This document shows positions 1 to 64,000 of a DNA stretch of 64,000 nt, one piece after another. The stretch is from Natronomonas salina (lineage in GTDB: Archaea; Halobacteriota; Halobacteria; Halobacteriales; Haloarculaceae): NCBI RefSeq assembly GCF_013391105.1, contig NZ_CP058335.1:1054001-1118000 (forward strand), given 5' to 3'. The notes under the pieces were generated by a model that saw nothing but the letters and a program-made list of their open reading frames with translations, did no database searches and was not told where the DNA came from. Both the position numbers and the translations under genes were made by a program. Position 1 is the first letter of the stretch; every line of letters starts with the position of its first letter.

Positions 1-38
1 ACCGCTGCGTGCAGGTTCTTGATTTCGAGTGTAGCCAT
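1..38 (-). CDS. sufC: SufC Fe-S cluster assembly ATPase, N-terminal fragment (runs off left edge)
   Basis: On the minus strand an ATG at base 38 opens a frame reading MATLEIKNLHAA before the window ends. That is the usual beginning of the archaeal SufC ABC-type ATPase, which energises the SufBCD iron-sulfur scaffold in the cytoplasm. Only about 12 residues are visible, so no Walker motif can be checked. The gene would be divergent from the histidine kinase to its right. The call rests on the N-terminal sequence alone; another ABC ATPase is possible. Confidence 0.7.
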   Translation of the reverse strand, partial: MATLEIKNLHAA

Positions 39-283
39 GGTCGGTCTGGGTGGACGTCGGGTCGTGACGCTGATAATGGTTTCGGGTTCGGGGTGATTTG
101 GGTTGGTGTTCCGCAAAAATATTTTCCTCTGTGGGAACATAGCACGCCGGAACCGGAGGATGGCGGCGGTGACACCGCGGTGGATGCGGACAGGCATCGT
201 GCAGTCACTTATACGTTCCGTGCAATCAGGACGGGAAGTAGCGCGAGTCTTTTTTAAGTAAACGCCGCCATTGCGAGCCATCC
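39..283. other. Divergent intergenic region
   Basis: This region lies between the start of sufC (leftward) and the histidine kinase (rightward). It is visibly more AT-rich than the flanking genes. The open frame from 9 to 257 has no family-like sequence and no coding character. The only clear signal is the T-rich TATA-like box at 250-258 serving the kinase. Confidence 0.6.
250..258 (+). promoter_or_regulatory. TATA-like box of the histidine kinase gene
   Basis: A tttttaag stretch is centred about 28 bases before the ATG at 284. This is the spacing expected for a leaderless haloarchaeal transcript, and it supports that start codon. Confidence 0.5.
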
Positions 284-2008
284 ATGGAGTACCAGCTCTC
301 CGTCTACCTCGTCCCGCTGGTACTCGCCGCGGCCATCTCGGCGGTCCTGGCCGGGTTCGTCTTCGCCAACCGCCGGAAGCGGACCGCGATGGGCATCCTC
401 GGCATCCTCGTCGCCGCCGTCGTCTGGTCGGCCACCGACGCGATGCGGCTCGCGAGCGTCGACCTCTCGGCAAAACTGCTGTGGCACAACCTCCGGTTCG
501 TCGGCTCCACGCTCGTCGTCTTCTCGGTCTTCTTCCACGCGCTCGCGTACACGAACCGCGAGAAGTGGATCACCGCCCGGACGATGGCGCTGGTCGGCTC
601 GGTCTTCGCGGTGACCATCGCGCTCGCCTGGACCGAGAGCCTGCTCGGTCACGGCCTGATCCGCGCCGACCGGGAACTCGTCGAGGTCGGGACGCTCGTC
701 CTCGTGGAGTTCGAGTACGGTCCCTGGTTCTACGTCAACGCCGCCTACTCCTACCTCCTGCTGGTCGTCACCGCGGGGCTCTACCTCGTCGAGTTCGTCC
801 GCCGCACCGGGACCTACCGGCTGCAGGCCGGCGGTCTCCTGCTCGGGACCCTGGTCCCCTGGGGGATGAACGGCGTCTACCTCGCCGGCTTCTCGCCGGT
901 CGACCTCACGGGCTTCGGCTTCACCGTCACGGGCGTCGTCTTCGTCGCCCAGCTCTACCGGTTCGAGCTCCTCGACGTCGTCCCCATCGCGCGGAGCACG
1001 GTCGTCAACCACATCGAGAACGGCTACCTCGTCGTCGACACCGAGGACCGCGTCCTCGACGTCAACGAGGCGGGCAGCGAGCTGCTCGACCGGCCGCGCG
1101 AGGAGATCATCGGCGCGACGATCGACTCGCTGTTCGTCGAGTACCCGAAGGTCACCGAGAAGTTCGGCGGCGAGACCGACGTCCGCGACGACGTCACGCT
1201 CTACCAGGACGGCGAACGCCGCGACTACGACGTCGAGATCTCGCCGGTCTACGACGACCACGACCGCCACATCGGCCGCGTCGTCCTCATCCGCGACGTC
1301 ACAGAGCAGCGCCGCCGACAGCGAACCCTCCAGAAGCGGACCGCGGCCCTCGAGCGCCAGAACGAGCGGCTCGACCAGTTCGCCGGCGTCGTCTCCCACG
1401 ACCTCCGGAACCCCGTCGCCGTCGCGAAGGGCCACCTCGAGATCGCCCGGACCGACGGCGACCCGAACAGCTTCGACCGGGTCGAGGAGGCGCTGGACCG
1501 CGTCGAGGAGATCACGAACGACGTCCTCGCGCTCGCGCGGCAGGACCAGGAGGCCGTCGAGTGCGAGCGGGTCGAACTCGCCGTCGTCGCCGAGCAGGCC
1601 TGGAAGACCGTCGACACCGGCGACGCGTCTCTGACGGTCGAGGCGTCGCGGTCCCTCTCCGCCGACCCCGGGCGGCTCCGCCGCGCCCTGGAGAACCTCT
1701 TCCGGAACAGCATCGAGCACGGCCCCGCCGACGTCTCGGTCCGCGTCGGCGGCGCCGACGGCGGCTTCTACGTCGCGGACGACGGCCCCGGCATCCCCGC
1801 GGCCGACCGCGACGACGTCTTCGACCCCGGCTACACGACGGACGACCGCGGCACCGGCTTCGGCCTCGCCATCGTCGAGGGGACCGCGGAGGCCCACGGC
1901 TGGTCGGTGGTGGCTACCGAGGGGAGCGACGGCGGCGCGCGATTCGAGTTCACCGGGGTCGAAGATGCAGCCGACGGCGACCCGGCGACCGACGGCGCGT
2001 TACCCTGA
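284..2008 (+). CDS. Membrane sensor histidine kinase (7TM - PAS - HisKA - HATPase)
   Basis: A 574-residue sensor kinase. Residues 1 to about 235 form roughly seven hydrophobic segments typical of the archaeal histidine-kinase 7TM sensor module. A PAS-like region follows (about 240-345), then a HisKA helix with the H-box SHDLRNPVA (phosphoacceptor His at about 372). The catalytic ATPase domain shows the N-box NLFRNSIEHG, the G1 box DDGPGIP and the G2 box GTGFGLAIV. It should autophosphorylate in response to an unknown membrane or PAS signal and pass phosphate to a response regulator. No response regulator is encoded nearby, so it is an orphan kinase. It ends three bases before the convergent polB gene. 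Confidence 0.9.
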   Translation: MEYQLSVYLVPLVLAAAISAVLAGFVFANRRKRTAMGILGILVAAVVWSATDAMRLASVDLSAKLLWHNLRFVGSTLVVFSVFFHALAYTNREKWITARTMALVGSVFAVTIALAWTESLLGHGLIRADRELVEVGTLVLVEFEYGPWFYVNAAYSYLLLVVTAGLYLVEFVRRTGTYRLQAGGLLLGTLVPWGMNGVYLAGFSPVDLTGFGFTVTGVVFVAQLYRFELLDVVPIARSTVVNHIENGYLVVDTEDRVLDVNEAGSELLDRPREEIIGATIDSLFVEYPKVTEKFGGETDVRDDVTLYQDGERRDYDVEISPVYDDHDRHIGRVVLIRDVTEQRRRQRTLQKRTAALERQNERLDQFAGVVSHDLRNPVAVAKGHLEIARTDGDPNSFDRVEEALDRVEEITNDVLALARQDQEAVECERVELAVVAEQAWKTVDTGDASLTVEASRSLSADPGRLRRALENLFRNSIEHGPADVSVRVGGADGGFYVADDGPGIPAADRDDVFDPGYTTDDRGTGFGLAIVEGTAEAHGWSVVATEGSDGGARFEFTGVEDAADGDPATDGALP

Positions 2009-2011
2009 GAC

Positions 2012-4795
2012 CTACATGAAGGAGCCCAGGCCAGTCTGCTCTTGCCCACTCTTTACTTCGTCCCAGGAGATGTCCATGGCCTCCAGGATGCGCGCGATGG
2101 GGCCCTTCAGCGTCTTGTCGAGCATCTTCTCGTAGTCGACCTCGAAGGCGTCGGGCACCTGGTCGTCGAACTCGAAGCAGATGACGTCCGGATCGCGCTT
2201 GAACTCGCCGTACAGGGGGTCCTCGGAGGGGTCCAGCCCCATCTCCGACTCGACCCCCCGGAAGAACTCGGGGTGGACCTTCTTCAGGTAGAGCCGCTTG
2301 GGCTTCGACCCGCTGGCGAAGTTCGTCCCGAGCAGGAGGTTCGCGTACTTCGCGCCGCGGACCTGCGCCGTGTCGGTGTCGTAGTTGTCGAGCTTCTTGC
2401 CGATGCCGCCGGGGATGCCGATCTCGTCGAGGCTCACCTCGCCGGCCTGGACCCGCTGGATGACCTCGTGGACGTAGTCCTTGATGCCCTCGGGGTCCTC
2501 GCCGGTGACGATCATCTCGAGGACCCGCTTCTGGACCTCCTTGGTGATCGGCGCGATGTCCGAGCGCTTGTACTCGAAGCCCGTGATGTCGATGTCGTCG
2601 ACGTCCTTGCCCTCCTTCCAGACGATGTGGCCGGCGTAGCGCTTCTTCTTGCCGGCCTGGAAGAACCGCCGGTAGAGCTTCTCGAACTCGATCTCGAAGC
2701 GGTGGTCCTCGGCGTTCAGTTCGGCGGCGAACTCGTCGTAGGCCGCGTTGATGTGCTCCTCGATCTCGAAGGACTGCTCGATGGCGTCCTCCTTCGAGAC
2801 GTCACTGCCGAGCTCCAGCATGACCGAGTCTGTGTCGCCGTAGATGACCTCCTTGTCGAGCTCTGCTGCGGCCGACTCCGTGAACTCGATGACGTCCCGG
2901 CCCGTGGCGGTCACGGCCGCGCCCATCTCCTTGTCGTACAGCCGGAACCGGTCCCAGCCCAGCACGCCGTACAGTGAGTTCATGATGACCTTCACCGCCG
3001 CCTGCTGGCGGTCGTAGGTCTCGTAGGCGTCGGAGCCGGGGTCGTTCTCGTTGCGGAGGGACTTCTTCTGCTCGCGCTCCTCCAGCAGCTCGTCGACCAT
3101 CGCCCGGATCATGCCGTCCGGCTCCTTGCGGAAGTGGGTGCCGTTGGGCGCGACGTAGGTCTCCCCGTCGTAGCGCTCGGGGTCGACCTTCGTCTCCGGC
3201 GAGGCGTTGATGGTGACCATGCACATCGGGTAGAGGGACTTCAGGTCCAACACCGAGACCATCTCCTTGACGCCGGAGATGGGGTCGAAGACGGCGCCGC
3301 CCTCGTAGTCCTCGCTCTCCTGCTGGCCCTTCGACGGGAGTGCGTACTCGCCGTGGATCTTGTGGAGGACGTACATGTCGACGGCGTCGCCGGGCGTCGT
3401 CGCGTCCTCGAGCTTGCAGCCGACGAAGGAGGCGACCTCGACCCAGAACGGGACGATGTTCTGCTTGCGGTCGAGCTCGACGCAGAGCTCGACGTCCCGG
3501 AGGTTGTACTCCAGGAGGCGCTCGGGGTCCTCCTCCCAGAGGTCGCCGATGTCGCCGGTGTAGCGCTCCTTGCCGACGCCGAGTTCCTCCTCGCCGACGG
3601 CGTCCAGCCGGTAGGAGTCGAGTTCGGAGAACTGCGTCCGCTGGTAGGCGTAGAGGAGGTCGAAGACGACCCGGCCCTTCACGTCCGGACCGCCCCAGCC
3701 GGAGTCCCACACCTCGTCGACACGCGAGAGCCGGTCGGAGTTAAGCCGGTCGTGTCGTCCCTGCAGGCGGTCGATGCGGTCGATTAGATAGGGTGCGTCG
3801 AAGTCGTCGAAGTTCCAGCCCGTCAGGACGTCGGGGTCCGTCTCGTCGACGTAGTCGAGGTAGTCGACGAGCATGTCGGCCTCCTCGGAGAACGCCCGGA
3901 CGTCGACGTCGACCTCGCCGTCGCCGATCGGTTCGTAGCCAGCGACTGCCTCGGGGCCGGGGACGCCCTCGGGGGACTCGTAGAGCCAGACGACGTACTC
4001 GTCGCGGCCGGAGTCGTGAGACGTCAGGCAGATGATGGTCTGTTCGCCGTCCTCCGGGAAGCCGTGGCGGTCGTCGACCTCGATGTCGAGGGTGTGGACC
4101 CGTGGGGAGACCGTCAGGTCGGTCGTCTCGATCTCGGTGTGGTGGATCTTGAGGCTCCCGTCGTCGAGTTCCCGGACCGGCACCCGGACGCCGCTCGTGA
4201 TGTCCTTGTCGATGAGCAGGCGGTTCGGGAAGAGGATGTCAGCCTCGTAGTGGTCGAAGCGGTCCCGCAGTTGCCCGACGTCGCGGGGCGTCTGGCCGAA
4301 GACCTTCGCGAGTTCCTCGCCGCGGATGGACTCGTAGACCACGAGCTCGTCGTCCGCGCGGTCGCCGACGTCCTCGCCCTCCTCCTCGAGGTCGCCGTAG
4401 GTCTCGACGCCGGTGAGGCGGTCCTCGTCCAGCCGCGAGTCGACGACGTCCGACACCGAGAGCGGCTCCTCGGCGTCGACCGCGAGGTCGAGGTCCGAGA
4501 CCGGCGTGTAGAAGTACGGGCGGAAGCCGTAGACGCGCGCGTGGACGGTGTCGTGGTCCTCGGTCCGACCGAAGACGTGGAGGACCGGGTGCTCGTCGTT
4601 CCCGCTCCCCTCGATGGTGTAGTCGACCTGCGTGACGGAGAAGGCCACCTCCCCGTCGGCGTCGGGGAAGCGGTGGTCGGAGACGTCGACGACGCTGGCG
4701 TCCCCGCCGCCGTCCGCGCCGGCGATGGCGGCCGCCTCCTCGGCGGGCCGGTCGCCGGCGCCGAAGTCGGACAGCTTTCCTTGGCCCTGTTCCAT
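2012..4795 (-). CDS. polB: Family B DNA polymerase
   Basis: A 927-residue replicative or repair B-family polymerase with 3'-5' exonuclease. Exo I (HTLDIEVDD), Exo II (GWNFDDFDAPY) and Exo III (YNLRDVELC) are followed by polymerase motif A (DLKSLYPM), motif B (KVIMNSLYGVLG) and motif C (YGDTDSVM). No intein interrupts the motifs, although inteins are frequent in haloarchaeal polB. I chose the ATG at 4795, giving MEQGQGKLSDF; the frame stays open to 4963, but that extension has no family character. The C-terminus QTGLGSFM and the N-terminal QGKLSDFG both fit the PCNA-interacting (PIP) pattern. Its 3' end faces the histidine kinase gene. Confidence 0.97.
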   Translation of the reverse strand: MEQGQGKLSDFGAGDRPAEEAAAIAGADGGGDASVVDVSDHRFPDADGEVAFSVTQVDYTIEGSGNDEHPVLHVFGRTEDHDTVHARVYGFRPYFYTPVSDLDLAVDAEEPLSVSDVVDSRLDEDRLTGVETYGDLEEEGEDVGDRADDELVVYESIRGEELAKVFGQTPRDVGQLRDRFDHYEADILFPNRLLIDKDITSGVRVPVRELDDGSLKIHHTEIETTDLTVSPRVHTLDIEVDDRHGFPEDGEQTIICLTSHDSGRDEYVVWLYESPEGVPGPEAVAGYEPIGDGEVDVDVRAFSEEADMLVDYLDYVDETDPDVLTGWNFDDFDAPYLIDRIDRLQGRHDRLNSDRLSRVDEVWDSGWGGPDVKGRVVFDLLYAYQRTQFSELDSYRLDAVGEEELGVGKERYTGDIGDLWEEDPERLLEYNLRDVELCVELDRKQNIVPFWVEVASFVGCKLEDATTPGDAVDMYVLHKIHGEYALPSKGQQESEDYEGGAVFDPISGVKEMVSVLDLKSLYPMCMVTINASPETKVDPERYDGETYVAPNGTHFRKEPDGMIRAMVDELLEEREQKKSLRNENDPGSDAYETYDRQQAAVKVIMNSLYGVLGWDRFRLYDKEMGAAVTATGRDVIEFTESAAAELDKEVIYGDTDSVMLELGSDVSKEDAIEQSFEIEEHINAAYDEFAAELNAEDHRFEIEFEKLYRRFFQAGKKKRYAGHIVWKEGKDVDDIDITGFEYKRSDIAPITKEVQKRVLEMIVTGEDPEGIKDYVHEVIQRVQAGEVSLDEIGIPGGIGKKLDNYDTDTAQVRGAKYANLLLGTNFASGSKPKRLYLKKVHPEFFRGVESEMGLDPSEDPLYGEFKRDPDVICFEFDDQVPDAFEVDYEKMLDKTLKGPIARILEAMDISWDEVKSGQEQTGLGSFM

Positions 4796-4946
4796 GGTTT
4801 CCACTCCTTGGCCCTCCCCGGTAAAAACCCCGGTGGTCCGCCGGAGCCACTTGAGTGGACGCACCCGAATCGGCGGACGAATCACGAAGTGACACGGGCA
4901 CAAGGGATTTACATTGACACCCGGTACCACAGGATGGAGAAACACC

Positions 4947-5132
4947 ATGCCTGACCCTGACACGAAGGCCGAGCAGGACAGCGCGGACGAGCGTACGGAA
5001 CCCGTGGTGGCCGACGCCGTCGAGACGACGGAGTCCTACGAGACGGAGGAGGGTGTGGTGTTCTACGACGCGGAGAACCCCCTCGCGTGGCTGCAGGCGG
5101 AGACCGTCGTCGACCTCGACGAGGCCGCGTAA
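4947..5132 (+). CDS. Small acidic conserved haloarchaeal protein (DUF7331-like)
   Basis: A 61-residue acidic protein. The first half is disordered (rich in Asp, Glu, Thr); the second holds a compact conserved-looking segment, SYETEEGVVFYDAENPLAWL. I recall this segment from a haloarchaeal family of unknown function, probably DUF7331 (not checked). The start at 4947 (MPDPDTKAEQ) was preferred to an in-frame ATG at 4914. It is divergent from polB. No catalytic residues or membrane segments are visible, and its function is unknown. Confidence 0.75.
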   Translation: MPDPDTKAEQDSADERTEPVVADAVETTESYETEEGVVFYDAENPLAWLQAETVVDLDEAA

Positions 5133-5174
5133 TCTCGGTTCCCTCGCACTCGTCTTCCTGGCACTTCGTACAGC

Positions 5175-5235
5175 CCCACTCAGTGGGTCGTGCTATTGCT
5201 CTTGGCTAGTTCAGTTGCGTCCCCGCTCTGCGGGG
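5175..5235. repeat. Two small triloop hairpins in the convergent intergenic region
   Basis: Arms cccac/gtggg around tca (5175-5187) and ccccgc/gcgggg around tct (5221-5235). They lie between the ends of two convergent genes, where they could serve as transcript-end structures. Both have three-base loops, like the larger hairpin array near 13.4-13.6 kb. Confidence 0.4.
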
Positions 5236-5306
5236 CCCTGGTTCTGCCGAACGGTCGGTCGTCTGTCCCGCTGACGATGGTCGCTACAGATGTGCGCTCA
5301 TCCTGA

Positions 5307-5807
5307 TCACGAATATTCGCCCTCGTTTTCGGTTTTGGTGATCCCGGGGGAGAGACTTCCCGACGCCCCTATCGATACCTCGAGGAAACACCGTTCGTCA
5401 TCGCTCGGAGCTGGACTGAACGGAATCGGTTCTCCCCTCTCTGGAACGGACCCATCCAAGCTGAACTCGACCGCATAATAGAGCGCATCACTCGCTCGTT
5501 TGGAGAAGGCACCGGGGTAGAGCGACGTTTCGTCGGGAGCGATCGAGACCGAGGTGGACAGGTCCTTCTTGTGGATCGGAAGTGAGAGCCGCGTGTCGCC
5601 GGTCACCACCGAATCGTCCGACGAGTGGTCGATCTCGGTCCCGATGTTCGTAATCGTGAATCCGACCACGTGTGGAAGGTCGTGGCGATTGCTGAAACGG
5701 ACACTCCCGGCGGGCGGTTGCTCTTCCTCTTCTTCTGACGACGAACACCCGGAAAGGCCCGAGACAGTGAGCGCACCGAGCGACGAGAGGAGGGCACGGC
5801 GATTCAT
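5307..5807 (-). CDS. Predicted secreted lipoprotein, unknown function
   Basis: A 166-residue protein beginning MNRRALLSSLGALTVSGLSGC. It has a twin-arginine followed by a hydrophobic stretch and a lipobox-like LSGC, the pattern of haloarchaeal Tat-exported lipoproteins anchored through the N-terminal Cys. An acidic linker SSSEEEEEQPP follows, then about 130 residues with a beta-rich look and no recognised domain. Codon use is somewhat less GC-rich than its neighbours, which may indicate acquisition. A strong TATA-like stretch at 5825-5835 precedes the start. Confidence 0.8.
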   Translation of the reverse strand: MNRRALLSSLGALTVSGLSGCSSSEEEEEQPPAGSVRFSNRHDLPHVVGFTITNIGTEIDHSSDDSVVTGDTRLSLPIHKKDLSTSVSIAPDETSLYPGAFSKRASDALYYAVEFSLDGSVPERGEPIPFSPAPSDDERCFLEVSIGASGSLSPGITKTENEGEYS

Positions 5808-5824
5808 ACGAAGAAATCAGAGGC

Positions 5825-5835
5825 TATATTTATAT
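5825..5835 (-). promoter_or_regulatory. TATA-like box of the lipoprotein gene
   Basis: The stretch tatatttatat is centred about 23 bases before the ATG at 5807 (minus strand). It is the most AT-rich patch in the divergent region between this gene and the gene at 5927. Confidence 0.5.
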
Positions 5836-5926
5836 CCTTTCGGTCGAAACTCGGGGGGCGTCTGTTCGGAGCGGTGGCCTGGACGATGCCGCGTAACTTT
5901 TCGTCCCGCGGGCCCCACCTCCCGCC

Positions 5927-6301
5927 GTGGACCCCTTTGGAGAGAGCGGCCCCGACGAACCCGAGGAGTTCGACCCCGACAGCCTCGGCCCCGACGTCCC
6001 GGAGGCGCCGGACGTCGAACCCGACCTCGAGGAGTCCTTCGCGAACATCGACGAGGTGGACGACGAACTCGTGACGGCGTTCTGGGGGGCCGCCGTCTTC
6101 CTCAACGTCGCGCTCGCGGCGCTGGCCATCGGCGCGATGCTCGTCTACTTCCGCGGCGACTGGACCAACGGCGGCGGCGCGCTCCTCGTCGGGACCGTCG
6201 CCGCCGTCTTCGCCGCACGGTTCTACTTCGGCTACCAGCGGAGCGACGACGAATCCGCCGACTCGGAAGAGGAAGGAAAGCAAGAGGAGGGCGAGCCATG
6301 A
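5927..6301 (+). CDS. Small membrane protein, haloarchaeal conserved (DUF7322-like)
   Basis: A 124-residue protein with an acidic, Pro/Asp/Glu-rich N-terminus (about 1-45), two transmembrane segments (about 52-72 and 80-98) and a charged C-terminal tail rich in Glu and Asp. It starts with GTG at 5927. Its TGA overlaps the ATG of the next gene (shared bases 6298-6301), so the two are translationally coupled. I recall the pattern from DUF7322, a haloarchaeal family of unknown function (not checked). Confidence 0.75.
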   Translation: MDPFGESGPDEPEEFDPDSLGPDVPEAPDVEPDLEESFANIDEVDDELVTAFWGAAVFLNVALAALAIGAMLVYFRGDWTNGGGALLVGTVAAVFAARFYFGYQRSDDESADSEEEGKQEEGEP

Positions 6302-6729
6302 GGACCGTCGAGCACGACGGCGACCGGTACCTGCTCGTCAAGCAGTCAGGCGAGTCCAGCCGCGTCCGCGACCCCGAGACCGGCGAGGAGCGGTACCTCC
6401 CGAACGACGAACTCACCGCGACCGGCGACTCGCCGCTGGCCGTCGCCGCCCGCGCGGTCCCCGAGCCCACCCGACGCGTCCTCACCGCCGTCCACTCCGA
6501 GCGGACCCTCGGCGCCCTCCTGGAACTGGACGAGCGTGGACCGCTCTCGGTCCGGGAGATCCTCGGCAGCTACGACCTCTGTGAGTCCGACGTCCACGGC
6601 ACGTTCGCCGAACTCCGTGCGGCCGGCCTGGTCGAGGAGGCCGACGTCGCCGGCGAGCGCGGCTACGCGACGACCGACCTGGCCAGCGAGGGCCTCGACG
6701 CCCTGCGCGGCGACGGCAGCGACGACTGA
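6298..6729 (+). CDS. Winged-helix-like haloarchaeal protein (DUF7346-like)
   Basis: A 143-residue soluble protein. The N-terminal 45 residues look like a small beta domain (RYLLVKQSGESSRVRDPETG). The C-terminal 80 residues resemble a winged helix: a helix, TLGALLELDERGPLSVREIL, then a recognition-helix-like segment CESDVHGTFAELRAAGLV and a wing. This suggests DNA binding or protein contact. It is coupled to the upstream membrane protein gene by a 4-base overlap and converges on rad50 with a 3-base gap. Its function is not established. Confidence 0.75.
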   Translation: MRTVEHDGDRYLLVKQSGESSRVRDPETGEERYLPNDELTATGDSPLAVAARAVPEPTRRVLTAVHSERTLGALLELDERGPLSVREILGSYDLCESDVHGTFAELRAAGLVEEADVAGERGYATTDLASEGLDALRGDGSDD

Positions 6730-6732
6730 CGG

Positions 6733-9396
6733 CTACGTCAGCGCCTCGACGGTCGCCGACCGCTCCACCGTCGAGCGGTTCGTCGTCGGGTCCTTGTGCA
6801 CCGCGACGAGGTCGTCGGCCGCGCCGACCAGCTCCTCGTCGTGGCTGACGACGATGATCTGGTCGACACCGTGGTCGGTCATCGACTCCACGAGTTCGAC
6901 CAGCTTCGAGACGTGCCCGGAGTCGAGGAACACCGTCGGCTCGTCGAGGATGAGCGGCGGCGTCGGCGCCTGCCCCTCGATGCCCTCCGAGAGCAACCGG
7001 TAGATGGCACAGCGCAGCGAGAGGTTGAACAGCGCGCGCTCGCCGCCCGAGAGCTGCTCGGGGTCCAGCGGCGTCCCGTCCTTCTGGTAGACCGTCAGCT
7101 CGTAGTCGCCGTCCAGCTCGATTCGCGCGTAGGAGTCGTTCTGGTAGACCAGCCGGAACGTCTCGTTGAGCATCGCCTCCAGCTTCTGGACGTTCCGCTG
7201 GCGGAGCTCCGACCGGAGGTCCGCGTAGGTCTGCTGGAGCTCGTAGGCCTCGTCGTACAGCGAGTCCAGCCGGTCGACGGTCGCGCGGAGCTCCTCGCGG
7301 CGGTCCCGGAGCTCCTCGAGTTCCTCGAGCTCGTTCTCGACGGCCCCGATGGCGTTCTGGAGCTCGTCGCGGCGCTCCCGCTTGTTCTCCAGGTACGGCT
7401 CGACGTCGTCGAGGTAGCTCTTCGCCTTCTTGCGGTCCTGCTTCGCCTGCTGCAGCGCCGACTCGTCGAAGGCCGCCTCGAGTTCGGTCTTCCGCTCGCG
7501 CTTCTCGGCGAGGCGCTCGCGGCGCTCGTCGTTCAGCTCCGCCCGGTTGTCGCGGCGCTCCCGCAGCGTCTCGATCTCCGACTCGTTCTCCGCGACGTCG
7601 TCCAGCAGGTCCGCGACCCGCTGCAGCCGCTCGCGGCGCTCGTCGAGTGACGCCTTCGTCCCGTTCAGCTCGCCGATGGTCTCCCGGGCCTCGGTGGCGG
7701 CTTCCTCGGCGGATTCGGCCGCCTCTATCGCCGACTCCGCGGCCGACTCGTACTCCTCGGCCTCCTCGCGGAGCTCCGCGGCGCGGTCGACCTTCTCCTC
7801 GAGGGTCTCCTCGCGCTGCTCGACGAGCGACCGGACGTTCCCGCGCTGTTCCTCCAGCCGCGACAGCTCCGAGGCGGTCTCGACCAGCGCGACCGCGCGC
7901 TCGCGTTTCGCCTCCAGCTCCTCGACGCGCTCCTCGGCGGCCGCCAGGTCGGACTCGAGTTCCTCGACGCGTTCGCGGTCCTCGTCGATGGTCTCGACGT
8001 GCGGCGACCCGTCGACCGGCTGGCCGCACTCGGGGCACTTGCCCTCCGCCAGCAGCGCCTCGGCCTCCTCGACGGTCGCGCGGGCGTTCTTCAGCTCCGC
8101 GCGGAGCTCCGCAACCTCCTCCTTCGACTCGGTCAGCGCCTCGCCGACGGACTCGCGGTGGGCGTCGACCTCGTCGCGGTCGACCGGCGCCTCGGCCAGT
8201 TCCTCGTCCAGTGCCTCGATCTCTTCGCCGAGGTCGTCGAGCTGCTCGCGGCGTTCGTCGAGCTTCTCCCGGGCCGCCTCCACCTCGGACTCGAGGTCGT
8301 CCGCCTCGTCGCGCGCGTCGGCCGCCTGCTCGCGGAGCTCCTCGGCCCGCTCGCGCTTCGTCTCGGCCTCGCTGGCGTGCTCCTGGGCCTCGAGCCGCCG
8401 CTCCTCGATGGCGTCGCGGATCTCCTCGGCCTCCCCCTCGAGTTCGTCGAGCCGGGCCTCTACGGCCCCCTCCTCGGGCGACTCCAGTTCCGTCTCGTCG
8501 ACGGTCTCATCGAGCTCTTCCCGGAGGGTCTCGGTGGTCTCCCGGAGCGAACGGATCCGCTCGGCGAGGGCCTCCCGCTCGCCCTCGGCCTCGGAGATGG
8601 TCGAGGCCAGCTCCTCGATCTCCTCTTCGAGGTCCGATATCTCCTGACGGCGCTCATCGAACTCCTCGAGAACGTCCTCGGCCTCCTCGAGGGTCTTCCG
8701 GGCCTCGTCGCGGTTGGCCTCTTTCTCCTCGATATCGGCCTGCACCGACTCGAGGTCCGACTGCAGGCCGTTGAGCCGCTCGTGGAGGTCCTTCTCCTCC
8801 TTCTGCTTGATCTGCGAGGCGACCTCCGAGAGCGACCCCTGCTTGTCGTCGCGCACGCGGCCGACGCCCACCCGGGCGTCGCTGGCCCGCTCGCGGTACT
8901 CCTCAAGCTTCCCGAGCTGCAGGAGGTCGTCGATCATGTCCTGGCGCTCGTCGGGCGAGGCGTTGATGAGCTTGTTCACCTCGCCCTGCCGGACGTACGC
9001 GCAGTTGACGAACGCCTCGGCGTCCATCCGCAGCAGGCCCTCGATGTGCGCCTCGACGTCGGTGACCTGCTCGATGGTCCCCTCCGGCGTCTCCAGGACG
9101 CAGGTCGTCGTCTGGGCGGTGTCGCCGCGGAGCTTGACCTCGCGCTCGACGTGGTACGCCGCGCCGGCGTGGGTGAACCACAGTTCGACGCCCATCTCCT
9201 CTGCGTCGTTTGAGATGACGTCGTCCAGCGTGCCGTCGATGGCGTCGGCGCCGTACAGCGCGAAGAAGCACGCCTCCAGCAGCGAGGACTTCCCGCTGCC
9301 GTTGACGCCGTGGATGACGGTGACGCCGGAGCGGAGCTCCAGTTCGCTGTCGGCGTAGCACTTGAAGTTCCGGATGCGGACGCGCTCGAACCTCAC
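6733..9396 (-). CDS. rad50: DNA double-strand break repair ATPase Rad50
   Basis: An 887-residue SMC-like ATPase that works with Mre11 in sensing and processing DNA ends. The N-terminal lobe carries Walker [10 protein letters not shown] (about 29-37). Two long coiled coils flank a zinc hook, CPECGQPV (about 453-460), through which dimers join. The C-terminal lobe carries the signature [14 protein letters not shown] and Walker [13 protein letters not shown] with the downstream D-loop. Length is normal for archaeal Rad50. Its ATG overlaps the stop of mre11 by four bases (9393-9396). Confidence 0.97.
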
Positions 9397-10904
9397 AGGT
9401 AGTCCTCCATCGACGCCTGTCCGTCGCCGTCGCCGGCCTGGGCGGGGCGTGCGGGTTCGCTCGCGTCGGCCGAGTCGGACGAATCGGACGAGTCGGTCCC
9501 GTCGGACGGCTGGTCCTCGGTCGATCCATCTTCCTCGTCGCCAGCGTCGGGATCGGCCCCACTCTCGATGTCTTCGCCAGCGTCGGATTCACCGGCGTCC
9601 GGAGCGGCCTCGGTGTCGGTGTCGCCGCCGTTCGCCCCGATTTTCGTCCCTTCTGTGGCTGTCCCGGTCTCGGTGTCGGCGGACTGCGAGCCCGCGTCGG
9701 CGACGGCCTCCGCTGCGTCCGAATCGGATTCGTCGTCGGTCTCCGCGCCCATCCGGTCGGCGGCCGTTTCGGGCTCCTCGGCGGGCCCCGACTCGAAGGC
9801 TTCCGGCTCGTCCAGCAGGTCCGCGACCCGGCGTTCCACCTCGTCGGCGACGTTCGAGTCGGCGACCTTGCTCGCCCGGATGGTCTCGTCGAGGTCGCGG
9901 GCCGCGTCGCTGAGACCGAGTTCCCGGACGCGCTCGCGGACCGCCTCGTCGGGGTCGGCGAAGGCCACCTCGAGGTCGGCCTCCTCGCTGATCTCGCGGT
10001 GGTCGTTCACCCGCGCGACGAGCGCCCCTTCGTCGCTGGCGAAGGCCTCTACGCGCGCCGCGGATACGTCCTCGCCGTCGCCGTCCAGCGTGACGTGGAC
10101 GACGGCGCCTTCGAGGTCGTGCTCGCGGAGTCGCTCGCGGACGCGGTCGAACCCCTCGCCCTCCGCGAGTTCGAGGTCGACGAAGACGAACTCGCGGGTC
10201 TCGAGGCCGCGGCGGGTGATCCGGGCGTCCCCGTCGAACTCGACGAGGTTGTAGCCGCGGTCCTCGCGCTCGCCGGCGCTCGCGCGTTCGGTGGACCCGC
10301 AGTAGGTGACCCACGTGTCCTCGACCTCCTGGGTCGTCGGCGCGTGCTCGTCGCCGAGCAGCATCGCGTCGAAGTCGACGGTCGACTCCGAGAGGACCGC
10401 CGCGGCGTCCCACTCGACGTTGCCGTAGTCGGGGACGAGCGGCTGGAAGAGCCCGTGGGAGACCAGCGCCGCGTGGTCGGCGTCGTGCGGTTCGAAGTCG
10501 TACTCGAGGTCCTCGCGCTGGGCGCGCGGGACGAAGTCCAGCCCGTAGAAGGCGGTGTCGCCCACGACGAGCGGTTCGTCGCCCAAGCGGGTCGCCAGTC
10601 CCATCGCCTCGAAGAGGTCGAGCCACTGGGCGTCGCGCTTGGTCTCGTGGTTGCCGACGACGGCGAGGAACGGGACTCCCGCGTCGTCGAGCGTCTCCAG
10701 GACGTCGAGCGTCCCGAGCAGGTCCGGCAGCCCCGGCCGCCGGTCGTGGAAGAGGTCCCCCGCGTGGACGACAGCGTCGACGTCCAGTTCGATCGCGTCC
10801 TCGGCCACCCGCCGGAACGCGTCGAGGAAGTCCGACCGGCGCTCAGGCAGGTGGTACTGCCGGTAACCGAGGTGGGTGTCGCCGGTGTGAAGCACCCGTG
10901 TCAT
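9393..10904 (-). CDS. mre11: DNA double-strand break repair nuclease Mre11
   Basis: A 503-residue metallophosphoesterase nuclease. Motifs in order: GDTHLGY (residues 8-14), [14 protein letters not shown] and, further on, VSHGLF and LGDEHAP, which together supply the two-metal site. The catalytic and capping parts take roughly the first 350 residues. The remaining 130 are acidic and low-complexity (Asp, Glu, Ser, Thr, Gly), ending in QASMEDYL. That ending fits a PCNA-interacting (PIP) motif. The gene overlaps both neighbours by four bases, forming a three-gene operon with rad50. Confidence 0.97.
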
Positions 10905-11266
10905 TGCCTCGACCCTTCGACAGCGTCTCTTAAATCGGTGTCGTGACCGCGGTGGAAGTGGTCGACGGGCGAGTCGCCGGCGGCGGCGACGCGGAACAGT
11001 CGGAACGCCGACAGCGCGCGCTCGCCGCGTGCTCGGAGTTCGGAGTCCTCGGTCGCCTCAACAGCCCGCCGGAGTTCGCCGAGGCCGACTTCCTCGACGA
11101 ACACCGCGGCCGCCTCGAGGTCGTCGACGGCCGCCGCGGCCCGTTCGATGACCGTTCGGCCGTCGGAGCCCGCGAGGTGACCGAGAGCCGCTTTCAGCCG
11201 CTCGACGTCGGGTTCGGATGCAGCGTCGTCGGCGCCGGGGGACACGCCGCTATCTGGCCTCGGCAT
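10901..11266 (-). CDS. Conserved-looking helical protein at the head of the mre11-rad50 operon
   Basis: A 121-residue, largely helical protein with a segment VERLKAALGHLAGSDGRTVIE and a C-terminal stretch ending near [18 protein letters not shown]. The frame runs further upstream, but the ATG at 11266 fits best because the upstream residues are Arg/Ser/Thr-rich shadow sequence. Its TGA overlaps the mre11 ATG (10901-10904), so it is coupled to mre11. I do not recognise a family. The position suggests an accessory role in end processing, which is inference only. Confidence 0.75.
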   Translation of the reverse strand: MPRPDSGVSPGADDAASEPDVERLKAALGHLAGSDGRTVIERAAAAVDDLEAAAVFVEEVGLGELRRAVEATEDSELRARGERALSAFRLFRVAAAGDSPVDHFHRGHDTDLRDAVEGSRQ

Positions 11267-11366
11267 CCCGGATAAACCGCGGGGTGGCTTCGGCGCGACG
11301 TGGGGCCCAGTATCGGTCGGTGGTCGGACGGGGAATAGCGAACCGGCGAACGAACTTAGAGAGTGT

Positions 11367-11627
11367 CTACGATTCGAGCGCGAGCGCGTAGACGCGCTTG
11401 CGGGCGTCGGTGAAGGAGAAGCGGGAGTCGACGGCGTCGACCTCCTCGAGGCGGGTGAGCGCGTAGCGGACCGTCCGCGGCGGCAGCATCGTCTCCTCGG
11501 CCAGCTGGCTCTGGGTGAGCCGGTCGTTGTACTCCAGGACCTTCGCGACCAGCTTCGCGCTCGGCGGCAGGTCGGCGACGGACTCCCAGTCCGCCGCGTC
11601 GTCCGCCTGGACGTCGGTGGCACTCAT
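11367..11627 (-). CDS. Small winged-helix (MarR-like) transcriptional regulator
   Basis: An 86-residue protein that is essentially a single winged helix. The core includes LPPSAKLVAKVLEYNDRLTQ, then QLAEETMLPPRTVRYALTRL (recognition helix) and a C-terminal wing VDSRFSFTDARKRVY. It is closely similar to the 92-residue protein encoded at 22863-23141. It lies upstream of the mre11 operon in the same direction, about 100 bases away, and is divergent from pan, so it could regulate either. The regulatory target is unknown. Confidence 0.85.
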   Translation of the reverse strand: MSATDVQADDAADWESVADLPPSAKLVAKVLEYNDRLTQSQLAEETMLPPRTVRYALTRLEEVDAVDSRFSFTDARKRVYALALES

Positions 11628-11795
11628 TGTACCCCACCGTTTCGGATGACAGTGGATAATACTTGCTGTTTCGAATCATACGCAGTAGTAATTCCATGGT
11701 CCGGCAGCCGACACGCCGTACCGGTGATTTTCGGCGCCGTCAGGCGGTCGAGCCTACCCGAAGCCTCTTATGACTACGGGCGCTACGCACCGGTG

Positions 11796-13009
11796 ATGAC
11801 TGACACTGTTGACGACGTCGACCTCCCCTACGAGGACGACGCGTCACAGCAGGAGAAAGTGGAGGCGCTGGAGGAGCGTCTCGAGATCCTCGAACAACAG
11901 AACGAGGAGATGCGGGACAAACTCCTCGACGCCAACGCCGAGAACAACAAGTACCAGCAGAAGCTCGAGCGGCTCACCCACGAGAACAAGAAGCTCAAGC
12001 AGTCGCCGCTGTTCGTCGCCACCGTCCAGGAACTCACGGACGAGGGCGTCATCATCAAGCAGCACGGCAACAACCAGGAGGCCCTCACCGAGGTCACCGA
12101 GGAGATGCGCGAGGACCTCGACCCCGACGACCGCGTGGCCGTCAACAACTCGCTGTCCGTCGTCAAGAAGCTCGACGACGAGACCGACGTCCGCGCTCGT
12201 GTGATGCAGGTCGAGCACTCCCCGGAGGTCTCCTACGAGGACATCGGCGGCATCGACGAGCAGATGGAGGAGGTACGAGAGACCGTCGAGATGCCCATCG
12301 AGAGTCCCGAGATGTTCGACGAGGTCGGCATCGACCCGCCGTCGGGCGTCCTCCTCTACGGGCCGCCGGGGACCGGCAAGACGATGCTGGCGAAGGCCGT
12401 CGCCAACCAGACCGACGCGACCTTCATCAAGATGGCCGGCTCCGAGCTGGTCCACAAGTTCATCGGCGAGGGCGCAAAGCTCGTCCGCGACCTCTTCGAG
12501 CTCGCCCGACAGCAGGAACCCGCCGTCGTCTTCATCGACGAGATCGACGCCATCGCGGCCAAGCGAACCGAGTCGAAGACCTCCGGCGACGCCGAGGTCC
12601 AGCGGACGATGATGCAGCTGCTCTCCGAGATGGACGGCTTCGAGGACCGCGGCCAGATCTCCATCATCGCGCCACCAACCGCTTCGACATGCTCGACCGC
12701 GCCATCCTCCGGCCCGGTCGCTTCGACCGCCTCATCGAGGTGCCCAAGCCCGACCAGGAGGGACGGGAGATCATCTTCGAGATCCACACCCGCGACATGA
12801 ACGTCGCAGACACCGTGGACTTCGCGGCGCTCGCCGAGATGGCCGACGAGGCCTCCGGCGCCGACGTCAAGGCGATCTGCACCGAGGCCGGGATGTACGC
12901 CATCCGCGACGACCGCCTCGAGGTCCAGATGGAGGACTTCGAGCACGCCTGGGAGAAGATCCAGCAGACCGACGACGAGGCCGACGAGGTCTCCCGGACG
13001 TTCGCCTAG
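11796..13009 (+). pseudogene. pan: Proteasome-activating nucleotidase (PAN), interrupted by a one-base frameshift
   Basis: PAN is the hexameric AAA+ unfoldase that feeds substrates to the archaeal 20S proteasome. The first frame starts MTDTVDDVDLPYEDD at 11796 and has the N-terminal coiled coil (about 18-70), OB domain, Walker A GPPGTGKT (189-196) and Walker B FIDEID (246-251). After residue about 292 the frame breaks: at 12669-12673 the sequence is gcgcc where gcggcc would keep Ala-Ala-Thr-Asn-Arg. The second region of homology and C-terminus (MLDRAILRPGRFD through VSRTFA) continue in the next frame to 13009. Restoring one G gives 404 residues, normal for PAN. The lost base may be a sequencing error or a true mutation. 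Unrepaired, the product would be 334 residues without the sensor and arginine-finger region. Confidence 0.93.
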
Positions 13010-13030
13010 CCACGTTCTGCACCTCCTTCG

Positions 13031-13049
13031 CGAGCGCCTGCGGCGCTCG
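13031..13049. repeat. Hairpin 21 bases after pan
   Basis: A perfect 8-base stem, cgagcgcc with ggcgctcg, around a tgc loop. No T-run follows, so it is not a classical terminator, but it may mark the transcript end. It belongs to the same style of short-loop hairpin as the downstream array. Confidence 0.5.
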
Positions 13050-13377
13050 TTCAGTCAGCGTGCCGGCTTCGCCGCCCACGTTAGAAGTTTGCGGACGGAG
13101 GCCGCGACCCAGGGCAAACTGGGGAAAAGCGACCACCACGACAGAGGCTGCGTAACAGACACCTGTCAAACACCCAACGTGTGTAGCCCTTCCTAAACAC
13201 CCGGGTTGTTACGTGTTGTCCTCCTATGGTATATCAGGGCGGGTGGGTATCCGTTAGACATTCAAGAGGCGGCAGGCAATACAATCCTCCTCCCTCATCC
13301 CCTCGCCCCCCCTGTCTTCGGACTATTCATTGCCTATACCGACCGGTACAACGATCGATGTCCAGCATTCGCCGGGC

Positions 13378-13622
13378 GGGGCGTTCGAAGAACGCCCCCG
13401 AGGCAGTTCGCGGCGACGAGGCCGGAGGTCGAGTCGCCGTAGCGCGAGCGGACTGGAGGCGGCCTGTGGGCCGCCAACCGGGTGCGGGCCGGAGGCCCGC
13501 AACCGAGCGACGTGGTCGTTCGAAAGCCGCCTGCGGCGACTTTCGTGATGACGAGAGAGCTTCGCTCTCTCGAACCACGGCGAAGCCGCTACGCGTGGGG
13601 CGTGTTCGGCGGCTCCGCTGCC
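13378..13622. repeat. Array of six short-loop hairpins
   Basis: Consecutive inverted repeats: 13378-13398 (9-base perfect stem ggggcgttc, loop gaa); 13458-13475 (7-base stem, loop tgtg); 13484-13500 (7-base stem gcgggcc, loop gga); 13521-13545 (11-base stem with one mismatch, loop tgc); 13552-13572 (9-base perfect stem cgagagagc, loop ttc); 13608-13622 (6-base stem with one wobble, loop tcc). The arms differ in sequence from one hairpin to the next, so this is not a tandem repeat of one unit. Five of the six loops are exactly three bases. Confidence 0.7.
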
Positions 13623-13649
13623 AAACCGCCGGAGCGTTCAAAAAGTGGT

Positions 13650-13793
13650 TTACAGCAGCGAGAAGATGAGCCACGGCAGTCCGAACAGCACGAGCGTCAT
13701 CGCGACGAGGACGACGCCGTAGGCGGCGAACGTCCCGGCGGCGGTGAACCAGGACGGGTGATCGTGTTCCTCCTTGATGTCGGCGACGTTCAT
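13650..13793 (-). CDS. 47-residue single-span membrane protein
   Basis: A short gene reading MNVADIKEEHDHPSWF at its start, then Thr-Ala-Ala-Gly and a long hydrophobic stretch ending LPWLIFSLL before TAA. There is one transmembrane helix (about residues 22-45) with an acidic/His N-terminal head. Third codon positions are nearly all G or C, unlike the non-coding DNA beside it, which supports real coding. It resembles small haloarchaeal membrane proteins of unknown role. It is followed by the hairpin array on its downstream side. Confidence 0.7.
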   Translation of the reverse strand: MNVADIKEEHDHPSWFTAAGTFAAYGVVLVAMTLVLFGLPWLIFSLL

Positions 13794-13842
13794 ATCGGCA
13801 GCACCGGGCGCTGACCCTTAGGTGTACCGCTACCGACCGATA

Positions 13843-14844
13843 CTACGCCTCCGGTACCACGACCGCCCGCCCGTCGACATCGCCGGCCTCGAGTCGCTCG
13901 AGGGTCGCCGGCACCTCGTCGATGCCGACCCGCTCGGTCCGGGTCTCCAGGCGGTCCTGTCGGGCGAGGTCCAGCACCGACCGGAGCTCCGCCGGTGTGC
14001 CCCACTGGACGGTCCGGTAGGTCACCTCGCTGCCGACCAGTGGGTTCCACGAGAAGTCGACCGACCCGCCGCCGATGCCGGCCAGCACGAGCCGGCCGTC
14101 GGCGCCGAGGACGTTGACGCCCCACTGGAGGGTCGCGTCGACGCCGACGAAGTCGACGACCGCGTCGACCGGGCCGCTGGCGGCGTCCCGTATCTCGCCC
14201 GGCACCGACCCCGAAGTGTCGACGGTCGCGTCCGCGCCGATGGACTCGGCGCGCCGGAGCTTCGCCGGGTCGCGGTCGACGGCGACGGTGTAGCAGCCGC
14301 GGAGCCGTGACAGCTGGACGCCGAACTCCCCCAGCCCCCCGATACCGACGAGGGCGACGCAGTCGCCGGGTCCGACGTCGGCCTTCTCGATGGCCCGGTA
14401 CGGGGTGAGGGCGGCGTCGGTCAGCGGCGCCGCCTCGACGGGGTCCAGGCCGTCCAGCGGGAGGCAGTAGTCGGCCGTCGGCACGCGGACGTACTCCGCG
14501 TAGCCGCCGTCGTGACCGATGCCGAGCCAGTTCGTTAAGTTGCAGAGCTGGTCGTCGCCGCGGGCGCAGACCTCGCAGTTCCGGCAGCCCCAGCCGCCGA
14601 AGACGGCCACGTCGGTGCCGACGTCGAGACCGACCCCCTCGCCGGTCTCGGCGACGGTGCCGGCGACCTCGTGGCCGAGCGTCCGCGGTTCGGTCAGCGG
14701 GAGGTCGCCGTCCAGCACGTGCAGGTCGGAGTGACAGACCCCGCAGGCGGCCACCTCGACGAGCACCTCGCCGGGACCGACCTCGGGTCTCGGGACGTCC
14801 TCGATACGGAGCCCCTCTCCTGGGTAGAAGCGCGCGGCTCGCAT
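13843..14844 (-). CDS. Zinc-dependent alcohol dehydrogenase (MDR family)
   Basis: A 333-residue medium-chain dehydrogenase/reductase. Catalytic zinc ligands are visible: Cys37 in CGVCHSD and His58-Glu59 in GHEVAG. The structural zinc lobe is CRNCEVCARGDDQLC (Cys87, 90, 93, 101). The Rossmann fold has GIGGLGEFG followed by VAVDRDPAKL, whose acidic residue after the second beta strand favours NAD over NADP. The substrate cannot be read from the sequence; primary alcohols or aldehydes are typical for this group. It stands alone between two small genes. Confidence 0.92.
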   Translation of the reverse strand: MRAARFYPGEGLRIEDVPRPEVGPGEVLVEVAACGVCHSDLHVLDGDLPLTEPRTLGHEVAGTVAETGEGVGLDVGTDVAVFGGWGCRNCEVCARGDDQLCNLTNWLGIGHDGGYAEYVRVPTADYCLPLDGLDPVEAAPLTDAALTPYRAIEKADVGPGDCVALVGIGGLGEFGVQLSRLRGCYTVAVDRDPAKLRRAESIGADATVDTSGSVPGEIRDAASGPVDAVVDFVGVDATLQWGVNVLGADGRLVLAGIGGGSVDFSWNPLVGSEVTYRTVQWGTPAELRSVLDLARQDRLETRTERVGIDEVPATLERLEAGDVDGRAVVVPEA

Positions 14845-14895
14845 GGGGTGGGACGCGGTGGCACGGGAAAAGAGCGTTCCGGTGGCGGCGAACGC

Positions 14896-15093
14896 CTAGT
14901 CGAGGATGTCCTGAATCCGGCGGGGTTCGTCGGAGAGCGAGGGGCTCTCCTCGACGATCTGCAGCACCTCGTGGTCGGTCACGTCCGGGTAGTCCTTGCG
15001 GGTCGCCTCCTCGATGAGGTCCTTCTCGAGGCGGAACTCTGTGCCCTCGTAGATGACGTCGACGCCCTGCTCGTCGAACGAGAGAACGGTCAT
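14896..15093 (-). CDS. Small conserved haloarchaeal protein (DUF5800-like)
   Basis: A 65-residue acidic protein beginning MTVLSFDEQGVDVIYEGTEF and continuing with a helical part containing DVTDHEVLQIVEE. I recall this as DUF5800, a family confined to haloarchaea with no known function (not checked). It has no membrane segment and no metal-binding motif. It is 52 bases upstream of the alcohol dehydrogenase gene on the same strand and could share its transcript. Confidence 0.8.
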   Translation of the reverse strand: MTVLSFDEQGVDVIYEGTEFRLEKDLIEEATRKDYPDVTDHEVLQIVEESPSLSDEPRRIQDILD

Positions 15094-15303
15094 ACCGGGG
15101 GTTCGACGGTGCCGGACATAAGCGCCACGACGACCGTCCGCCGGTCCGCCGTCGCGTCCGCCGGGCGAAGCGGAGACGAGACGGATGCGACGGGAGTTTC
15201 CCCTCCCCGTCGCCGGGGCGCGCCCGCTGGCGCATCGACGGCCCCGTCGGCGTTACTCGCGTGACCGACATATGTCTGCCGGACGTCTGACGCGCGAGGA
15301 GGA

Positions 15304-15310
15304 TTTATTA
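15304..15310 (+). promoter_or_regulatory. TATA-like box for the bactofilin-like gene
   Basis: The stretch tttatta is centred about 27 bases before the GTG at 15334. This supports a leaderless transcript and that GTG as the start. A perfect 10-base palindrome, gacatatgtc, sits just upstream at 15268-15277 and is a candidate operator. Confidence 0.55.
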
Positions 15311-15333
15311 GCGGTGACCGGCAGGGTTACACC

Positions 15334-16467
15334 GTGTTCGGCTCGGACCCGCTGGAGGAGCTGTCCATCCCCGACGGCACGCACGTCCAGGAGCACGACC
15401 TCGTCACCGACGGGGACGTGCTCGTCGGCGGGCAGAGCGTCGTCGAGCTGGGCGTCCGCGGCGGCAACGTGGTGGCCGGCGAGCGGGTCCGCTTCGGCGG
15501 CGACATCGAGGCCGATGGCGACTGCCGGCTCGACATGTGGTGCGACGTCGACGGCAACGTCCTCGTCGGCCAGGACGCCTACCTCGGCGAGCGGGTCCAC
15601 ATCACCGGCCAGCTCATCGTCTCCGGCGACCTCGACATCGGCGACGACGTCGACATCGAGCGCGGCTTCGAGGCCAACGGCTGGATCGTCATCCGCAACC
15701 CGATGCCGACGATCGTCTTCCTGTTCGTCTACCTCTCGCAGTTGCTCCGCATCGGGGAGGAGGAGGCCGCCGAGGAGGTCGCCGAGGAGTTCCTCGCGGC
15801 CGACCGCGAGGCCGATCCCCTGATGATCCCACGCGGCGCCCGCGTCTCGGACGACGCCTGGCGGGTCTCGACACCCGCCACCATCGGCGACGACTGCCGC
15901 GTCCACGGCAACATCCGCGCCACCGAGATCGAGGTCGGCCGAGAGACCGAGGTCTTCGGGAGCCTCCGGGCGAAAACCGACATCCACGTCGGCCCCGGGA
16001 CCATCGTCCACGGCGACGTGACGACGAAGGGCGGCGACGTCGTCGTCAGCCCGGGCGCGCACGTCCGCGGCGACATCTCCTGTGAGGACTGCCGGCTCTC
16101 GGAGGTCGCCGAGGTCGACGGCACAATCCGCGCGCACGGCCGGCTCGTCTTCGAGGACGCACCGGAACCGGAACCCGAGGCGGAATCCGAGAGCGATGAC
16201 GAACTCGCGGGTGCGGACGACGAGGCAGCATTAGAAGACATCGCTCCCGCCGTGGTTCCCCTCGGCGAGGGGGAACTCCCCGAGCCGGACCCGGAACCGG
16301 CTTTCGTCCGACTCGGCGACGGGCGGCTCGACGTCGAGGCCACGCCGGCCGTCCGCCCGGTCGCGGAGAGCGAGTTCGAGTGGGGGCCGACCGACGAGAC
16401 CGTCCCCTCGACGAACGGCTCTGGCGACGACGTCGAGAAGATCATCGCCGACGCCGAAGACGGCTGA
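15334..16467 (+). CDS. Bactofilin-like polymer-forming protein (right-handed beta-helix)
   Basis: A 377-residue protein starting at a GTG with a well-placed TATA box. Residues 10-120 and about 165-275 are short repeats with regularly spaced Val, Ile and Gly (for example GQLIVSGDLDIGDDVDIERG and GPGTIVHGDVTTKGGDVVVS), the pattern of bactofilins and hexapeptide beta-helix proteins. Between the two halves sits a hydrophobic segment, PTIVFLFVYLSQLLRIG (about 124-141), followed by an acidic helix. The last 100 residues are acidic and disordered. Bactofilin-like proteins polymerise into scaffolds; a catalytic acyltransferase role seems unlikely because no active-site His is evident. Confidence 0.8.
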   Translation: MFGSDPLEELSIPDGTHVQEHDLVTDGDVLVGGQSVVELGVRGGNVVAGERVRFGGDIEADGDCRLDMWCDVDGNVLVGQDAYLGERVHITGQLIVSGDLDIGDDVDIERGFEANGWIVIRNPMPTIVFLFVYLSQLLRIGEEEAAEEVAEEFLAADREADPLMIPRGARVSDDAWRVSTPATIGDDCRVHGNIRATEIEVGRETEVFGSLRAKTDIHVGPGTIVHGDVTTKGGDVVVSPGAHVRGDISCEDCRLSEVAEVDGTIRAHGRLVFEDAPEPEPEAESESDDELAGADDEAALEDIAPAVVPLGEGELPEPDPEPAFVRLGDGRLDVEATPAVRPVAESEFEWGPTDETVPSTNGSGDDVEKIIADAEDG

Positions 16468-16512
16468 CCCGGTCCGTACTGTTCCTTCCGACGAATCCAC
16501 AGCCGCCCGCAC

Positions 16513-17349
16513 CTACCGGTCCGTCCTCGACCGCCACCAGTCCTCGAGGACCTCCCAGACCGCCCACCGGTCGACCACGAGCCGCGAGAACACGACGCTG
16601 ACGGACGCGAGGACGAGTCCGGCCAGCACGTCGATGCCCCAGTGGATACCGAGGTACATCGTCGAGACGACGACGCTGGCGGCCAGCAGGACGGCGACGG
16701 GGAACCAGGCGCGGAGGTCGTCGCGGGAGATGGCGGCGAACGCGGCGACGGTCGCCGACAGCGAGGTGTGCAGCGACGGGAAGACGTTGGTGTTGCGGTT
16801 GACCTCCTGGGTGAGGTACTGGTACTCCGGCCGGGCGTCGTAGAGGACCGTGTCGAGGCCCTCGACCATCAGGTTCCGGGGGCCGTACGCCACGACGAAC
16901 ACGTAGAGTACGACGCCGACGGCGTAGTTGAACGTGTAGGCCGAGAGCAGCCGCCGGAACAGCACGGTGTCGGACAGCGTGAAGTAGGCGACGACCGGGA
17001 AGATGAGGAGGAACGCGTAGCCGTAGACGTAGACGAACGAGAAGTACGAGGTGACCGACTCCGAGGCGATCGACTGGAACACCAGGATGAAGTCGCCCTC
17101 CAGCCGGTAGAACGTCGCCGTCGCGTAGATGCCGTACTCCCGAGAGAACGCCGGCGCTGACTGCCGGACCCACCGGTTGACGAGCAGCGAGGCGACGAGT
17201 ATGACCACGAGCGGGCCGGCGGTCCGGATCCGGGAGCGCCACTCCGAGCGGGTCCGCGCCAGCCGGTCGCGGCCCACGAAGGCGAGCAGCGAGACGGGCA
17301 GGGCGACGGCGAGGGCGGCGGCGACCCGCGTCACCACCTCGACGAACAT
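16513..17349 (-). CDS. PAP2-superfamily membrane phosphatase
   Basis: A 278-residue integral membrane protein with about six transmembrane segments. The PAP2 signature is visible as FPSLHTSLSA and, further on, GIHWGIDVLAG, supplying the two catalytic histidines. A basic/aromatic stretch lies further upstream. The family dephosphorylates lipid phosphates or diphosphates, or transfers phospho-head groups. Its ATG overlaps the stop codon of the solute-binding protein gene by one base (TGATG at 17347-17351), so the two are translationally coupled. The substrate is unknown. Confidence 0.88.
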   Translation of the reverse strand: MFVEVVTRVAAALAVALPVSLLAFVGRDRLARTRSEWRSRIRTAGPLVVILVASLLVNRWVRQSAPAFSREYGIYATATFYRLEGDFILVFQSIASESVTSYFSFVYVYGYAFLLIFPVVAYFTLSDTVLFRRLLSAYTFNYAVGVVLYVFVVAYGPRNLMVEGLDTVLYDARPEYQYLTQEVNRNTNVFPSLHTSLSATVAAFAAISRDDLRAWFPVAVLLAASVVVSTMYLGIHWGIDVLAGLVLASVSVVFSRLVVDRWAVWEVLEDWWRSRTDR

Positions 17350-19130
17350 CAGTACCCCTCGAGCAGCCGTCCCTCGTCGTCGTACCGGTAGTCGGCCTCC
17401 TCGAACAGCGTCCTCGCGGCGTCGACGTCGAGTTCGCCGTCGGCGCCGGGGAACGGCGTCACGGGGTCCGCCCCGTCCCACGCCAGTTCGTCGGGGACCC
17501 ACTCGTCCGCCAGCGGCGTGACGGCCGGCGTCGCGTGGCCCTCGAACACCGTCTCGGCGATCCAGGCCTTGTCCAGCAGGCTCGTGACCGCCCGCCGGAA
17601 GTGGGTGTTGCTGCACGGCGAGGACCGGACGTTGAACCCGAGGTGGTAGAACCGCCGGGGCGACGACTCGAAGCGCTCGAGGTCCGGGTCGTCGGCGACG
17701 TCGCCGATCGCGCCGGGCGACAGGTGAGAGGCCGTGACGTCGGCGCTCCCGCCCCGGACGCGGTCGGCGGAGGTGACGCTGCCGGGGTCGACCTCGAACC
17801 GGATCGTCTCGACCGACGGGGCCGGCCCGTCGACGGCGGGCCGCAGCGAGAAGTGCTCGTCGTTGCGCGTCAGGGCGATGAAGTCGCGCTCCGAGTGGTC
17901 GTCGTAGCGGTACGGCCCGCTGCCGACCGGTGGGAGGTTGTCGATGTCGGCGGGGCTCCACCCGTCGACGGGCGCCGTGGCGTCCGGCGGGCCGACCTGC
18001 TCCTCGACCAGCGCGCTCCAGCGGTGTTCGGGGAGGACCGGGACAACGAACGCTCGTTCGGCGACCGACCGCGCGGCCGTCGTCGATATCTCAAGGCGGT
18101 ACTCGTCGACCACCTCGACCGAGTCGATGGCCGAGACCCGGCCGCGGTACCGCGGCGCCGGGACCGGCACGCGCCGCCGGCCGAGCAGCGTGTCCGCCAG
18201 GAACCGGTAGGTGAACGCGACGTCGGCCGCGGTGAGCGGCTCGCCGTCGTGGAACCGACAGTTCTCCCGGATGTCGACGGTCGCCGTCTGCAGTTCCGTG
18301 CCGGCCTCGTCGGCGTCGTCGGCCCACTCCCAGTTCGAGGCGAGCCAGGGCGCCAGTTCGCCGTCCCGCTCGGTCGCCAGCGAGTCGTACACGAGCTCTA
18401 CCACCCGGTCCTCGCCGTGGAGCGTCGGGGACAGCGGGTTGGCCGAGCGGGTCGAGCGGCTGTCGGTGACGAGCGCGGTGAGTTCGGTGACGCCCTCGGC
18501 CGGCTCGACCTCGAGGTAGCCGCCGCGCCCGTCGAGGTGGCCGCCGTCCCACCCCTCGTAGCGGTCGGGGTCGGCGACCCGGTACTCGTCGGGGACGCAG
18601 ATCGGTTCGAACGGCTTCTCCTGGACCACCGTCGAGAGGATCCGGTCGACGATGGCGGCGCGCTCGTCGCCGGCGGCCAGCCGCTGGTCCTCCAGGTACG
18701 CGTCGAAGGGGATGTTGGTGTAGCCGAAGGGGTTCTGCCAGCCCGGCTCGTGGGTGAACGTTGAGTGGAGCGCCTCGTAGAGGTACTCGGGGTCGGTCTC
18801 CAGCGGGTGGGTCCCGACGTAGACGTCGTACTCGTGGTCGACGAGCACGCGCCCCAGGAACTCCTGGGGGGACCGGACGTCGCGGGAGACGTCCACGCCG
18901 GCGGCCCGGAGGTTCGACTCGAGGTGCTCGACGATCCGGACGGACGCCCGGTCGCTGTCCGCGGGGACGGTCGCGATCGACAGCGAGACCTGCGAGTCGC
19001 CGTCGGGGTCCGCGGCGCTGCGGACCATGTCGATACAGCCGCTCGTCGCGCCGGCGGCGCCGATCAGGCCGGCCGCGAGGAACGACCGCCTGCTGACGCC
19101 GTCACCGGTGTGTTCGCGGGGTTTCGTCAT
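17349..19130 (-). CDS. Extracellular solute-binding lipoprotein, family 5 (peptide/nickel type)
   Basis: A 593-residue ABC-transporter binding protein. The start at 19130 gives MTKPREHTGDGVSRRSFLAAG, a twin-arginine signal with the lipobox TSGC, so the protein is Tat-exported and lipid-anchored. The body matches SBP family 5, with segments such as LTAADVAFTYRFLADTLLG and PVGSGPYRYDDHSERDF. The frame stays open to 19259, but that extension precedes the signal peptide and is rejected. No permease or ATPase gene is adjacent; the coupled downstream gene is a PAP2 phosphatase. It may serve a permease elsewhere or bind its ligand for another purpose. Confidence 0.9.
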   Translation of the reverse strand: MTKPREHTGDGVSRRSFLAAGLIGAAGATSGCIDMVRSAADPDGDSQVSLSIATVPADSDRASVRIVEHLESNLRAAGVDVSRDVRSPQEFLGRVLVDHEYDVYVGTHPLETDPEYLYEALHSTFTHEPGWQNPFGYTNIPFDAYLEDQRLAAGDERAAIVDRILSTVVQEKPFEPICVPDEYRVADPDRYEGWDGGHLDGRGGYLEVEPAEGVTELTALVTDSRSTRSANPLSPTLHGEDRVVELVYDSLATERDGELAPWLASNWEWADDADEAGTELQTATVDIRENCRFHDGEPLTAADVAFTYRFLADTLLGRRRVPVPAPRYRGRVSAIDSVEVVDEYRLEISTTAARSVAERAFVVPVLPEHRWSALVEEQVGPPDATAPVDGWSPADIDNLPPVGSGPYRYDDHSERDFIALTRNDEHFSLRPAVDGPAPSVETIRFEVDPGSVTSADRVRGGSADVTASHLSPGAIGDVADDPDLERFESSPRRFYHLGFNVRSSPCSNTHFRRAVTSLLDKAWIAETVFEGHATPAVTPLADEWVPDELAWDGADPVTPFPGADGELDVDAARTLFEEADYRYDDEGRLLEGY

Positions 19131-19351
19131 GGCGTCACGCCGCCCGGTCTCTCGGGTCGTGGCTGTCGGGGCGGCGCGGCGGGCGGGGACGGTCGGCAGG
19201 GTCGTGTGGAGGGGCTTCCATACATCGACGCGTACGCAGAAGACCAAATACTTTCTCACTTAGTAGTCCGCTAATTATGCCCTCAGGCACCGGTTACCGT
19301 CGCCGGGTCGACTATCGGGACGCATTTACGGGGTCCGGCAGTACGTCGGGT

Positions 19352-20533
19352 ATGCTCTCGGTCGCCCTCGCCGGCAAGCCCAACGCCGGCAAGTCGACGT
19401 TCTACAAGGCCGCCACGCTGGCGGACGTCGACGTCGGCAACTACCCGTTCACCACCATCGACGCCAACCGGGGGGTCAGCCAGGTCCGGACCCGCTGTCC
19501 CTGCCTCGACCGCGAGGAGCGCTGCGGCAACGAGAACTGCCACGGCGGCAAGCGCTACGTCCCGGTCGAACTGCTCGACGTCGCGGGGCTGGTCCCCGGC
19601 GCCCACGAGGGGAAGGGCCTCGGCAACCAGTTCCTGGACGCCCTGTCGAACGCCGACGTCATCCTGAACGTCGTCGACGCCTCCGGCGGCACGAACGCCG
19701 AGGGGGAGCCGGTCGAGGTCGGCAGCTACGACCCCGTCGAGGACGTTCACTTCGTCGAGGAGGAGATGGACCTCTGGCTGGCCGGGATCGTCGCCGACAA
19801 CTGGGAGACCATCGAGCGGCAGTCTCGCTCGCCGGAGTTCGACTTCGACGAGGCGCTGACCGACACCCTCACCGGCGTCGGCGCGACCGAGTACGACATG
19901 ATGGCCGTCCTCCGGGAGATGGAGTACTCCGACGACCCGATGGCCTGGGACGACGCGGACCGCGAGGAGCTGGCCCGGCGGCTCCGCGAGCGGACCAAGC
20001 CCATCGTCGTGGTCGCCAACAAGGCGGACGTGGCCCCGGAGGGCAACGTCGAGCGCCTGGAGGAGGTCGCCGGCCACGTGATCCCCTGCACCGCGGAGGG
20101 CGAACTCGCGCTCCGGCAGGCCGTCGAGGCCGGCGTCGTGGACTACGACCCCGGCGACGACGACTTCGAGATCACCGGCGACCTCTCGGACGCGCAGGCG
20201 GAGGGCCTCGAGCGCATCCGCGACGTCATGCAGCAGTGGGGCGGCACCGGCGTCCAGCAGTCGCTGAACGAGGCGGTCTACGACCTGCTCGACCGCATCA
20301 CCGTCTACCCGGTGCAGAACGAGACCCGGTGGACCGACGGCCAGGGGAACGTCCTCCCGGACGCCTTCCTCCTGGAGCGCGACGCGACCCCGAAGGACCT
20401 CGCCTACGCGGTCCACTCCGACATCGGCGAGGGGTACCTCCACGCGGTCGACGCCCGCGCGAGCCGCCGCGTCGGCGAGGACCACGAACTCGACGAGGGC
20501 GACGTCGTCAAGATCGTCTCGACGGCGAACTAG
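19352..20533 (+). CDS. YchF/Obg-type GTPase with TGS domain
   Basis: A 393-residue P-loop NTPase of the OBG-HflX superfamily. G1 is [10 protein letters not shown] (residues 7-16), with the switch region near NYPFTTID, G3 in [19 protein letters not shown], and G4 as NKAD. An insertion with several Cys ([19 protein letters not shown]) follows G2. The C-terminal TGS domain (about 305-393) ends in [13 protein letters not shown]. The group is associated with ribosomes and translation; YchF members can prefer ATP. The ATG at 19352 is chosen because of the family N-terminus [15 protein letters not shown] and a TATA-like cattta about 27 bases before it. Confidence 0.93.
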
Positions 20534-20654
20534 GGGAGCGTCACCGCGATCTCCGGCGAGGCGTCGTCACCCGGCTGTCACTCGGTTGTTCAGAACGACC
20601 GTCCTCCGTGAAAATATCGCACATTGATATCGATCGCCGTCCATCACTCCCAGT

Positions 20655-21032
20655 ATGAACGGGAACGGGGGAGACCACGCAGACGACGTCTTCGAGGCGT
20701 TGTCGGACGTCCAGCGGCGGAAGCTGCTGGTGGACCTGCTGGAGCACAATCCGCAGACGGTCGAGACGATCTCGGAGGCGTCGAGGGAGGTGGGCGGGAT
20801 GAGCGAGGGACTCAAGGAAGAGTACCTGGCCAGCGACGCCGAGATCAGTGGGGCGGACAAGAGCCACGTTCGACTCTACCACGTCCACCTCCCGATGCTC
20901 GTCGAGTACGGCTTCGTCGAGTGGGATCGCGAGTCGAACACCGTGGTGAAGGGCGCCCGGTTCGACGCGATCCGGCCGGTGCTGGAACTGCTCGAGGAGA
21001 ACCACGAAACCCTCCCGGCGGGCTGGCTGTAG
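20655..21032 (+). CDS. Winged-helix regulator of the haloarchaeal ArsR-like group (DUF7344-like)
   Basis: A 125-residue protein starting MNGNGGDHADDVFEALSDVQ. The first helix pair, DVFEALSDVQRRKLLVDLLE, is the hallmark of the many haloarchaeal winged-helix proteins related to ArsR/DUF7344. The wing region contains LYHVHLPMLVEYGFVEWDRE. It probably binds DNA, and no sensor domain or metal-binding Cys is present. A TATA-like ttgatatc lies about 28 bases before the ATG. It converges with the UbiA gene. Its target is unknown. Confidence 0.85.
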   Translation: MNGNGGDHADDVFEALSDVQRRKLLVDLLEHNPQTVETISEASREVGGMSEGLKEEYLASDAEISGADKSHVRLYHVHLPMLVEYGFVEWDRESNTVVKGARFDAIRPVLELLEENHETLPAGWL

Positions 21033-21053
21033 TTCGGGTCCCGTCTCCGAAGT

Positions 21054-21902
21054 TCACCCGATCCACACTGCGGCCACGAGTACCGCGAGGAAGAGGTACG
21101 ACCCGCGGATGAGGAGCTTCGTCGCGAGCCCGGCGTCCTCGCCGGCGCGCCACGCGAAGGCGGCGACGACGCCGAAGACCAGCGGCGCGGCGACGCTGGC
21201 CGGCGGGAACACGCCGACGGCCGCGAGGACGAGGACGACGGCCATCCCGGCGGCCATCAGCCCGTAGGCGAACCGGCGGGCCGCGTCCGGGCCGAGGACG
21301 ACGGCGACGGTCCGCTTGCCGATCGAGCGGTCGTACTCGTAGTCGGTCGCGTCGTCGACGACCTTGATGCCGCAGAGGACGACGAAGAAGACGAGGGCGA
21401 AGGCGACGACGTCGGCCCCGAGGGCGGTTGCCTGGACGTAGTGGCCGCCGAGCAGCGCGAAGGCGATGCCCGCCGGGTAGCCGGCCGTGGCGCCGACGGC
21501 GTTGAGGTCCAGTTGCGGGGCGTGGAGGTAGCCGATGATCCACCCCGGGAGCGTGAGCAGCGCGGCCCAGACGTCGACCAGGAGGCCGATGGCGGCGAGG
21601 CAGGCGAAGAAGAGCGCACTCGCGCCGGCGAGGGCCAGCCGGCAGCCGTCGGCGGTCAGCGGGTGGTCGTCGTCCTCGCCGCGGCCGTAGAAGTCGACGT
21701 AGCCGTCCTTGACGTGGGCGGTGTAGAGGCCGGCGAAGGCGGCGACGAGGTGGAGGACGAGCAGCGTCGGGTCGACCCGGCCGGCCAGCACCGCCCCGAA
21801 GGCCGACGCGGCCAGCGGCGGCAGCATGAACACCGGGTGGACCTGCGAGACCAGTGCACCCGCGTCCGCCCGGATCCCCGAACCGTGGCGTGCGATCCCC
21901 AT
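21054..21902 (-). CDS. UbiA-family prenyltransferase
   Basis: A 282-residue membrane protein with about eight or nine transmembrane segments. Two Asp-rich motifs flank the helices as in UbiA enzymes. The first, AHVKDGYVDFYGRGEDDD, lacks the usual NDxxDxxxD form. The second, DDATDYEYDRSIGKRT, is close to the consensus. Members attach polyprenyl groups to aromatic or glycerol-lipid acceptors. In haloarchaea they include menaquinone and archaeal-lipid enzymes, but this one cannot be assigned to a substrate. The altered first motif makes a divergent acceptor plausible. Confidence 0.85.
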   Translation of the reverse strand: MGIARHGSGIRADAGALVSQVHPVFMLPPLAASAFGAVLAGRVDPTLLVLHLVAAFAGLYTAHVKDGYVDFYGRGEDDDHPLTADGCRLALAGASALFFACLAAIGLLVDVWAALLTLPGWIIGYLHAPQLDLNAVGATAGYPAGIAFALLGGHYVQATALGADVVAFALVFFVVLCGIKVVDDATDYEYDRSIGKRTVAVVLGPDAARRFAYGLMAAGMAVVLVLAAVGVFPPASVAAPLVFGVVAAFAWRAGEDAGLATKLLIRGSYLFLAVLVAAVWIG

Positions 21903-21965
21903 GGGTGGACTTGGAGAGCCTCCATCATTATTGTGGGGACGGGGGCAACGGAATGGAGCGGTGGG

Positions 21966-22736
21966 TCACGCCGGCGCGGCGCTGTCGCCGTCCCAGCGGA
22001 CCCGACCCTCGTGGTCGAGTTTCTCGAGGTGGGCGCGGACCGTCGCGCGGGCGAGGTCCTCGACGCCGGCGAGGTCCTTGTCGTAGGCGGCAGCGAGGAT
22101 CGCGTCGACGGTCTCGCTGCCCGACTCGACGGCGTGGAGGACGCGACGTTCGCGGTCGAGGCGGTGGTCGATGAGGCGCTCGCAGGTCTCGCGGACGTCC
22201 TCGACGACGGGGCCGTGACCGGGATAGAGCCGCTCGGGGGCCAGCCCGCGGACCCGGCGGAGGGAGGTGACGTACGCGCGCATGTCCCCCTCCGGTGCAC
22301 CCACGACGACGCTGCCCGCGGCGACGGCGAGGTCACCGGAGACGAGCCCCTCGCCGGTCTCGAAGGCGACGTGTTCGGGCGCGTGGCCGGGCGTGTCCCG
22401 GACGGTGACCGGGCCGTCGCCGGTCTCGACGACGGTCCCCTCCCGGAACGTCCGGTCGGGTTCGGCGTCGGTCGCGGCGGCGAAGGCGTCCTCGCGGCCG
22501 TACCGACACCAGACCGTGGCGTCGGCCTGGCGGGCGTACTCCGCGACCCTGCCGACGTGGTCTGGGTGGTGGTGCGTGACGGCGACGTGGGCGACGTCGT
22601 CGAGGCGGGCCTCGACGCGCTCGTCGGTCGCCGCCGGGTCGACCAGGAGGGCGTCGTCGCCCCCGACGACGTAGCAGGCGGTCTTCCCCGTGGGGGCCCG
22701 GGTGGGAACCTCGACGGGGAGGCGCTCGACGTGCAT
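21966..22736 (-). CDS. MBL-fold metallo-hydrolase
   Basis: A 256-residue metallo-beta-lactamase-fold hydrolase. The metal-binding motif THHHPDHVG, the downstream TPGHAPEHVAF and GDLAVAA, and YPGHGPVV match the HxHxDH and later His/Asp ligands of the family (the first motif reads H-H-H-P-D-H). The C-terminal 60 residues form a small helical domain containing DHRLDRERRVLHAVE, as in the LACTB2/glyoxalase-II-like branch. The substrate is unknown; a thioester or nucleic acid is possible. It is transcribed in the same direction as the UbiA gene, with 63 bases between them. Confidence 0.88.
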   Translation of the reverse strand: MHVERLPVEVPTRAPTGKTACYVVGGDDALLVDPAATDERVEARLDDVAHVAVTHHHPDHVGRVAEYARQADATVWCRYGREDAFAAATDAEPDRTFREGTVVETGDGPVTVRDTPGHAPEHVAFETGEGLVSGDLAVAAGSVVVGAPEGDMRAYVTSLRRVRGLAPERLYPGHGPVVEDVRETCERLIDHRLDRERRVLHAVESGSETVDAILAAAYDKDLAGVEDLARATVRAHLEKLDHEGRVRWDGDSAAPA

Positions 22737-22862
22737 ACCCGGAGGTGGCGCGGCGAGGGCTTAGTAGTGGGCGTCGACGGCCGCGGCTGTCGGGCGGGCG
22801 GGAGACGGGAAGGTCGGAAGCGGTGGTCCGGGGTTCGGGCGGGGCCCCGGTTGCGGAGCAGA

Positions 22863-23141
22863 TTACTCGACGAGGTAGTAGACCTGCTTGCGGGCGTCGT
22901 GGAAGGAGTAGCGGGAGTCGACGAGGTCCTCGTCCTCGAGGCGGTTGAGCGCGTAGCGGACGGTCCGATCGGGGAGCAGCGACTCCTCGGCGAGCTGGCC
23001 CTGCGAGAGCGGGGAGGCGTCCTCCAGCACCTTCGCGACGAGCTTCGCGCTCGGGGGGAGTTCGCGCAGCGTCTCGCGGAACTCGGGGTCAGACAGCGGC
23101 GATTCGGCCTGGCGTGAGCGTTCCTCCGTGGTCGTGCTCAT
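22863..23141 (-). CDS. Small winged-helix (MarR-like) regulator, paralogue of the 11367 gene
   Basis: A 92-residue winged helix with the same core as the protein at 11367-11627: LPPSAKLVAKVLE is identical in both, and RTVRYAL, VDSR and DARK recur in order. It differs in its N-terminal tail (MSTTTEERSRQAESPLSDPE). Upstream DNA carries a purine-rich aggagg about 12 bases before the start and a strong inverted repeat at 23212-23236, suggesting regulation of its own promoter. Downstream genes on this strand are the MBL hydrolase and UbiA, but a gap of about 125 bases argues against one operon. Confidence 0.87.
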   Translation of the reverse strand: MSTTTEERSRQAESPLSDPEFRETLRELPPSAKLVAKVLEDASPLSQGQLAEESLLPDRTVRYALNRLEDEDLVDSRYSFHDARKQVYYLVE

Positions 23142-23202
23142 ACCAAGGCGTGAGTGGAACCTCCTGGTAAAACTTCGCTATATGGGTGTCCAAACAATAC
23201 GT

Positions 23203-23236
23203 ACACTCAAGTGTGTATAATGCCCCCTTATACACA
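23203..23236. promoter_or_regulatory. Overlapping inverted repeats, candidate operator
   Basis: The sequence tgtgtataa (23212-23220) is repeated inverted as ttatacaca (23228-23236), a perfect 9-base match with a 7-base spacer. A second palindrome, acact/agtgt around ca, occupies 23203-23214 and overlaps it. The arrangement is upstream of the winged-helix gene's start (23141), beyond its likely TATA box, as expected for an activator or autoregulatory site. Confidence 0.55.
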
Positions 23237-23486
23237 GCCGGCTTACATAGTACGCGCTGGCAATTTTGGCGGCAAAGTTTGGGCCGAAATCGGATAAATC
23301 ACCTCGAAAGGAAACCCTCCCGGATTAAGGGGCCGTGCTATGACGGGCGGGGGTTCCGGACGACCGTGCGGGTCCGGCCGTCTATATATCCACATGCCGA
23401 CACCTTTCACCCAGTCGCCAGTTCGGACGGGTGCGGACGAGCGGGGTCTCGGGGCGACCCGCGGTCGCCCGGCACTTTCAGCATCC

Positions 23487-23491
23487 TTTTA
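23487..23491 (+). promoter_or_regulatory. TATA-like box of the methyltransferase gene
   Basis: The stretch tttta (within ccttttatgg) is about 30 bases before the GTG at 23519. This supports a leaderless transcript beginning at that GTG. Confidence 0.5.
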
Positions 23492-23518
23492 TGGTCGGCG
23501 GAGGTCGATTCGGGTAGT

Positions 23519-24229
23519 GTGAAGGGTCAGGAGTGGTACCAGGAGGACGACATCGCGGAGGCGTACGACGACAAGCGCTTCTCGCAGGGCGGCCGCGTCA
23601 TCGACCGCCGGGAGAAACGGGCGGTCATCGACGCCCTCGAGCCGCTGGAGGGCAAGCGCGTCCTCGAGGTCGCCTGCGGGACCGGTCGGTTCACCGTCAT
23701 GCTCGCCGACCGCGGCGCCGACGTCGTCGGGATGGACATCTCCGAGGCGATGCTCGAGCAGGGCCGCCGGAAGGCCCACGCGGCGGGCGTCGAGGACTCC
23801 CTCGATTTCATGCAGGGCGACGCCGGCCGGCTCCCCTTCCCGGACGACCACTTCGACGCCGTCTTCGCGATGCGGTTCTTCCACCTGGCGCCCGACCCGG
23901 AGGCCTACATCCGCGAGATGCGCCGCGTCTCGAAGGAACAGATCTTCTTCGACACGTTCAAGCGCTACTCGTTCCGGTCGATCTACAACTGGGCGCTGCC
24001 GATGGGCTCGCGGCTCTACTCCGACCGGGAGGTCCGCGAACTCGTCGTCGGCGCCGACCTCGAACTCGTCGACGCCGCCCACGACTTCGTCGTCCCCTTC
24101 GGCTTCTACCGGGCGGTGCCCGGCTGGGTCGCCCGCCCGTTCCGGTCGCTCGACGAGACGGTCGGTCGGACGCCGCTCGGTGACAACCTCGCGTCGGTCT
24201 CCTACTGGGACGTCCGCGTCCCCGAGTAG
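23519..24229 (+). CDS. Class I SAM-dependent methyltransferase
   Basis: A 236-residue soluble methyltransferase. Motif I is VLEVACGTGRFTV, with the acidic end of strand 2 in GMDISEAML, motif II-like FMQGDAGRLPFPDDHFDAVF and a later helix MRFFHLAPDPEAYIREMRRV. This is the arrangement of the Methyltransf_11/25 (UbiE-like) group. The GTG at 23519 was chosen because a TATA-like box lies 30 bases upstream; the frame is open back to 23186 but that part is non-coding in character. It is followed 54 bases later by a glycosyltransferase on the same strand, hinting at a shared surface or lipid modification role. Confidence 0.9.
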   Translation: MKGQEWYQEDDIAEAYDDKRFSQGGRVIDRREKRAVIDALEPLEGKRVLEVACGTGRFTVMLADRGADVVGMDISEAMLEQGRRKAHAAGVEDSLDFMQGDAGRLPFPDDHFDAVFAMRFFHLAPDPEAYIREMRRVSKEQIFFDTFKRYSFRSIYNWALPMGSRLYSDREVRELVVGADLELVDAAHDFVVPFGFYRAVPGWVARPFRSLDETVGRTPLGDNLASVSYWDVRVPE

Positions 24230-24283
24230 CAGGGCCGGCCAGCACCCGCGGAACTTTTGGTGGTCCGACACGCTATCGGGGGT

Positions 24284-25183
24284 ATGGACGTGTCGGTGGT
24301 GGTGCCAACGCTGAACGACCGCGACGAGCTCCGCGGCTGTCTCGACGCGTTGAGCGCCGAGGCCCCCTTCGAGCTCGTCGTCGTCAACGGGCCCTCCACC
24401 GACGGGACGAGCGGGATGGTCCGCGACCACGAGGGCGTCGACGTCCTCGTCGAGGTCGACGACCGGAACGTCAGCGTCGCGCGGAACGCCGGCCTCGACC
24501 GGGCCCGCGGCGAGGCCGTCGCCTTCGTCAACCCCACGATGGCCGTCGAGGACGGCTGGCTCGACGCCGTCGTGACGACCCTCGCCGACGCAGACGCCGT
24601 CACGGGCCCGACCCACGAGCAGCTCCGGGCCGGCGTCGCCACCGACAGCGTCGAGACCCGGACCATCCGCGGGCGGGCGGTCACCTACTTCAACGGCGGC
24701 AACGCCGCGTTCACCCGGGAGGTCGTCGAGGCCATCGACGGCTTCGACGAGTACCTCGAGGTCGGCGGCGCCCGCGACGCCGCCCACCGGCTGGCCGGCC
24801 TCGACTATGGCGTCGCCTGGAACGCCGAGATGTGCGTCGCCCGCGAGGCTGCCACCGACGGCGGCCGCAAGGAGCGCGACTGGCGGGACCGCTACCGCTC
24901 GCTGGCCTACCGGCTGGCGAAGAACTACGGCGCCCACCCGACGGTCGCCTTCCGGACGGCCCGCCACGGCGTCGCGGACGCCACCTCAGCGCTCCGAGAC
25001 GTCGTCGACGGCGAGGCGAAGCCGACGAGCTGGTTCGGCAACGGCCGCGACGTGCTCGTCGGCGGCGTCCTCGGGTATAAAGACGGCCTCCGGGCGCGGC
25101 TCTCCGACCGGACTCCGCGGCGGAACCCCAACGGCTGGTCGGCCCGCACCGACCGCGCCGTCGCGGTGTACGACCGCCGATGA
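24284..25183 (+). CDS. Family 2 glycosyltransferase
   Basis: A 299-residue GT-A fold glycosyltransferase. The N-terminal MDVSVVVPTLNDRDEL and the ELVVVNGPSTDGT nucleotide-sugar binding region are typical of GT2. The usual DxD is not obvious; VEVDDRNVSVARNAGLDRA and FVNPTMAVEDGWL occupy its neighbourhood, so the metal site may be altered. A single putative membrane-adjacent segment near the C-terminus is basic rather than hydrophobic, so the enzyme is probably cytosolic. The ATG at 24284 has a TATA-like acttttgg about 28 bases upstream. The sugar and acceptor are unknown. Confidence 0.88.
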   Translation: MDVSVVVPTLNDRDELRGCLDALSAEAPFELVVVNGPSTDGTSGMVRDHEGVDVLVEVDDRNVSVARNAGLDRARGEAVAFVNPTMAVEDGWLDAVVTTLADADAVTGPTHEQLRAGVATDSVETRTIRGRAVTYFNGGNAAFTREVVEAIDGFDEYLEVGGARDAAHRLAGLDYGVAWNAEMCVAREAATDGGRKERDWRDRYRSLAYRLAKNYGAHPTVAFRTARHGVADATSALRDVVDGEAKPTSWFGNGRDVLVGGVLGYKDGLRARLSDRTPRRNPNGWSARTDRAVAVYDRR

Positions 25184-25236
25184 GGGGCCGGCAGCCGAGG
25201 CGCCGACTCCGCGTCAGCGGGGCGCGGACAGAAACC

Positions 25237-25245
25237 CTTATATAG
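25237..25245 (+). promoter_or_regulatory. TATA box of the thermosome gene
   Basis: The stretch cttatatag is centred about 31 bases before the ATG at 25272 and is preceded by gaaacc, resembling the BRE-TATA layout of haloarchaeal chaperonin promoters. Confidence 0.6.
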
Positions 25246-25271
25246 AACCGCTGACGACATATCGAACGAAT

Positions 25272-26852
25272 ATGTCACAGCAGATGCGCCAGCGGCGCGG
25301 ACAGCCGCTTTTCATTCTCAACGAGGACTCCGAGCGGACCCGCGGGAAGGACGCCCAGTCGTCGAACATCACCGCGGGCAAGGCCGTCAGCGAGTCCGTA
25401 CGGACGACGCTCGGCCCCCGCGGCATGGACAAGATGCTCGTCTCCGACTCCGGCGACGTCGTCATCACGAACGACGGCGCGACCATCCTCCAGGAGATGG
25501 ACATCGAGCACCCGGCGGCCCAGATGATCGTCGAGGTCGCCGAGACCCAGGAGGAGGAGGTCGGCGACGGCACGACGACCGCCTCCGTCCTCGCCGGGCA
25601 GCTCCTCGCGCAGGCCGAGGACCTGCTCGACGACGACGTCCACCCGACGACCATCGTCGAGGGGTACCAGGAGGCCTCCCGGCTGGCGCTCGAGGCCGTC
25701 GAGGACGTCACGCTCACCGACGAACTCGACGACGACGTGCTCGCGTCGGTCGCCGAGTCCTCGATGACCGGCAAGGGCACCGGCGACATCGACGCCGCCT
25801 CCCTCGCCGAGACCATCGTCGCGGCCATCCGGCAGGTCCAGACCGACGACGGCGTCGACCGCGACGCCATCACCCTCCGCACGCAGACCGGCGCGGGTGC
25901 CTCCGCGACCGAGCTGGTCCAGGGCGTCATCAGCGAGGAGGAGCCCCTCCACGACGACATGCCCCGCAGCGTCGAGGACGCGACCATCGCCGTCCTCGAC
26001 CTGGACCTGGAGGTCCGCGAGGCCGAGATCGACGCCGAGTACGACATCTCCAGCGTCGACCAGCTCAACCAGGCCCTCGAGGCCGAGGAGGGCGAACTCC
26101 GCGGCTACGCCGAGACCGTCGCCGACGCCGGCGTCGACGTCGCCTTCGTCACCGGTGACGTCGACGACCTCGTCGCCTCCTACCTCGCGAAGGAGGGCGT
26201 CCTCGCGTTCGACTCCGTCGACGACGACGAGGCCCGCTCGATCGCGCGCGCGACCGGCGCTCGCACCGTCGGCACCCTGAACGACCTCGAGGACGCCGAC
26301 CTCGGCGCCGCCGACAGCGTCAGCGTCCAGCGGTTCGGCTCCGACGAGCTCGCCTTCATCGAGGGCGGCGCCGCCGCCGAGACGGTCACCGTGTTCGCGC
26401 GCGGCGGCACCGAGCACGTCGCCGACGAGCTCGAGCGCGCCCTGATGGACGCCCTCGACGTCGTCACCGCGTCCCTCGACGCCGGCGGCGTCGTCCCCGG
26501 CGCCGGCGCGACCGAGATCGCCATCGCCGACCACATCCGCTCGAGCGTCGCCAGCGTCCAGGGCCGCAAGCAGCTCGCCATCGAGGCCTTCGCCGACGCC
26601 GTCGACGTCCTGCCCCGGACGCTCGCGGAGAACTCCGGCATGGACCCCATCGACGCGCTCGTCGACCTCCGCTCGACCCACGACGCCGAGGGTCGAGCCG
26701 GCCTCATCGCCGAGGGCCAGTCCGGCGACGTCGGCGACCCCGTCGAGCACGGCATCCTCGACCCCGCCGCCGTCAAGCGGGAGGCCGTCGAGTCCGCCAC
26801 CGAGGCGGCGACGATGATCGCCCGCATCGACGACGTCATCTCCGCGAAGTAA
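25272..26852 (+). CDS. ths: Thermosome (group II chaperonin) subunit
   Basis: A 526-residue chaperonin. The ATP-binding signatures [33 protein letters not shown] and [12 protein letters not shown] are all present, followed by the apical domain and [13 protein letters not shown] in the C-terminal equatorial part. It ends RIDDVISAK without the long Gly/Asp/Met-rich tail found in the larger haloarchaeal subunits, so it resembles the shorter third-type subunit. It forms hexadecameric or octadecameric rings that fold cytosolic proteins. The start at 25272 ([16 protein letters not shown]) follows a strong TATA box. The gene stands alone. Confidence 0.97.
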
Positions 26853-27102
26853 CGGTCCTACCCTCGCCTTTCTCTCGCGTAGCCCCTCCGTAGCCGCCGG
26901 ACGGTCGTCGCCGTCGACCGGAACGGCGATAGCGGACCGACAACCGCCGGTCCCGACCCGTCGTCGCCCTCACGTTCGAATCCCGAACCCGAGTTCTATC
27001 GCCTGGGGATGGAGTCCGGGACGAGTAGTCTGTCCAACAGGTAGTCGGGTCACGAGTTAGCGCTGGCTTTCACCTGACGGCGGTCGAACACGGACGTGGC
27101 GT

Positions 27103-27108
27103 TTTTTA
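27103..27108 (+). promoter_or_regulatory. TATA-like box of the HalOD1-domain gene
   Basis: The T-rich run tttttta before the GTG at 27133 lies about 27 bases upstream, the normal distance for a leaderless transcript. It supports that GTG start. Confidence 0.5.
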
Positions 27109-27132
27109 GACGTCGCTGGCGTCCATCCAAAC

Positions 27133-27426
27133 GTGACGAACAGCTCCTCTCCGACCCTGGCCGTCCTCGAAGCCGTCGCAGACGCCGACGATACGGACCC
27201 GCTGGACCTCCCGCCGCTGTACGACGCCGTGGACACGGACGCGCTCGAGGCGCTCTTCGAGCCGCTGCCCCACGGCGGCACCCGCACCGGACGGATCGAG
27301 TTCACCTACCACGGCTACGACGTCAGCGTGGCCTGCGCGGCCGACGGGTCGGTGACCGTCGAGGCGCACCACCGCTCCGCCAGGACACGGTCAGGACAGG
27401 CTGAAGCCCAGCTCAGCTTCGACTGA
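27133..27426 (+). CDS. HalOD1 output-domain protein
   Basis: A 97-residue protein formed almost entirely of a Halobacterial Output Domain 1 (HalOD1). VLEAVADADDTDPLDLPPLY and DAVDTDALEALFEPL are its hallmark, followed by IEFTYHGYDVSVACAADGSV. The domain is found alone or at the C-terminus of haloarchaeal signalling proteins, with no established activity. This copy is a single-domain version with its own promoter. It may act as an output partner of an unlinked sensor. Confidence 0.88.
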   Translation: MTNSSSPTLAVLEAVADADDTDPLDLPPLYDAVDTDALEALFEPLPHGGTRTGRIEFTYHGYDVSVACAADGSVTVEAHHRSARTRSGQAEAQLSFD

Positions 27427-27570
27427 GTCCCGGTCGAGGCGACGAGAACCCACCCCAGACGAACGGCTCATCGACCGACTGGAGACCGGCGCGGACACCG
27501 GTCGCCGCTGGAGCTGTTACCTCACCGTCCGACCCGCTCGTTTTTCACCCTCCGAAGCGTCGGCTCAGCC

Positions 27571-28293
27571 ATGGGACGACTCGACGACGAGACCGTCATC
27601 GTCACGGGCGCGAGCCGCGGCCTCGGCGCGGCGATGGCCCGCCGGTTCGCCGCGGAGGGCGCGAACACGGTACTGACCGCCAGGAGCGAGGACGACCTCC
27701 GGGAGGTCGCCGACGCGGCCGACGGAGAGACGCTCCTCGTCCCGGCGGACGTCACCGACGAACCCGCCGTGGAGGCGCTCATCGAGGCGACCGTCGACGG
27801 GTACGGCGAGCTTACGGGCCTCGTGAACAACGCCGCGGTCGGGATGCTGAGCCTCCACGACGAGCTCCGGGAGGTCCGGAACGTCGACGTCGACGACTGG
27901 CGGCTCGTCATGGAGGTGAACGTCACCGGGAGCTTCCTCTGTGCGAAGCACGCCGTCCCCGAACTGAACGAGGGGAACGTGATCAACATCTCCTCCGGCC
28001 TCGGCCGGCGGGGCTCGGCGGGCTGGGGCCCCTACGTCGCCTCGAAGTGGGCCCTCGAGGGGTTCTCCCGGACGCTCGCCGAGGAGCTCGCCCCCGACGT
28101 CAACGTCAACTGCCTGGACCCCGGCGGCCGCGTCGAGACCGGCTTCTGGGACCACCTCGACGACGAGGAGCGCGACTCCATCCTCGACCCGGACGTGATG
28201 AACGAGGCCGCCGTGCTGCTGCTGGAGCAGGACCCCGACGGCGTCACCGGCGAATCAACGACGGCGAGCGACTGGGAGGACCGGCTCGGGTAG
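27571..28293 (+). CDS. Short-chain dehydrogenase/reductase (SDR)
   Basis: A 240-residue classical SDR oxidoreductase. The cofactor motif is TGASRGLGAAMARRF, with NNAAVG (NNAG motif), a catalytic Ser in NISSGLGR and Tyr-Lys in YVASKWALEG. A basic residue after the second strand (TARSEDD) suggests NADP(H). The substrate is unknown. A TATA-like gtttttca lies 28 bases before the ATG at 27571, and the C-terminal DPDGVTGESTTASDW is the usual SDR ending. It stands alone. Confidence 0.92.
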   Translation: MGRLDDETVIVTGASRGLGAAMARRFAAEGANTVLTARSEDDLREVADAADGETLLVPADVTDEPAVEALIEATVDGYGELTGLVNNAAVGMLSLHDELREVRNVDVDDWRLVMEVNVTGSFLCAKHAVPELNEGNVINISSGLGRRGSAGWGPYVASKWALEGFSRTLAEELAPDVNVNCLDPGGRVETGFWDHLDDEERDSILDPDVMNEAAVLLLEQDPDGVTGESTTASDWEDRLG

Positions 28294-28393
28294 CCAGCAC
28301 TATCGACGGGAGAGAACCGCCCGACTACTCGCTTCTTGATCGACTGGAAATCGGGCTCTCTGAAACCGGACGGAGAGAACAGAATCGCGGACC

Positions 28394-28972
28394 CTAGGCG
28401 GGTTCGCTCTCGTCGCGCTCGCGCTCCGGGTCCCGTTCCTCCTCGGCGCGTCGCTGCCGCTCCCGGGCGAGTTCGCGGTCGATGTCGTCCTCGAGGCCCT
28501 CGGTCGACTCGACGGTGATGACGTTGCCGCCGCCGGGGTCGACGACCATGATCTCGGCGCCCTCCTCGATCTCGCCGTCGAGGGCGCGGGCCTGGTAGTA
28601 GGGGTTGAAGCCGCCGGAGTCCAGCTTCACCTCGCCGTCGCTCCGGGTGACCCGCTGGGTGACGCGGCCGGTCTTCCCCTGCAGCGACCGCGAGTCGCTG
28701 GTCTGTCGCGTCCCCTTCCCGCCGTAGAAGTCGAACTGCCGGTAGGCGTACAGCGCGAGGCCGCCGGCGCCGAGGACGACCGCCGCCAGCACGATGGGCA
28801 GCGCTACCGTCGGGAGGAGGGGGCCGAGGGCGAGCCCGGCGAGGCCGGCGGCCAGGAGGGCGATGCCGACGACGACGAAGTGGGCCCCGGGGGCGAACGC
28901 CTCGAGGATCATCAGCGCCGTCCCGAGCAGGACGAGGAGGAACGGCACCGAGTAGCCGAACAGTTCAGCCAT
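28394..28972 (-). CDS. NfeD-family membrane protein
   Basis: A 192-residue protein with a short N-terminal segment, three or four transmembrane helices (about 8-30, 35-55, 57-78) and a soluble C-terminal OB-fold-like domain (about 98-150, with GKTGRVTQRVTRSDGEVKL and EIMVVDPGGGNVITVES). This is the short NfeD architecture, without a ClpP-like protease domain. Such proteins usually accompany stomatins or membrane proteases; none is adjacent here. The C-terminal tail is charged (Arg, Glu). A small membrane-anchored protein gene precedes it. Confidence 0.88.
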   Translation of the reverse strand: MAELFGYSVPFLLVLLGTALMILEAFAPGAHFVVVGIALLAAGLAGLALGPLLPTVALPIVLAAVVLGAGGLALYAYRQFDFYGGKGTRQTSDSRSLQGKTGRVTQRVTRSDGEVKLDSGGFNPYYQARALDGEIEEGAEIMVVDPGGGNVITVESTEGLEDDIDRELARERQRRAEEERDPERERDESEPA

Positions 28973-29014
28973 GGCCCGGGGTACGGACTCCCGGACGTTA
29001 ACGCTTCGGCCGTC

Positions 29015-29278
29015 TCAGAGCAGGAACATCCGGGAGATGATGAACAGCGCGAGGAGTACTCCGAGGATTACGAAGAGGACGTTCTCCAGGGAGGGGTCGC
29101 CGGGCTCCAGCGGTCGTCGGCGCTCGCGCTCGGCGGCCGCGGCCGCCTCGGCGTCGGCCTCCCGCTGCTCGAGGTCCTGCAGGGAGAACTCCCACTCCGA
29201 GTCCTCGTCGGCGTCGGGGCCGGCGGTCCCGTCCGCCTCGTCGGACCGCCGCTCGCCCGCGTCGCCGGGGTCGCTCAT
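29015..29278 (-). CDS. Small tail-anchored protein (DUF7312-like)
   Basis: An 87-residue protein with an acidic, disordered N-terminus, a short conserved-looking DSEWEFSLQDLEQRE motif, an Ala/Glu/Arg helix, PLEPGDPSLENV, and one C-terminal transmembrane helix (VLFVILGVLLALFIISRMFLL is split across the last 21 residues). I recall the pattern from haloarchaeal DUF7312 (not checked). The start at 29278 gives MSDPGDAGE. It lies 42 bases upstream of the nfeD-like gene on the same strand and may be co-transcribed. Its function is unknown. Confidence 0.72.
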   Translation of the reverse strand: MSDPGDAGERRSDEADGTAGPDADEDSEWEFSLQDLEQREADAEAAAAAERERRRPLEPGDPSLENVLFVILGVLLALFIISRMFLL

Positions 29279-29339
29279 GGAACGCGGTAACGGAGGGAGG
29301 GGCAAATGGCTGTCGGGACGGGCCGGCGGCGCGTGGGGG

Positions 29340-31466
29340 TCACTGGATCTTCGTCCCCGGCTCGGCGTCCCCGTGGGTGGTCAGCAGGTCCGCCTGGTCG
29401 CCGGCCGCCAGCAGCATCCCGTCGGACTCGACGCCGAACAGCTCGCTCTTCTCGAGGTTGGCGACGACGACGATGCGGGTGCCCGGCAGCGCCTCGAGGT
29501 CGTGGAGCTGCTTGATGCCGGCGACGATCTGGCGGGTCTCGACCCCGATGTCGACCTCGAGCTTCGCGAGCTTGTCGGCGCCCTCGATCGGCTCGGCGGC
29601 GAGCACCTCGCCGACGCGGAGGTCGAGGTCCTGAAACTCCTCGAAGCCGATCCGCTCCTCGCGGACGGGTTCGAGGTCCGCGGCAGCGCCGCCGGTCTCG
29701 TCGTCCGATTCGGCGGCCTCGTCGGCTTCGTCCTCCTCGCCGTCCCCGGCGGCCTCGACGCGCGCCTGGAGCTGCTCGTTGAGCTCCTCGACGCGGTCGT
29801 CCTCGATCTTCTCGAACAGCTCGGAGGGCTCGTCGAACTCGGCGACCGGATCGGCTAGGGCGTCGCCGAGTTCGGCGTCGTGGACGCTGCCGTCCTCGCC
29901 GAGCTGGCTCCAGAGTTCCTCGGCCTTCCCCGGCAGGACCGGCTCCATGAGCACCGCGACGGCCTTCGAGAGCTGGACGCAGTCGCGGATGACCTGTGCG
30001 GCCTGCTCGGGGTCGTCGTCGGTGAGCTTCCAGGGCTCGTGGCGCTGGATGTACTCGTTGCCGAACTTCGCGAGTTCGACGGGCGCCCGCCCCAGCCCGC
30101 GGACCCGGTAGTCGTTGATGGCCTCGCGGAAGTCCGCCATCGCGGACTCGATTTCGTCGCGAACCTCGTCGCTCACGTCGGCGTCAGGGGTCCCGCCGTA
30201 GTTGCGCTCGGCGAACAGCAGCGACCGGTAGCAGAAGTTCCCGAGGTTCCCGACGAGTTCGCTGTTGACTCGCTCCTGGAGCCCGTCCCACGAGAAGTTC
30301 ACGTCGGCGACGAACTCGCTGCCGGTGACGATGTGGTAGCGGTAGAGGTCCGGGTGCAGGCCCGACTCGACGTAGTCGTCGGCCCAGACGGCGCGGTTCC
30401 GGGAGGTGGAGAAGGCCTCGCCGGCGAGGTTGACGAACCCGCAGGCCATCACGGCCCGCGGTTCGTTGTAGTCGGCCCCGCGGAGCATCGACGGCCAGAA
30501 GACGGTGTGGTGCTGGATGATGTCGTGGCCGATGACGTGGACGATCTCCCCGCCGTCGGGGTGCTCGTCGGTCCCCTGGTTCTTCCAGACGGCCTCCCAG
30601 TCGTAGGTCTCGGTGCCGACGCGCTCGGAGTACTGCTTCGTCGAGGCGACGTACTCGATGGGGGCGTCGACCCACACGTAGAGGACGAGGTCCTCGCCGT
30701 CGCCTCCCCCGTCGCCCTCGGCGTCGCCGGGGTAGTCGATCCCCCAGTCCATGTCGCGGGTGATACAGAGGTCCTGCAGTTCGCCCTCGATCCACTCCCG
30801 CGGCTGGTTCTGGGCGTTCTCGGTGCCCTCTAGGCGGTCGATGAACCCCTTCAGGTACTCCTGGAAGTCCGACAGCCGCAGGAACCTGTGGGGGCGGGTG
30901 CGGTACTCCGCGGGGTTGCCGGTGATCGTCGAGACCGGGTCCTCGATCTCGCCGGGCTCGAGGTGCCGCTGGCAGCCCTCGTCGCACTCGTCGCCGCGGG
31001 CCTTCTCCCCGCAGTACGGGCAGGTCCCCTCGACGAAGCGGTCGGGCAGCGGCTGGTCGGTCTCGCTGTCCCAGGCGACCTCGATCTCCTTCTCGAAGAC
31101 GTGGTCGCCGTCGATCCACGACCGGACGAACTCGCGGGTGAGTTCGGTGTTCGTCTCGTCGTGGGTGTGCCCGTAGTTGTCGAACTCGACGTTGAACTGC
31201 GGGAACGTCTCCTCGTACTGCTCGTGGTACTCCAGGGCGAAGGACTCGGGGTCGACGCCCTCCTCGGCGGCGTTGACCGCGATGGGCGTGCCGTGCATGT
31301 CCGACCCGCTGACGAACGCGACGTCCTGGCCGACCCGCTCCAGGGCCCGCGAGTAGGCGTCGCCGCTGACGTACGTCCGCAGGTGGCCGACGTGGAGGTC
31401 GCCGTTGGCGTACGGCAACCCGCAGGTGACCACCGCGGGCGTCTCCGTCGGGAACTCCTCGTGCAT
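29340..31466 (-). CDS. metG: Methionyl-tRNA synthetase
   Basis: A 708-residue class I aminoacyl-tRNA synthetase charging tRNA-Met. The HIGH-type motif is GDLHVGHLRTYV (about residues 18-29). The zinc knuckle is CPYCGEKARGDECDEGC. The KMSKS region reads AFSTSRN: the second Lys is Thr and the first is replaced by Ala. The C-terminal 110 residues form an EMAP/Trbp111-type tRNA-binding OB domain (FQDLDLRVGEVLAAEPIEGA), joined by an acidic low-complexity linker. The domain is fused here, whereas some archaea encode it separately. Confidence 0.96.
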   Translation of the reverse strand: MHEEFPTETPAVVTCGLPYANGDLHVGHLRTYVSGDAYSRALERVGQDVAFVSGSDMHGTPIAVNAAEEGVDPESFALEYHEQYEETFPQFNVEFDNYGHTHDETNTELTREFVRSWIDGDHVFEKEIEVAWDSETDQPLPDRFVEGTCPYCGEKARGDECDEGCQRHLEPGEIEDPVSTITGNPAEYRTRPHRFLRLSDFQEYLKGFIDRLEGTENAQNQPREWIEGELQDLCITRDMDWGIDYPGDAEGDGGGDGEDLVLYVWVDAPIEYVASTKQYSERVGTETYDWEAVWKNQGTDEHPDGGEIVHVIGHDIIQHHTVFWPSMLRGADYNEPRAVMACGFVNLAGEAFSTSRNRAVWADDYVESGLHPDLYRYHIVTGSEFVADVNFSWDGLQERVNSELVGNLGNFCYRSLLFAERNYGGTPDADVSDEVRDEIESAMADFREAINDYRVRGLGRAPVELAKFGNEYIQRHEPWKLTDDDPEQAAQVIRDCVQLSKAVAVLMEPVLPGKAEELWSQLGEDGSVHDAELGDALADPVAEFDEPSELFEKIEDDRVEELNEQLQARVEAAGDGEEDEADEAAESDDETGGAAADLEPVREERIGFEEFQDLDLRVGEVLAAEPIEGADKLAKLEVDIGVETRQIVAGIKQLHDLEALPGTRIVVVANLEKSELFGVESDGMLLAAGDQADLLTTHGDAEPGTKIQ

Positions 31467-31541
31467 ACTCGGTATGCGTAGCGTCGGGGGTAAAACAGTC
31501 TCGTTACTGGACGGCCGTTCCGCCGCCCGGGACCGCCCGGA

Positions 31542-32594
31542 TCAGGTCAGGCGGTCGACGTCGTCGAGGAACTCCTGGAGCATGGGCCGGGTGACGTGCG
31601 GCATGCACACCACCCGTCCCTCGCCGTTCTCGGTGCGGGAGAGCCGCCAGCCCTGCTCGCGGAGTTCGGCGATCAGGTCGTGCGGGAAGTCGATGGCGAC
31701 GATGGGGAGGACGGGGTCGACGGCGTCGAAGCCGCGGGCCTCGATCTCGGCGGCGAGCCAGTCGGCGTTCGACTGGGAGGTGCGGTACTGGGCCTCGTAG
31801 CCCTCGGGCCACAGCTCCTCCATCGCGGCGACGGCGCTGGCGACGCCGGCGCCGCTTCGGGTGCCGGTCAGCGTCACCTGCGACGTCGACTCGAGGTACG
31901 GCGTGTCGATGGCGAGTTCGTCGAGGAGCTCCGGGCCGCGGGCCAGCAGGCCGCCGGCGGGGACGGCCGCCTGCCCCATCTTGTGCGGGTCGATGGTCAT
32001 CGTGTCGATATCCGCGTCGGAGAAGTCCCACGAGTGGGCCGTGAACGGGAGGACGAACCCGCCCCAGGCCGCGTCGACGTGGCAGAGCGCGCCGGCGTCG
32101 TCGGCCATGTCGGCGAGCGCCGGGATCGGGTCGACGCGGCCGTACTCCGTGGTGCCGGCGACGCCGACGACGAGCACGGTGTCCTCGTCGATCAGTTCGG
32201 CGACGCCGTCGAGGTTGGCCCGGAAGTCCTCCAGCGGCGCGGTCCGGAGTTCGACGCCGAGGATGTCCGCGGCCTTGCGGAACGAGAAGTGCGCGGAGGC
32301 GGGCGCGACGAAGTTCGGCGTCCGGGTGTCCCCGCGGTTGCGGGCGATGCGGACCGCCTGGATGTTCGCCTCCGTCCCGCCGGAGGAGACGTACCCCGCG
32401 GCGTCCTCGAGGCCCGCAACCTGCCCCAGCAGGTCGATGGCCTCGCGTTCGAGCTTCGCCACCGTCTCGTAGGTCCCCGGGTCGCCGGGGTTGGTGGCGA
32501 GGAAGCGCTCCGCCGCGTCGCGGGCCGCCGGGTGCGGCCGGGTGCACATCGACGAGAGGACGCGACTGAAATCCTGCGGTTCGGCCCGCTGCAT
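31542..32594 (-). CDS. mfnA: L-aspartate/L-tyrosine decarboxylase MfnA
   Basis: A 350-residue PLP-dependent group II decarboxylase. The PLP lysine lies in TIDPHKMGQ, the His ring-stacking residue in ASAHFSF, and [10 protein letters not shown] carries the Asp that contacts the pyridine nitrogen. In archaea without methanofuran this enzyme probably makes beta-alanine from aspartate for coenzyme A. The ATG at 32594 ([18 protein letters not shown]) is preferred to the one at 32606, because a ctaaac TATA-like box lies about 30 bases before it and it matches the remembered family start. Confidence 0.9.
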
Positions 32595-32652
32595 ACGTGT
32601 AGCCATGAGAGTGTCCGTACGTTTAGCCGTTGTGTTGTGGTCGGTTTCGTGC

Positions 32653-33387
32653 CTATTCGTCCAGCCGGTCGACCCAGGCGGGTCGCTCGACGCCGGGGTC
32701 CTCGGCCGACGTGAGCTCGTAGGTGAACTCGAAGGAGCCGGTCTCGCCGCCGGCGGCGTACTCCCCCGAGGCGTTCAGCCGGTGGATGCGGCCCTCGCCG
32801 TCGACGACCAACCGGGCGTCGTAGCGCTCGACGGAGGAGACGTTCCCCGGGATGGCCCGGTCGTCGGCGGGGTCGCCGGTCGACTCCAGGGTCACGAGCG
32901 TCCGCCCGTCGGTCTCCTCCGTGTCGACGACCTCGTAGGGGGCGGTCAGGTGCGACTCCAGCAGGTTCGCGCCGGTCAGCGCCGTGGGCGACGGTGAATC
33001 CGAGCGGCTGTACTCGGTGCTGCCGCCCTGCTCGACGCGGCGGTACTCGACGCTGTCGTTGCCCCAGGCGACGACGCGCGTCTGGCCGCCGTAGATCACC
33101 TGGTGGACGTACTGCTCCGCGCCCGGCGCGACCGCCATCCGCTGGCGCTCGGAGATGTCGAAGGACTGCCCCTCGCGGGCGCTCGAGAGGTTGATCGAGA
33201 CGTCGTAGCCGTAGCCGCTCTCCGTGAGCGCCGACTCGTGGGCGTCCAGCAGCGTGGCGGAGTCCGCCAGTTCGCCGTCCTCGACGCCGGGTGCGGTCGA
33301 CTCGTCGCCCGACCCGCCCGGGAGGAACGAGCAGCCCGAGAGGGTCAACAGCAGACAGAGGCCGACGATCGCAAGCGCACGTCGCAT
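32653..33387 (-). CDS. Predicted lipoprotein (DUF7537-like)
   Basis: A 244-residue secreted lipoprotein. The start at 33387 gives [20 protein letters not shown], a short signal with lipobox LSGC. The body is beta-rich and includes [37 protein letters not shown] and [19 protein letters not shown]. These recall the outer-membrane-lipoprotein-carrier (LolA/LppX-like) fold, which the haloarchaeal DUF7537 lipoproteins resemble (from memory, not checked). It may bind a hydrophobic ligand at the cell surface. The frame extends upstream to 33858 but only as shadow sequence. Confidence 0.82.
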
Positions 33388-33476
33388 AGCTGTCATCTCC
33401 TGCGTGGGCATCCGATAAAAAAGGCCTGATGCGGGCCGAGCGGAGCCGTACCGACCGAACGAGTGACCGCGCAGTC

Positions 33477-35732
33477 CTAGCGGACCGAGTCGAGCAGGAG
33501 CTTCTGCTCGACGCGCTTGACCTCGTGCTGGACGTCGCGGACGGCGTCGATGTTCGCCGAGATCGAGGAGATGCCCTCGTTGACGAGGAACTGGACCATC
33601 TGGGGCTTCGAGCCGGCCTGCCCGCAGATGCTGGTGTCGACGCCCTCCTCGCGGCAGGTCTCGATGGTCGTCTCGATGAGCTTCAGCACCGCGGGGTGGA
33701 GCTCGTCGAAGCGGTCGGCGACGTTCTCGTTGTTCCGGTCGACCGCGAGGGTGTACTGCGTGAGGTCGTTCGTGCCGAAGGAGGCGAAGTCGATGCCCTG
33801 GTCGGCCATCTCCTCGATGCCGAGCGCCGAGGCGGGCGTCTCGATCATCACGCCCCACGTCCGGCGCTCGGGGTCGATGCCGGCGTCCTCCATCAGGTTC
33901 CGCGCGCGGACGACGTCCTCGGCGTCGTTGACCAGCGGGAACATGATCTCGACGTTGTCGTAGCCCATCTCGAACAGCTGGCTGAACGCCTCCAGCTCGT
34001 GGGCGAAGACGTCCGGCCGGTCGATGCTGCGACGGATGCCGCGGTAGCCGAGCATCGGGTTGTGCTCGTTCGGCTCGTTCTCGCCGCCCTCGAGCTGCCG
34101 GAACTCGTCGGTCGGGGCGTCGAGCGTCCGGACGCGGACCGGCCGGGGGTAGAACTCGTCGGCGACGCCGCGGACGCCCTCGACGATCTCCTCGACGTAG
34201 GCCTCCTCGCCGTGGTCCTCGATGTAGCGCTCGGGCGTCTTGTTCGTCGAGAGGATCATGTGCTCCATGCGGAGCAGGCCGACGCCGTCGGCGCCGGTCG
34301 CGGCGGCGCGCTCGGCGGCCTCCGGGATGGAGACGTTGACCTTGACCTCCGTGGCGGTCATCGGCTTGACGGGGTTCTGCGGGCGGACGTCGTCGACCGC
34401 GTCGGTCTCCTCGTCGGGGTCCGCGGAGCCCTCGGTCACCGAGCCCTTGTCGCCGTCGAGGGTGACGACCTGGCCGTCCTCGAGCAGCTCCGAGGCGTTG
34501 CCGGCGCCGACGACGGCCGGGGCGCCGAGCTCGCGGGCGACGATGGCGGCGTGGCTGGTCATGCCGCCCTCGTCGGTGATGATGCCGCTGGCGCGCTTCA
34601 TCGCCGGCACCATGTCAGGCGTCGTCATCTCGGTGACGATGATGTCGCCCTCGCTGACCTTGTCGAGCTGGTCGAGCTTGCGGACGATGCGGACCGGCCC
34701 GGAGGCGATCCCCGGCGAGGCGCCGAGGCCCTTCACGAGGACCTCGCCGTCGCCGTTGCCGTCGGCGGCGGCCTGTTCGGCGCCGTCCTCGTCGATGGTC
34801 GTGATGGGGCGGGACTGCAGCATGTAGACCTCGCCCTCGTAGATCGCCCACTCGACGTCCTGCGGCTCGTCGTAGTGATCCTCGGCGCGTTTTCCGATGT
34901 CGATGAGCGCCTCGATCTCCGCCTCGTCGAGGACCTGCGCGTCGCGGCGCTCCTCTTCGACCTCGCGCTCGACGGTCTTGCCGGTCTCCTCGTCCTTGAC
35001 CATCTCGATCTTCTTGTCGGCGACCGTCACGTCGAGGATATCGCCGTTCTCGCGGTCGACGACGTAGTTGTCCGGGGAGACTGAGCCGCTGACGACGGCC
35101 TCGCCGAGCCCCCAGGCGGCCTCGATGATGATCTTGGGCTCGCCCGTCGAGGGGTGGGAGGTGAACATGACGCCGGACTTCTCGGCGGCGACCATCCGCT
35201 GGACGACGACCGCGATGTCGACGACGTCGTGGTCGAAGCCCTGCTCGTTGCGGTAGTAGATCGCCCGCTGGGTGAACAGCGACGCCCAGCAGTGCTTGAC
35301 GCGCTCGACGAGGTCCTCGCGCGTGATGTTGAGGAACGTCTCCTGCTGCCCGGCGAAGGAGGCGTCGGGGAGGTCCTCGGCGGTCGCCGACGACCGCACG
35401 GCCACGAAGGCCTCGCCGTCGTCGAGGTCGTCGTAGGCCGCGAGGATGCCGTCCCTGATGTGCTCGGGCATCTCGGTCTCGAGGATGAGCTCCTTGGCGG
35501 TGGCCTCGGCCTCGGCCAGCGCCGCGGAGTCGTCGGAGTCGACGTCGACGGCTTCGAACAGCTCCTCGTCGATGCCGGTGTCCTCGATGAACTCGCGGTA
35601 GGTCTGCGCGGTGACTACGAAACCGGGAGGGACGGGCAGTCCCGCCTCGGTCATCTCGCCGAGGGAGGCGCCCTTGCCGCCGACCGCCCCGAGGTCGTCG
35701 GACCCGATCTCGTCCAGCCAGAGTACAGCCAT
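33477..35732 (-). CDS. ppsA: Phosphoenolpyruvate synthase
   Basis: A 751-residue PEP synthase (pyruvate, water dikinase), catalysing pyruvate + ATP to PEP + AMP + Pi for gluconeogenesis. The N-terminal ATP-grasp part contains GGKGASLGEMTEAGLPVPPGF and VRSSATAEDLPDASFAGQQE. The swivelling domain has the phospho-His in GGMTSHAAIVARELG (about residue 392). The C-terminal TIM barrel carries FGTNDLTQYTL and the catalytic Cys in SICGQAGSKPQ. The ATG at 35732 (MAVLWLDEIGSDDLG) is the family start; upstream residues are not coding. Confidence 0.97.
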   Translation of the reverse strand: MAVLWLDEIGSDDLGAVGGKGASLGEMTEAGLPVPPGFVVTAQTYREFIEDTGIDEELFEAVDVDSDDSAALAEAEATAKELILETEMPEHIRDGILAAYDDLDDGEAFVAVRSSATAEDLPDASFAGQQETFLNITREDLVERVKHCWASLFTQRAIYYRNEQGFDHDVVDIAVVVQRMVAAEKSGVMFTSHPSTGEPKIIIEAAWGLGEAVVSGSVSPDNYVVDRENGDILDVTVADKKIEMVKDEETGKTVEREVEEERRDAQVLDEAEIEALIDIGKRAEDHYDEPQDVEWAIYEGEVYMLQSRPITTIDEDGAEQAAADGNGDGEVLVKGLGASPGIASGPVRIVRKLDQLDKVSEGDIIVTEMTTPDMVPAMKRASGIITDEGGMTSHAAIVARELGAPAVVGAGNASELLEDGQVVTLDGDKGSVTEGSADPDEETDAVDDVRPQNPVKPMTATEVKVNVSIPEAAERAAATGADGVGLLRMEHMILSTNKTPERYIEDHGEEAYVEEIVEGVRGVADEFYPRPVRVRTLDAPTDEFRQLEGGENEPNEHNPMLGYRGIRRSIDRPDVFAHELEAFSQLFEMGYDNVEIMFPLVNDAEDVVRARNLMEDAGIDPERRTWGVMIETPASALGIEEMADQGIDFASFGTNDLTQYTLAVDRNNENVADRFDELHPAVLKLIETTIETCREEGVDTSICGQAGSKPQMVQFLVNEGISSISANIDAVRDVQHEVKRVEQKLLLDSVR

Positions 35733-35875
35733 CTTGTAGTCGAGTAGCCGACCAGAGCGATAAAGAAGGTTCCGAAGCGTTGGCCGGCCGACAAACCTTG
35801 TCAGAATCGATATCGGGTTGCTAGCACACCACAATAGCCGTAACGGCCCGCCGTCCGGCGTCTTTAGCAGCCTGC

Positions 35876-36778
35876 TTACGCCTCGATTATCTCGTCGTCG
35901 TCGGGTTCGGGGATCACTACCGACCCGTCGAGCGCCGTCACCGCCCGGCCGCCGACCGACACCGGTTCGGACTGCGCCCGCACCAGCACTCGTCCCGGTC
36001 GGTCAACGAAGTGCCCCTGCTCGAAGACCATCTCCTCCGGCAGTTCGCCGTCGAAGGCCCGGACCTCCCGCAGGTACGCCCCGACCGCACCCGAGGCCGT
36101 CCCCGTCACGGGGTCCTCGTCGACGCCCGCGGCGGGCGCGAACATCCGCCCGTGCAGCGTCGAATCGCCCTCCAGCGCGTCGAAGGAGAACGCGTAGACG
36201 CCGGTCACGCCGAGCTCCTCGGTCAGTTCGGCGATGGCCCCCAGGTCCGGGTCCAGCCCCGAGATGGCCTCGAGGAAGTTGACCGGCACCACGAGGAACC
36301 CGAGGCCGGTCGACGCCGTCGCCAGCGGCATGTCGGCGCCGACGTCCTCCAGCGTCGCGTGGTCGGCGCCCAGCGCCGCTGCCACCCGCTCGTAGTCGAG
36401 GTCCACCTCCTCGACCGTCGCGTCGTCCTGGGTCATCCAGACCGTCCCGTCGTCGACCTCGACGTCCAGCACGCCCACGTTCGTCTCGAGGGTGTGCGTC
36501 CCGTCGTCGATGGCGCCCTCCTCTGCCAGCCAGGCGTGACTCGCCACGGTCGCGTGCCCGCAGAGCTCCACCTCCTGTGTCGGCGTGAAGTAGCGGATCC
36601 GGCGGTCGGCGTCGTCGCTCTCGCGGAGGAACGCCGTCTCCGAGGCGTTCAGCTCCCTGGCGATCGCCTGCATCTGGTCGTCGGCCAGGCCGTCCGCGTC
36701 GGGGACGAGGCCGGCGGGGTTCCCGGTGAGCGGCTCGCTCGTGAACGCGTCGACCAGCAGCGCGCGTCGCGTCTCCAT
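35876..36778 (-). CDS. PhzF-family isomerase-like protein
   Basis: A 300-residue diaminopimelate-epimerase-fold protein of the PhzF group. The start METRRALLVDAFTSEPLTGN contains the N-terminal GNPAG motif with a conserved Glu nearby (NASETAFL). The second half contains RMFAPAAGVDEDPVTGTASG, the family hallmark. Members catalyse isomerisations; this one has no phenazine-pathway neighbours, so its substrate is unknown. It is followed by a cytidine/guanine-deaminase-like gene 73 bases upstream on the same strand. Confidence 0.92.
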   Translation of the reverse strand: METRRALLVDAFTSEPLTGNPAGLVPDADGLADDQMQAIARELNASETAFLRESDDADRRIRYFTPTQEVELCGHATVASHAWLAEEGAIDDGTHTLETNVGVLDVEVDDGTVWMTQDDATVEEVDLDYERVAAALGADHATLEDVGADMPLATASTGLGFLVVPVNFLEAISGLDPDLGAIAELTEELGVTGVYAFSFDALEGDSTLHGRMFAPAAGVDEDPVTGTASGAVGAYLREVRAFDGELPEEMVFEQGHFVDRPGRVLVRAQSEPVSVGGRAVTALDGSVVIPEPDDDEIIEA

Positions 36779-36851
36779 ACCGTCCCGTGTGTGGGGACCG
36801 CCTTAATACGTCGTCTCCGCGCGCCAGGAGATCCCGGGCCGGCGGCGGCCC

Positions 36852-37301
36852 CTACCAGAACGTCTCGTGGACGGCGCGGCCGGCGTCGTTGGCGACGGGC
36901 CCGACGACCTCGCAGTCGAGGATCTCGGCGGCCCGGGTCGCCGGCTCGCCGCCGGCGAACTCGACGACCTCGTCGGCGCCGACGCTGTAGACGACCCGGC
37001 CGAACCCGGCGTATCGCATCCCGCCGCTGCACATCGGACACGGCTCGGTGCTGGTGTACATGACCGTCTCGGACCGGGCCGCCGGGGACAGCTCCCGGAT
37101 GGCCCGGTAGGCGAGGTGCAATTCAGGGTGCCGGCGAACGTCCTTCTCCGTCACCACGCGGTTGGACTCCCGCATGATCACCTCGTCGTCGCGGACCAGC
37201 ACCGACCCGAACGGCCGGTCGCCGCGCTCGATCGCCTCGTACGCCAGGTCGATGGCTTCGGCGACGTGGGCCTCGTGGTCGAACGAATCGAAGTCGGCCA
37301 T
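36852..37301 (-). CDS. Nucleoside/purine deaminase (CDA superfamily)
   Basis: A 149-residue zinc deaminase. The zinc-binding motifs are RRHPELHLAYRA (an H-P-E version of the usual H-A-E) and TEPCPMCSGGM. The family includes guanine deaminase and tRNA adenosine deaminase; the 149-residue size and surrounding sequence favour a free-base or nucleoside deaminase. The start at 37301 gives MADFDSFDHEA. It is divergent from a phosphoribosyltransferase, which is consistent with purine salvage. The substrate is not determined. Confidence 0.88.
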   Translation of the reverse strand: MADFDSFDHEAHVAEAIDLAYEAIERGDRPFGSVLVRDDEVIMRESNRVVTEKDVRRHPELHLAYRAIRELSPAARSETVMYTSTEPCPMCSGGMRYAGFGRVVYSVGADEVVEFAGGEPATRAAEILDCEVVGPVANDAGRAVHETFW

Positions 37302-37380
37302 AGGGAGGCTATCGCCACCGGCTACATAGCCGTTCGGGCGGACGGACAGATTAACGGCGGTGCCCCGCTTTGCCCCGAGC

Positions 37381-38073
37381 ATGTCCGACCTCCCCGACGA
37401 GTTCAAGTGCACCATCACGAACTGGGAGTACATCTACGGGCTCTGCCGCGGGGTCTCCGACCAGGTGAAGGCCGCCGACTTCGAGCCCGACGTCGTGGTG
37501 GCGCTGGCCCGCGGCGGCTGGTTCGCCGGCCGCTGCATCTGCGACTTCCTGGGGCTCGACGACCTGACGAGCCTGAAGATGGAGCACTACGTCGGCACCG
37601 GCGAGAAGGCCGACGAGCCGCAGATCCGCTACCCGATGCCGGAGGGCAGCGTCGAGGGCAAGGACGTCCTCGTCATCGACGACATCGCCGACACCGGCGG
37701 CTCCATCCGGCGGGCCCACGAGTACGTCACCGACCGGGACTGCGGGGCGGTCCGGACGGCGACGCTGCAGCTGCTGCAGACCAGCGAGTTCGAACCGGAG
37801 TTCGTCGGCGAGCGCCTCGAGGAGTGGACCTGGGTCGTCTACCCCTGGAACTTCATCGAGGACATGATCGACCTCGTCGGCGGCGTGATGGAGAAGGCCG
37901 ACCAGGACGCCTTCACGCGCGCGGACGTCCGCCACTACCTCTCCTCGTACCACCGGATCGAGCGCATCGAGATGGAGATCGCCCAGCCGGACCGCCTGGA
38001 CGAGGTGCTCTCGGAGATGGAGCGCCGCGGCGTCGCCGAACGGGCGGGCGACGACGCCTGGCGGCTCGCCTGA
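37381..38073 (+). CDS. Phosphoribosyltransferase (purine-salvage type)
   Basis: A 230-residue type I phosphoribosyltransferase. The PRPP-binding loop is VLVIDDIADTGGS, with the substrate-side VVVALARGGWFAG and a flexible hood. The C-terminal 70 residues form a helical extension, SSYHRIERIEMEIAQPDRLD, of winged-helix-like appearance. It belongs to the archaeal COG2236-like group and probably salvages hypoxanthine or a related base, but that is inference. The ATG at 37381 gives MSDLPDEFKC. The neighbouring deaminase is transcribed divergently. Confidence 0.9.
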   Translation: MSDLPDEFKCTITNWEYIYGLCRGVSDQVKAADFEPDVVVALARGGWFAGRCICDFLGLDDLTSLKMEHYVGTGEKADEPQIRYPMPEGSVEGKDVLVIDDIADTGGSIRRAHEYVTDRDCGAVRTATLQLLQTSEFEPEFVGERLEEWTWVVYPWNFIEDMIDLVGGVMEKADQDAFTRADVRHYLSSYHRIERIEMEIAQPDRLDEVLSEMERRGVAERAGDDAWRLA

Positions 38074-38082
38074 CGCGGGCCG

Positions 38083-39039
38083 GTGGACCTCCTCGGCATC
38101 TTCGCGTCGGCCATCCTCCCGGTCGTCGCCATCGCGGCGGTGGGGTTCGTCCTCGGGCGGCTGAAGGACGTCGACCCCCAGCCACTGAACACCGTCACCG
38201 TCTACGTGCTGGCGCCGGCGCTCGTCTTCCACAGCCTCGCGGTCAGCGACCTCTCCGGCGGCGCGGTCGCCCGCCTCGTCGTCGGCGTCGTCGTCTTCAC
38301 CGGCCTCATGGCGCTCGTCGGCGAGGGCGTCGGACGGGTCGCCGGCGGCCCCGACCCGCTGGTGGGCGCGCTCGTTTTGGTCGCCGCCTTCGGCAACGCC
38401 GGCAACCTCGGCATCCCCGTCTCGGACTTCGCCTTCGGCGAGGTGGGCCGGCAGACCGCCGTCCTCTGGATGTCGGTGCAGTCCGTGCTGCTGTACACCC
38501 TGGGCGTCTACGTCTCCTCGCGGGCCGGCGGTTCGGGCGGACTGGCGGGCGTCGAGAAGGTGTTCCGCATCCCGCTGGTCTACGCCGTCGCGGGGGCGCT
38601 GCTCGTCCGCGCGCTCGGCGTCGTCCCGCCGGTCGACAGCGCCGGAATGGAGGCGCTGGGCCTGGTCGGCGACTCGGCCATCCCGGTGATGCTGCTCATC
38701 CTCGGGCTCCAGCTGGCCCGGACGAACTACGGGCCCGCGCTCTCGCAGGCCGGCACCGCGACCGCCCTCAGGCTCGGTGTCTCGCCGTTCGTCGGCCTGG
38801 CGGTCGCCCTGGCGCTGGGGTTCGACGATCCCACCGTCGCCCGAGTGTTCGTCGTCGAGTGCGCGATGCCCGCGGCGGTGACACCGGTCATCCTCACGGT
38901 GGAGTTCGCCGCCGACAGCCGCGCCGGCGGCGTCAGCGTCCCCGAGTACGTCAGCACCTGCGTCCTCGTGACGACGCTGCTGAGCGTGCCGCTGCTGACG
39001 GGACTCATCGCGCTGCTGCAGTCAGGGCTCCTGCTGTAG
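38083..39039 (+). CDS. AEC-family transporter (auxin-efflux-carrier-like)
   Basis: A 318-residue integral membrane protein with about ten transmembrane segments in two inverted halves, starting with GTG at 38083 (MDLLGIFASAILPVVAI). The AEC signature near the middle, GNAGNLGIPVSDFAFG, and the later CAMPAAVTPVILTVEFA match the membrane transport protein family of AEC carriers, which export organic anions. It is nine bases after the phosphoribosyltransferase, so they probably share a transcript; a link to nucleobase movement is only a guess. Confidence 0.9.
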   Translation: MDLLGIFASAILPVVAIAAVGFVLGRLKDVDPQPLNTVTVYVLAPALVFHSLAVSDLSGGAVARLVVGVVVFTGLMALVGEGVGRVAGGPDPLVGALVLVAAFGNAGNLGIPVSDFAFGEVGRQTAVLWMSVQSVLLYTLGVYVSSRAGGSGGLAGVEKVFRIPLVYAVAGALLVRALGVVPPVDSAGMEALGLVGDSAIPVMLLILGLQLARTNYGPALSQAGTATALRLGVSPFVGLAVALALGFDDPTVARVFVVECAMPAAVTPVILTVEFAADSRAGGVSVPEYVSTCVLVTTLLSVPLLTGLIALLQSGLLL

Positions 39040-39040
39040 G

Positions 39041-39628
39041 TCAGATGTCGCGGCTGCTGTCGATGGCGACGTGGTCGGTGAGGCGGAGCTTCAGCGGCTC
39101 TGTCAGCGCCGACCCGTGGCGGTTCTTCGTCACCGCGAGCCGCGTCTCCACCGCCAGGGGGTTGACCACGAGCGACAGCCGCCAGGTGACGTCGGCGCGG
39201 GCGAGCGTGAGCCACCGCTCCGGCGGTTCGGGCGCCGTCTCGTGGGCGTGCAGCAGCACCACGCCGTCGGCCTCTCGAGCCTGGCGCGAGGCAGCCTCGA
39301 GGAACTCCCGGTACGTCTCGGTCTCCCGTTCGAGCCGCGTCACCGCGTCGACGACGAGGCAGCCGCCCTGGGGGACGTCGAGGTAGCTCGCCGGGTCGGA
39401 CAGCAGGGCCTCGGACGTCGCCCGCAGCACCGTCGCATCGGGGAGCCGCTCGGCGACCGTCGCCTCGTCGCGGAGCGTCGTCACGTACGTCGAGTCGTTC
39501 GCGCGCGCGACCTGCTCGGGGAGGAGCTCCGACTGGGTGTCCGGCGGTGCCGTGAGGGCGACGAGCGAGCCAGGCGGGACGCCCCCGCGGAGCTTGCGGT
39601 CGAGCTCTGTCAGCCCGGTCGGGAGCAT
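39041..39628 (-). CDS. RecA/KaiC-superfamily protein with degenerate P-loop
   Basis: A 195-residue protein starting MLPTGLTELDRKLRGGVPPG, which matches the opening of KaiC/RadA-type ATPases (target-domain entry GLxxLDxxLxGGxPxGS). The Walker A position reads APPDTQSE instead of GPPGTGKT, so ATP binding is unlikely. The Walker B-like strand is GGCLVVDAVTRL. The rest aligns loosely with the KaiC core; a conserved TKNRHG segment is present near the C-terminus. It may be a regulatory or structural relative of RadA/Rad55. It converges with the AEC gene with a one-base gap. Confidence 0.82.
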   Translation of the reverse strand: MLPTGLTELDRKLRGGVPPGSLVALTAPPDTQSELLPEQVARANDSTYVTTLRDEATVAERLPDATVLRATSEALLSDPASYLDVPQGGCLVVDAVTRLERETETYREFLEAASRQAREADGVVLLHAHETAPEPPERWLTLARADVTWRLSLVVNPLAVETRLAVTKNRHGSALTEPLKLRLTDHVAIDSSRDI

Positions 39629-39681
39629 ACCCGACGGAGGGCCGCCCCGCAAATAAAGGACTCCCCCGCCGTACGGCCACC

Positions 39682-40521
39682 ATGCTCGGCATCATCGGCG
39701 GCAGCGGGATCTACGAGGCGCTCGGCTTCGAGAACGCCCACGAGGAGCGCGTCCAGACGCCCTTCGGCGACCCCAGCGCGCCGCTGGAGGTCGGCGAACT
39801 CGCGGGCACCGAGGTGGCGTTCCTCCCGCGGCACGGCCGCGACCACCAGTACGATCCCACCAACGTCCCCTACCGGGCGAACCTCCACGCGCTCAAGCAG
39901 GTCGGCGTCGAGCACGTCGTCGCGACGAACGCCGTCGGCAGCCTCCGGGAGGACCTCCCGCCGCGGACGCTCGTCGTCCCCGACCAGCTGTTCGACCGCA
40001 CCCGCGACCGGCCGCGGTCGTACTTCGGCGACGGCCTCGTCGTCCACGTCTCGATGGCCGACCCCTACTGCCCGCACCTCTCGGAGCGGCTGCTCGACTG
40101 CACCGGGGCGACCGACGCCGATGTCGTCGACGGCGGCACCTACGTCTGCATCGAGGGCCCGCAGTTCTCGACGACGGCCGAGAGCGAGTTCTACCGCGAC
40201 CGGGGCTTCGACGTGATCGGCATGACCACCGTCCCGGAGGCCCAACTCGCCAGGGAGGCAGAACTGTGCTACACCGCGCTGACCGGCGTCACCGACTACG
40301 ACGTCTGGCACGACGAGGAGGAGGTCTCACTGGAGACGGTGCTCGGCCACGCCGCCGCCAACGAGGACTCGATGTCGTCGATCCTCGATTCGTTCCTCCG
40401 CTCATTCGACGGGTACGACTGCGAGTGCCACGACGCGCTCGAGGACGCGATCAACACGCCGCCGGAGGCCATCGACCGCGAGACCCGCGAGAAGGTGTCG
40501 CTGTTGCTCGGCGACTACTGA
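39682..40521 (+). CDS. mtnP: MTA/purine nucleoside phosphorylase (MTAP family)
   Basis: A 279-residue phosphorylase starting MLGIIGGSGIYEALGFE. Family motifs include PRHGRDHQYDPTNVPYRANL and YVCIEGPQFSTTAES, plus a Met-Thr-containing substrate loop IGMTTVPEAQLAREAEL. It cleaves 5'-methylthioadenosine, 5'-methylthioinosine or a purine nucleoside to the base and a sugar phosphate. In haloarchaea it probably serves MTA recycling, though purine nucleoside use is possible. It lies beside the phosphoribosyltransferase and deaminase genes, a small salvage neighbourhood. Confidence 0.92.
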   Translation: MLGIIGGSGIYEALGFENAHEERVQTPFGDPSAPLEVGELAGTEVAFLPRHGRDHQYDPTNVPYRANLHALKQVGVEHVVATNAVGSLREDLPPRTLVVPDQLFDRTRDRPRSYFGDGLVVHVSMADPYCPHLSERLLDCTGATDADVVDGGTYVCIEGPQFSTTAESEFYRDRGFDVIGMTTVPEAQLAREAELCYTALTGVTDYDVWHDEEEVSLETVLGHAAANEDSMSSILDSFLRSFDGYDCECHDALEDAINTPPEAIDRETREKVSLLLGDY

Positions 40522-40548
40522 TCGTCGAGCAGCGTTCCGGCGCGGGAC

Positions 40549-40659
40549 TCAGCGCTGGCGGCCGTCCTCGCGGACGTACGTCAGCGCCATGACGACGTCG
40601 TCGGGGTCCACGCGGTCTCTCGTCTCAGCGAGCCGCTCCCTGAACCGTGTCGGTGTCAT
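40549..40659 (-). CDS. Possible 36-residue basic protein
   Basis: A short frame reading MTPTRFRERLAETRDR, then a segment VDPDDVVMALTYVRE before its stop. Third positions are mostly G or C (about 32 of 36), supporting coding. A TATA-like tttatc lies about 33 bases before the ATG, so it may have its own promoter. It is 71 bases downstream of scpA. No family is recognised. A non-coding RNA or chance frame remains possible. Confidence 0.4.
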   Translation of the reverse strand: MTPTRFRERLAETRDRVDPDDVVMALTYVREDGRQR

Positions 40660-40730
40660 GGTATGCCATAACGTAACAACCCACTCGAGATAAATCTACC
40701 GGCAAACGCGTCCGGAGTTTCGGTGGCGGG

Positions 40731-41957
40731 TCAGACGTCGGCCGCGGCTGCCTCTTCGGCCGGCATCGCCGCCGGGTCCTGGATCCAGAGGTCGCCGAAG
40801 AGGTCGTCCTGCTGGAGGCGCACCTGCCCGCGGTGGGCGAGGAACAGCACCCCGAGGAAGGAGTTCACGACGGAGCCGCCGGCCTCCCGAATCTCGGCGA
40901 ACAGCACCTCGTCGCGGCCCTGGTCGTAGTGGGACTGGAGCTCGACGTAGACGTCGTTGATGATGTCCTCCATGTGCTCGTCGTGGGCCGTCCCCGTGAC
41001 GTCGTCGGCCGTCGGCTCGTCGTCCATCCGGAAGTCGTCGTGGCCGTGGTAGTCCAGGGTCTGTGTCCCCCGGGAGAACCCCGACGGCGACTCCGAGGTG
41101 TCGTAGGTCCGGGACTCCTTCCACCAGGTGTCCCGCTCCCGCTCGCGGAGGTCCCGGACGAGTTCGTCCAGCGTCTCCGGCATCCCGCGGGCGGTCTTCC
41201 GCTCGATGCGGCGGTCCATCTCCCGCTCGAGCTTCTGGAACGGGTCGACCGCCGGTCCGCCCCCCTCCGGCCGCTCGCCCTCCGGCATCTCCCAGGGCTC
41301 GTCGGCCCACTCCTCCTCGTCCTGCTCGTCCTCGTCGACCCACATGACGTCGCTCTTCATGCGCAGCAGCACCGACGCGTAGAACAGCGCCCGTCCGCCG
41401 GTCCGGAGGTCCGAGCCGTCGAGCCGCGCGAGGAACTTGTCGGTGACCGTCACCACGTCGATGTCCCACGGGTCGATCTCGCCGTCCTCCGCAAGCTGGA
41501 CCAGCAGTTCGACGGGCTCGACCTCGTCGTCGTCCGACCGGGGCTCGGAGATGTCGAACTCCGAGAGGACGTCGTCCTGGTCGGACGCCTCGTCATCGAC
41601 TTCCTCTTGCTCTTCGCCGCCTGCCTCTGATTCGGTCGACCCGGTCAGCGCGTCCATCCCGTCGTCCGCCGCCTCCCGCTGCCGGCGTTCCTTCTCCGCG
41701 TCGTGGCTGGCGATGTTCAGCGGGATGTCGTCTGCGTCCTCGGAACCGTCGTCCTCGCTATCTCGCGGTTCACTCCGTTCGCCGCTCGATTCCTTCGGGG
41801 ACTCCCTGCGGTCGTCCCCGCTTGGCTCACGGGTCGCTTCGCTCCCCGTTCGCGTTTCCCGAGGATCTCCCCCCGGTCGATCCTCGCTATCTCGCGGCTC
41901 ACTTCGTTCACCGCTCGTTTTCTCCGAGGACTCCCTGCGGTCGTCCTCGCTAGTCAT
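40731..41957 (-). CDS. scpA: Segregation and condensation protein A
   Basis: A 408-residue kleisin that links the SMC head domains. The N-terminal kleisin core starts near VEPVELLVQLAEDGEIDPWD and contains a helix FLARLDGSDLRTGGRALFYA; the C-terminal winged helix spans about 330-395 (ELQSHYDQGRDEVLFAEIRE). The first 75 residues are unusual: a hydrophilic, partly duplicated stretch (SGERSEPRDSED occurs twice). The ATG at 41957 overlaps the smc stop codon by eight bases (41950-41957), which supports it as the start and indicates coupled translation. The N-terminal extension is described in the findings. Confidence 0.92.
   Translation of the reverse strand: MTSEDDRRESSEKTSGERSEPRDSEDRPGGDPRETRTGSEATREPSGDDRRESPKESSGERSEPRDSEDDGSEDADDIPLNIASHDAEKERRQREAADDGMDALTGSTESEAGGEEQEEVDDEASDQDDVLSEFDISEPRSDDDEVEPVELLVQLAEDGEIDPWDIDVVTVTDKFLARLDGSDLRTGGRALFYASVLLRMKSDVMWVDEDEQDEEEWADEPWEMPEGERPEGGGPAVDPFQKLEREMDRRIERKTARGMPETLDELVRDLRERERDTWWKESRTYDTSESPSGFSRGTQTLDYHGHDDFRMDDEPTADDVTGTAHDEHMEDIINDVYVELQSHYDQGRDEVLFAEIREAGGSVVNSFLGVLFLAHRGQVRLQQDDLFGDLWIQDPAAMPAEEAAAADV
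41753..41946 (-). repeat. Duplicated DNA segment in the 5' end of scpA
   Basis: Two copies of a 65-base unit, at about 41753-41817 and 41882-41946, differ at roughly nine positions and lie 129 bases apart, so the copies are in the same frame (43 residues). They encode the repeated SGERSEPRDSE segment. Between them is an 8-base inverted repeat, cgaggatc (41860-41867) and gatcctcg (41879-41886). The layout resembles an intergenic repeat captured into the reading frame. Confidence 0.6.
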
Positions 41958-44900
41958 CGGCCGGCACCCCCTCGGCCGACAGGTCGATGCCAGTCACCGC
42001 CGAGACGTTGTTGTCCTGCATCGTCACGCCGATGGCGCGCTCGGAGCGCTCCAGCAGCGCCGAGCGGTGAGAGACGACGACGAACTGGGCGTCGCCGGCC
42101 AGCTCCTCGACCATCTCGCCGACCATCTCGGCGTTGGCGGCGTCGAGGAACGCGTCGACCTCGTCGAGCGCGTAGAACGGCGCCGGGTTGAACCGCTGGA
42201 TGGCGAAGACGAACGCCAGTGCGGTCAGCGACTTCTCGCCGCCGGACATCGCGTCGAGCCGCTGGACGGGCTTGTCGCCCGGCTGTGCCTTCATCGTCAG
42301 CCCGCCCTCGAAGGGGTCCTCGGGGTCGTCGAGGACCAGCTCGCCGGTGCCGCCGGAGAGCCGCGAGAAGATGTCCTGGAACTGCTCGTTGATGCCCTCG
42401 TAGGCCTCCATGAACGTCTCCTTCTTCCGGGCCTCGTACTGCTCGATGCGGTCGCGGATCTCGTCGGCCTCCTCGACAAGCGTGTCCCGCTTCTCCTCGA
42501 GGTCCGCGAGCTCGTCGGCCACCTCGTCGTACTCGTCGATGGCGAGCATGTTCACCGGCTCCAGGGCCGACATCTCGGCCTCGAGCCGCTGGATCTCGGA
42601 CTTGACGGTCTCGTGGTCGGGGATCTCCTCGGGGTCGTACTCCTCGACCTGCGAGGACAGCTCGTCGATCTCCCACTCCAGGCGGTTCTCGGCGTCCTCG
42701 AGGTCCTCAAGCTTCGACTGCACGCGGGAGACCTTCTCCTTCTGCTCGTCGCGGGTCTCCTTGGCGTCGGCGAGCTCGTCTTTCAGCTCCTCGCGGTCGC
42801 CCTTGAGGTCGGCCAGCTCGTCCTCGAGCTCCTCGACGGCGGCTTCCTTCTCCTCGAGTCTGTCCTCCTGCTCCTCGATCTCGTCCTCGAGGTCGGCGAC
42901 GGCCTCCTCGGCCTTGGCCTTCTTGTTCTGGGCGGCCTCGATGTCGTCGTGGAGCTCCTCGATGGCCTCCTCGGCGTACTGCTTCTCCAGCTGTAGCTCG
43001 TTGAGTGCGCCGTCGAGGTCGTCCATCCGCTCCTCGAGGTCCGCGATCTCCTCGCGGATCGCCTCGGCCTCGCTGGTCAGCTCCGGGATGGCGGAGTCCT
43101 GCAGCTCCTGTTCGAGGTCGTCGATCTCCTCCTGGACCGCGGCGATCTCGTCGTCCTTGGCCGCGATGTCGGCCTCGATGGCCTCCATCTCCTCGGCGAC
43201 CTCCTCGCGCTGGGCCTCGATCTCCTCGAGTTCGTCCTCGAGGCGCTCGATGCGGTCTTCGACCTCCTCGCGGTCCTTCTCGACGGAGGCGACGTCGGTC
43301 TCGATGTCGCGGACCTGCTCGGCGGCGTCGGACTGCCGGTCTCGGGCGTCGTCCAGGCGCTCCTCGACGTCCCGGACGTCCGACCGCAGGGACTGCTTCT
43401 CGTCCTCCAGCTCCGTGATCTGTTCGGCGACCCGCTCGAGCTGGCCCTTCCCGCTCTTCGTGAACGAGTAGCGGCTGCCGGACTGGGAGCCGCCGGTCAT
43501 CGCGCCGGACTTCTCGACGAGGTCGCCGTCCAGCGTGACCAGCCGGAAGTCGCCCATCAGGTCCCGGGCGGTCTCCATGTCCTCGACGACGAGGGTGTCG
43601 CCGACGACGTAGGAGAAGACGCTCTCGTACTGGGAGTCGAAGTCGATGAGGTTGTACGCGAAGTCGACGACGCCCGGCAGGTCCGGCGCCGACGGCAGCG
43701 ACCGGTTCTGCATCTTCGTCATCGGCAGGAACGTCGCCCGGCCGGCGTTCCGCGACTTCAGGTGCTCGATGCAGCGCTGGCCGACGCCGTCGTCGTCGAC
43801 GACGACGTTCGCCAGGCGACCGCCCGCCGCGGTCTCGCAGGCCGTGGCGTACTGGGAGTCCACGCCGCCGAGCTGTCCGACCGTCCCGTGGACGCCGTTC
43901 ATGTCCGCGTTCAGGATGGTCGTCACCGCCCGGCCGTAGGAGGTGTCGCCGCTCTCGCCGGCGCGGGCCTCGAGCTCGGCGTACTCCTGCTGCTTCGCCG
44001 AGAGCTCGTCGTCGACGTCGTCGAGGTCCTGCTGGAGTTCGCGTTTCTCCTCGCGGAGGTCCTCGACGACGCTCGTGATGCTGTCGCGGTTCTGCTCGGC
44101 CTTCCGCAGCTCCTTCTGGAGGTCCTCGAGTTCGGCGTCGAGCTCCGGCAGCTTCGACTCGGCCTCCTCGATCTCCTCCTGCTTCTCGCGCTCCTCGCGG
44201 GAGCGCCGCCGCGACTCGTCGAGCAGGCGGTCCTGCTCGCGCTGGAGCTCGTTCTTCTCGTCCTTCAGCTCCTGGATGGCCTCGCGGTTCTCCTCGAGGG
44301 CGTCCCGGACCTCCTCGTACTCCGTGTCGACGGCCTCGATCTCGGCTTCGACCTCCGCGAGTTCGTCCTCCTTCTCCTCGACGTCGGCCTTCAGCGAGGA
44401 CTTCTCGACCTTCTTGTTGCGGATGTCGGCCTCGAGCTCCTCGACGGTCTCCTGCTTGCGGTCGACCTGGACGAAGGCCTGCCGGCGCTTGTTCTCGGCC
44501 TCCTCGATGCGCTCCTCCTCGGACTCGATCCTGTCCTCGAGGCGGGCGATCTCGCCTTTGATCTCCTCGATCTCGCGCTTGATGGCGAGCTGTTCGTCCT
44601 CGCCCTTCCGCTCGATCTCGGCGTTGAGGTCCGCGAGGTCCTCCTCGAGGCGGGTGACCTTCCCCTGCCGCTCGTCGAGCTCGCGCTGGAGGTCCTGCAG
44701 CTTCTCGCGTTTGACCTCGAGCTTCTCGCGGGTCTCCTCGAGTTCCTCGCGCTTGTCCTCGAGTTCCGCGGCCTTCAGGTAGCCCTCGTACTCCTCCTTC
44801 TGCTCCTTGAGGTCCTTGTACTGGAGGGCGGTCTCCCGCTCGTCCTCGAGCTGTTCGAGGCGCTCTTCCTTCTCCTCGATGCGGAGCTCCGCCTCGTCGA

Positions 44901-45528
44901 CGCGCTCCTGGACGACCTCCAGCTCCTCGAAGGCGTCCTCCTTCTTGGCGTCGAACTGCGCGACGCCGGCGATCTCGTCGATGATCGCCCGGCGGGAGCC
45001 GGGCGTCATCGTGATGATCTCGGTGACGTCGCCCTGCATCACGACGTTGTACCCCTCGGGCGTGACGCCGGCCTGCGAGAGCAGATCTCGGATGTCCGAG
45101 AGGTTCACCGAGCGACCGTTGAGGTAGTAGTAGGAGTAGTAGGTGTCCTCGTCGGTCTGCTTGACCCGCCGACGGATGGAAATCTCGTCGACGTCGCCGA
45201 CCTTCTCGGAGCCGGCGGCGGAGACGACCTGCTCGCGGGCGAGCGTGCCGTCGGCGTTGTCGAGGATGACCTCGACGGACGCCTCGCGCTCGCCGGCGAA
45301 GTCGTCGGCCTCGTCGTCGTCGCTCGGGTTGTAGATGAGGTCCGTCAGCTTGTCCGCGCGGATGCCCGACGTGCGGGCCAATCCGAGCGCGAACAGGATG
45401 GAGTCGATGATGTTCGATTTGCCCGATCCGTTCGGTCCGCTGATCGTGGTGAAATCCTCGTAGAAGGGGATTCGCGTCTTGCGGCCGAAGCTCTTGAAGT
45501 TGTCCAGGACGAGCTCTTTGATGTGCAT
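41950..45528 (-). CDS. smc: Chromosome segregation protein SMC
   Basis: A 1192-residue SMC ATPase. Walker A GPNGSGKSNIIDS is near residue 32. Two long coiled coils flank the hinge (about 520-670, with GTVGQLGGVDSQYATACETA). The C-terminal head carries MSGGEKSLTALAF and Walker B FYALDEVDAFLDAAN. It organises and compacts the chromosome with ScpA. No ScpB-like gene is seen here. The gene follows a small coiled-coil protein gene with a 26-base gap, and its stop overlaps the scpA start. Confidence 0.97.
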   Translation of the reverse strand: MHIKELVLDNFKSFGRKTRIPFYEDFTTISGPNGSGKSNIIDSILFALGLARTSGIRADKLTDLIYNPSDDDEADDFAGEREASVEVILDNADGTLAREQVVSAAGSEKVGDVDEISIRRRVKQTDEDTYYSYYYLNGRSVNLSDIRDLLSQAGVTPEGYNVVMQGDVTEIITMTPGSRRAIIDEIAGVAQFDAKKEDAFEELEVVQERVDEAELRIEEKEERLEQLEDERETALQYKDLKEQKEEYEGYLKAAELEDKREELEETREKLEVKREKLQDLQRELDERQGKVTRLEEDLADLNAEIERKGEDEQLAIKREIEEIKGEIARLEDRIESEEERIEEAENKRRQAFVQVDRKQETVEELEADIRNKKVEKSSLKADVEEKEDELAEVEAEIEAVDTEYEEVRDALEENREAIQELKDEKNELQREQDRLLDESRRRSREEREKQEEIEEAESKLPELDAELEDLQKELRKAEQNRDSITSVVEDLREEKRELQQDLDDVDDELSAKQQEYAELEARAGESGDTSYGRAVTTILNADMNGVHGTVGQLGGVDSQYATACETAAGGRLANVVVDDDGVGQRCIEHLKSRNAGRATFLPMTKMQNRSLPSAPDLPGVVDFAYNLIDFDSQYESVFSYVVGDTLVVEDMETARDLMGDFRLVTLDGDLVEKSGAMTGGSQSGSRYSFTKSGKGQLERVAEQITELEDEKQSLRSDVRDVEERLDDARDRQSDAAEQVRDIETDVASVEKDREEVEDRIERLEDELEEIEAQREEVAEEMEAIEADIAAKDDEIAAVQEEIDDLEQELQDSAIPELTSEAEAIREEIADLEERMDDLDGALNELQLEKQYAEEAIEELHDDIEAAQNKKAKAEEAVADLEDEIEEQEDRLEEKEAAVEELEDELADLKGDREELKDELADAKETRDEQKEKVSRVQSKLEDLEDAENRLEWEIDELSSQVEEYDPEEIPDHETVKSEIQRLEAEMSALEPVNMLAIDEYDEVADELADLEEKRDTLVEEADEIRDRIEQYEARKKETFMEAYEGINEQFQDIFSRLSGGTGELVLDDPEDPFEGGLTMKAQPGDKPVQRLDAMSGGEKSLTALAFVFAIQRFNPAPFYALDEVDAFLDAANAEMVGEMVEELAGDAQFVVVSHRSALLERSERAIGVTMQDNNVSAVTGIDLSAEGVPADD

Positions 45529-45554
45529 GGGGTTGCTCGTGGTGGGACCCCGAC

Positions 45555-45866
45555 TCAGGCGACGATGATGTCGTCGCCGGACCCGGTGTCCGCGTTATCC
45601 TCCCCCTCGTTCTCGTCGGAGTTAACGTCGTCGGCCGACTCGGTCCCTGCGTCGTCTGCGGGTTCTTCGTCGGACGCTACCTCGTCGCGCTGCCGGTCGC
45701 GGGCGGGGGTCGACCGCCGCTCGATGACGTCCGCCTGGACGCCGGTCTCGTCCTCGATCGCCTGCAACCGCTCTTTCGTCTCCACGAGTTCGTCGGTCAG
45801 TCCGTCGATCGTCGCTTCGAGTTCGCGCACCTTGGCCTCAAGTTCCTCCACTCGGTTCCCAGCCAT
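45555..45866 (-). CDS. Coiled-coil protein at the head of the smc-scpA operon (DUF7518-like)
   Basis: A 103-residue protein whose first half is a parallel coiled coil ([19 protein letters not shown] and continuing heptads) and whose second half is acidic and disordered, ending DDIIVA. I recall the family as DUF7518, present upstream of haloarchaeal smc genes (not checked). It is a candidate small partner of SMC. A TATA box at 45891-45896 lies about 27 bases upstream, so this gene probably provides the operon promoter. Confidence 0.75.
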   Translation of the reverse strand: MAGNRVEELEAKVRELEATIDGLTDELVETKERLQAIEDETGVQADVIERRSTPARDRQRDEVASDEEPADDAGTESADDVNSDENEGEDNADTGSGDDIIVA

Positions 45867-46171
45867 GTGGAGTAAGCGCGTCCCCGCACGTATAAAGGTG
45901 CGTCAGACATTCACTCGTGTTCTGATACGTTCACTACTTGGTCTTCCGACCGACGAGTCGCTCGGCCGGGCCGCCAGACGGGCGCTACCCGTCAGTATCT
46001 GGAACCGGTCGAAGCAGCCCGTCGTCGCGGACCGGGTTCCTCTCAGGAGGCGGTCGTGTCCAGCGCCTGTCACCCGGCGGCGTCGCTCCCGGCGCTGCCG
46101 CCGTCGCCTCGGCGGCCGTCCGGCCCGACCCGTTCGTTAGGCTAAAGCGTCCGGGCGAAAATCACACACCA
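45867..46171. other. 305-base divergent intergenic region
   Basis: This region lies between the coiled-coil gene (leftward) and gatB (rightward). It holds the leftward TATA box at 45891-45896 and a TATA-like ggctaaag before gatB (about 46139-46146). The rest (46000-46130) is plain GC-rich sequence with no open frame of coding character and no strong inverted repeat. Confidence 0.6.
45891..45896 (-). promoter_or_regulatory. TATA box of the smc operon
   Basis: The sequence tataaa on the plus strand (tttata on the coding strand) is centred about 27 bases before the ATG at 45866, the expected spacing for a leaderless operon start. Confidence 0.55.
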
Positions 46172-47659
46172 ATGACCGCACAGACCGCCGAGCAGCGAGA
46201 CCTCGCGGCCGTCATCGGGCTGGAGGTCCACGTCCAGCTCGAGACGGCGACGAAGATCTTCTGCGGCTGTTCGACGGACGCCGAGGAGGACGAGGCCCCG
46301 AACACCCGGACCTGCCCGGTCTGTCTTGGCCTGCCGGGCGCCCTCCCCGTCCTCAACGAGGGCGCCGTCGAGGCCGCCGTGAAGGTCGGCAAGGCGCTGG
46401 ACTCCGACATCCCCGAGGAGACCCGCTTCCACCGGAAGAACTACTACTACCCCGACCTCCCGAAGAACTTCCAGATCACCCAGTACGACGCGCCCATCTG
46501 CGACGGCGGCGAACTCGAGTTCTCCGTCGGCGGCGAGCGCCGGACCGTCCGCATCGAGCGGGCCCACCTCGAGGAGGACCCCGGCAGCCTCCAGCACGCC
46601 GGCGGCTCCATCGACACCGCCGAGTACACGATGGTCAACTACAACCGGGCCGGCACGCCGCTGCTGGAGATCGTCACCGCGCCGGACTTCCGCGGCGCCG
46701 ACGAGGCCCGCGCCTTCCTCGCGAAGCTCGAGGAGGTCCTCGAGTACCTCGGCGTCTTCGACGCCACCCGCGACGGCAGCCTCCGGGTCGACGCCAACCT
46801 CTCCATCGTCGACGCCGACGAGATCGACGACGCGGGCGCCGTCAGCGAGGCGACCCTCGAGGGTGCCAACCGCACCGAGGTCAAGAACATCTCCAGCCAC
46901 AAGGGCGCCGAGAAGGCGCTGGCCTACGAGGAGACCCGCCAGAAGAACGCCATCCAGCGCGGCCGCGAGGTCGAACAGGAGACCCGCCACTGGGACGAGT
47001 CCCGCGGCATCACCGTCTCGATGCGCTCGAAGGAGGAGGAGAAGGACTACCGCTACTTCCGGGAGGCCGACCTGCCGCCGCTCCGGGTCAGCGACTGGAA
47101 GGCGGAGATCGACATCCCCGAACTGCCGGACGCCCGCCGCGAGCGCTTCCGCGAGGAGTACGGCCTCGACGCCGAGTCGGCCTCGAAGCTCACCTCGACG
47201 AAGCAGGTCGCGGACTTCTACGAGCGGATCGCCGAGGCGTTCGACCCCGACCTCGCGGCGACGTGGGTCGCCGACAACCTCCTCGGCGAACTGAACTACC
47301 GCGACATGGCGATCACGGACGTCGACGACCGCCTCGACGAGTTCGCCCGCCTCGTCGAACTCGTCGACGAGGACGAGATCACCGTCAAGAACGCCGAGGA
47401 AACGGTCCTCCGGCGGATGCTCGACGACGGCCTCGACCCCGAGACCGTCGTCGAGGAGGAGGACCTCGGCAAGACCGGCGAGGACGTCGTCGCCGACGCC
47501 GTCACCGAGGCGATCGAGGAGAACCCCGACGCCGTCGAGGACTACCACGAAGGCGAGGACGGCGCGCTGAACTTCCTCGTCGGACAGGTGATGCAGAAGA
47601 CCCAGGGCAGCGCCGACCCCGGGACGGTCAACGAACTCCTGCGCGAAGAGCTGGAGTAG
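46172..47659 (+). CDS. gatB: Aspartyl/glutamyl-tRNA amidotransferase subunit B
   Basis: A 495-residue GatB, which transamidates Asp-tRNA-Asn or Glu-tRNA-Gln together with GatA and GatC (no gatA or gatC in this window). The N-terminal GLEVHVQLET, zinc-binding CGCSTDAEEDEAPNTRTCPVC and YNRAGTPLLEIVT motifs are family hallmarks; the C-terminal YqeY-like helical tail spans about 350-495. The ATG at 46172 gives MTAQTAEQRDLAAVIGLE. Upstream frame to 45938 is shadow. It is convergent with a membrane protein gene. Confidence 0.96.
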   Translation: MTAQTAEQRDLAAVIGLEVHVQLETATKIFCGCSTDAEEDEAPNTRTCPVCLGLPGALPVLNEGAVEAAVKVGKALDSDIPEETRFHRKNYYYPDLPKNFQITQYDAPICDGGELEFSVGGERRTVRIERAHLEEDPGSLQHAGGSIDTAEYTMVNYNRAGTPLLEIVTAPDFRGADEARAFLAKLEEVLEYLGVFDATRDGSLRVDANLSIVDADEIDDAGAVSEATLEGANRTEVKNISSHKGAEKALAYEETRQKNAIQRGREVEQETRHWDESRGITVSMRSKEEEKDYRYFREADLPPLRVSDWKAEIDIPELPDARRERFREEYGLDAESASKLTSTKQVADFYERIAEAFDPDLAATWVADNLLGELNYRDMAITDVDDRLDEFARLVELVDEDEITVKNAEETVLRRMLDDGLDPETVVEEEDLGKTGEDVVADAVTEAIEENPDAVEDYHEGEDGALNFLVGQVMQKTQGSADPGTVNELLREELE

Positions 47660-47683
47660 TCGGGCCCCTCGGTTCGACGGCGC

Positions 47684-48268
47684 TCAGTTCTCCTCCGTCT
47701 CGCCGCCCATCGCCACCACCGGGTTCTCCGGGTCCTCGACGCGGGGGTCCAGGAGGTACAGCGCGAGGAGCACCGCGGCGGCGACCGTCTCGAGGGTCTT
47801 CGAGATCACGGCGAGGGTGACCTGCCCGGGCTGGTCGGCGCCGGTGAAGATTCCGACCATCGGTTCGACGTAGTGGGTCGCCAGAATCTCGACGAGCCCG
47901 GCGTGGCTGTGGTCCTCGGCCGCCTGCTCGCCGCCGCCGAACAGCCCGTGGTCGAGGAAGGAGTGCCAGGCCAGCCAGCTCAGCAGGTAGACGGCCATCA
48001 TCGCGATCCCGAGCGCGTAGGCCTTCCGGTAGTCGAGGTAGCCGAGGCCGACCGCGAGGACGCCCGCCAGGATAGCCAGCGCGGAGACGGTGAACAGCAG
48101 CGGTTCGGGCTGGCTCAGCAACTGGTCGCCCGTGAGGTAGGTGACCAGCAGCCCCGCGTTGGCGAAGCGGGCCAGCTCCGCGGCGCCGGCCACGAGGTGG
48201 ATGACGGCGACGGCGCCGACCACCTGCAGGGCGACGAACCGGAGCTTCCGGGCGGCGGCCTCGTCCAT
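47684..48268 (-). CDS. Haloarchaeal membrane protein of unknown function
   Basis: A 194-residue integral membrane protein with about five transmembrane segments (near 10-35, 55-75, 80-105, 125-145 and 160-180). A short charged/His-rich extramembrane stretch, GGGEQAAEDHSHAGLVEIL, lies between segments, and the C-terminus is acidic. I do not recognise a named family. The start at 48268 (MDEAAARKLRFVALQVVGA) is favoured by codon use. It is divergent from topA across a 220-base gap. Confidence 0.75.
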   Translation of the reverse strand: MDEAAARKLRFVALQVVGAVAVIHLVAGAAELARFANAGLLVTYLTGDQLLSQPEPLLFTVSALAILAGVLAVGLGYLDYRKAYALGIAMMAVYLLSWLAWHSFLDHGLFGGGEQAAEDHSHAGLVEILATHYVEPMVGIFTGADQPGQVTLAVISKTLETVAAAVLLALYLLDPRVEDPENPVVAMGGETEEN

Positions 48269-48488
48269 ACCGGACGTCGTCGCCGACGTGCCAAGAGCGT
48301 GCCGGAACCCCGCCGGCGACCCGGAGCGCAGCCGGGAGCCGTCCGCAGGCCGGGGGATAGCTCACCGTGCGTCCGCGCACGCGAGCGCCCGTCGCACGCC
48401 CTCACACGCACGCAGGCGTGCTGTACCGCGGTCTGAAGACTCTTGCGACGAAAGGTTGAAACCCGGAGTCGGCGTACTCGACGGCAAC

Positions 48489-50993
48489 GTGGAACTCATC
48501 GTCACCGAGAAGGACAACGCCGCCCGCCGGATCGCGGAGATCCTCTCCGACGGCGGCGCGTCGGCCGAACGGCGCAACGGCGTCAACGTGTACCGCTGGG
48601 GCGACAAGCGCTGCGTCGGCCTCTCCGGCCACGTCGTCGGCGTGGACTTCCCGCCCGAGTACTCCGACTGGCGGGACGTCCAGCCCGTCGAGCTGGTCGA
48701 CGCCCAGGTCGTGAAGACGCCGACCCAGGAGAACATCGTCCGGACCCTCCAGCAGCTCGCGGCGGACGCCGACGAGGCCGTCATCGCGACCGACTACGAC
48801 CGCGAGGGCGAGCTCATCGGCAAGGAGGCCTACGAACTCATCGACGAGGTCGCGGACGTCCCGATCAAGCGCGTCCGCTTCTCCTCCATCACGGAGAACG
48901 AGGTGAAGAACGCGTTCGCGAACCCCGACGACCTCGACTTCGACCTGGCGGCGGCCGGCGAGGCCCGCCAGATCATCGACCTGCTGTGGGGCGCGGCGCT
49001 GACGCGCTTCCTGTCGCTGTCGGCCAAGCAGCTCGGCGACGACTTCATCTCCGTCGGCCGGGTGCAGTCGCCGACGCTGAAGCTCATCGTCGACCGCGAA
49101 CGGGAGATCCAGGCGTTCGACCCCGACGACTACTGGGAGCTGTTCGCCGATCTGCAGAAGGACGACGAGGAGTTCGAGTCCCAGTACTTCTACCGCGAGG
49201 ACGGCACGGAGAACGAGCGCCTCTGGGACGAGGAGCGCGCCTCGGAGACCTTCGAGCAACTGCAGGGCGCCCGCGAAGCCATCGTCGAGTCGGTCAACCG
49301 CCGGCGCCGCACCGACGACCCGCCGGAGCCGTTCAACACCACCCAGTACATCCGCGCGGCCGGGTCGCTCGGGCTGTCGGCCCAGAAGGCCATGAGCGTC
49401 GCCGAGGAGCTGTACACCGCCGGCTACATCACCTACCCGCGGACCGACAACACGGTCTACCCCGACGACCTCGACCCCGAGGAGCTGCTCGAGGACTTCG
49501 TCGGCCACCACCCCTTCGGCGACGACGCCGAGGCGCTGCTCGAGGCCGACGAGGTCGACCCGACCTCGGGCGACGAGGAGACGACCGACCACCCGCCGAT
49601 CCACCCGACCGGCGAGATCCCCGGCAAGCAGGACCTCTCCGACGACGAGTGGAAGGTCTACGAACTCGTCGTCCGGCGGTTCTTCGCGACGGTCGCCGAC
49701 GCGGCCGAGTGGGAGCACCTGAAGGTCGTCGCCGACGCCAACGGCTGCCTGCTGAAGTCCAACGGCAAGCGGCTCGTCGAGGCCGGCTACCACGACGTCT
49801 ACCCGTACTTCTCGACCTCCGAGAACTACGTCCCCGCCGTCGAGGAGGGCGAGGTGCTCGACGTCACCGAGGCCCGCATCGAGGAGAAGCAGACCCAACC
49901 GCCCCGCCGGCGCGGCCAGTCGCGGCTCATCGAGACGATGGAGGATCTCGGCCTCGGGACGAAGGCGACCCGGCACAACACCCTCCAGAAGCTCTACGAC
50001 CGCGGCTACATCGAGAGCGACCCGCCGCGGCCGACGAAGCTGGCGATGGCGGTCGTCGAGGCCGCCGAGGAGTTCGCCGACCGCATCGTCGACGAAGACA
50101 TGACCGCCCAGCTCGAGGCCGACATGCGCGCCATCGCCGAGGGCGAGAAGGGCCTCGAGGACGTCACCGAGGAGTCCCGCGAGATGCTCTCGGTCATCTT
50201 CGACGAGCTCCACGACTCCCGCGAGGAGATCGGCGAGCACCTCCGCGAGTCGATGAAGGCCGACAAGACCCTCGGTCCCTGCCCCGAGTGCGGCGAGGAC
50301 CTCCTCGTCCGGCGCTCGCGCCGCGGGTCGTACTTCGTCGGCTGCGACGGCTTCCCCGAGTGCGAGAACACCCTCCCGCTGCCGAGCCAGGGCGAGCCGA
50401 CCGTCCTCGACGAGCGCTGCGAGGAGCACGACCTCCGGCACGTCAAGATGCTCGCCGGCCGGAGCACCTACGTCCACGGCTGCCCGCGCTGCAAGGCCGA
50501 GGAGGCCGACGAGGCCGACGACGAGGTCATCGGCGCCTGCCCCGAGTGTGGTGACGAACACGACGGCGAACTCGCCATCAAGCAGCTCCGCTCGGGCTCC
50601 CGGCTCGTCGGCTGCACCCGCTACCCCGACTGCGAGTACTCGCTGCCGCTGCCCCGCCGCGGCGACATCGTGGTGACAGAGGAGACCTGCGACGAGCACG
50701 GCCTCCCGCACCTCCACGTCCGCGACGGCGAGGACGACGACGACCCCTGGGAGCTGGGCTGTCCCATCTGCAACTACGCGGAGTACCAGGAGCGACAGGC
50801 CGCCTCGGAGATCGAGGACCTCGACGGCGTCGGCGCCAAGACCGCCGAGAAGCTCGCCGCCGCCGGCATCGAGTCCCTCGAGGACCTCCAGGGCGCCGAC
50901 GCCGCCTCGGTCGCCAGCGAGGTCCAGGGCGTCTCCGAGGACCGCATCCGCGAGTGGCAGACCCAGGCCAGCGCGGGCGCGGCCGCGGACTGA
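48489..50993 (+). CDS. topA: DNA topoisomerase I (type IA)
   Basis: An 834-residue type IA topoisomerase relaxing negative supercoils. The TOPRIM domain starts VELIVTEKDNAARRIAEILS with acidic residues at DYDREGELIG; the active-site Tyr is in YITYPRTDN (about residue 316). The C-terminal third has Cys-rich zinc-ribbon-like repeats (CPECGEDLLVRRSRRGSYF, GCPRCKAEE, CPECGDEHDGEL, CPIC) and a final helix-hairpin-helix (VGAKTAEKLAAAGIESLED). The start is the GTG at 48489, inferred from the family start; the frame is open upstream to 48141 but is shadow there. Confidence 0.96.
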   Translation: MELIVTEKDNAARRIAEILSDGGASAERRNGVNVYRWGDKRCVGLSGHVVGVDFPPEYSDWRDVQPVELVDAQVVKTPTQENIVRTLQQLAADADEAVIATDYDREGELIGKEAYELIDEVADVPIKRVRFSSITENEVKNAFANPDDLDFDLAAAGEARQIIDLLWGAALTRFLSLSAKQLGDDFISVGRVQSPTLKLIVDREREIQAFDPDDYWELFADLQKDDEEFESQYFYREDGTENERLWDEERASETFEQLQGAREAIVESVNRRRRTDDPPEPFNTTQYIRAAGSLGLSAQKAMSVAEELYTAGYITYPRTDNTVYPDDLDPEELLEDFVGHHPFGDDAEALLEADEVDPTSGDEETTDHPPIHPTGEIPGKQDLSDDEWKVYELVVRRFFATVADAAEWEHLKVVADANGCLLKSNGKRLVEAGYHDVYPYFSTSENYVPAVEEGEVLDVTEARIEEKQTQPPRRRGQSRLIETMEDLGLGTKATRHNTLQKLYDRGYIESDPPRPTKLAMAVVEAAEEFADRIVDEDMTAQLEADMRAIAEGEKGLEDVTEESREMLSVIFDELHDSREEIGEHLRESMKADKTLGPCPECGEDLLVRRSRRGSYFVGCDGFPECENTLPLPSQGEPTVLDERCEEHDLRHVKMLAGRSTYVHGCPRCKAEEADEADDEVIGACPECGDEHDGELAIKQLRSGSRLVGCTRYPDCEYSLPLPRRGDIVVTEETCDEHGLPHLHVRDGEDDDDPWELGCPICNYAEYQERQAASEIEDLDGVGAKTAEKLAAAGIESLEDLQGADAASVASEVQGVSEDRIREWQTQASAGAAAD

Positions 50994-51098
50994 TATCCGG
51001 TTTTCCCCTTTCTAGAGCGTTTCAGCACCGGAATCTAGCCTGTTATTACCAGTTGTTTAAGTATCTGTGACCCATTGACGTGAGAAGAGGTAACGAGG

Positions 51099-52268
51099 AT
51101 GGGAACCTGGAACAGAGACGAGTCTGGCCAAATCATCATTATCGCCGCTCTGTTGCTCGCCGTCATTTTCGTCGGACTGGCGCTCGTGCTCAACAGTGCC
51201 ATCTACACCGAGAACATGGCCACGCGGGGCGACACGAGTACGGCCGAGGCGATGTCAGTCGATACAGTGACCGAAGATCGGCTGCAAGGGTCGATCGATA
51301 ATGCGAATTACGCTATCGATGAGGACAGCAGTTACTCTGTCCGCCGTTCTCGTATCCGTCAAAACGTGAGCACGTGGAATACTCTCATGGGAGGAAGGGA
51401 AGCCCGTAACGGGAGGAGTTACATTACCGAGTTGAATAGCATTACGAACGGCACACGAGTGGTACAACGTGATACGGTCGATTTCATGCCAGCTGACGAC
51501 GATCTCGATCAGTCGGTGCTTGATCTGACAATTGATCCACTGGGCATCGAGGGACGTACAACCTGGCTGGTAGTGACTGACTCGGAAGTCCGTGATTTCG
51601 AGATGACGGTTGAGAAGGACTCCTTGAAGCAAACTCGCCAGGGTCTCATCGCTGACCTCGTCGACCTGACCGATACCGCATTGACGGGTAGCGACGAATT
51701 CTGGGTGCAAACTGAAGGCGGAGACGAGATGTGGAGGATATATCTCGTCAACGACACCGTCAACAACTCCGTCGCTGCCGTCACCACCGAACTGGAACGA
51801 GATGGGGACATAGTTCAGAATGAGACGATTCGGTCGGTTTGTAGCGTGAAGGGAGATGCTGCAACAATCCGATTCACATCTGGAGAGCTAGTAAGTGAAG
51901 ACGATCGAACTGATTGTCCTGCACTACAAGACGCATTCGCGCCTGATGAGTACAACCTCTATTACGTCGGAGCAGACGAAGTTGCTGGCTCTTACCAGTT
52001 CATCGTCGACAAAGAGGAAGTCGCATTCAGGGATAGCGTAAGTGAAGAATACGAAGACGACGGTATCATCGGGAGTGCGATGGGGACACTCGAATGTATC
52101 CTGACACTCGGTATGTCTTGTAATCACGACGTATTCAAGGACTCACCCAACAGTAATGAGAAACCATATACGAATACCGCTATCTACGACGTTTCTGTCG
52201 AATCCACCTACCAAGACGACCGCATCACCTACACCCGGAACGTGACCTTCCCGCCCGCGGCCCGGTGA
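51099..52268 (+). CDS. Pilin-like secreted protein, low GC (DUF7261-like)
   Basis: A 389-residue protein starting [15 protein letters not shown] and then a hydrophobic stretch ([17 protein letters not shown]), the layout of archaeal type IV pilin-like signal sequences: a short charged head, Gly-Gln and a hydrophobic segment. The rest is predicted extracellular, with several Cys and N-glycosylation-like Asn-X-Ser/Thr sites. I recall similar N-termini from haloarchaeal DUF7261 (not checked). Codon use is visibly more AT-rich than both neighbours. A TATA-like gtttaagta at 51054-51062 and a gagg about 10 bases before the ATG precede it. Confidence 0.75.
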
Positions 52269-52281
52269 GGCAATACGACAA

Positions 52282-52288
52282 TATTTTA
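52282..52288 (+). promoter_or_regulatory. TATA-like box of the GGGP synthase gene
   Basis: The stretch tatttta is centred about 28 bases before the ATG at 52313 and supports that start over the upstream ATG at 52265. Confidence 0.55.
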
Positions 52289-52312
52289 GCCGACCGCTCG
52301 CTCTCACGGGGT

Positions 52313-53038
52313 ATGAGCGCGCCCTGGGCCGACTGGGATCACGTCGTCAAGATCGACCCCGACAAGACGCTCGTGGAGGGCGAGACGTTCGAGGACGTCT
52401 GCGCGACGGGGACGGACGCCCTCGAGATCGGCGGCACGACGGGCATGACCGAGGAGAAGATGGCTCGGTTCGTCGAGGCGACGACGAAGTACGACATCCC
52501 GGTCTACATCGAGCCGTCGAACGTCGCGGCGGTGGTCCACCGCGACGGCCTCGACGGCTACCTCGTCCCGGTGGTGCTCAACGCCGGCGACATCTTCTGG
52601 ATGACCGGCGCCCACAAGGAGTGGGCCCGACTCGACGACGACATCGACTGGACGCACACATACACCGAGGCGTACATCGTGCTGAACCCCGACTCGTCGG
52701 TCGCCGACTACACCCAGGCCGACTGCGACCTCGGGGCGGACGACGTGGCCGCGTACGCGGAGATCGCCGAGCAGATGCTCGGCCAGGAGATCGTCTACGT
52801 CGAGTACTCGGGGATGCTCGGCGACCCCGAGGTGGTGCAGGCCGCCGCCGACGGCGTCGACGAGGCGACGGTCTTCTACGGCGGCGGCATCGGCGACTAC
52901 GATTCTGCCTACGAGATGGGGTCGCGGGCCGACACCGTCATCGTCGGCGACCTCGTCCACGACGAGGGCGTCGACGCCGTCCGCGAGACGGTCGAGGGCG
53001 CGAAGGACGCGGCGGCGGAACTCGCCGACGGCGCCTGA
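52313..53038 (+). CDS. Geranylgeranylglyceryl phosphate synthase
   Basis: A 241-residue TIM-barrel prenyltransferase that makes 3-O-geranylgeranylglyceryl phosphate from glycerol-1-phosphate and GGPP, the first ether bond of archaeal lipids. Motifs: [21 protein letters not shown] near the start, [21 protein letters not shown], then [17 protein letters not shown] and [15 protein letters not shown], which bind the phosphate. It matches the haloarchaeal PcrB-like group. The ATG at 52313 follows a TATA box; the frame is open to 52265 inside the preceding gene's end. Confidence 0.94.
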
Positions 53039-53120
53039 ACGGAGCGGCGCTCCCGGCGGCGGCACACTTTAATCTGCAGGCGTGACGTTCACCCGCGCGA
53101 GGCGGCAAGTTCCTGGTCCA

Positions 53121-53546
53121 ATGCCCGTAGGAAATCTCGGCCCCGAGGAAGTCGTCACGGTATCGCCGGACCAGACGGTCGACGAGGTCGTCGACCAGTT
53201 CGAGTCGGAGGAGGTCGGCGCCGTGGTCGTCACGGAGGACGACGAGCCGGTGGGGCTCGTCACCGACCGCGACGTCGCGCTGGCGGTCGGCGACGGCGAC
53301 GACGTCGCCCAGCAGTCCGTCGAGGACCTGATGACCGAGGACCCCGTCACGATCCAGGAGGACGCGGAGTCCATCGAGGCCGCCCGGACCATCCAGGAGG
53401 AGAACGTCCGGCGGCTCCCGGTCGTCGACGACGGCGGCCAGCTGTCGGGCATCGTGAGCACCGACGACGTGGTCGCGACCGTCGGCGAACAGCTCGACGA
53501 CATCGCCGACACCATCGAGGCGCAGTCGCCCGACTACAGCCCGTAA
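53121..53546 (+). CDS. Tandem CBS-domain protein
   Basis: A 141-residue protein made of two CBS motifs (about 10-60 and 72-130). The linker MTEDPVTI, the GLVTDRDVALAV segment and ENVRRLPVVDD are typical. CBS pairs bind adenine nucleotides and regulate partners. The start at 53121 (MPVGNLGPEEVV) fits a TATA-like cttt box near 53067 with a short leader. It sits between GGGP synthase and aspS with no obvious partner domain; its regulatory target is unknown. Confidence 0.9.
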   Translation: MPVGNLGPEEVVTVSPDQTVDEVVDQFESEEVGAVVVTEDDEPVGLVTDRDVALAVGDGDDVAQQSVEDLMTEDPVTIQEDAESIEAARTIQEENVRRLPVVDDGGQLSGIVSTDDVVATVGEQLDDIADTIEAQSPDYSP

Positions 53547-53675
53547 GTCGGCTTCCGTCCTCCGTCAGCGGCTCCGTTTTCTCTCGTAGCGTCGCTCGCG
53601 AGGGTCGGGTCCCCCCGGCCGTCCGCGCCGTGTCCGAAAAGTGGGGCTTAAGGGTCGGCCCCGTGAACCCGGGGT

Positions 53676-54980
53676 ATGGAGAACCGCACGTACACCGCGG
53701 ATGCCGAGCCGGGCGATTCGGTCACCGTCGCCGGCTGGGTCCACGAAGTCCGCGACCTCGGTGGGATCGCCTTCCTCATTCTGCGCGACACCACCGGGCG
53801 GATCCAGGTGAAGTTCGAGAAGGAGGAGATGGACGACGACCTCGTGGAGACGGGACTGGAGGTCGCCCGGGAATCGGTCATCTCCGTGACCGGCCAGGTC
53901 GAGGAGGAGCCCCGCGCCCCGACCGGCGTGGAGGTCACGCCGGAGTCCGTCGAGGTCGTCTCGGAGGCCGACACGGAACTGCCGCTTGACCCCTCCGGGA
54001 AGGTCGACGCCGAACTCTCGACGCGGCTCGACAACCGGACGCTCGACCTCCGCCGCGAGGAGGGCCAGGCCATCTTCGAGATCCGCGCCGAGGTGCTCCG
54101 CGGTGTTCGGGAGGCGTTCCGCGAGGCCGACGCTACCGAGATCAACACGCCGAAGATCGTCGCCACCGGCACCGAGGGCGGGACGGAGCTGTTCCCGATC
54201 ACGTACTTCGGCCGCGAAGCGTTCATGAACCAGAGCCCGCAGCTGTTCAAGCAGCTCATCGCGGGCTCGAACCTCGAGCGCGTCTTCGAGATCGGCCCCA
54301 TCTTCCGCGCCGAGGAGCACAACACGCCGCGACACCTCAACGAGGCGACCTCCATCGACTTCGAGGGCGCCTTCTGCGACCACCACGACGCGATGGACGT
54401 CTGCGAGTCCGTCGTCGTCTCCGCCTACGAGGCCGTCGCCGAGAACTGCGAGACGCAGCTAGAGGCCCTCGACCTCGCCGAGGAGTTCGAGCCGCCGGAG
54501 ACGCCGTTCCCCCGGCTCTCCTACGAGGAGGCCATCGAGCGCATCAACGCGACCGGCGAGCTCGACGAGCAGCTGGTCTGGGGCGACGACCTGCCGACGG
54601 AGGGCGAGAAGGCCCTCGGCGACGACGTCGGCGGCCACTACTTCATCACCGACTGGCCCGCGGAGATCAAGCCGTTCTATATCATGGACCACGACGACGA
54701 CGCGGAGCTGTCGACGGGCTTCGACATGATGCACCCGCGGATGGAGCTCGTCTCGGGCGGCCAGCGCGAGCACCGCCGCGAGCAGCTCATCGAGGGCTTC
54801 GAACAGCAGGGGCTCGACCCGGACGCCTTCGAGTACTACACCAAGATGTTCCAGTACGGCATCCCGCCGCACGCCGGCTGGGGCCTCGGCGCCGAGCGCC
54901 TCCTGATGACGATGCTCGACCTGGGGAACATCCGCGAGGCGGTGCTGTTCCCGCGAGACCGGCAGCGTCTGAGCCCGTAG
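53676..54980 (+). CDS. aspS: Aspartyl-tRNA synthetase (archaeal type)
   Basis: A 434-residue class II synthetase. An N-terminal OB-fold (about 1-110, [19 protein letters not shown]) binds the anticodon. Motif 2 is in [19 protein letters not shown] and motif 3 in [17 protein letters not shown]. The archaeal enzyme may charge both tRNA-Asp and tRNA-Asn; GatB in this window would complete the indirect Asn route. The C-terminus [12 protein letters not shown] is the usual haloarchaeal ending. The 3' end is partly duplicated downstream (see the repeat at 54957-55056). Confidence 0.97.
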
Positions 54981-55056
54981 GGCGAAGACGTTGGGTACCA
55001 GCGAGGCGCACGGAGTGCGTCTCGCAGGACCGGCAGCGCCTGTCGCCGTAGGCGAC
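54957..55056 (+). repeat. Duplicated aspS 3' end with covarying stop-codon hairpins
   Basis: The codons for Asp-Arg-Gln-Arg-Leu-Ser-Pro and TAG occur at 54957-54980 (the true aspS end) and again at 55028-55051. The copies differ at four bases, all synonymous. Each copy places the stop in the loop of a small hairpin: gccc/gggc around gta at 54973-54983, and gtcgcc/ggcgac around gta at 55042-55056. Between them is an 11-base stem hairpin with one wobble (55001-55025, loop gga). No other coding sequence is present. Confidence 0.65.
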
Positions 55057-55228
55057 GGCGCACCCGTCGGGCGGGGACTCAGACGATACAGTCTGCTCGC
55101 AGTCTCTCTTTCCACAGACATCGACCGAGAGCGACCGCACCATCGACCCACCGACAAAAGGACCGGCATCCGCTGTTCCGTGTCCCTCAATGTACCTCGA
55201 TGGTAACGAGTGGTATTTCGGGGCAAGG

Positions 55229-55234
55229 TTTATA
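55229..55234 (+). promoter_or_regulatory. TATA box of the coiled-coil protein gene
   Basis: The sequence tttata (within ggtttataccg) is centred about 30 bases before the ATG at 55262, indicating a leaderless transcript starting there rather than at the upstream ATG at 55190. Confidence 0.55.
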
Positions 55235-55261
55235 CCGCTGGGAGGCCTCCTTCCAGATACA

Positions 55262-55906
55262 ATGAGCCAGAACGACTCCCCCGTAAGCCTCGTGTTCGAA
55301 ATGCAGCGCAACACCGTCGAGCAGACCTACGACGCCGTCCAGCGCGGCGTCGAGTTCCAGCAGAACGTCAACGAGACGTTCGTCGACAACCTCCAGACCA
55401 CCCGGGACGTCCAAGAGCGCAGCAACGACCTCTTCCGCTCCAGCGTCGACGCGTACTTCGACGCCCTCGATGCGGCCGTCCCCGGCCAGCAGGACGTCGT
55501 CGTCGAGTTCCGCGGGACCGTCGAGGAGCAGCTCGACACCATCGAGGACAGCCAGGCCGACGCCTTCGACGCCTTCGAGGAGAATCTCCAGGAGGGCAAC
55601 GAGTCCGTCGACGAGTTCCTCGAGAACTTCCTCGAGCAGCTCGACGAGCAGGTCCAGGCCATCGTCGAGGTCAACGAGGACCTCGAGGACCAGACCGTCG
55701 AGGCCGTCGAGAACCTCGAGGACCAGATCGACGAGCTCGAGACCGAACTGGAGAACCGCGGCGAGGAGTTCCAGCAGCAGCTCGAAGAGCAGATCGAGGA
55801 GATCCAGCAGCAGCTCGAGGAGCAGGCCGAGACGCTCCAGACCCAGGTCGAGGACGTCACCCGGCAGGTCGAGGACGTCACCGAGAGCGCGAACCTCTCG
55901 GCGTAA
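55262..55906 (+). CDS. Long coiled-coil, phasin-like acidic protein
   Basis: A 214-residue soluble protein starting MSQNDSPVSLVFEMQRNTVE. The N-terminal 110 residues are amphipathic helices with a Gln/Val/Asn pattern resembling phasins. The second half is a nearly unbroken coiled coil of Glu, Gln and Leu heptads (for example QQLEEQIEEIQQQLEEQ). Phasins coat polyhydroxyalkanoate granules; no polymer synthase gene is nearby, so this is a hypothesis. The alternative is a structural filament or membrane-adaptor protein. The start follows a TATA box at 55229. Confidence 0.75.
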   Translation: MSQNDSPVSLVFEMQRNTVEQTYDAVQRGVEFQQNVNETFVDNLQTTRDVQERSNDLFRSSVDAYFDALDAAVPGQQDVVVEFRGTVEEQLDTIEDSQADAFDAFEENLQEGNESVDEFLENFLEQLDEQVQAIVEVNEDLEDQTVEAVENLEDQIDELETELENRGEEFQQQLEEQIEEIQQQLEEQAETLQTQVEDVTRQVEDVTESANLSA

Positions 55907-56072
55907 TTCGACCCGGCGCGACTCGACTGCGGTCTCCACGTTCGAACGCCCACACCTTCTCGTTCTTTCACGTCACCCAGCGGTAGCCCCGGGTATGAGA
56001 TACGACCGACGGTCGATGGTAGTCGACTGATTTCGAGAACAGGACGACTCGAAAGCCCCGGGTGACGCCGTC

Positions 56073-57872
56073 CTACAGGTACGCCAGGAGGACGGCGAGC
56101 GCGCCGAACAGCACGGCGATGGCGATGAAGACGCTCGTGCCGACGGAGGCGCGGAGCCGCAGGGAGCGGCGGTCAGCCTCGCGCGGCAGTCCCTCGACGG
56201 CGACCCCGGGGACACGCTCGGCGGCCCGGTAGGCGTAGCCGCCGGGGTCCGAGCCGACGCGCATCGACGCGCCCGCCGTCGCCATGACGACGCGGTCGAC
56301 GGCCGCCCACAGCTCCGTGATCCCCCAGACGAGGCCGCAGCCGCTATAGAAGGCTGCGGGGAACAGCACCCGGTCGACGTCAGGCATCGACGCGAGCCGC
56401 CCGATGGGGCCCTTCAGCGCGAAGAACGCCGCGAAGCCGACGACGAGCAGGACCGCGCTCTCGACCAGGTGGCCCGTGCTGTAAGGGTGCAGCTCCGAGA
56501 TCGCCTCCGCCGACAGCGGCAGCAGCTCGAACAGCAGGTCTGGGACGAGCCCGTAGAGCAGGCAGAAACCGCCGACGGCGAGCATCGCGACGGTCTGGCC
56601 GGGCGTCGCGTCCGCCGGTTCGACGGTGTTCTCGCCGTGGAAGAAGATGTAGTAGCCCAGCTTGACGAACGACATGAACGTCCCGACGGCGCCGACGATG
56701 AGCGCCCACCAGAGGACGTCGCCGTAGGCGGCCGTCCCCGAGAGCCCGAACTCGTAGTTGTGGACGTGGTGGGCCTCGTCGAGGACCATCCCCTTCGAGA
56801 TGAAGCCGTTGGTCCCCGGGACCGCCGTGATGGAGGCCGCGCCGATCAGGTACGCCAGGAACGTCAGTGGCATCACGTTCCAGAGGCCGCCGAGGTTCTT
56901 GATGTGCTCCTCGCCGGTCCGGTAGATGACGACGCCGACGGCCATGAACAGCAGCGCTTTGAACAGGACGTTGTTGAACATGTGGGCGAGCCCGCCGGCG
57001 GTTGAGAGCTCGGTCCCCAGGCCGATGCCGACCAGCATGTACCCGACCTGCGCCTGGATGTGGTAGGTGAGGAGGCGCCGCGGGTCGTACTGCAGCAGGG
57101 CGTAGAAGACGCCGTAGACTGCCATCGCGCCGCCGATGTAGGCGAGCCACAGCTGTTCGCCTGGGAACGCCCGGTACATGACGTAGGCGGCGGTCTTCGT
57201 CGTGAAGACCGACAGGAACACCGACGACGCGACGTGCGGCCGGGGGTAGGTGTCGGGCAGCCAGGAGTGCAGGAAGATGAACCCGCAGTTGATGCCGATG
57301 CCGACCGCCGCCAGCGGGACGGCGGCCTCGGCGATACCGAAGTTGTCGGCGTAGTGGAACGACCTGACCGAGGCGTAGTGGACGACCACGGCGGCCAGCA
57401 GTATCGTCCCGCCGGTCGCGTGGAACAGCGCGTACCGGAAGCCGGCGCGGACCGCCTCGCCGCCGTAGTGCCACACCAGGAGCGTCGACGTCACCGCCAT
57501 CAGCTCCCAGAAGAAGATCAGCGTCAGCCAGTCGCCCGCGAAGACGACGCCGACGGTGCTGGCGACGTACGAGAGCGCGAAGGCGGTCCGGACGCGGTCG
57601 ACGTCCGTCGCGGCGGCGTAGAGAACGGCGGCGGTCGCGAGCGTGGCGACCGCCACGGCGACCAGCCGCGCCGGGTCGTCGACGTTGAGGAAGACGACGT
57701 CGAACCCGAGGAACCCCGCGTCCAGGTACGTCCCGTTCTCGAGCAGGAGCGCCTGGACGCCGACGGCGGCCGTCGCCAGGCCGCCGAGGAGGTGTCCGAC
57801 GCGGGCCGGCAGCACCGCGACCAGGAAGGCGGCCGCGAGCACGTACGCGAACGGCGGGACCGACTCGATCAT
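56073..57872 (-). CDS. mnhD: Mrp/Mnh antiporter MnhD-like proton-conducting subunit (third D-type)
   Basis: A 599-residue membrane protein with about 14-16 transmembrane segments of the ND2/ND4/ND5 proton-channel family. Segments such as FFWELMAVTSTLLVWHY, FIFLHSWLPDTYPRPHVASS and HIQAQVGYMLVGIGLG carry the family's conserved Lys/Glu/His positions. It is the last gene of the Mrp operon and overlaps the previous gene by four bases (57869-57872). In the Mrp complex D-type subunits translocate protons for Na+(K+)/H+ exchange. Its long C-terminal domain is unusual for MnhD and may serve the role of the missing MnhA N-terminal half. Confidence 0.9.
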   Translation of the reverse strand: MIESVPPFAYVLAAAFLVAVLPARVGHLLGGLATAAVGVQALLLENGTYLDAGFLGFDVVFLNVDDPARLVAVAVATLATAAVLYAAATDVDRVRTAFALSYVASTVGVVFAGDWLTLIFFWELMAVTSTLLVWHYGGEAVRAGFRYALFHATGGTILLAAVVVHYASVRSFHYADNFGIAEAAVPLAAVGIGINCGFIFLHSWLPDTYPRPHVASSVFLSVFTTKTAAYVMYRAFPGEQLWLAYIGGAMAVYGVFYALLQYDPRRLLTYHIQAQVGYMLVGIGLGTELSTAGGLAHMFNNVLFKALLFMAVGVVIYRTGEEHIKNLGGLWNVMPLTFLAYLIGAASITAVPGTNGFISKGMVLDEAHHVHNYEFGLSGTAAYGDVLWWALIVGAVGTFMSFVKLGYYIFFHGENTVEPADATPGQTVAMLAVGGFCLLYGLVPDLLFELLPLSAEAISELHPYSTGHLVESAVLLVVGFAAFFALKGPIGRLASMPDVDRVLFPAAFYSGCGLVWGITELWAAVDRVVMATAGASMRVGSDPGGYAYRAAERVPGVAVEGLPREADRRSLRLRASVGTSVFIAIAVLFGALAVLLAYL

Positions 57873-59797
57873 CGCGCCACCTCCGTCCCGGCGACCACGC
57901 TGTCGACGATGACCTCGATGAGGTCGAGGAAGACCGCCTGGTCCGGGACGACGCCGAGCAGGATGGCGCCCGTCGCGGCGGCGACGATGGGGCCGAGCAT
58001 GAACCAGGTGGTCTCCCGCCCGAGGAGCGCCTCCCGGGGCGTGAGCCGCCGCCAGCCCTCGGCCGGCGGGCCTTCGTGGTGGGCGCCTCCGTGGCCGTCG
58101 TCGTGGTGCTCCGGACTCGGCGCCTCGTCGTCGGCGGGGGTGGTCGTCTCGGGCCCGTCGAACTCCTCCTCGACGACGTGGTCGCTCGGGTTCTGGTCGA
58201 CGGCGTACTCGCCGTCGACGAGCGGCGCCGGCTCGCTGTAGTCCCGGCGCTCCCCCGACGCCCCCGAGAAGTCCGGCTGGAGGTCGGCGGGGTCGATCTC
58301 GACGTCCTCGTCCGCGTCGCCGTCAGCGCTCGTCCCGTCCTCCGCGTCGGCTTCGGCGTCGTCCGATTCCGCGTCGTCGATCGGGTTCCCGCCGTCGGCC
58401 TTCGGCAGCACGGACCGCCGCTCGCCGCCGGGCCGGAAGTCGACGACCGGTTTGGCGTCGTGGTCGTCCTCGGTCTCGAAGAACGCCGTGTACACCACCG
58501 GCCAGAAGTACGCGACGTTGAGGACGCCGGAGACGAGCAGCGCGCCGGCGAGGTAGAGGCCGACGCCGCCCATCTCGAGGCCGCCGATCAGCATGTAGTA
58601 CTTCGAGACGAAGCCCGCGAACAGCGGCATCCCGGCCATGCCGGCGGCGGCGAGCGCGAAGCAGCCCAGGGTGACGGGCATCCGCCTGCCGATGCCGGCC
58701 ATCTTCGAGATGTGGTCGGTGTGGGTCTCGACGTGGATGGCGCCGGCACAGAAGAACAGGGTGAGCTTCATGAACGCGTGGGCGGGGATGTGCAGCAACG
58801 CGCCCACGAGCCCGTGCCAGCCGAACAGCCCCAGCCCGAGGACGATGTAGCTGAGTTGGCTGACCGTCGAGTACGCGAGCCGCTGCTTGAGGTGGTCCTT
58901 GCGGATGGCGATGAACGAGGCCGCCAGCAGCGTGAACGCCGCCAGCCCCGAAACCAGGACCGCCATCCCGAGGTCGTAGGCGAGTTCGGGGCCGAAGACG
59001 TACAGCGTCACGCGCGCGACGCCGAAGGCGCCGGACTTCACGACCGCGACGGCGTGCAGTAGCCCCGAGACGGGCGTCGGCGCGACCATCGCGACCGGGA
59101 GCCACTGGTGCAGCGGCATGAGCCCGGCCTTGACGCCGAAGCCGATGGCCAGGATGGCGTATGCGAGGCGGGCGTACATCGGGTCGATCGCCGCCAGCCC
59201 CTCGATGCCGCCGGCGGTGAACGTGACGGTGCCGACCAGCCAGAAGACCAGTACCGTCCCGGCGAGGACGAGGACGCCGCCGCCGAACATCGTGTAGGCG
59301 AGGTACTTCCGGCCCGCCGAGCGGGCCTCGCCGGTCTCGTCGTGGGCGACAAGCGGGTACGTCGCCACCGACAGCAGCTCGTAGAACAGGAAGATGGTGA
59401 CGAGGTTGCCGGCGAAGGCGATGCCCATCGTCGCCGACAGCGAGGCGGCGAACGACGCGAAGTACCGCGTCTGGCCGTGCTCCTCGAGGCCGCGCATGTA
59501 GCCGATGCTGTAGAACGAGGTGACGATCCACAGCAGGCTCGCGAGGAAGGCGAACAGCGTCCCCAGGGGGTCGGCCCGGAGGACGAACTCGACGCCGGCG
59601 ACGAACTCGCCGGCGGAGAACTCGTAGGTCTCGCCCGCGAGGACGCCCGGGACCATCGACGCGACGATGCCGAACTTCGCGAAGGCGGCGACGATCGTGA
59701 CGGCTTCGCGGACGTTGGGACGTCGGTGCGCGGCGAAGATGCCGAACATCGCGACGAGCGACACCAGCACGGCGTACAGTGGGCGTAGGTCGTCCAT
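57869..59797 (-). CDS. mnhD: Mrp/Mnh antiporter MnhD-like subunit with acidic His-rich insertion
   Basis: A 642-residue ND-family proton channel. The core (about 1-440) has the usual transmembrane helices, for example FFYELLSVATYPLVAHDE and MPLHQWLPVAMVAPTPVSG. Residues about 443-588 form an inserted hydrophilic stretch, very rich in Asp and Glu, with a His-rich patch EHHDDGHGGAHHEG. Two short final helices follow. This insertion is not part of the standard MnhD fold. The gene overlaps both neighbours (57869-57872 and 59797), indicating tight translational coupling. Confidence 0.9.
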   Translation of the reverse strand: MDDLRPLYAVLVSLVAMFGIFAAHRRPNVREAVTIVAAFAKFGIVASMVPGVLAGETYEFSAGEFVAGVEFVLRADPLGTLFAFLASLLWIVTSFYSIGYMRGLEEHGQTRYFASFAASLSATMGIAFAGNLVTIFLFYELLSVATYPLVAHDETGEARSAGRKYLAYTMFGGGVLVLAGTVLVFWLVGTVTFTAGGIEGLAAIDPMYARLAYAILAIGFGVKAGLMPLHQWLPVAMVAPTPVSGLLHAVAVVKSGAFGVARVTLYVFGPELAYDLGMAVLVSGLAAFTLLAASFIAIRKDHLKQRLAYSTVSQLSYIVLGLGLFGWHGLVGALLHIPAHAFMKLTLFFCAGAIHVETHTDHISKMAGIGRRMPVTLGCFALAAAGMAGMPLFAGFVSKYYMLIGGLEMGGVGLYLAGALLVSGVLNVAYFWPVVYTAFFETEDDHDAKPVVDFRPGGERRSVLPKADGGNPIDDAESDDAEADAEDGTSADGDADEDVEIDPADLQPDFSGASGERRDYSEPAPLVDGEYAVDQNPSDHVVEEEFDGPETTTPADDEAPSPEHHDDGHGGAHHEGPPAEGWRRLTPREALLGRETTWFMLGPIVAAATGAILLGVVPDQAVFLDLIEVIVDSVVAGTEVAR

Positions 59798-61326
59798 CAG
59801 AGGAACACCTCCATGAAGGGAGCCAGCAGCGTCTCGAAGGCCGGCCCGGCGAAGCCGAGCGCGACCGTCAGCGCGGCGACGAGGGCCGTCACCGCGACCA
59901 TGCCGACGGAGACGGAGGGGTCGGCGTCCGGGTCGGCGGACGCGTCACCGCCGTCGGACCGCACTGCCCCGTCGGCGGTCGGCGAGGGACCCGCGGGTTC
60001 GGCGTCGTCCGCGGGGCGGAAGTACAGCGTCTCGAGCAGGCGGGCGGCGTACAGCAGCGTCAGCAGCGTGCTGAACAGGACGACGCCCGCCACCACGGGC
60101 GCGCCGGCCTCGACGGCGCCCCACGCGATGTACCACTTGCCGAGGAAGCCGATGGAGGGCGGGACGCCGACGAGGCCGAGCAGCAGGACGCCCAGGGCGG
60201 CGACGGTCACGGGCGACCGGTAGCCGAGGTTGGCGTACCCCCCGACGTCCCGGGTGCCGTGAGCGAGTCCGAGGACGCCGACGGCGAGGAACAGCCCGGA
60301 CTTCATCAGCCCGTGGCCGACGAGGTGGATGGCGCCGCCGAGGACGGCCTGCTCGGTGGCGAGGCCGAAGGCGGCGACGACCAGCCCGAACTGCGCGACG
60401 GAGGAGTACGCCAGCATCCGCTTGACCTCCGACTGGGTCACCGCGAGGACGCTCCCGGCGACGACGCTGAGGGTCGCCGCGGCGACGAACGCGCGCTGGG
60501 CCAGCGGGACCGCCGCGAAGAACTCGACGGTGTACACCGAGTAGATCAGCCGCGCGAGCGCGTACGCGCCGACGGTCGACGCCAGCCCGGAGATGTAGGC
60601 GGTCACCGTGTCCGGCGACTCGGCGTAGGCGTCCGGCATCCAGGTGTGCAGCGGGAAGACGGCCGCCTTGACCGAGAGGCCGACCGCGACGAAGCCGAAG
60701 GAGGCGACGACCATCGGGTCGGTGTAGGCGACCTCCGAGCCGAGCGTCCCAGCCAGTTCGGCCATGTTCAGCGTCCCGGTCGCCAGCAGCAGGTAGCCGA
60801 CGCCGACGAGGTACAGCGACGCCCCGGCGGTCCCGAGGATGAGGTACTTCAGCGCCGCGAGCGCCGCTCGACCGGAGCGGTCGGCCGCGACCAGCGCGTA
60901 CGTCGCCAGTCCGGTAATCTCCAGGAAGACGAACAGGTTGAACACGTCCCCGGTGAGCGAGACGCCCATCAGCCCGGCCAGCAGCAGCAGGTAGGCGCTG
61001 TAGAAGCTGTTCCGCCGCGGGCCGGCCCGCCGGGCGAACCCGAGGACGAGCAGCGCGACGACGGCGATCAGCGCGACGACGCCCGCCGAGAGGCCGTCGG
61101 CGGCCAGCTCGATGCCGTACTGCCGGTCGTAGCCGCCGAGCTGGTGGAAGTAGCGCTCGCCGGCGTAGACCCGCCCGACGACCCGGGCGGCGAGGCCGGT
61201 CTCGACGAGCGTCGCGAGCAGCGCGACCGGCCACCCGACCTCGTCGAACTTGAGGCCGAACAGCAGCGGCAGCGTCGCCGCGACGATGGGGACGGCGACG
61301 AGCAGCGGGAGTTCGAGGTTACTCAT
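59797..61326 (-). CDS. mnhD: Mrp/Mnh antiporter subunit D
   Basis: A 509-residue ND-type proton channel of normal MnhD length, with about 14 transmembrane helices. Segments LFVFLEITGLATYALVAAD, VFPLHTWMPDAYAESPDT and LAYSSVAQFGLVVAAFGL carry the conserved Glu, Lys and His residues of the family. It directly follows mnhC, the standard order for Mrp operons, so it is the best candidate for the true MnhD. It overlaps the preceding mnhC gene by eight bases (61319-61326). Confidence 0.95.
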   Translation of the reverse strand: MSNLELPLLVAVPIVAATLPLLFGLKFDEVGWPVALLATLVETGLAARVVGRVYAGERYFHQLGGYDRQYGIELAADGLSAGVVALIAVVALLVLGFARRAGPRRNSFYSAYLLLLAGLMGVSLTGDVFNLFVFLEITGLATYALVAADRSGRAALAALKYLILGTAGASLYLVGVGYLLLATGTLNMAELAGTLGSEVAYTDPMVVASFGFVAVGLSVKAAVFPLHTWMPDAYAESPDTVTAYISGLASTVGAYALARLIYSVYTVEFFAAVPLAQRAFVAAATLSVVAGSVLAVTQSEVKRMLAYSSVAQFGLVVAAFGLATEQAVLGGAIHLVGHGLMKSGLFLAVGVLGLAHGTRDVGGYANLGYRSPVTVAALGVLLLGLVGVPPSIGFLGKWYIAWGAVEAGAPVVAGVVLFSTLLTLLYAARLLETLYFRPADDAEPAGPSPTADGAVRSDGGDASADPDADPSVSVGMVAVTALVAALTVALGFAGPAFETLLAPFMEVFL

Positions 61327-61705
61327 CGGCCACCTCCCGGATGGTGTGCTCGTCGAGCGTGCCGTACTCCGAGTAGATGCGGACGATGAGCGCCAGCGCG
61401 ACCGCGGTGAGGCTGACGCCGACGACGATGGCGGTCAGCACGATGACGTGCGGCAGCGGGCTGACGTACTCGCCGACCGCGCCGCCCGCCGAGGGGACGA
61501 CGGGGACCTCGGCGCCGGCGACGTACGCCATCGAGATGAAGAACAGGAAGATAGCGCTCTGGAAGAGGTTCAGCCCGATGACCTTCTTCACGAGGTTGGG
61601 GCTGGCCACCATCATGTACAGCCCGGTGGCGAACAGCACGGCGAACGTCGCGTAGGCGTACCGGGTGGCCAGGAAGTCCACCTGGAGGACCGGGACCTCC
61701 ATCAT
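61319..61705 (-). CDS. mnhC: Mrp/Mnh antiporter subunit C
   Basis: A 128-residue membrane protein with three transmembrane segments, NuoK-like (YATFAVLFATGLYMMVASPN, KKVIGLNLFQSAIFLFFISM, PHVIVLTAIVVGVSLTAVAL). Subunit C stabilises the antiporter core and resembles NuoK of complex I. Its stop overlaps the mnhD start by eight bases and its start overlaps the end of mnhB by four (61702-61705). It stands in the usual B-C-D order. Confidence 0.93.
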   Translation of the reverse strand: MMEVPVLQVDFLATRYAYATFAVLFATGLYMMVASPNLVKKVIGLNLFQSAIFLFFISMAYVAGAEVPVVPSAGGAVGEYVSPLPHVIVLTAIVVGVSLTAVALALIVRIYSEYGTLDEHTIREVADE

Positions 61706-62166
61706 CGGTTCTCACCCCCGGCGTAGCCGGCGGCGGTGAGGAAGAACAGCCCCATGATGACGCCGGCGACGATGGCGGAGACGCCGCCGATCTCGATGGC
61801 CTCCATCCCGTACTTCGTGCCGTCGGCGCCGAGCAGCGGCACGAACCGGTCGTACTCGAGGAAGTTACCGCCGAGTCTGAGCGCGGCGAGGCCGACGCCG
61901 GCGAAGACGAGCACGCCGCCGGCGGCGAGGCCGGTCACGAGGCCGTTGCCGATCCACTCCCGCGTCGGCCGGGCGCCGAAGGCGAACGCCAGCAGCAGGA
62001 CGACGACGCCGACGAGCGCGCCGCCCTGGAAGCCGCCGCCCGGCGAGTCGGCGCCGTGGAACGTCATGAAGAGGCCGTACGTGAGGACGAACGGCGTGAC
62101 GAACCTGACGGTGGTCATGATTATCTCGCTTTCCGTGTACGGGGCGTCGGTATCCGGCTGACTCAT
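61702..62166 (-). CDS. mnhB: Mrp/Mnh antiporter subunit B
   Basis: A 154-residue membrane protein with four transmembrane helices. The GADSPGGGFQGGALVGVVV segment is the conserved MnhB Gly-rich motif (HDAPGGGFQGG in many homologues). It contributes to the antiporter membrane domain. Its TAA/TGA end overlaps the mnhC start; its start overlaps the preceding gene by four bases (62163-62166). Confidence 0.93.
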   Translation of the reverse strand: MSQPDTDAPYTESEIIMTTVRFVTPFVLTYGLFMTFHGADSPGGGFQGGALVGVVVLLLAFAFGARPTREWIGNGLVTGLAAGGVLVFAGVGLAALRLGGNFLEYDRFVPLLGADGTKYGMEAIEIGGVSAIVAGVIMGLFFLTAAGYAGGENR

Positions 62167-62705
62167 ATGAATTCCTCCCGCTGCAGGACGACGAGGACGG
62201 CGACGCCGGCGGCGAAGACCACCACGGCCTCGCCGAAGGTGTCGAAGCCGCGGTAGGCCGCCAGCACCGCCGTCACGGTGTTGTGCACGTGCGTCTCGTG
62301 GTACGATTCCGCGAGGTAGTGGCCGGTCACCTCGGGGTTGCCGGTGACCGGCGTCAGGCCGCCGGCGAAGTTCTCGACGGGCATCGCGCCGACGGTGTAC
62401 AGCATCACGCCGGCCAGGCCGGCGCAGACGAACGCCGCGGGCCAGTCGACACGCTCGAGGACGCGGTCGGTCGCCGGCCGCGTCGTCTTCGCCATGGTGA
62501 CCAACAGCAGGACCGTCGTGACGCCGGCGCCGATTGCCGCCTCGGTGATGGCGACGTCCGGCGCGAGCAGGAGCGTGTAGAACAGCGCCATCCCGAGGCT
62601 GTAGGCGGCGAAGACGACGATGGCCGCCAGCGTGTCCCGGAGGGCGGCGGTCGCGAGTGCGGTCGCGACGACGAACGCGGCCAGCGCGTACCCGACTGCG
62701 CTCAT
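62163..62705 (-). CDS. Mrp/Mnh antiporter MnhA C-terminal-type subunit (DUF4040)
   Basis: A 180-residue membrane protein equivalent to the C-terminal part of the long bacterial MnhA subunit. The DUF4040 core is visible in SLGMALFYTLLLAPDVAITE and AAIGAGVTTVLLLVTMA; the second half contains a helix before HYLAESYHETHVHNTVTAVL (the MnhB-related C-terminal module). In haloarchaea MnhA is split into such pieces. The start at 62705 overlaps the end of mnhG by four bases (62702-62705). Confidence 0.88.
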   Translation of the reverse strand: MSAVGYALAAFVVATALATAALRDTLAAIVVFAAYSLGMALFYTLLLAPDVAITEAAIGAGVTTVLLLVTMAKTTRPATDRVLERVDWPAAFVCAGLAGVMLYTVGAMPVENFAGGLTPVTGNPEVTGHYLAESYHETHVHNTVTAVLAAYRGFDTFGEAVVVFAAGVAVLVVLQREEFI

Positions 62706-63016
62706 CGTCGCTCGTCCCCCTCCGTCCACGGTTCGACTCCCTCCGCGTACGCGGCGCGGGCGACGGCGTGGGCCGCCGTCGGGTTCGTCACGAAGATGAA
62801 CACGAGGAGCAACAGCGCCTTGATGACCTCCGTCTCGAAGCCGTAGGCGACGACCACGGCAGCGACGACGAGCCCGGCGCCGAGCGTGTCCGTCTGGGAG
62901 GCCGTGTGCGCCCGGGCGTAGACGTCCGGCAGCCGCAGGACGCCGACGGCGGAGACGAACGTGAAGAAGACGCCGCCGGCCAGCAGCGCGACGACGGCCA
63001 CCTCCTGGACGTTCAT
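62702..63016 (-). CDS. mnhG: Mrp/Mnh antiporter subunit G
   Basis: A 104-residue membrane protein with three transmembrane helices. The MnhG hallmark GVLRLPDVYARAHTASQTDT is present near residues 24-43. The C-terminal tail is hydrophilic. It overlaps both neighbours by four bases (62702-62705 and 63013-63016), so the operon is expressed as a coupled unit. Confidence 0.94.
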   Translation of the reverse strand: MNVQEVAVVALLAGGVFFTFVSAVGVLRLPDVYARAHTASQTDTLGAGLVVAAVVVAYGFETEVIKALLLLVFIFVTNPTAAHAVARAAYAEGVEPWTEGDERR

Positions 63017-63282
63017 ATGACGTCACCCCGCTTGACGGTGAACTTGGAGATGGCGACGGCCATCACGAAGTTCAACAGCGCGTAGACGAGCGCGATGTCG
63101 AGGAACGACTGGCTGTCCAGCGCGACCGCCAGCACCGCGAGGATGACGACCGTGTTCGTCCCCAGGACGTTGACGGCGATGACGCGGTCCTGCGTCGTCG
63201 GGCCCTTGACCGCGCGGTAGAGCACGAGGATGGCGAGGACCGCCAGCGCCGTCGCCGTGGCCAGGAACGCCTCCGTCAGCAT
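63013..63282 (-). CDS. mnhF: Mrp/Mnh antiporter subunit F
   Basis: An 89-residue membrane protein with three transmembrane helices. The MnhF motif KGPTTQDRVIAVNVLGTNTV includes the conserved DRV. Its ATG at 63282 shares one base with the TGA of mnhE (TGATG at 63280-63284), and its stop overlaps mnhG by four bases. It is an accessory membrane subunit required for complex assembly. Confidence 0.94.
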   Translation of the reverse strand: MLTEAFLATATALAVLAILVLYRAVKGPTTQDRVIAVNVLGTNTVVILAVLAVALDSQSFLDIALVYALLNFVMAVAISKFTVKRGDVI

Positions 63283-64000
63283 CAGTCCTCACCCTCCTGG
63301 AGCACTTCGGCATCGTCCCGCTCCTCGGGCGAGGCGACCGGCAGCGAGCCGCGGCCGTAGAAGAGGAACCGCGTGGCCCGCTCCAGTCCCCCGTCGAACA
63401 GCCCCTCGCGGGCGCCCGCGAACAGCGAGTGGACGTAGAGGTCCTGGCCCTCCGTCTTGACCGTCAGCGTCCCGGGCGTCAGCGTGATGCTGTTCGCCAG
63501 CGTCGTGATCGGCGACGACCCCCACACGACGGCGCGCACCCGGGTCATCCGGGGTTCGATCGGCAGCTTCGGGTGCAGGATGATGTACGTCACCTGGAGG
63601 TTCGCGACGACGATCTCGTAGAGGAGGTACGGCACGAACAGCAGGAGCCGCGCCGCGATGCCGAACCAGCGGCGGACCCCCGGGCGGCGCGCGAGCGTGA
63701 TGCGGTGGAGCGCACCGGCGACCACCGCGGCGGCGAACCCGCCGGTGATCAGTTCGTAGTAGAAGTCGTAGGCCTCGCCGGTCAGGATGGTGAAGCCGCC
63801 GAGAAGCTGGTAGAACAGAAAGGAGAGGCCGAACAGCGCGCCGAACTGCAGGGCACCCCCGGCCCGTTCCAGGCGCGGCGCGCGGACCGGCGTCTCGACG
63901 GGCGCCTCCTCGACGGCGAGGCCGCGCCGCGCGAGGTCGACCTCCATCGGCCGGAGCAGCGGGACGTTGCCGCCCGGGCTGTACTCGGGGTCGACGACGA
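63282..64000 (-). CDS. mnhE: Mrp/Mnh antiporter subunit E, N-terminus outside window
   Basis: At least 239 residues of MnhE are visible. The membrane part (about 30-110 from the first in-window ATG at 63947) has the motif LLFVPYLLYEIVVANLQVTY, then WGSSPITTLANSITLTPGTL, the MnhE hallmark. The frame stays open from 63947 to the window edge and reads DPEYSPGGNVPLLRPMEVDL, which has coding character, so the true start probably lies beyond 64000. Haloarchaeal MnhE proteins often carry an extra N-terminal soluble domain, perhaps stress-protein-like. That could not be seen here. Confidence 0.88.
   Translation of the reverse strand, partial: VVDPEYSPGGNVPLLRPMEVDLARRGLAVEEAPVETPVRAPRLERAGGALQFGALFGLSFLFYQLLGGFTILTGEAYDFYYELITGGFAAAVVAGALHRITLARRPGVRRWFGIAARLLLFVPYLLYEIVVANLQVTYIILHPKLPIEPRMTRVRAVVWGSSPITTLANSITLTPGTLTVKTEGQDLYVHSLFAGAREGLFDGGLERATRFLFYGRGSLPVASPEERDDAEVLQEGED

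Follow-up and report, generated by a model that had tools for sequence, protein, structure and literature searches.

Two convergent genes face each other at this locus of the window, by which we mean the whole 64-kb stretch of DNA that was analysed. The gene on the plus strand is pan, coding for the proteasome-activating nucleotidase, whose 3′ part (12689–13009) ends in a stop codon at 13007–13009. On the minus strand lies a gene for a small membrane protein (13650–13793, stop codon 13650–13652), a neighbour of pan that is kept in many species. The reading frame of pan is split by a frameshift at about 12660–12690, and the ORFs 11646–12800 and 12689–13009 jointly encode the protein. The frameshift site reads IIAPPTAS where IIAATNRFD is expected, which could reflect either a genuine break or a mistake in the assembly. 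The space between the two genes holds an array of hairpins at 13378–13622, as the initial annotation had correctly placed it.

A stem search of positions 13378–13622 revealed four perfect stems of 7–9 bp, located at 13378–13398 (loop GAA), 13458–13475 (loop TGTG), 13483–13501 (loop GGA) and 13552–13572 (loop TTC). When one mismatch was tolerated, an extra stem with a 3-nt loop appeared at 13521–13545 and the stem at 13483–13501 lengthened to 13479–13505. A further stem (13412–13438, loop GGA) is broken by GA/GA mismatches. The earlier count of six stems, five of them with 3-nt loops, is therefore correct provided that imperfect stems are included. Dinucleotide shuffling of the same 245 bases gave a mean of 0.26 perfect stems of at least 7 bp, and four such stems were reached in none of 1000 shuffles, which rules out chance at high GC content as the source of the array. 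Its stem density is unsurpassed by any other 245-bp stretch of the window. Folding z-scores of the region 13364–13648 were about −5 for RNA, on either strand, and for DNA.

Searching the genome with the array region returned 21 DNA matches in the same genome, mostly to 13364–13475, and a covariance model matched positions 13364–13489 with 60.4 bits (E 5e-15). The region 13364–13648 belongs to a dispersed family of hairpin cassettes, of which it represents a decayed copy. Aligned copies define a canonical element of the order AGCATCCGC[H1]GCGGTTC[H2]GTAGC[H3]CGCGCATATTTTCCCCA(A/C)GTTTTTGCC[H4]GTGCAAAAAGTGG, about 180–300 bp long, in which four hairpins are joined by near-invariant linkers. H2 has the form GGCGAC-GAG..CGA-GTCGCC and H3 is closed by variable GC-rich arms. 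Palindromes are present near the termini, terminal inverted repeats are absent, and the cassette is too short to code. T-tracts occur on both strands: a T5 tract follows the stop codon on the sense strand of the gene (CCACTTTTTGC), and the other strand carries TATTTTCCCCAAGTTTTTGC. The family is apparently undescribed. Among papers open without subscription, which yielded PATEs, SMRs, REPs and T-tract terminators, no description of it was found. A known RNA family was ruled out as its identity, since the window gave no curated Rfam match at gathering thresholds and six element loci gave chance-level matches only (E≤1).

The window copy is of type 1 and lies on the plus strand. It retains the left end, H1, H2, GTAGC, H3 and the right end. 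The left end AGCATTCGC and H1 (loop GAA) occupy 13364–13404, in agreement with the consensus of copies. H2 at 13412–13438 reads GGCGAC-GA-GGCC-GGA-GGTC-GA-GTCGCC, with tandem G·A mismatches evident from sequence, consensus and pair counts, and is followed by the invariant GTAGC joint, while the tip of H3 reads GGCGGCC-TGTG-GGCCGCC (13458–13475). Two hairpin modules are inserted downstream. Module B has the form CGGGTTGCGGGC..GCCCGCAACCG..GACGTGG..CCACGC and is also found within H3 or H4 of four other copies (L097, L107, L131, L141). Its first hairpin, CGGGTGCGGGCC-GGA-GGCCCGCAACCG, lies at 13479–13505, and its arm GACGTGG..CCACG.. at 13509–13598 encloses module C with the hairpins 13521–13545 and 13552–13572. 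Module C interrupts module B in L141 as it does in the window copy, whereas L097 represents the uninterrupted site. Comparison with L141 and the consensus identified an H4 remnant at 13600–13639, whose preceding CGCGCATATTTTCCCCAAGTTTTTGCC joint of intact copies is lost. This missing piece, CGCGCATATTTTCC..TTTTTGCC, is the left-strand T5 joint. The copy closes with the right end AAAAAGTGG at 13640–13648, 1 bp from the stop codon of the membrane-protein gene; read 3′ of this stop it is CCACTTTTT, and its five A and GTGG are found unchanged in 41 of 41 copies.

The pan stop codon is abutted by another cassette (minus strand, 13010–13130), which runs the opposite way and has decayed further. It comprises CCACGTTCTGCACCTCC, a hairpin at 13031–13049 and GTTCAGTC, and positions 13010–13056 match the H4 ends of intact copies, e.g. 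C1:1521283–1521329. The hairpin at 13031–13049 had been noted before as similar to those of the array, and its presence was confirmed. An intact cassette is found at the pan 3′ end in five genomes (G002, G003, G004, G010, G016), and none in several others (e.g. G012, more distant relatives of G016, G018).

Conservation within the family is concentrated in the joints. In a set of 41 simple copies, GTAGC, GTGG, both the T5 and the A5 tract and most bases of the joints do not vary. The arms of the hairpins are almost free to change, yet pairing is kept, with 97.2% of cells forming a pair. Both sides were changed in 144 cells as compared with 35 after shuffling, and double changes occurred in 17 pairs. 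The covariation score of 0.270 (shuffled: 0.080) was reached in 0 of 500 shuffles, and slid structures scored at most 0.059. The unrelated arm sequences pointed out by the initial annotation are thus real and a property of the whole family, in which joints are fixed and hairpins exchangeable; in the window copy the nesting of modules B and C accounts for the six unrelated arms.

Intact cassettes lie in fixed orientation 0–10 bp after a stop codon, usually within a convergent gene pair. In 76 of 105 copies (72%), a long ORF on the opposite strand converges on the cassette and has its stop codon at most 12 bp, mostly 0–6 bp, from the right end; random positions in the same loci gave 1.2%. This automatic test was failed by about 28% of copies, several of which show a duplicated end or a stop that belongs to a short gene. 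On the left flank, a convergent gene was present within 400 bp in 71 of 105 copies, and only four had a stop codon at most 10 bp from the left end. Many convergent pairs carry two cassettes back to back, one for each gene (L095, L088, L090, L182, L186). The initial annotation had offered four options without choosing among them. The extended transcript-end region was largely right, because the array belongs to a dispersed family with a fixed place at gene 3′ ends, and so were the small palindromic repeats, given that smaller hairpin modules are inserted into this copy. A local graveyard of repeats is ruled out, since joints and hairpins in this order recur by the dozen within single genomes, and a free-standing structured RNA is unsupported by the left flank and by Rfam, as discussed below.

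Covariance-model searches, on which the copy numbers rest, detected 42 copies in the genome of the window and 0–84 across 20 Natronomonas genomes, and a search of this genus with the window region returned hundreds of matches. Under strict filters, 108 of 293 sampled Halobacteriales genomes and 34 of 87 genera contained matches. A fuller search of 16 genomes gave 2–32 copies each. In 28 copies read from other genera the block order is that of Natronomonas and the joints differ in detail (GGAGGAGTGCTTTTTCCCCAAGTTTTTGCC). A stop codon was found within about 5 bp in 22–23 of these 28 copies; as these were chosen from the best matches, the stop-adjacent share may be lower among weak matches.

Comparison of orthologous gene ends demonstrated the replacement of whole hairpins between close relatives, with joints and neighbouring genes nearly unchanged. 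Where coding flanks were 93–97% identical, the joints GGTTC, GTAGC, TATTTT..TTTTTG and GTGCAAAAAGTGG showed identities of 0.91–1.0, and H2, H3 or H4 frequently differed throughout, with perfect pairing in each version. H1 values from automatic parsing were left out of this comparison. In the pair L079/L086, H1 and H4 are identical or nearly so and H2 and H3 differ. The loop of H4 is flipped from TCC to GGA between the close orthologues L186 and L196. In the closest trio of genomes, one and the same gene end is occupied by type 1, type 2 (..GGGTCGTTTTTCCCCAAGTTTTTGCGAC..GTAAAAAGTGG) or type 3 (..GTGTCTTTTTCATCGAAGTTTTTGCC..GTGCAAAAAGTTCG). The left flank, H1 and the right end are common to L200 and L295 and the middle is replaced; the same kind of subfamily swap was seen in L190/L287 and L199/L294. 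An intergenic block of two back-to-back cassettes is inverted in L198 (G016) relative to L187 (G002) and L192 (G003), and its breakpoints coincide with the outer cassette ends. Identical hairpins in different slots were more frequent within than between genomes (H1: 3.1% versus 1.1%; H4: 1.7% versus 0.3%; the pairs are not independent). Block replacement, subfamily swaps, inversion and within-genome sharing fit recombination or gene conversion better than slow compensatory substitution.

Structural signatures were used to examine which strand folds. C(GNA)G triloops made up 83 of 138, and the plus strand contained 87 GNA and 18 TNC triloops as compared with 4 and 2 in shuffled sequences. Tandem GA/GA mismatches with Watson-Crick pairs on either side occurred 212 times versus 16 times after shuffling, a 13-fold enrichment, and TC/TC was not enriched. 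The GNA loops and tandem G·A pairs mark the plus strand as the folded one. Single mismatches inside stems (8 G·T, 5 A·C) are too few to decide the strand alone. The plus strand of the cassette is the antisense strand of the adjoining gene, so it is not for the mRNA of that gene that the hairpins are designed. Loops of the d(GCGNAGC) type are unusually stable in single-stranded DNA, and tandem G·A pairs are stable in both RNA and single-stranded DNA. The tetraloops preferred by structured RNAs, GNRA and UNCG, are almost missing from the cassettes, where triloops dominate. We lean, tentatively, towards a fold that acts at the DNA rather than the RNA level.

The region 13364–13648 is a decayed member of a family of haloarchaeal multi-hairpin 3′-end cassettes that probably serve as bidirectional terminators and are probably diversified by recombination between copies. 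From two features, the T-tracts and the position, we infer a function as bidirectional terminator and insulator: the invariant sense T5 tract after the stop codon and the T-tracts after H1–H3 on the other strand suggest termination in both directions. The adjacent gene would be stopped at once by the T5 tract directly after its stop codon, and its transcripts would have their 3′ ends in CCACTTTTT, no more than about 15 nt past the stop. Transcription arriving from the facing gene would be halted after hairpins H1–H3 by the T-tracts on the other strand, so that antisense read-through would end at TTTTCCCCAAGTTTTT. The hairpins may be roadblocks, targets of a DNA-binding factor or merely the recombination-prone part. 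Hairpins would be exchanged when dispersed copies recombine, or undergo gene conversion, at their shared joints, a process perhaps helped by hairpin-stalled replication. The closest model for the termination step is the archaeal T5C terminator, a T-tract with about 95% termination in vivo in Haloferax volcanii (PMC7237163). A T5 tract likewise lies 3′ of the gene in the cassette, 0–10 bp after the stop codon, and was present in 41 of 41 copies. Unlike the tested T5C tract, however, it is followed by G, and it forms part of a modular, dispersed element whose hairpins vary and which has T-tracts on both strands. As most genes lack a cassette, it is not the general terminator.

Another reading, conceivable but unlikely, treats the cassette as a selfish single-stranded-DNA mobile element of the REP or PATE kind. 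A Y1 or other HUH enzyme would recognise the hairpins and insert them beside gene ends, and the terminator effect would be a by-product making such insertions tolerable. The patchy copy number within one genus, the nested insertion of modules B and C and the invariant GTAG within the cassette are consistent with this, as are the C(GNA)G triloops and tandem GA/GA mismatches on one strand only, which are known stabilisers of single-stranded DNA hairpins. The transposases themselves argue against it. Cassette number does not follow Y1 transposase (PF01797; rho −0.14, 20 Natronomonas genomes) or TnpB (rho −0.48, nine genomes, not significant). Two genomes rich in TnpB have few cassettes (G001 and G007, 27 and 37 TnpB versus 0 and 1 cassettes), and G004 shows the reverse (3 versus 84). 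There are also genomes with 25–37 copies and no Y1 hit, the assemblies of which are incomplete. The complete set of element landmarks was absent from 20 tnpA and 30 tnpB loci, which gave a few single-landmark matches with one mismatch. With cassette ends absent from these loci and copy number not following the transposases, an IS200/IS605 derivative was rejected. Among close orthologues, including the closest trio, no clean empty site was seen; alternative subfamilies or rearranged neighbours were found instead. Spread by viruses or plasmids was rejected as well. A plasmid collection including haloarchaeal plasmids contained no cassette copy, and viral contigs did not match the Natronomonas joint. 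A looser joint, CTTTTTCCCCAMGTTTTTGC, had one exact match in a viral contig (IMGVR_UViG_3300009177_000030; L304 642–661), which may be due to chance.

The cassettes resemble PATEs of Haloquadratum walsbyi (PMC3119063) in being short, non-coding, haloarchaeal and present in many copies, with near-terminal palindromes, no terminal inverted repeats and smaller elements inserted into them. PATEs, however, share their ends with IS605-type transposons, which the cassettes do not at the loci tested, and cassettes differ in abutting stop codons in fixed orientation and in having four exchangeable hairpins. Modules B and C are comparable to SMR-A of H. walsbyi, which also sits inside the palindromes of a larger element, the PATE (PMC3119063), and like it they are short and palindromic; module B measures about 55 bp with two hairpins and SMR-A about 110 bp, a comparison made by description rather than sequence. 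Bacterial REPs and BIMEs with their RAYT transposases (PMC3733652) are likewise extragenic palindromes mostly downstream of genes, multi-copy and equipped with GTAG. REPs are 20–40 bp long with a terminal GTAG (PMC3733652), whereas cassettes span 180–300 bp with four hairpins and an internal, invariant GTAG, and no linked transposase was found for them. The cassettes are thus palindromic, extragenic and multi-copy like PATEs and REPs but fail the transposase links that define both, their numbers not following those of Y1 transposase or TnpB and the full set of their ends being absent from the transposase loci. In integron attC sites the ends pair across the site; the cassette ends do not, the left one pairing with columns 42–45 and 152–153 and the right one with columns 163–177.

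We consider it improbable that the plus strand encodes a conserved structured RNA or antisense 3′ RNA, acting in trans or protecting mRNA ends. Strong covariation, the presence of every structural signature on one strand and an excess of G·U over A·C deviations in the plus-strand pair table would fit such an RNA. The left flank, however, showed no conserved promoter-like sequence, Rfam gave no match, and hairpins are replaced wholesale rather than by point changes. The near absence of GNRA and UNCG tetraloops and a fixed point at the stop codon of a gene on the opposite strand also speak against it. Finally, a neutral by-product, i.e. hairpin-prone intergenic DNA that owes its perfect pairing only to template switching during replication (quasi-palindrome correction), would account for the loop flip in H4 and the hairpin turnover as DNA-level correction, but is highly improbable because the near-invariant unpaired joints, the T5 tracts, the fixed distance to the stop codon and the single orientation, found in several genera, need selection or site specificity.

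A broader proposal, rather doubtful, is a DNA-hairpin cassette system common to the haloarchaea. A dedicated recombinase might recognise C(GNA)G, tandem-G·A hairpins of single-stranded DNA and swap, flip and nest hairpin modules in fixed slots immediately behind stop codons, so that 3′ ends and terminators are constantly rewritten. If the main reading of a terminator cassette family is true, many haloarchaeal genes share a swappable 3′-end module, and the GAGCGAACGAAGTGAGCG-like palindromes in which these genomes abound would be explained. The cassettes would offer haloarchaeal genetics a natural series of bidirectional terminators. Perfectly covarying hairpins that arise by block exchange and not by point compensation would be a warning for covariation-based RNA discovery. 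The immediate question for a specialist is which enzyme, if any, handles the hairpins.

Several further loci deserve mention. Two genomes with 1–3 copies (G006 and G017) share one cassette in an orthologous place with no evident stop codon adjacent (L201, L202); H1 and H4 agree between them and H3 is replaced, though donor copies are few in either genome. Within the window, more C(GNA)G hairpins, GCGAGGCGCAC-GGA-GTGCGTCTCGC and GCGCCTGTCGCC-GTA-GGCGACGGCGC, lie at 54981–55065 after the stop codon of the ORF 53676–54980. They did not match the cassette covariance model and possibly represent another family or a remnant. The minus-strand ORF 41950–45528 is directly followed by CGAGGACGACCGCAGGGAGTCCTCGG (window positions 41910–41950), a tandem-G·A hairpin with a GCA loop in cassette-like style.
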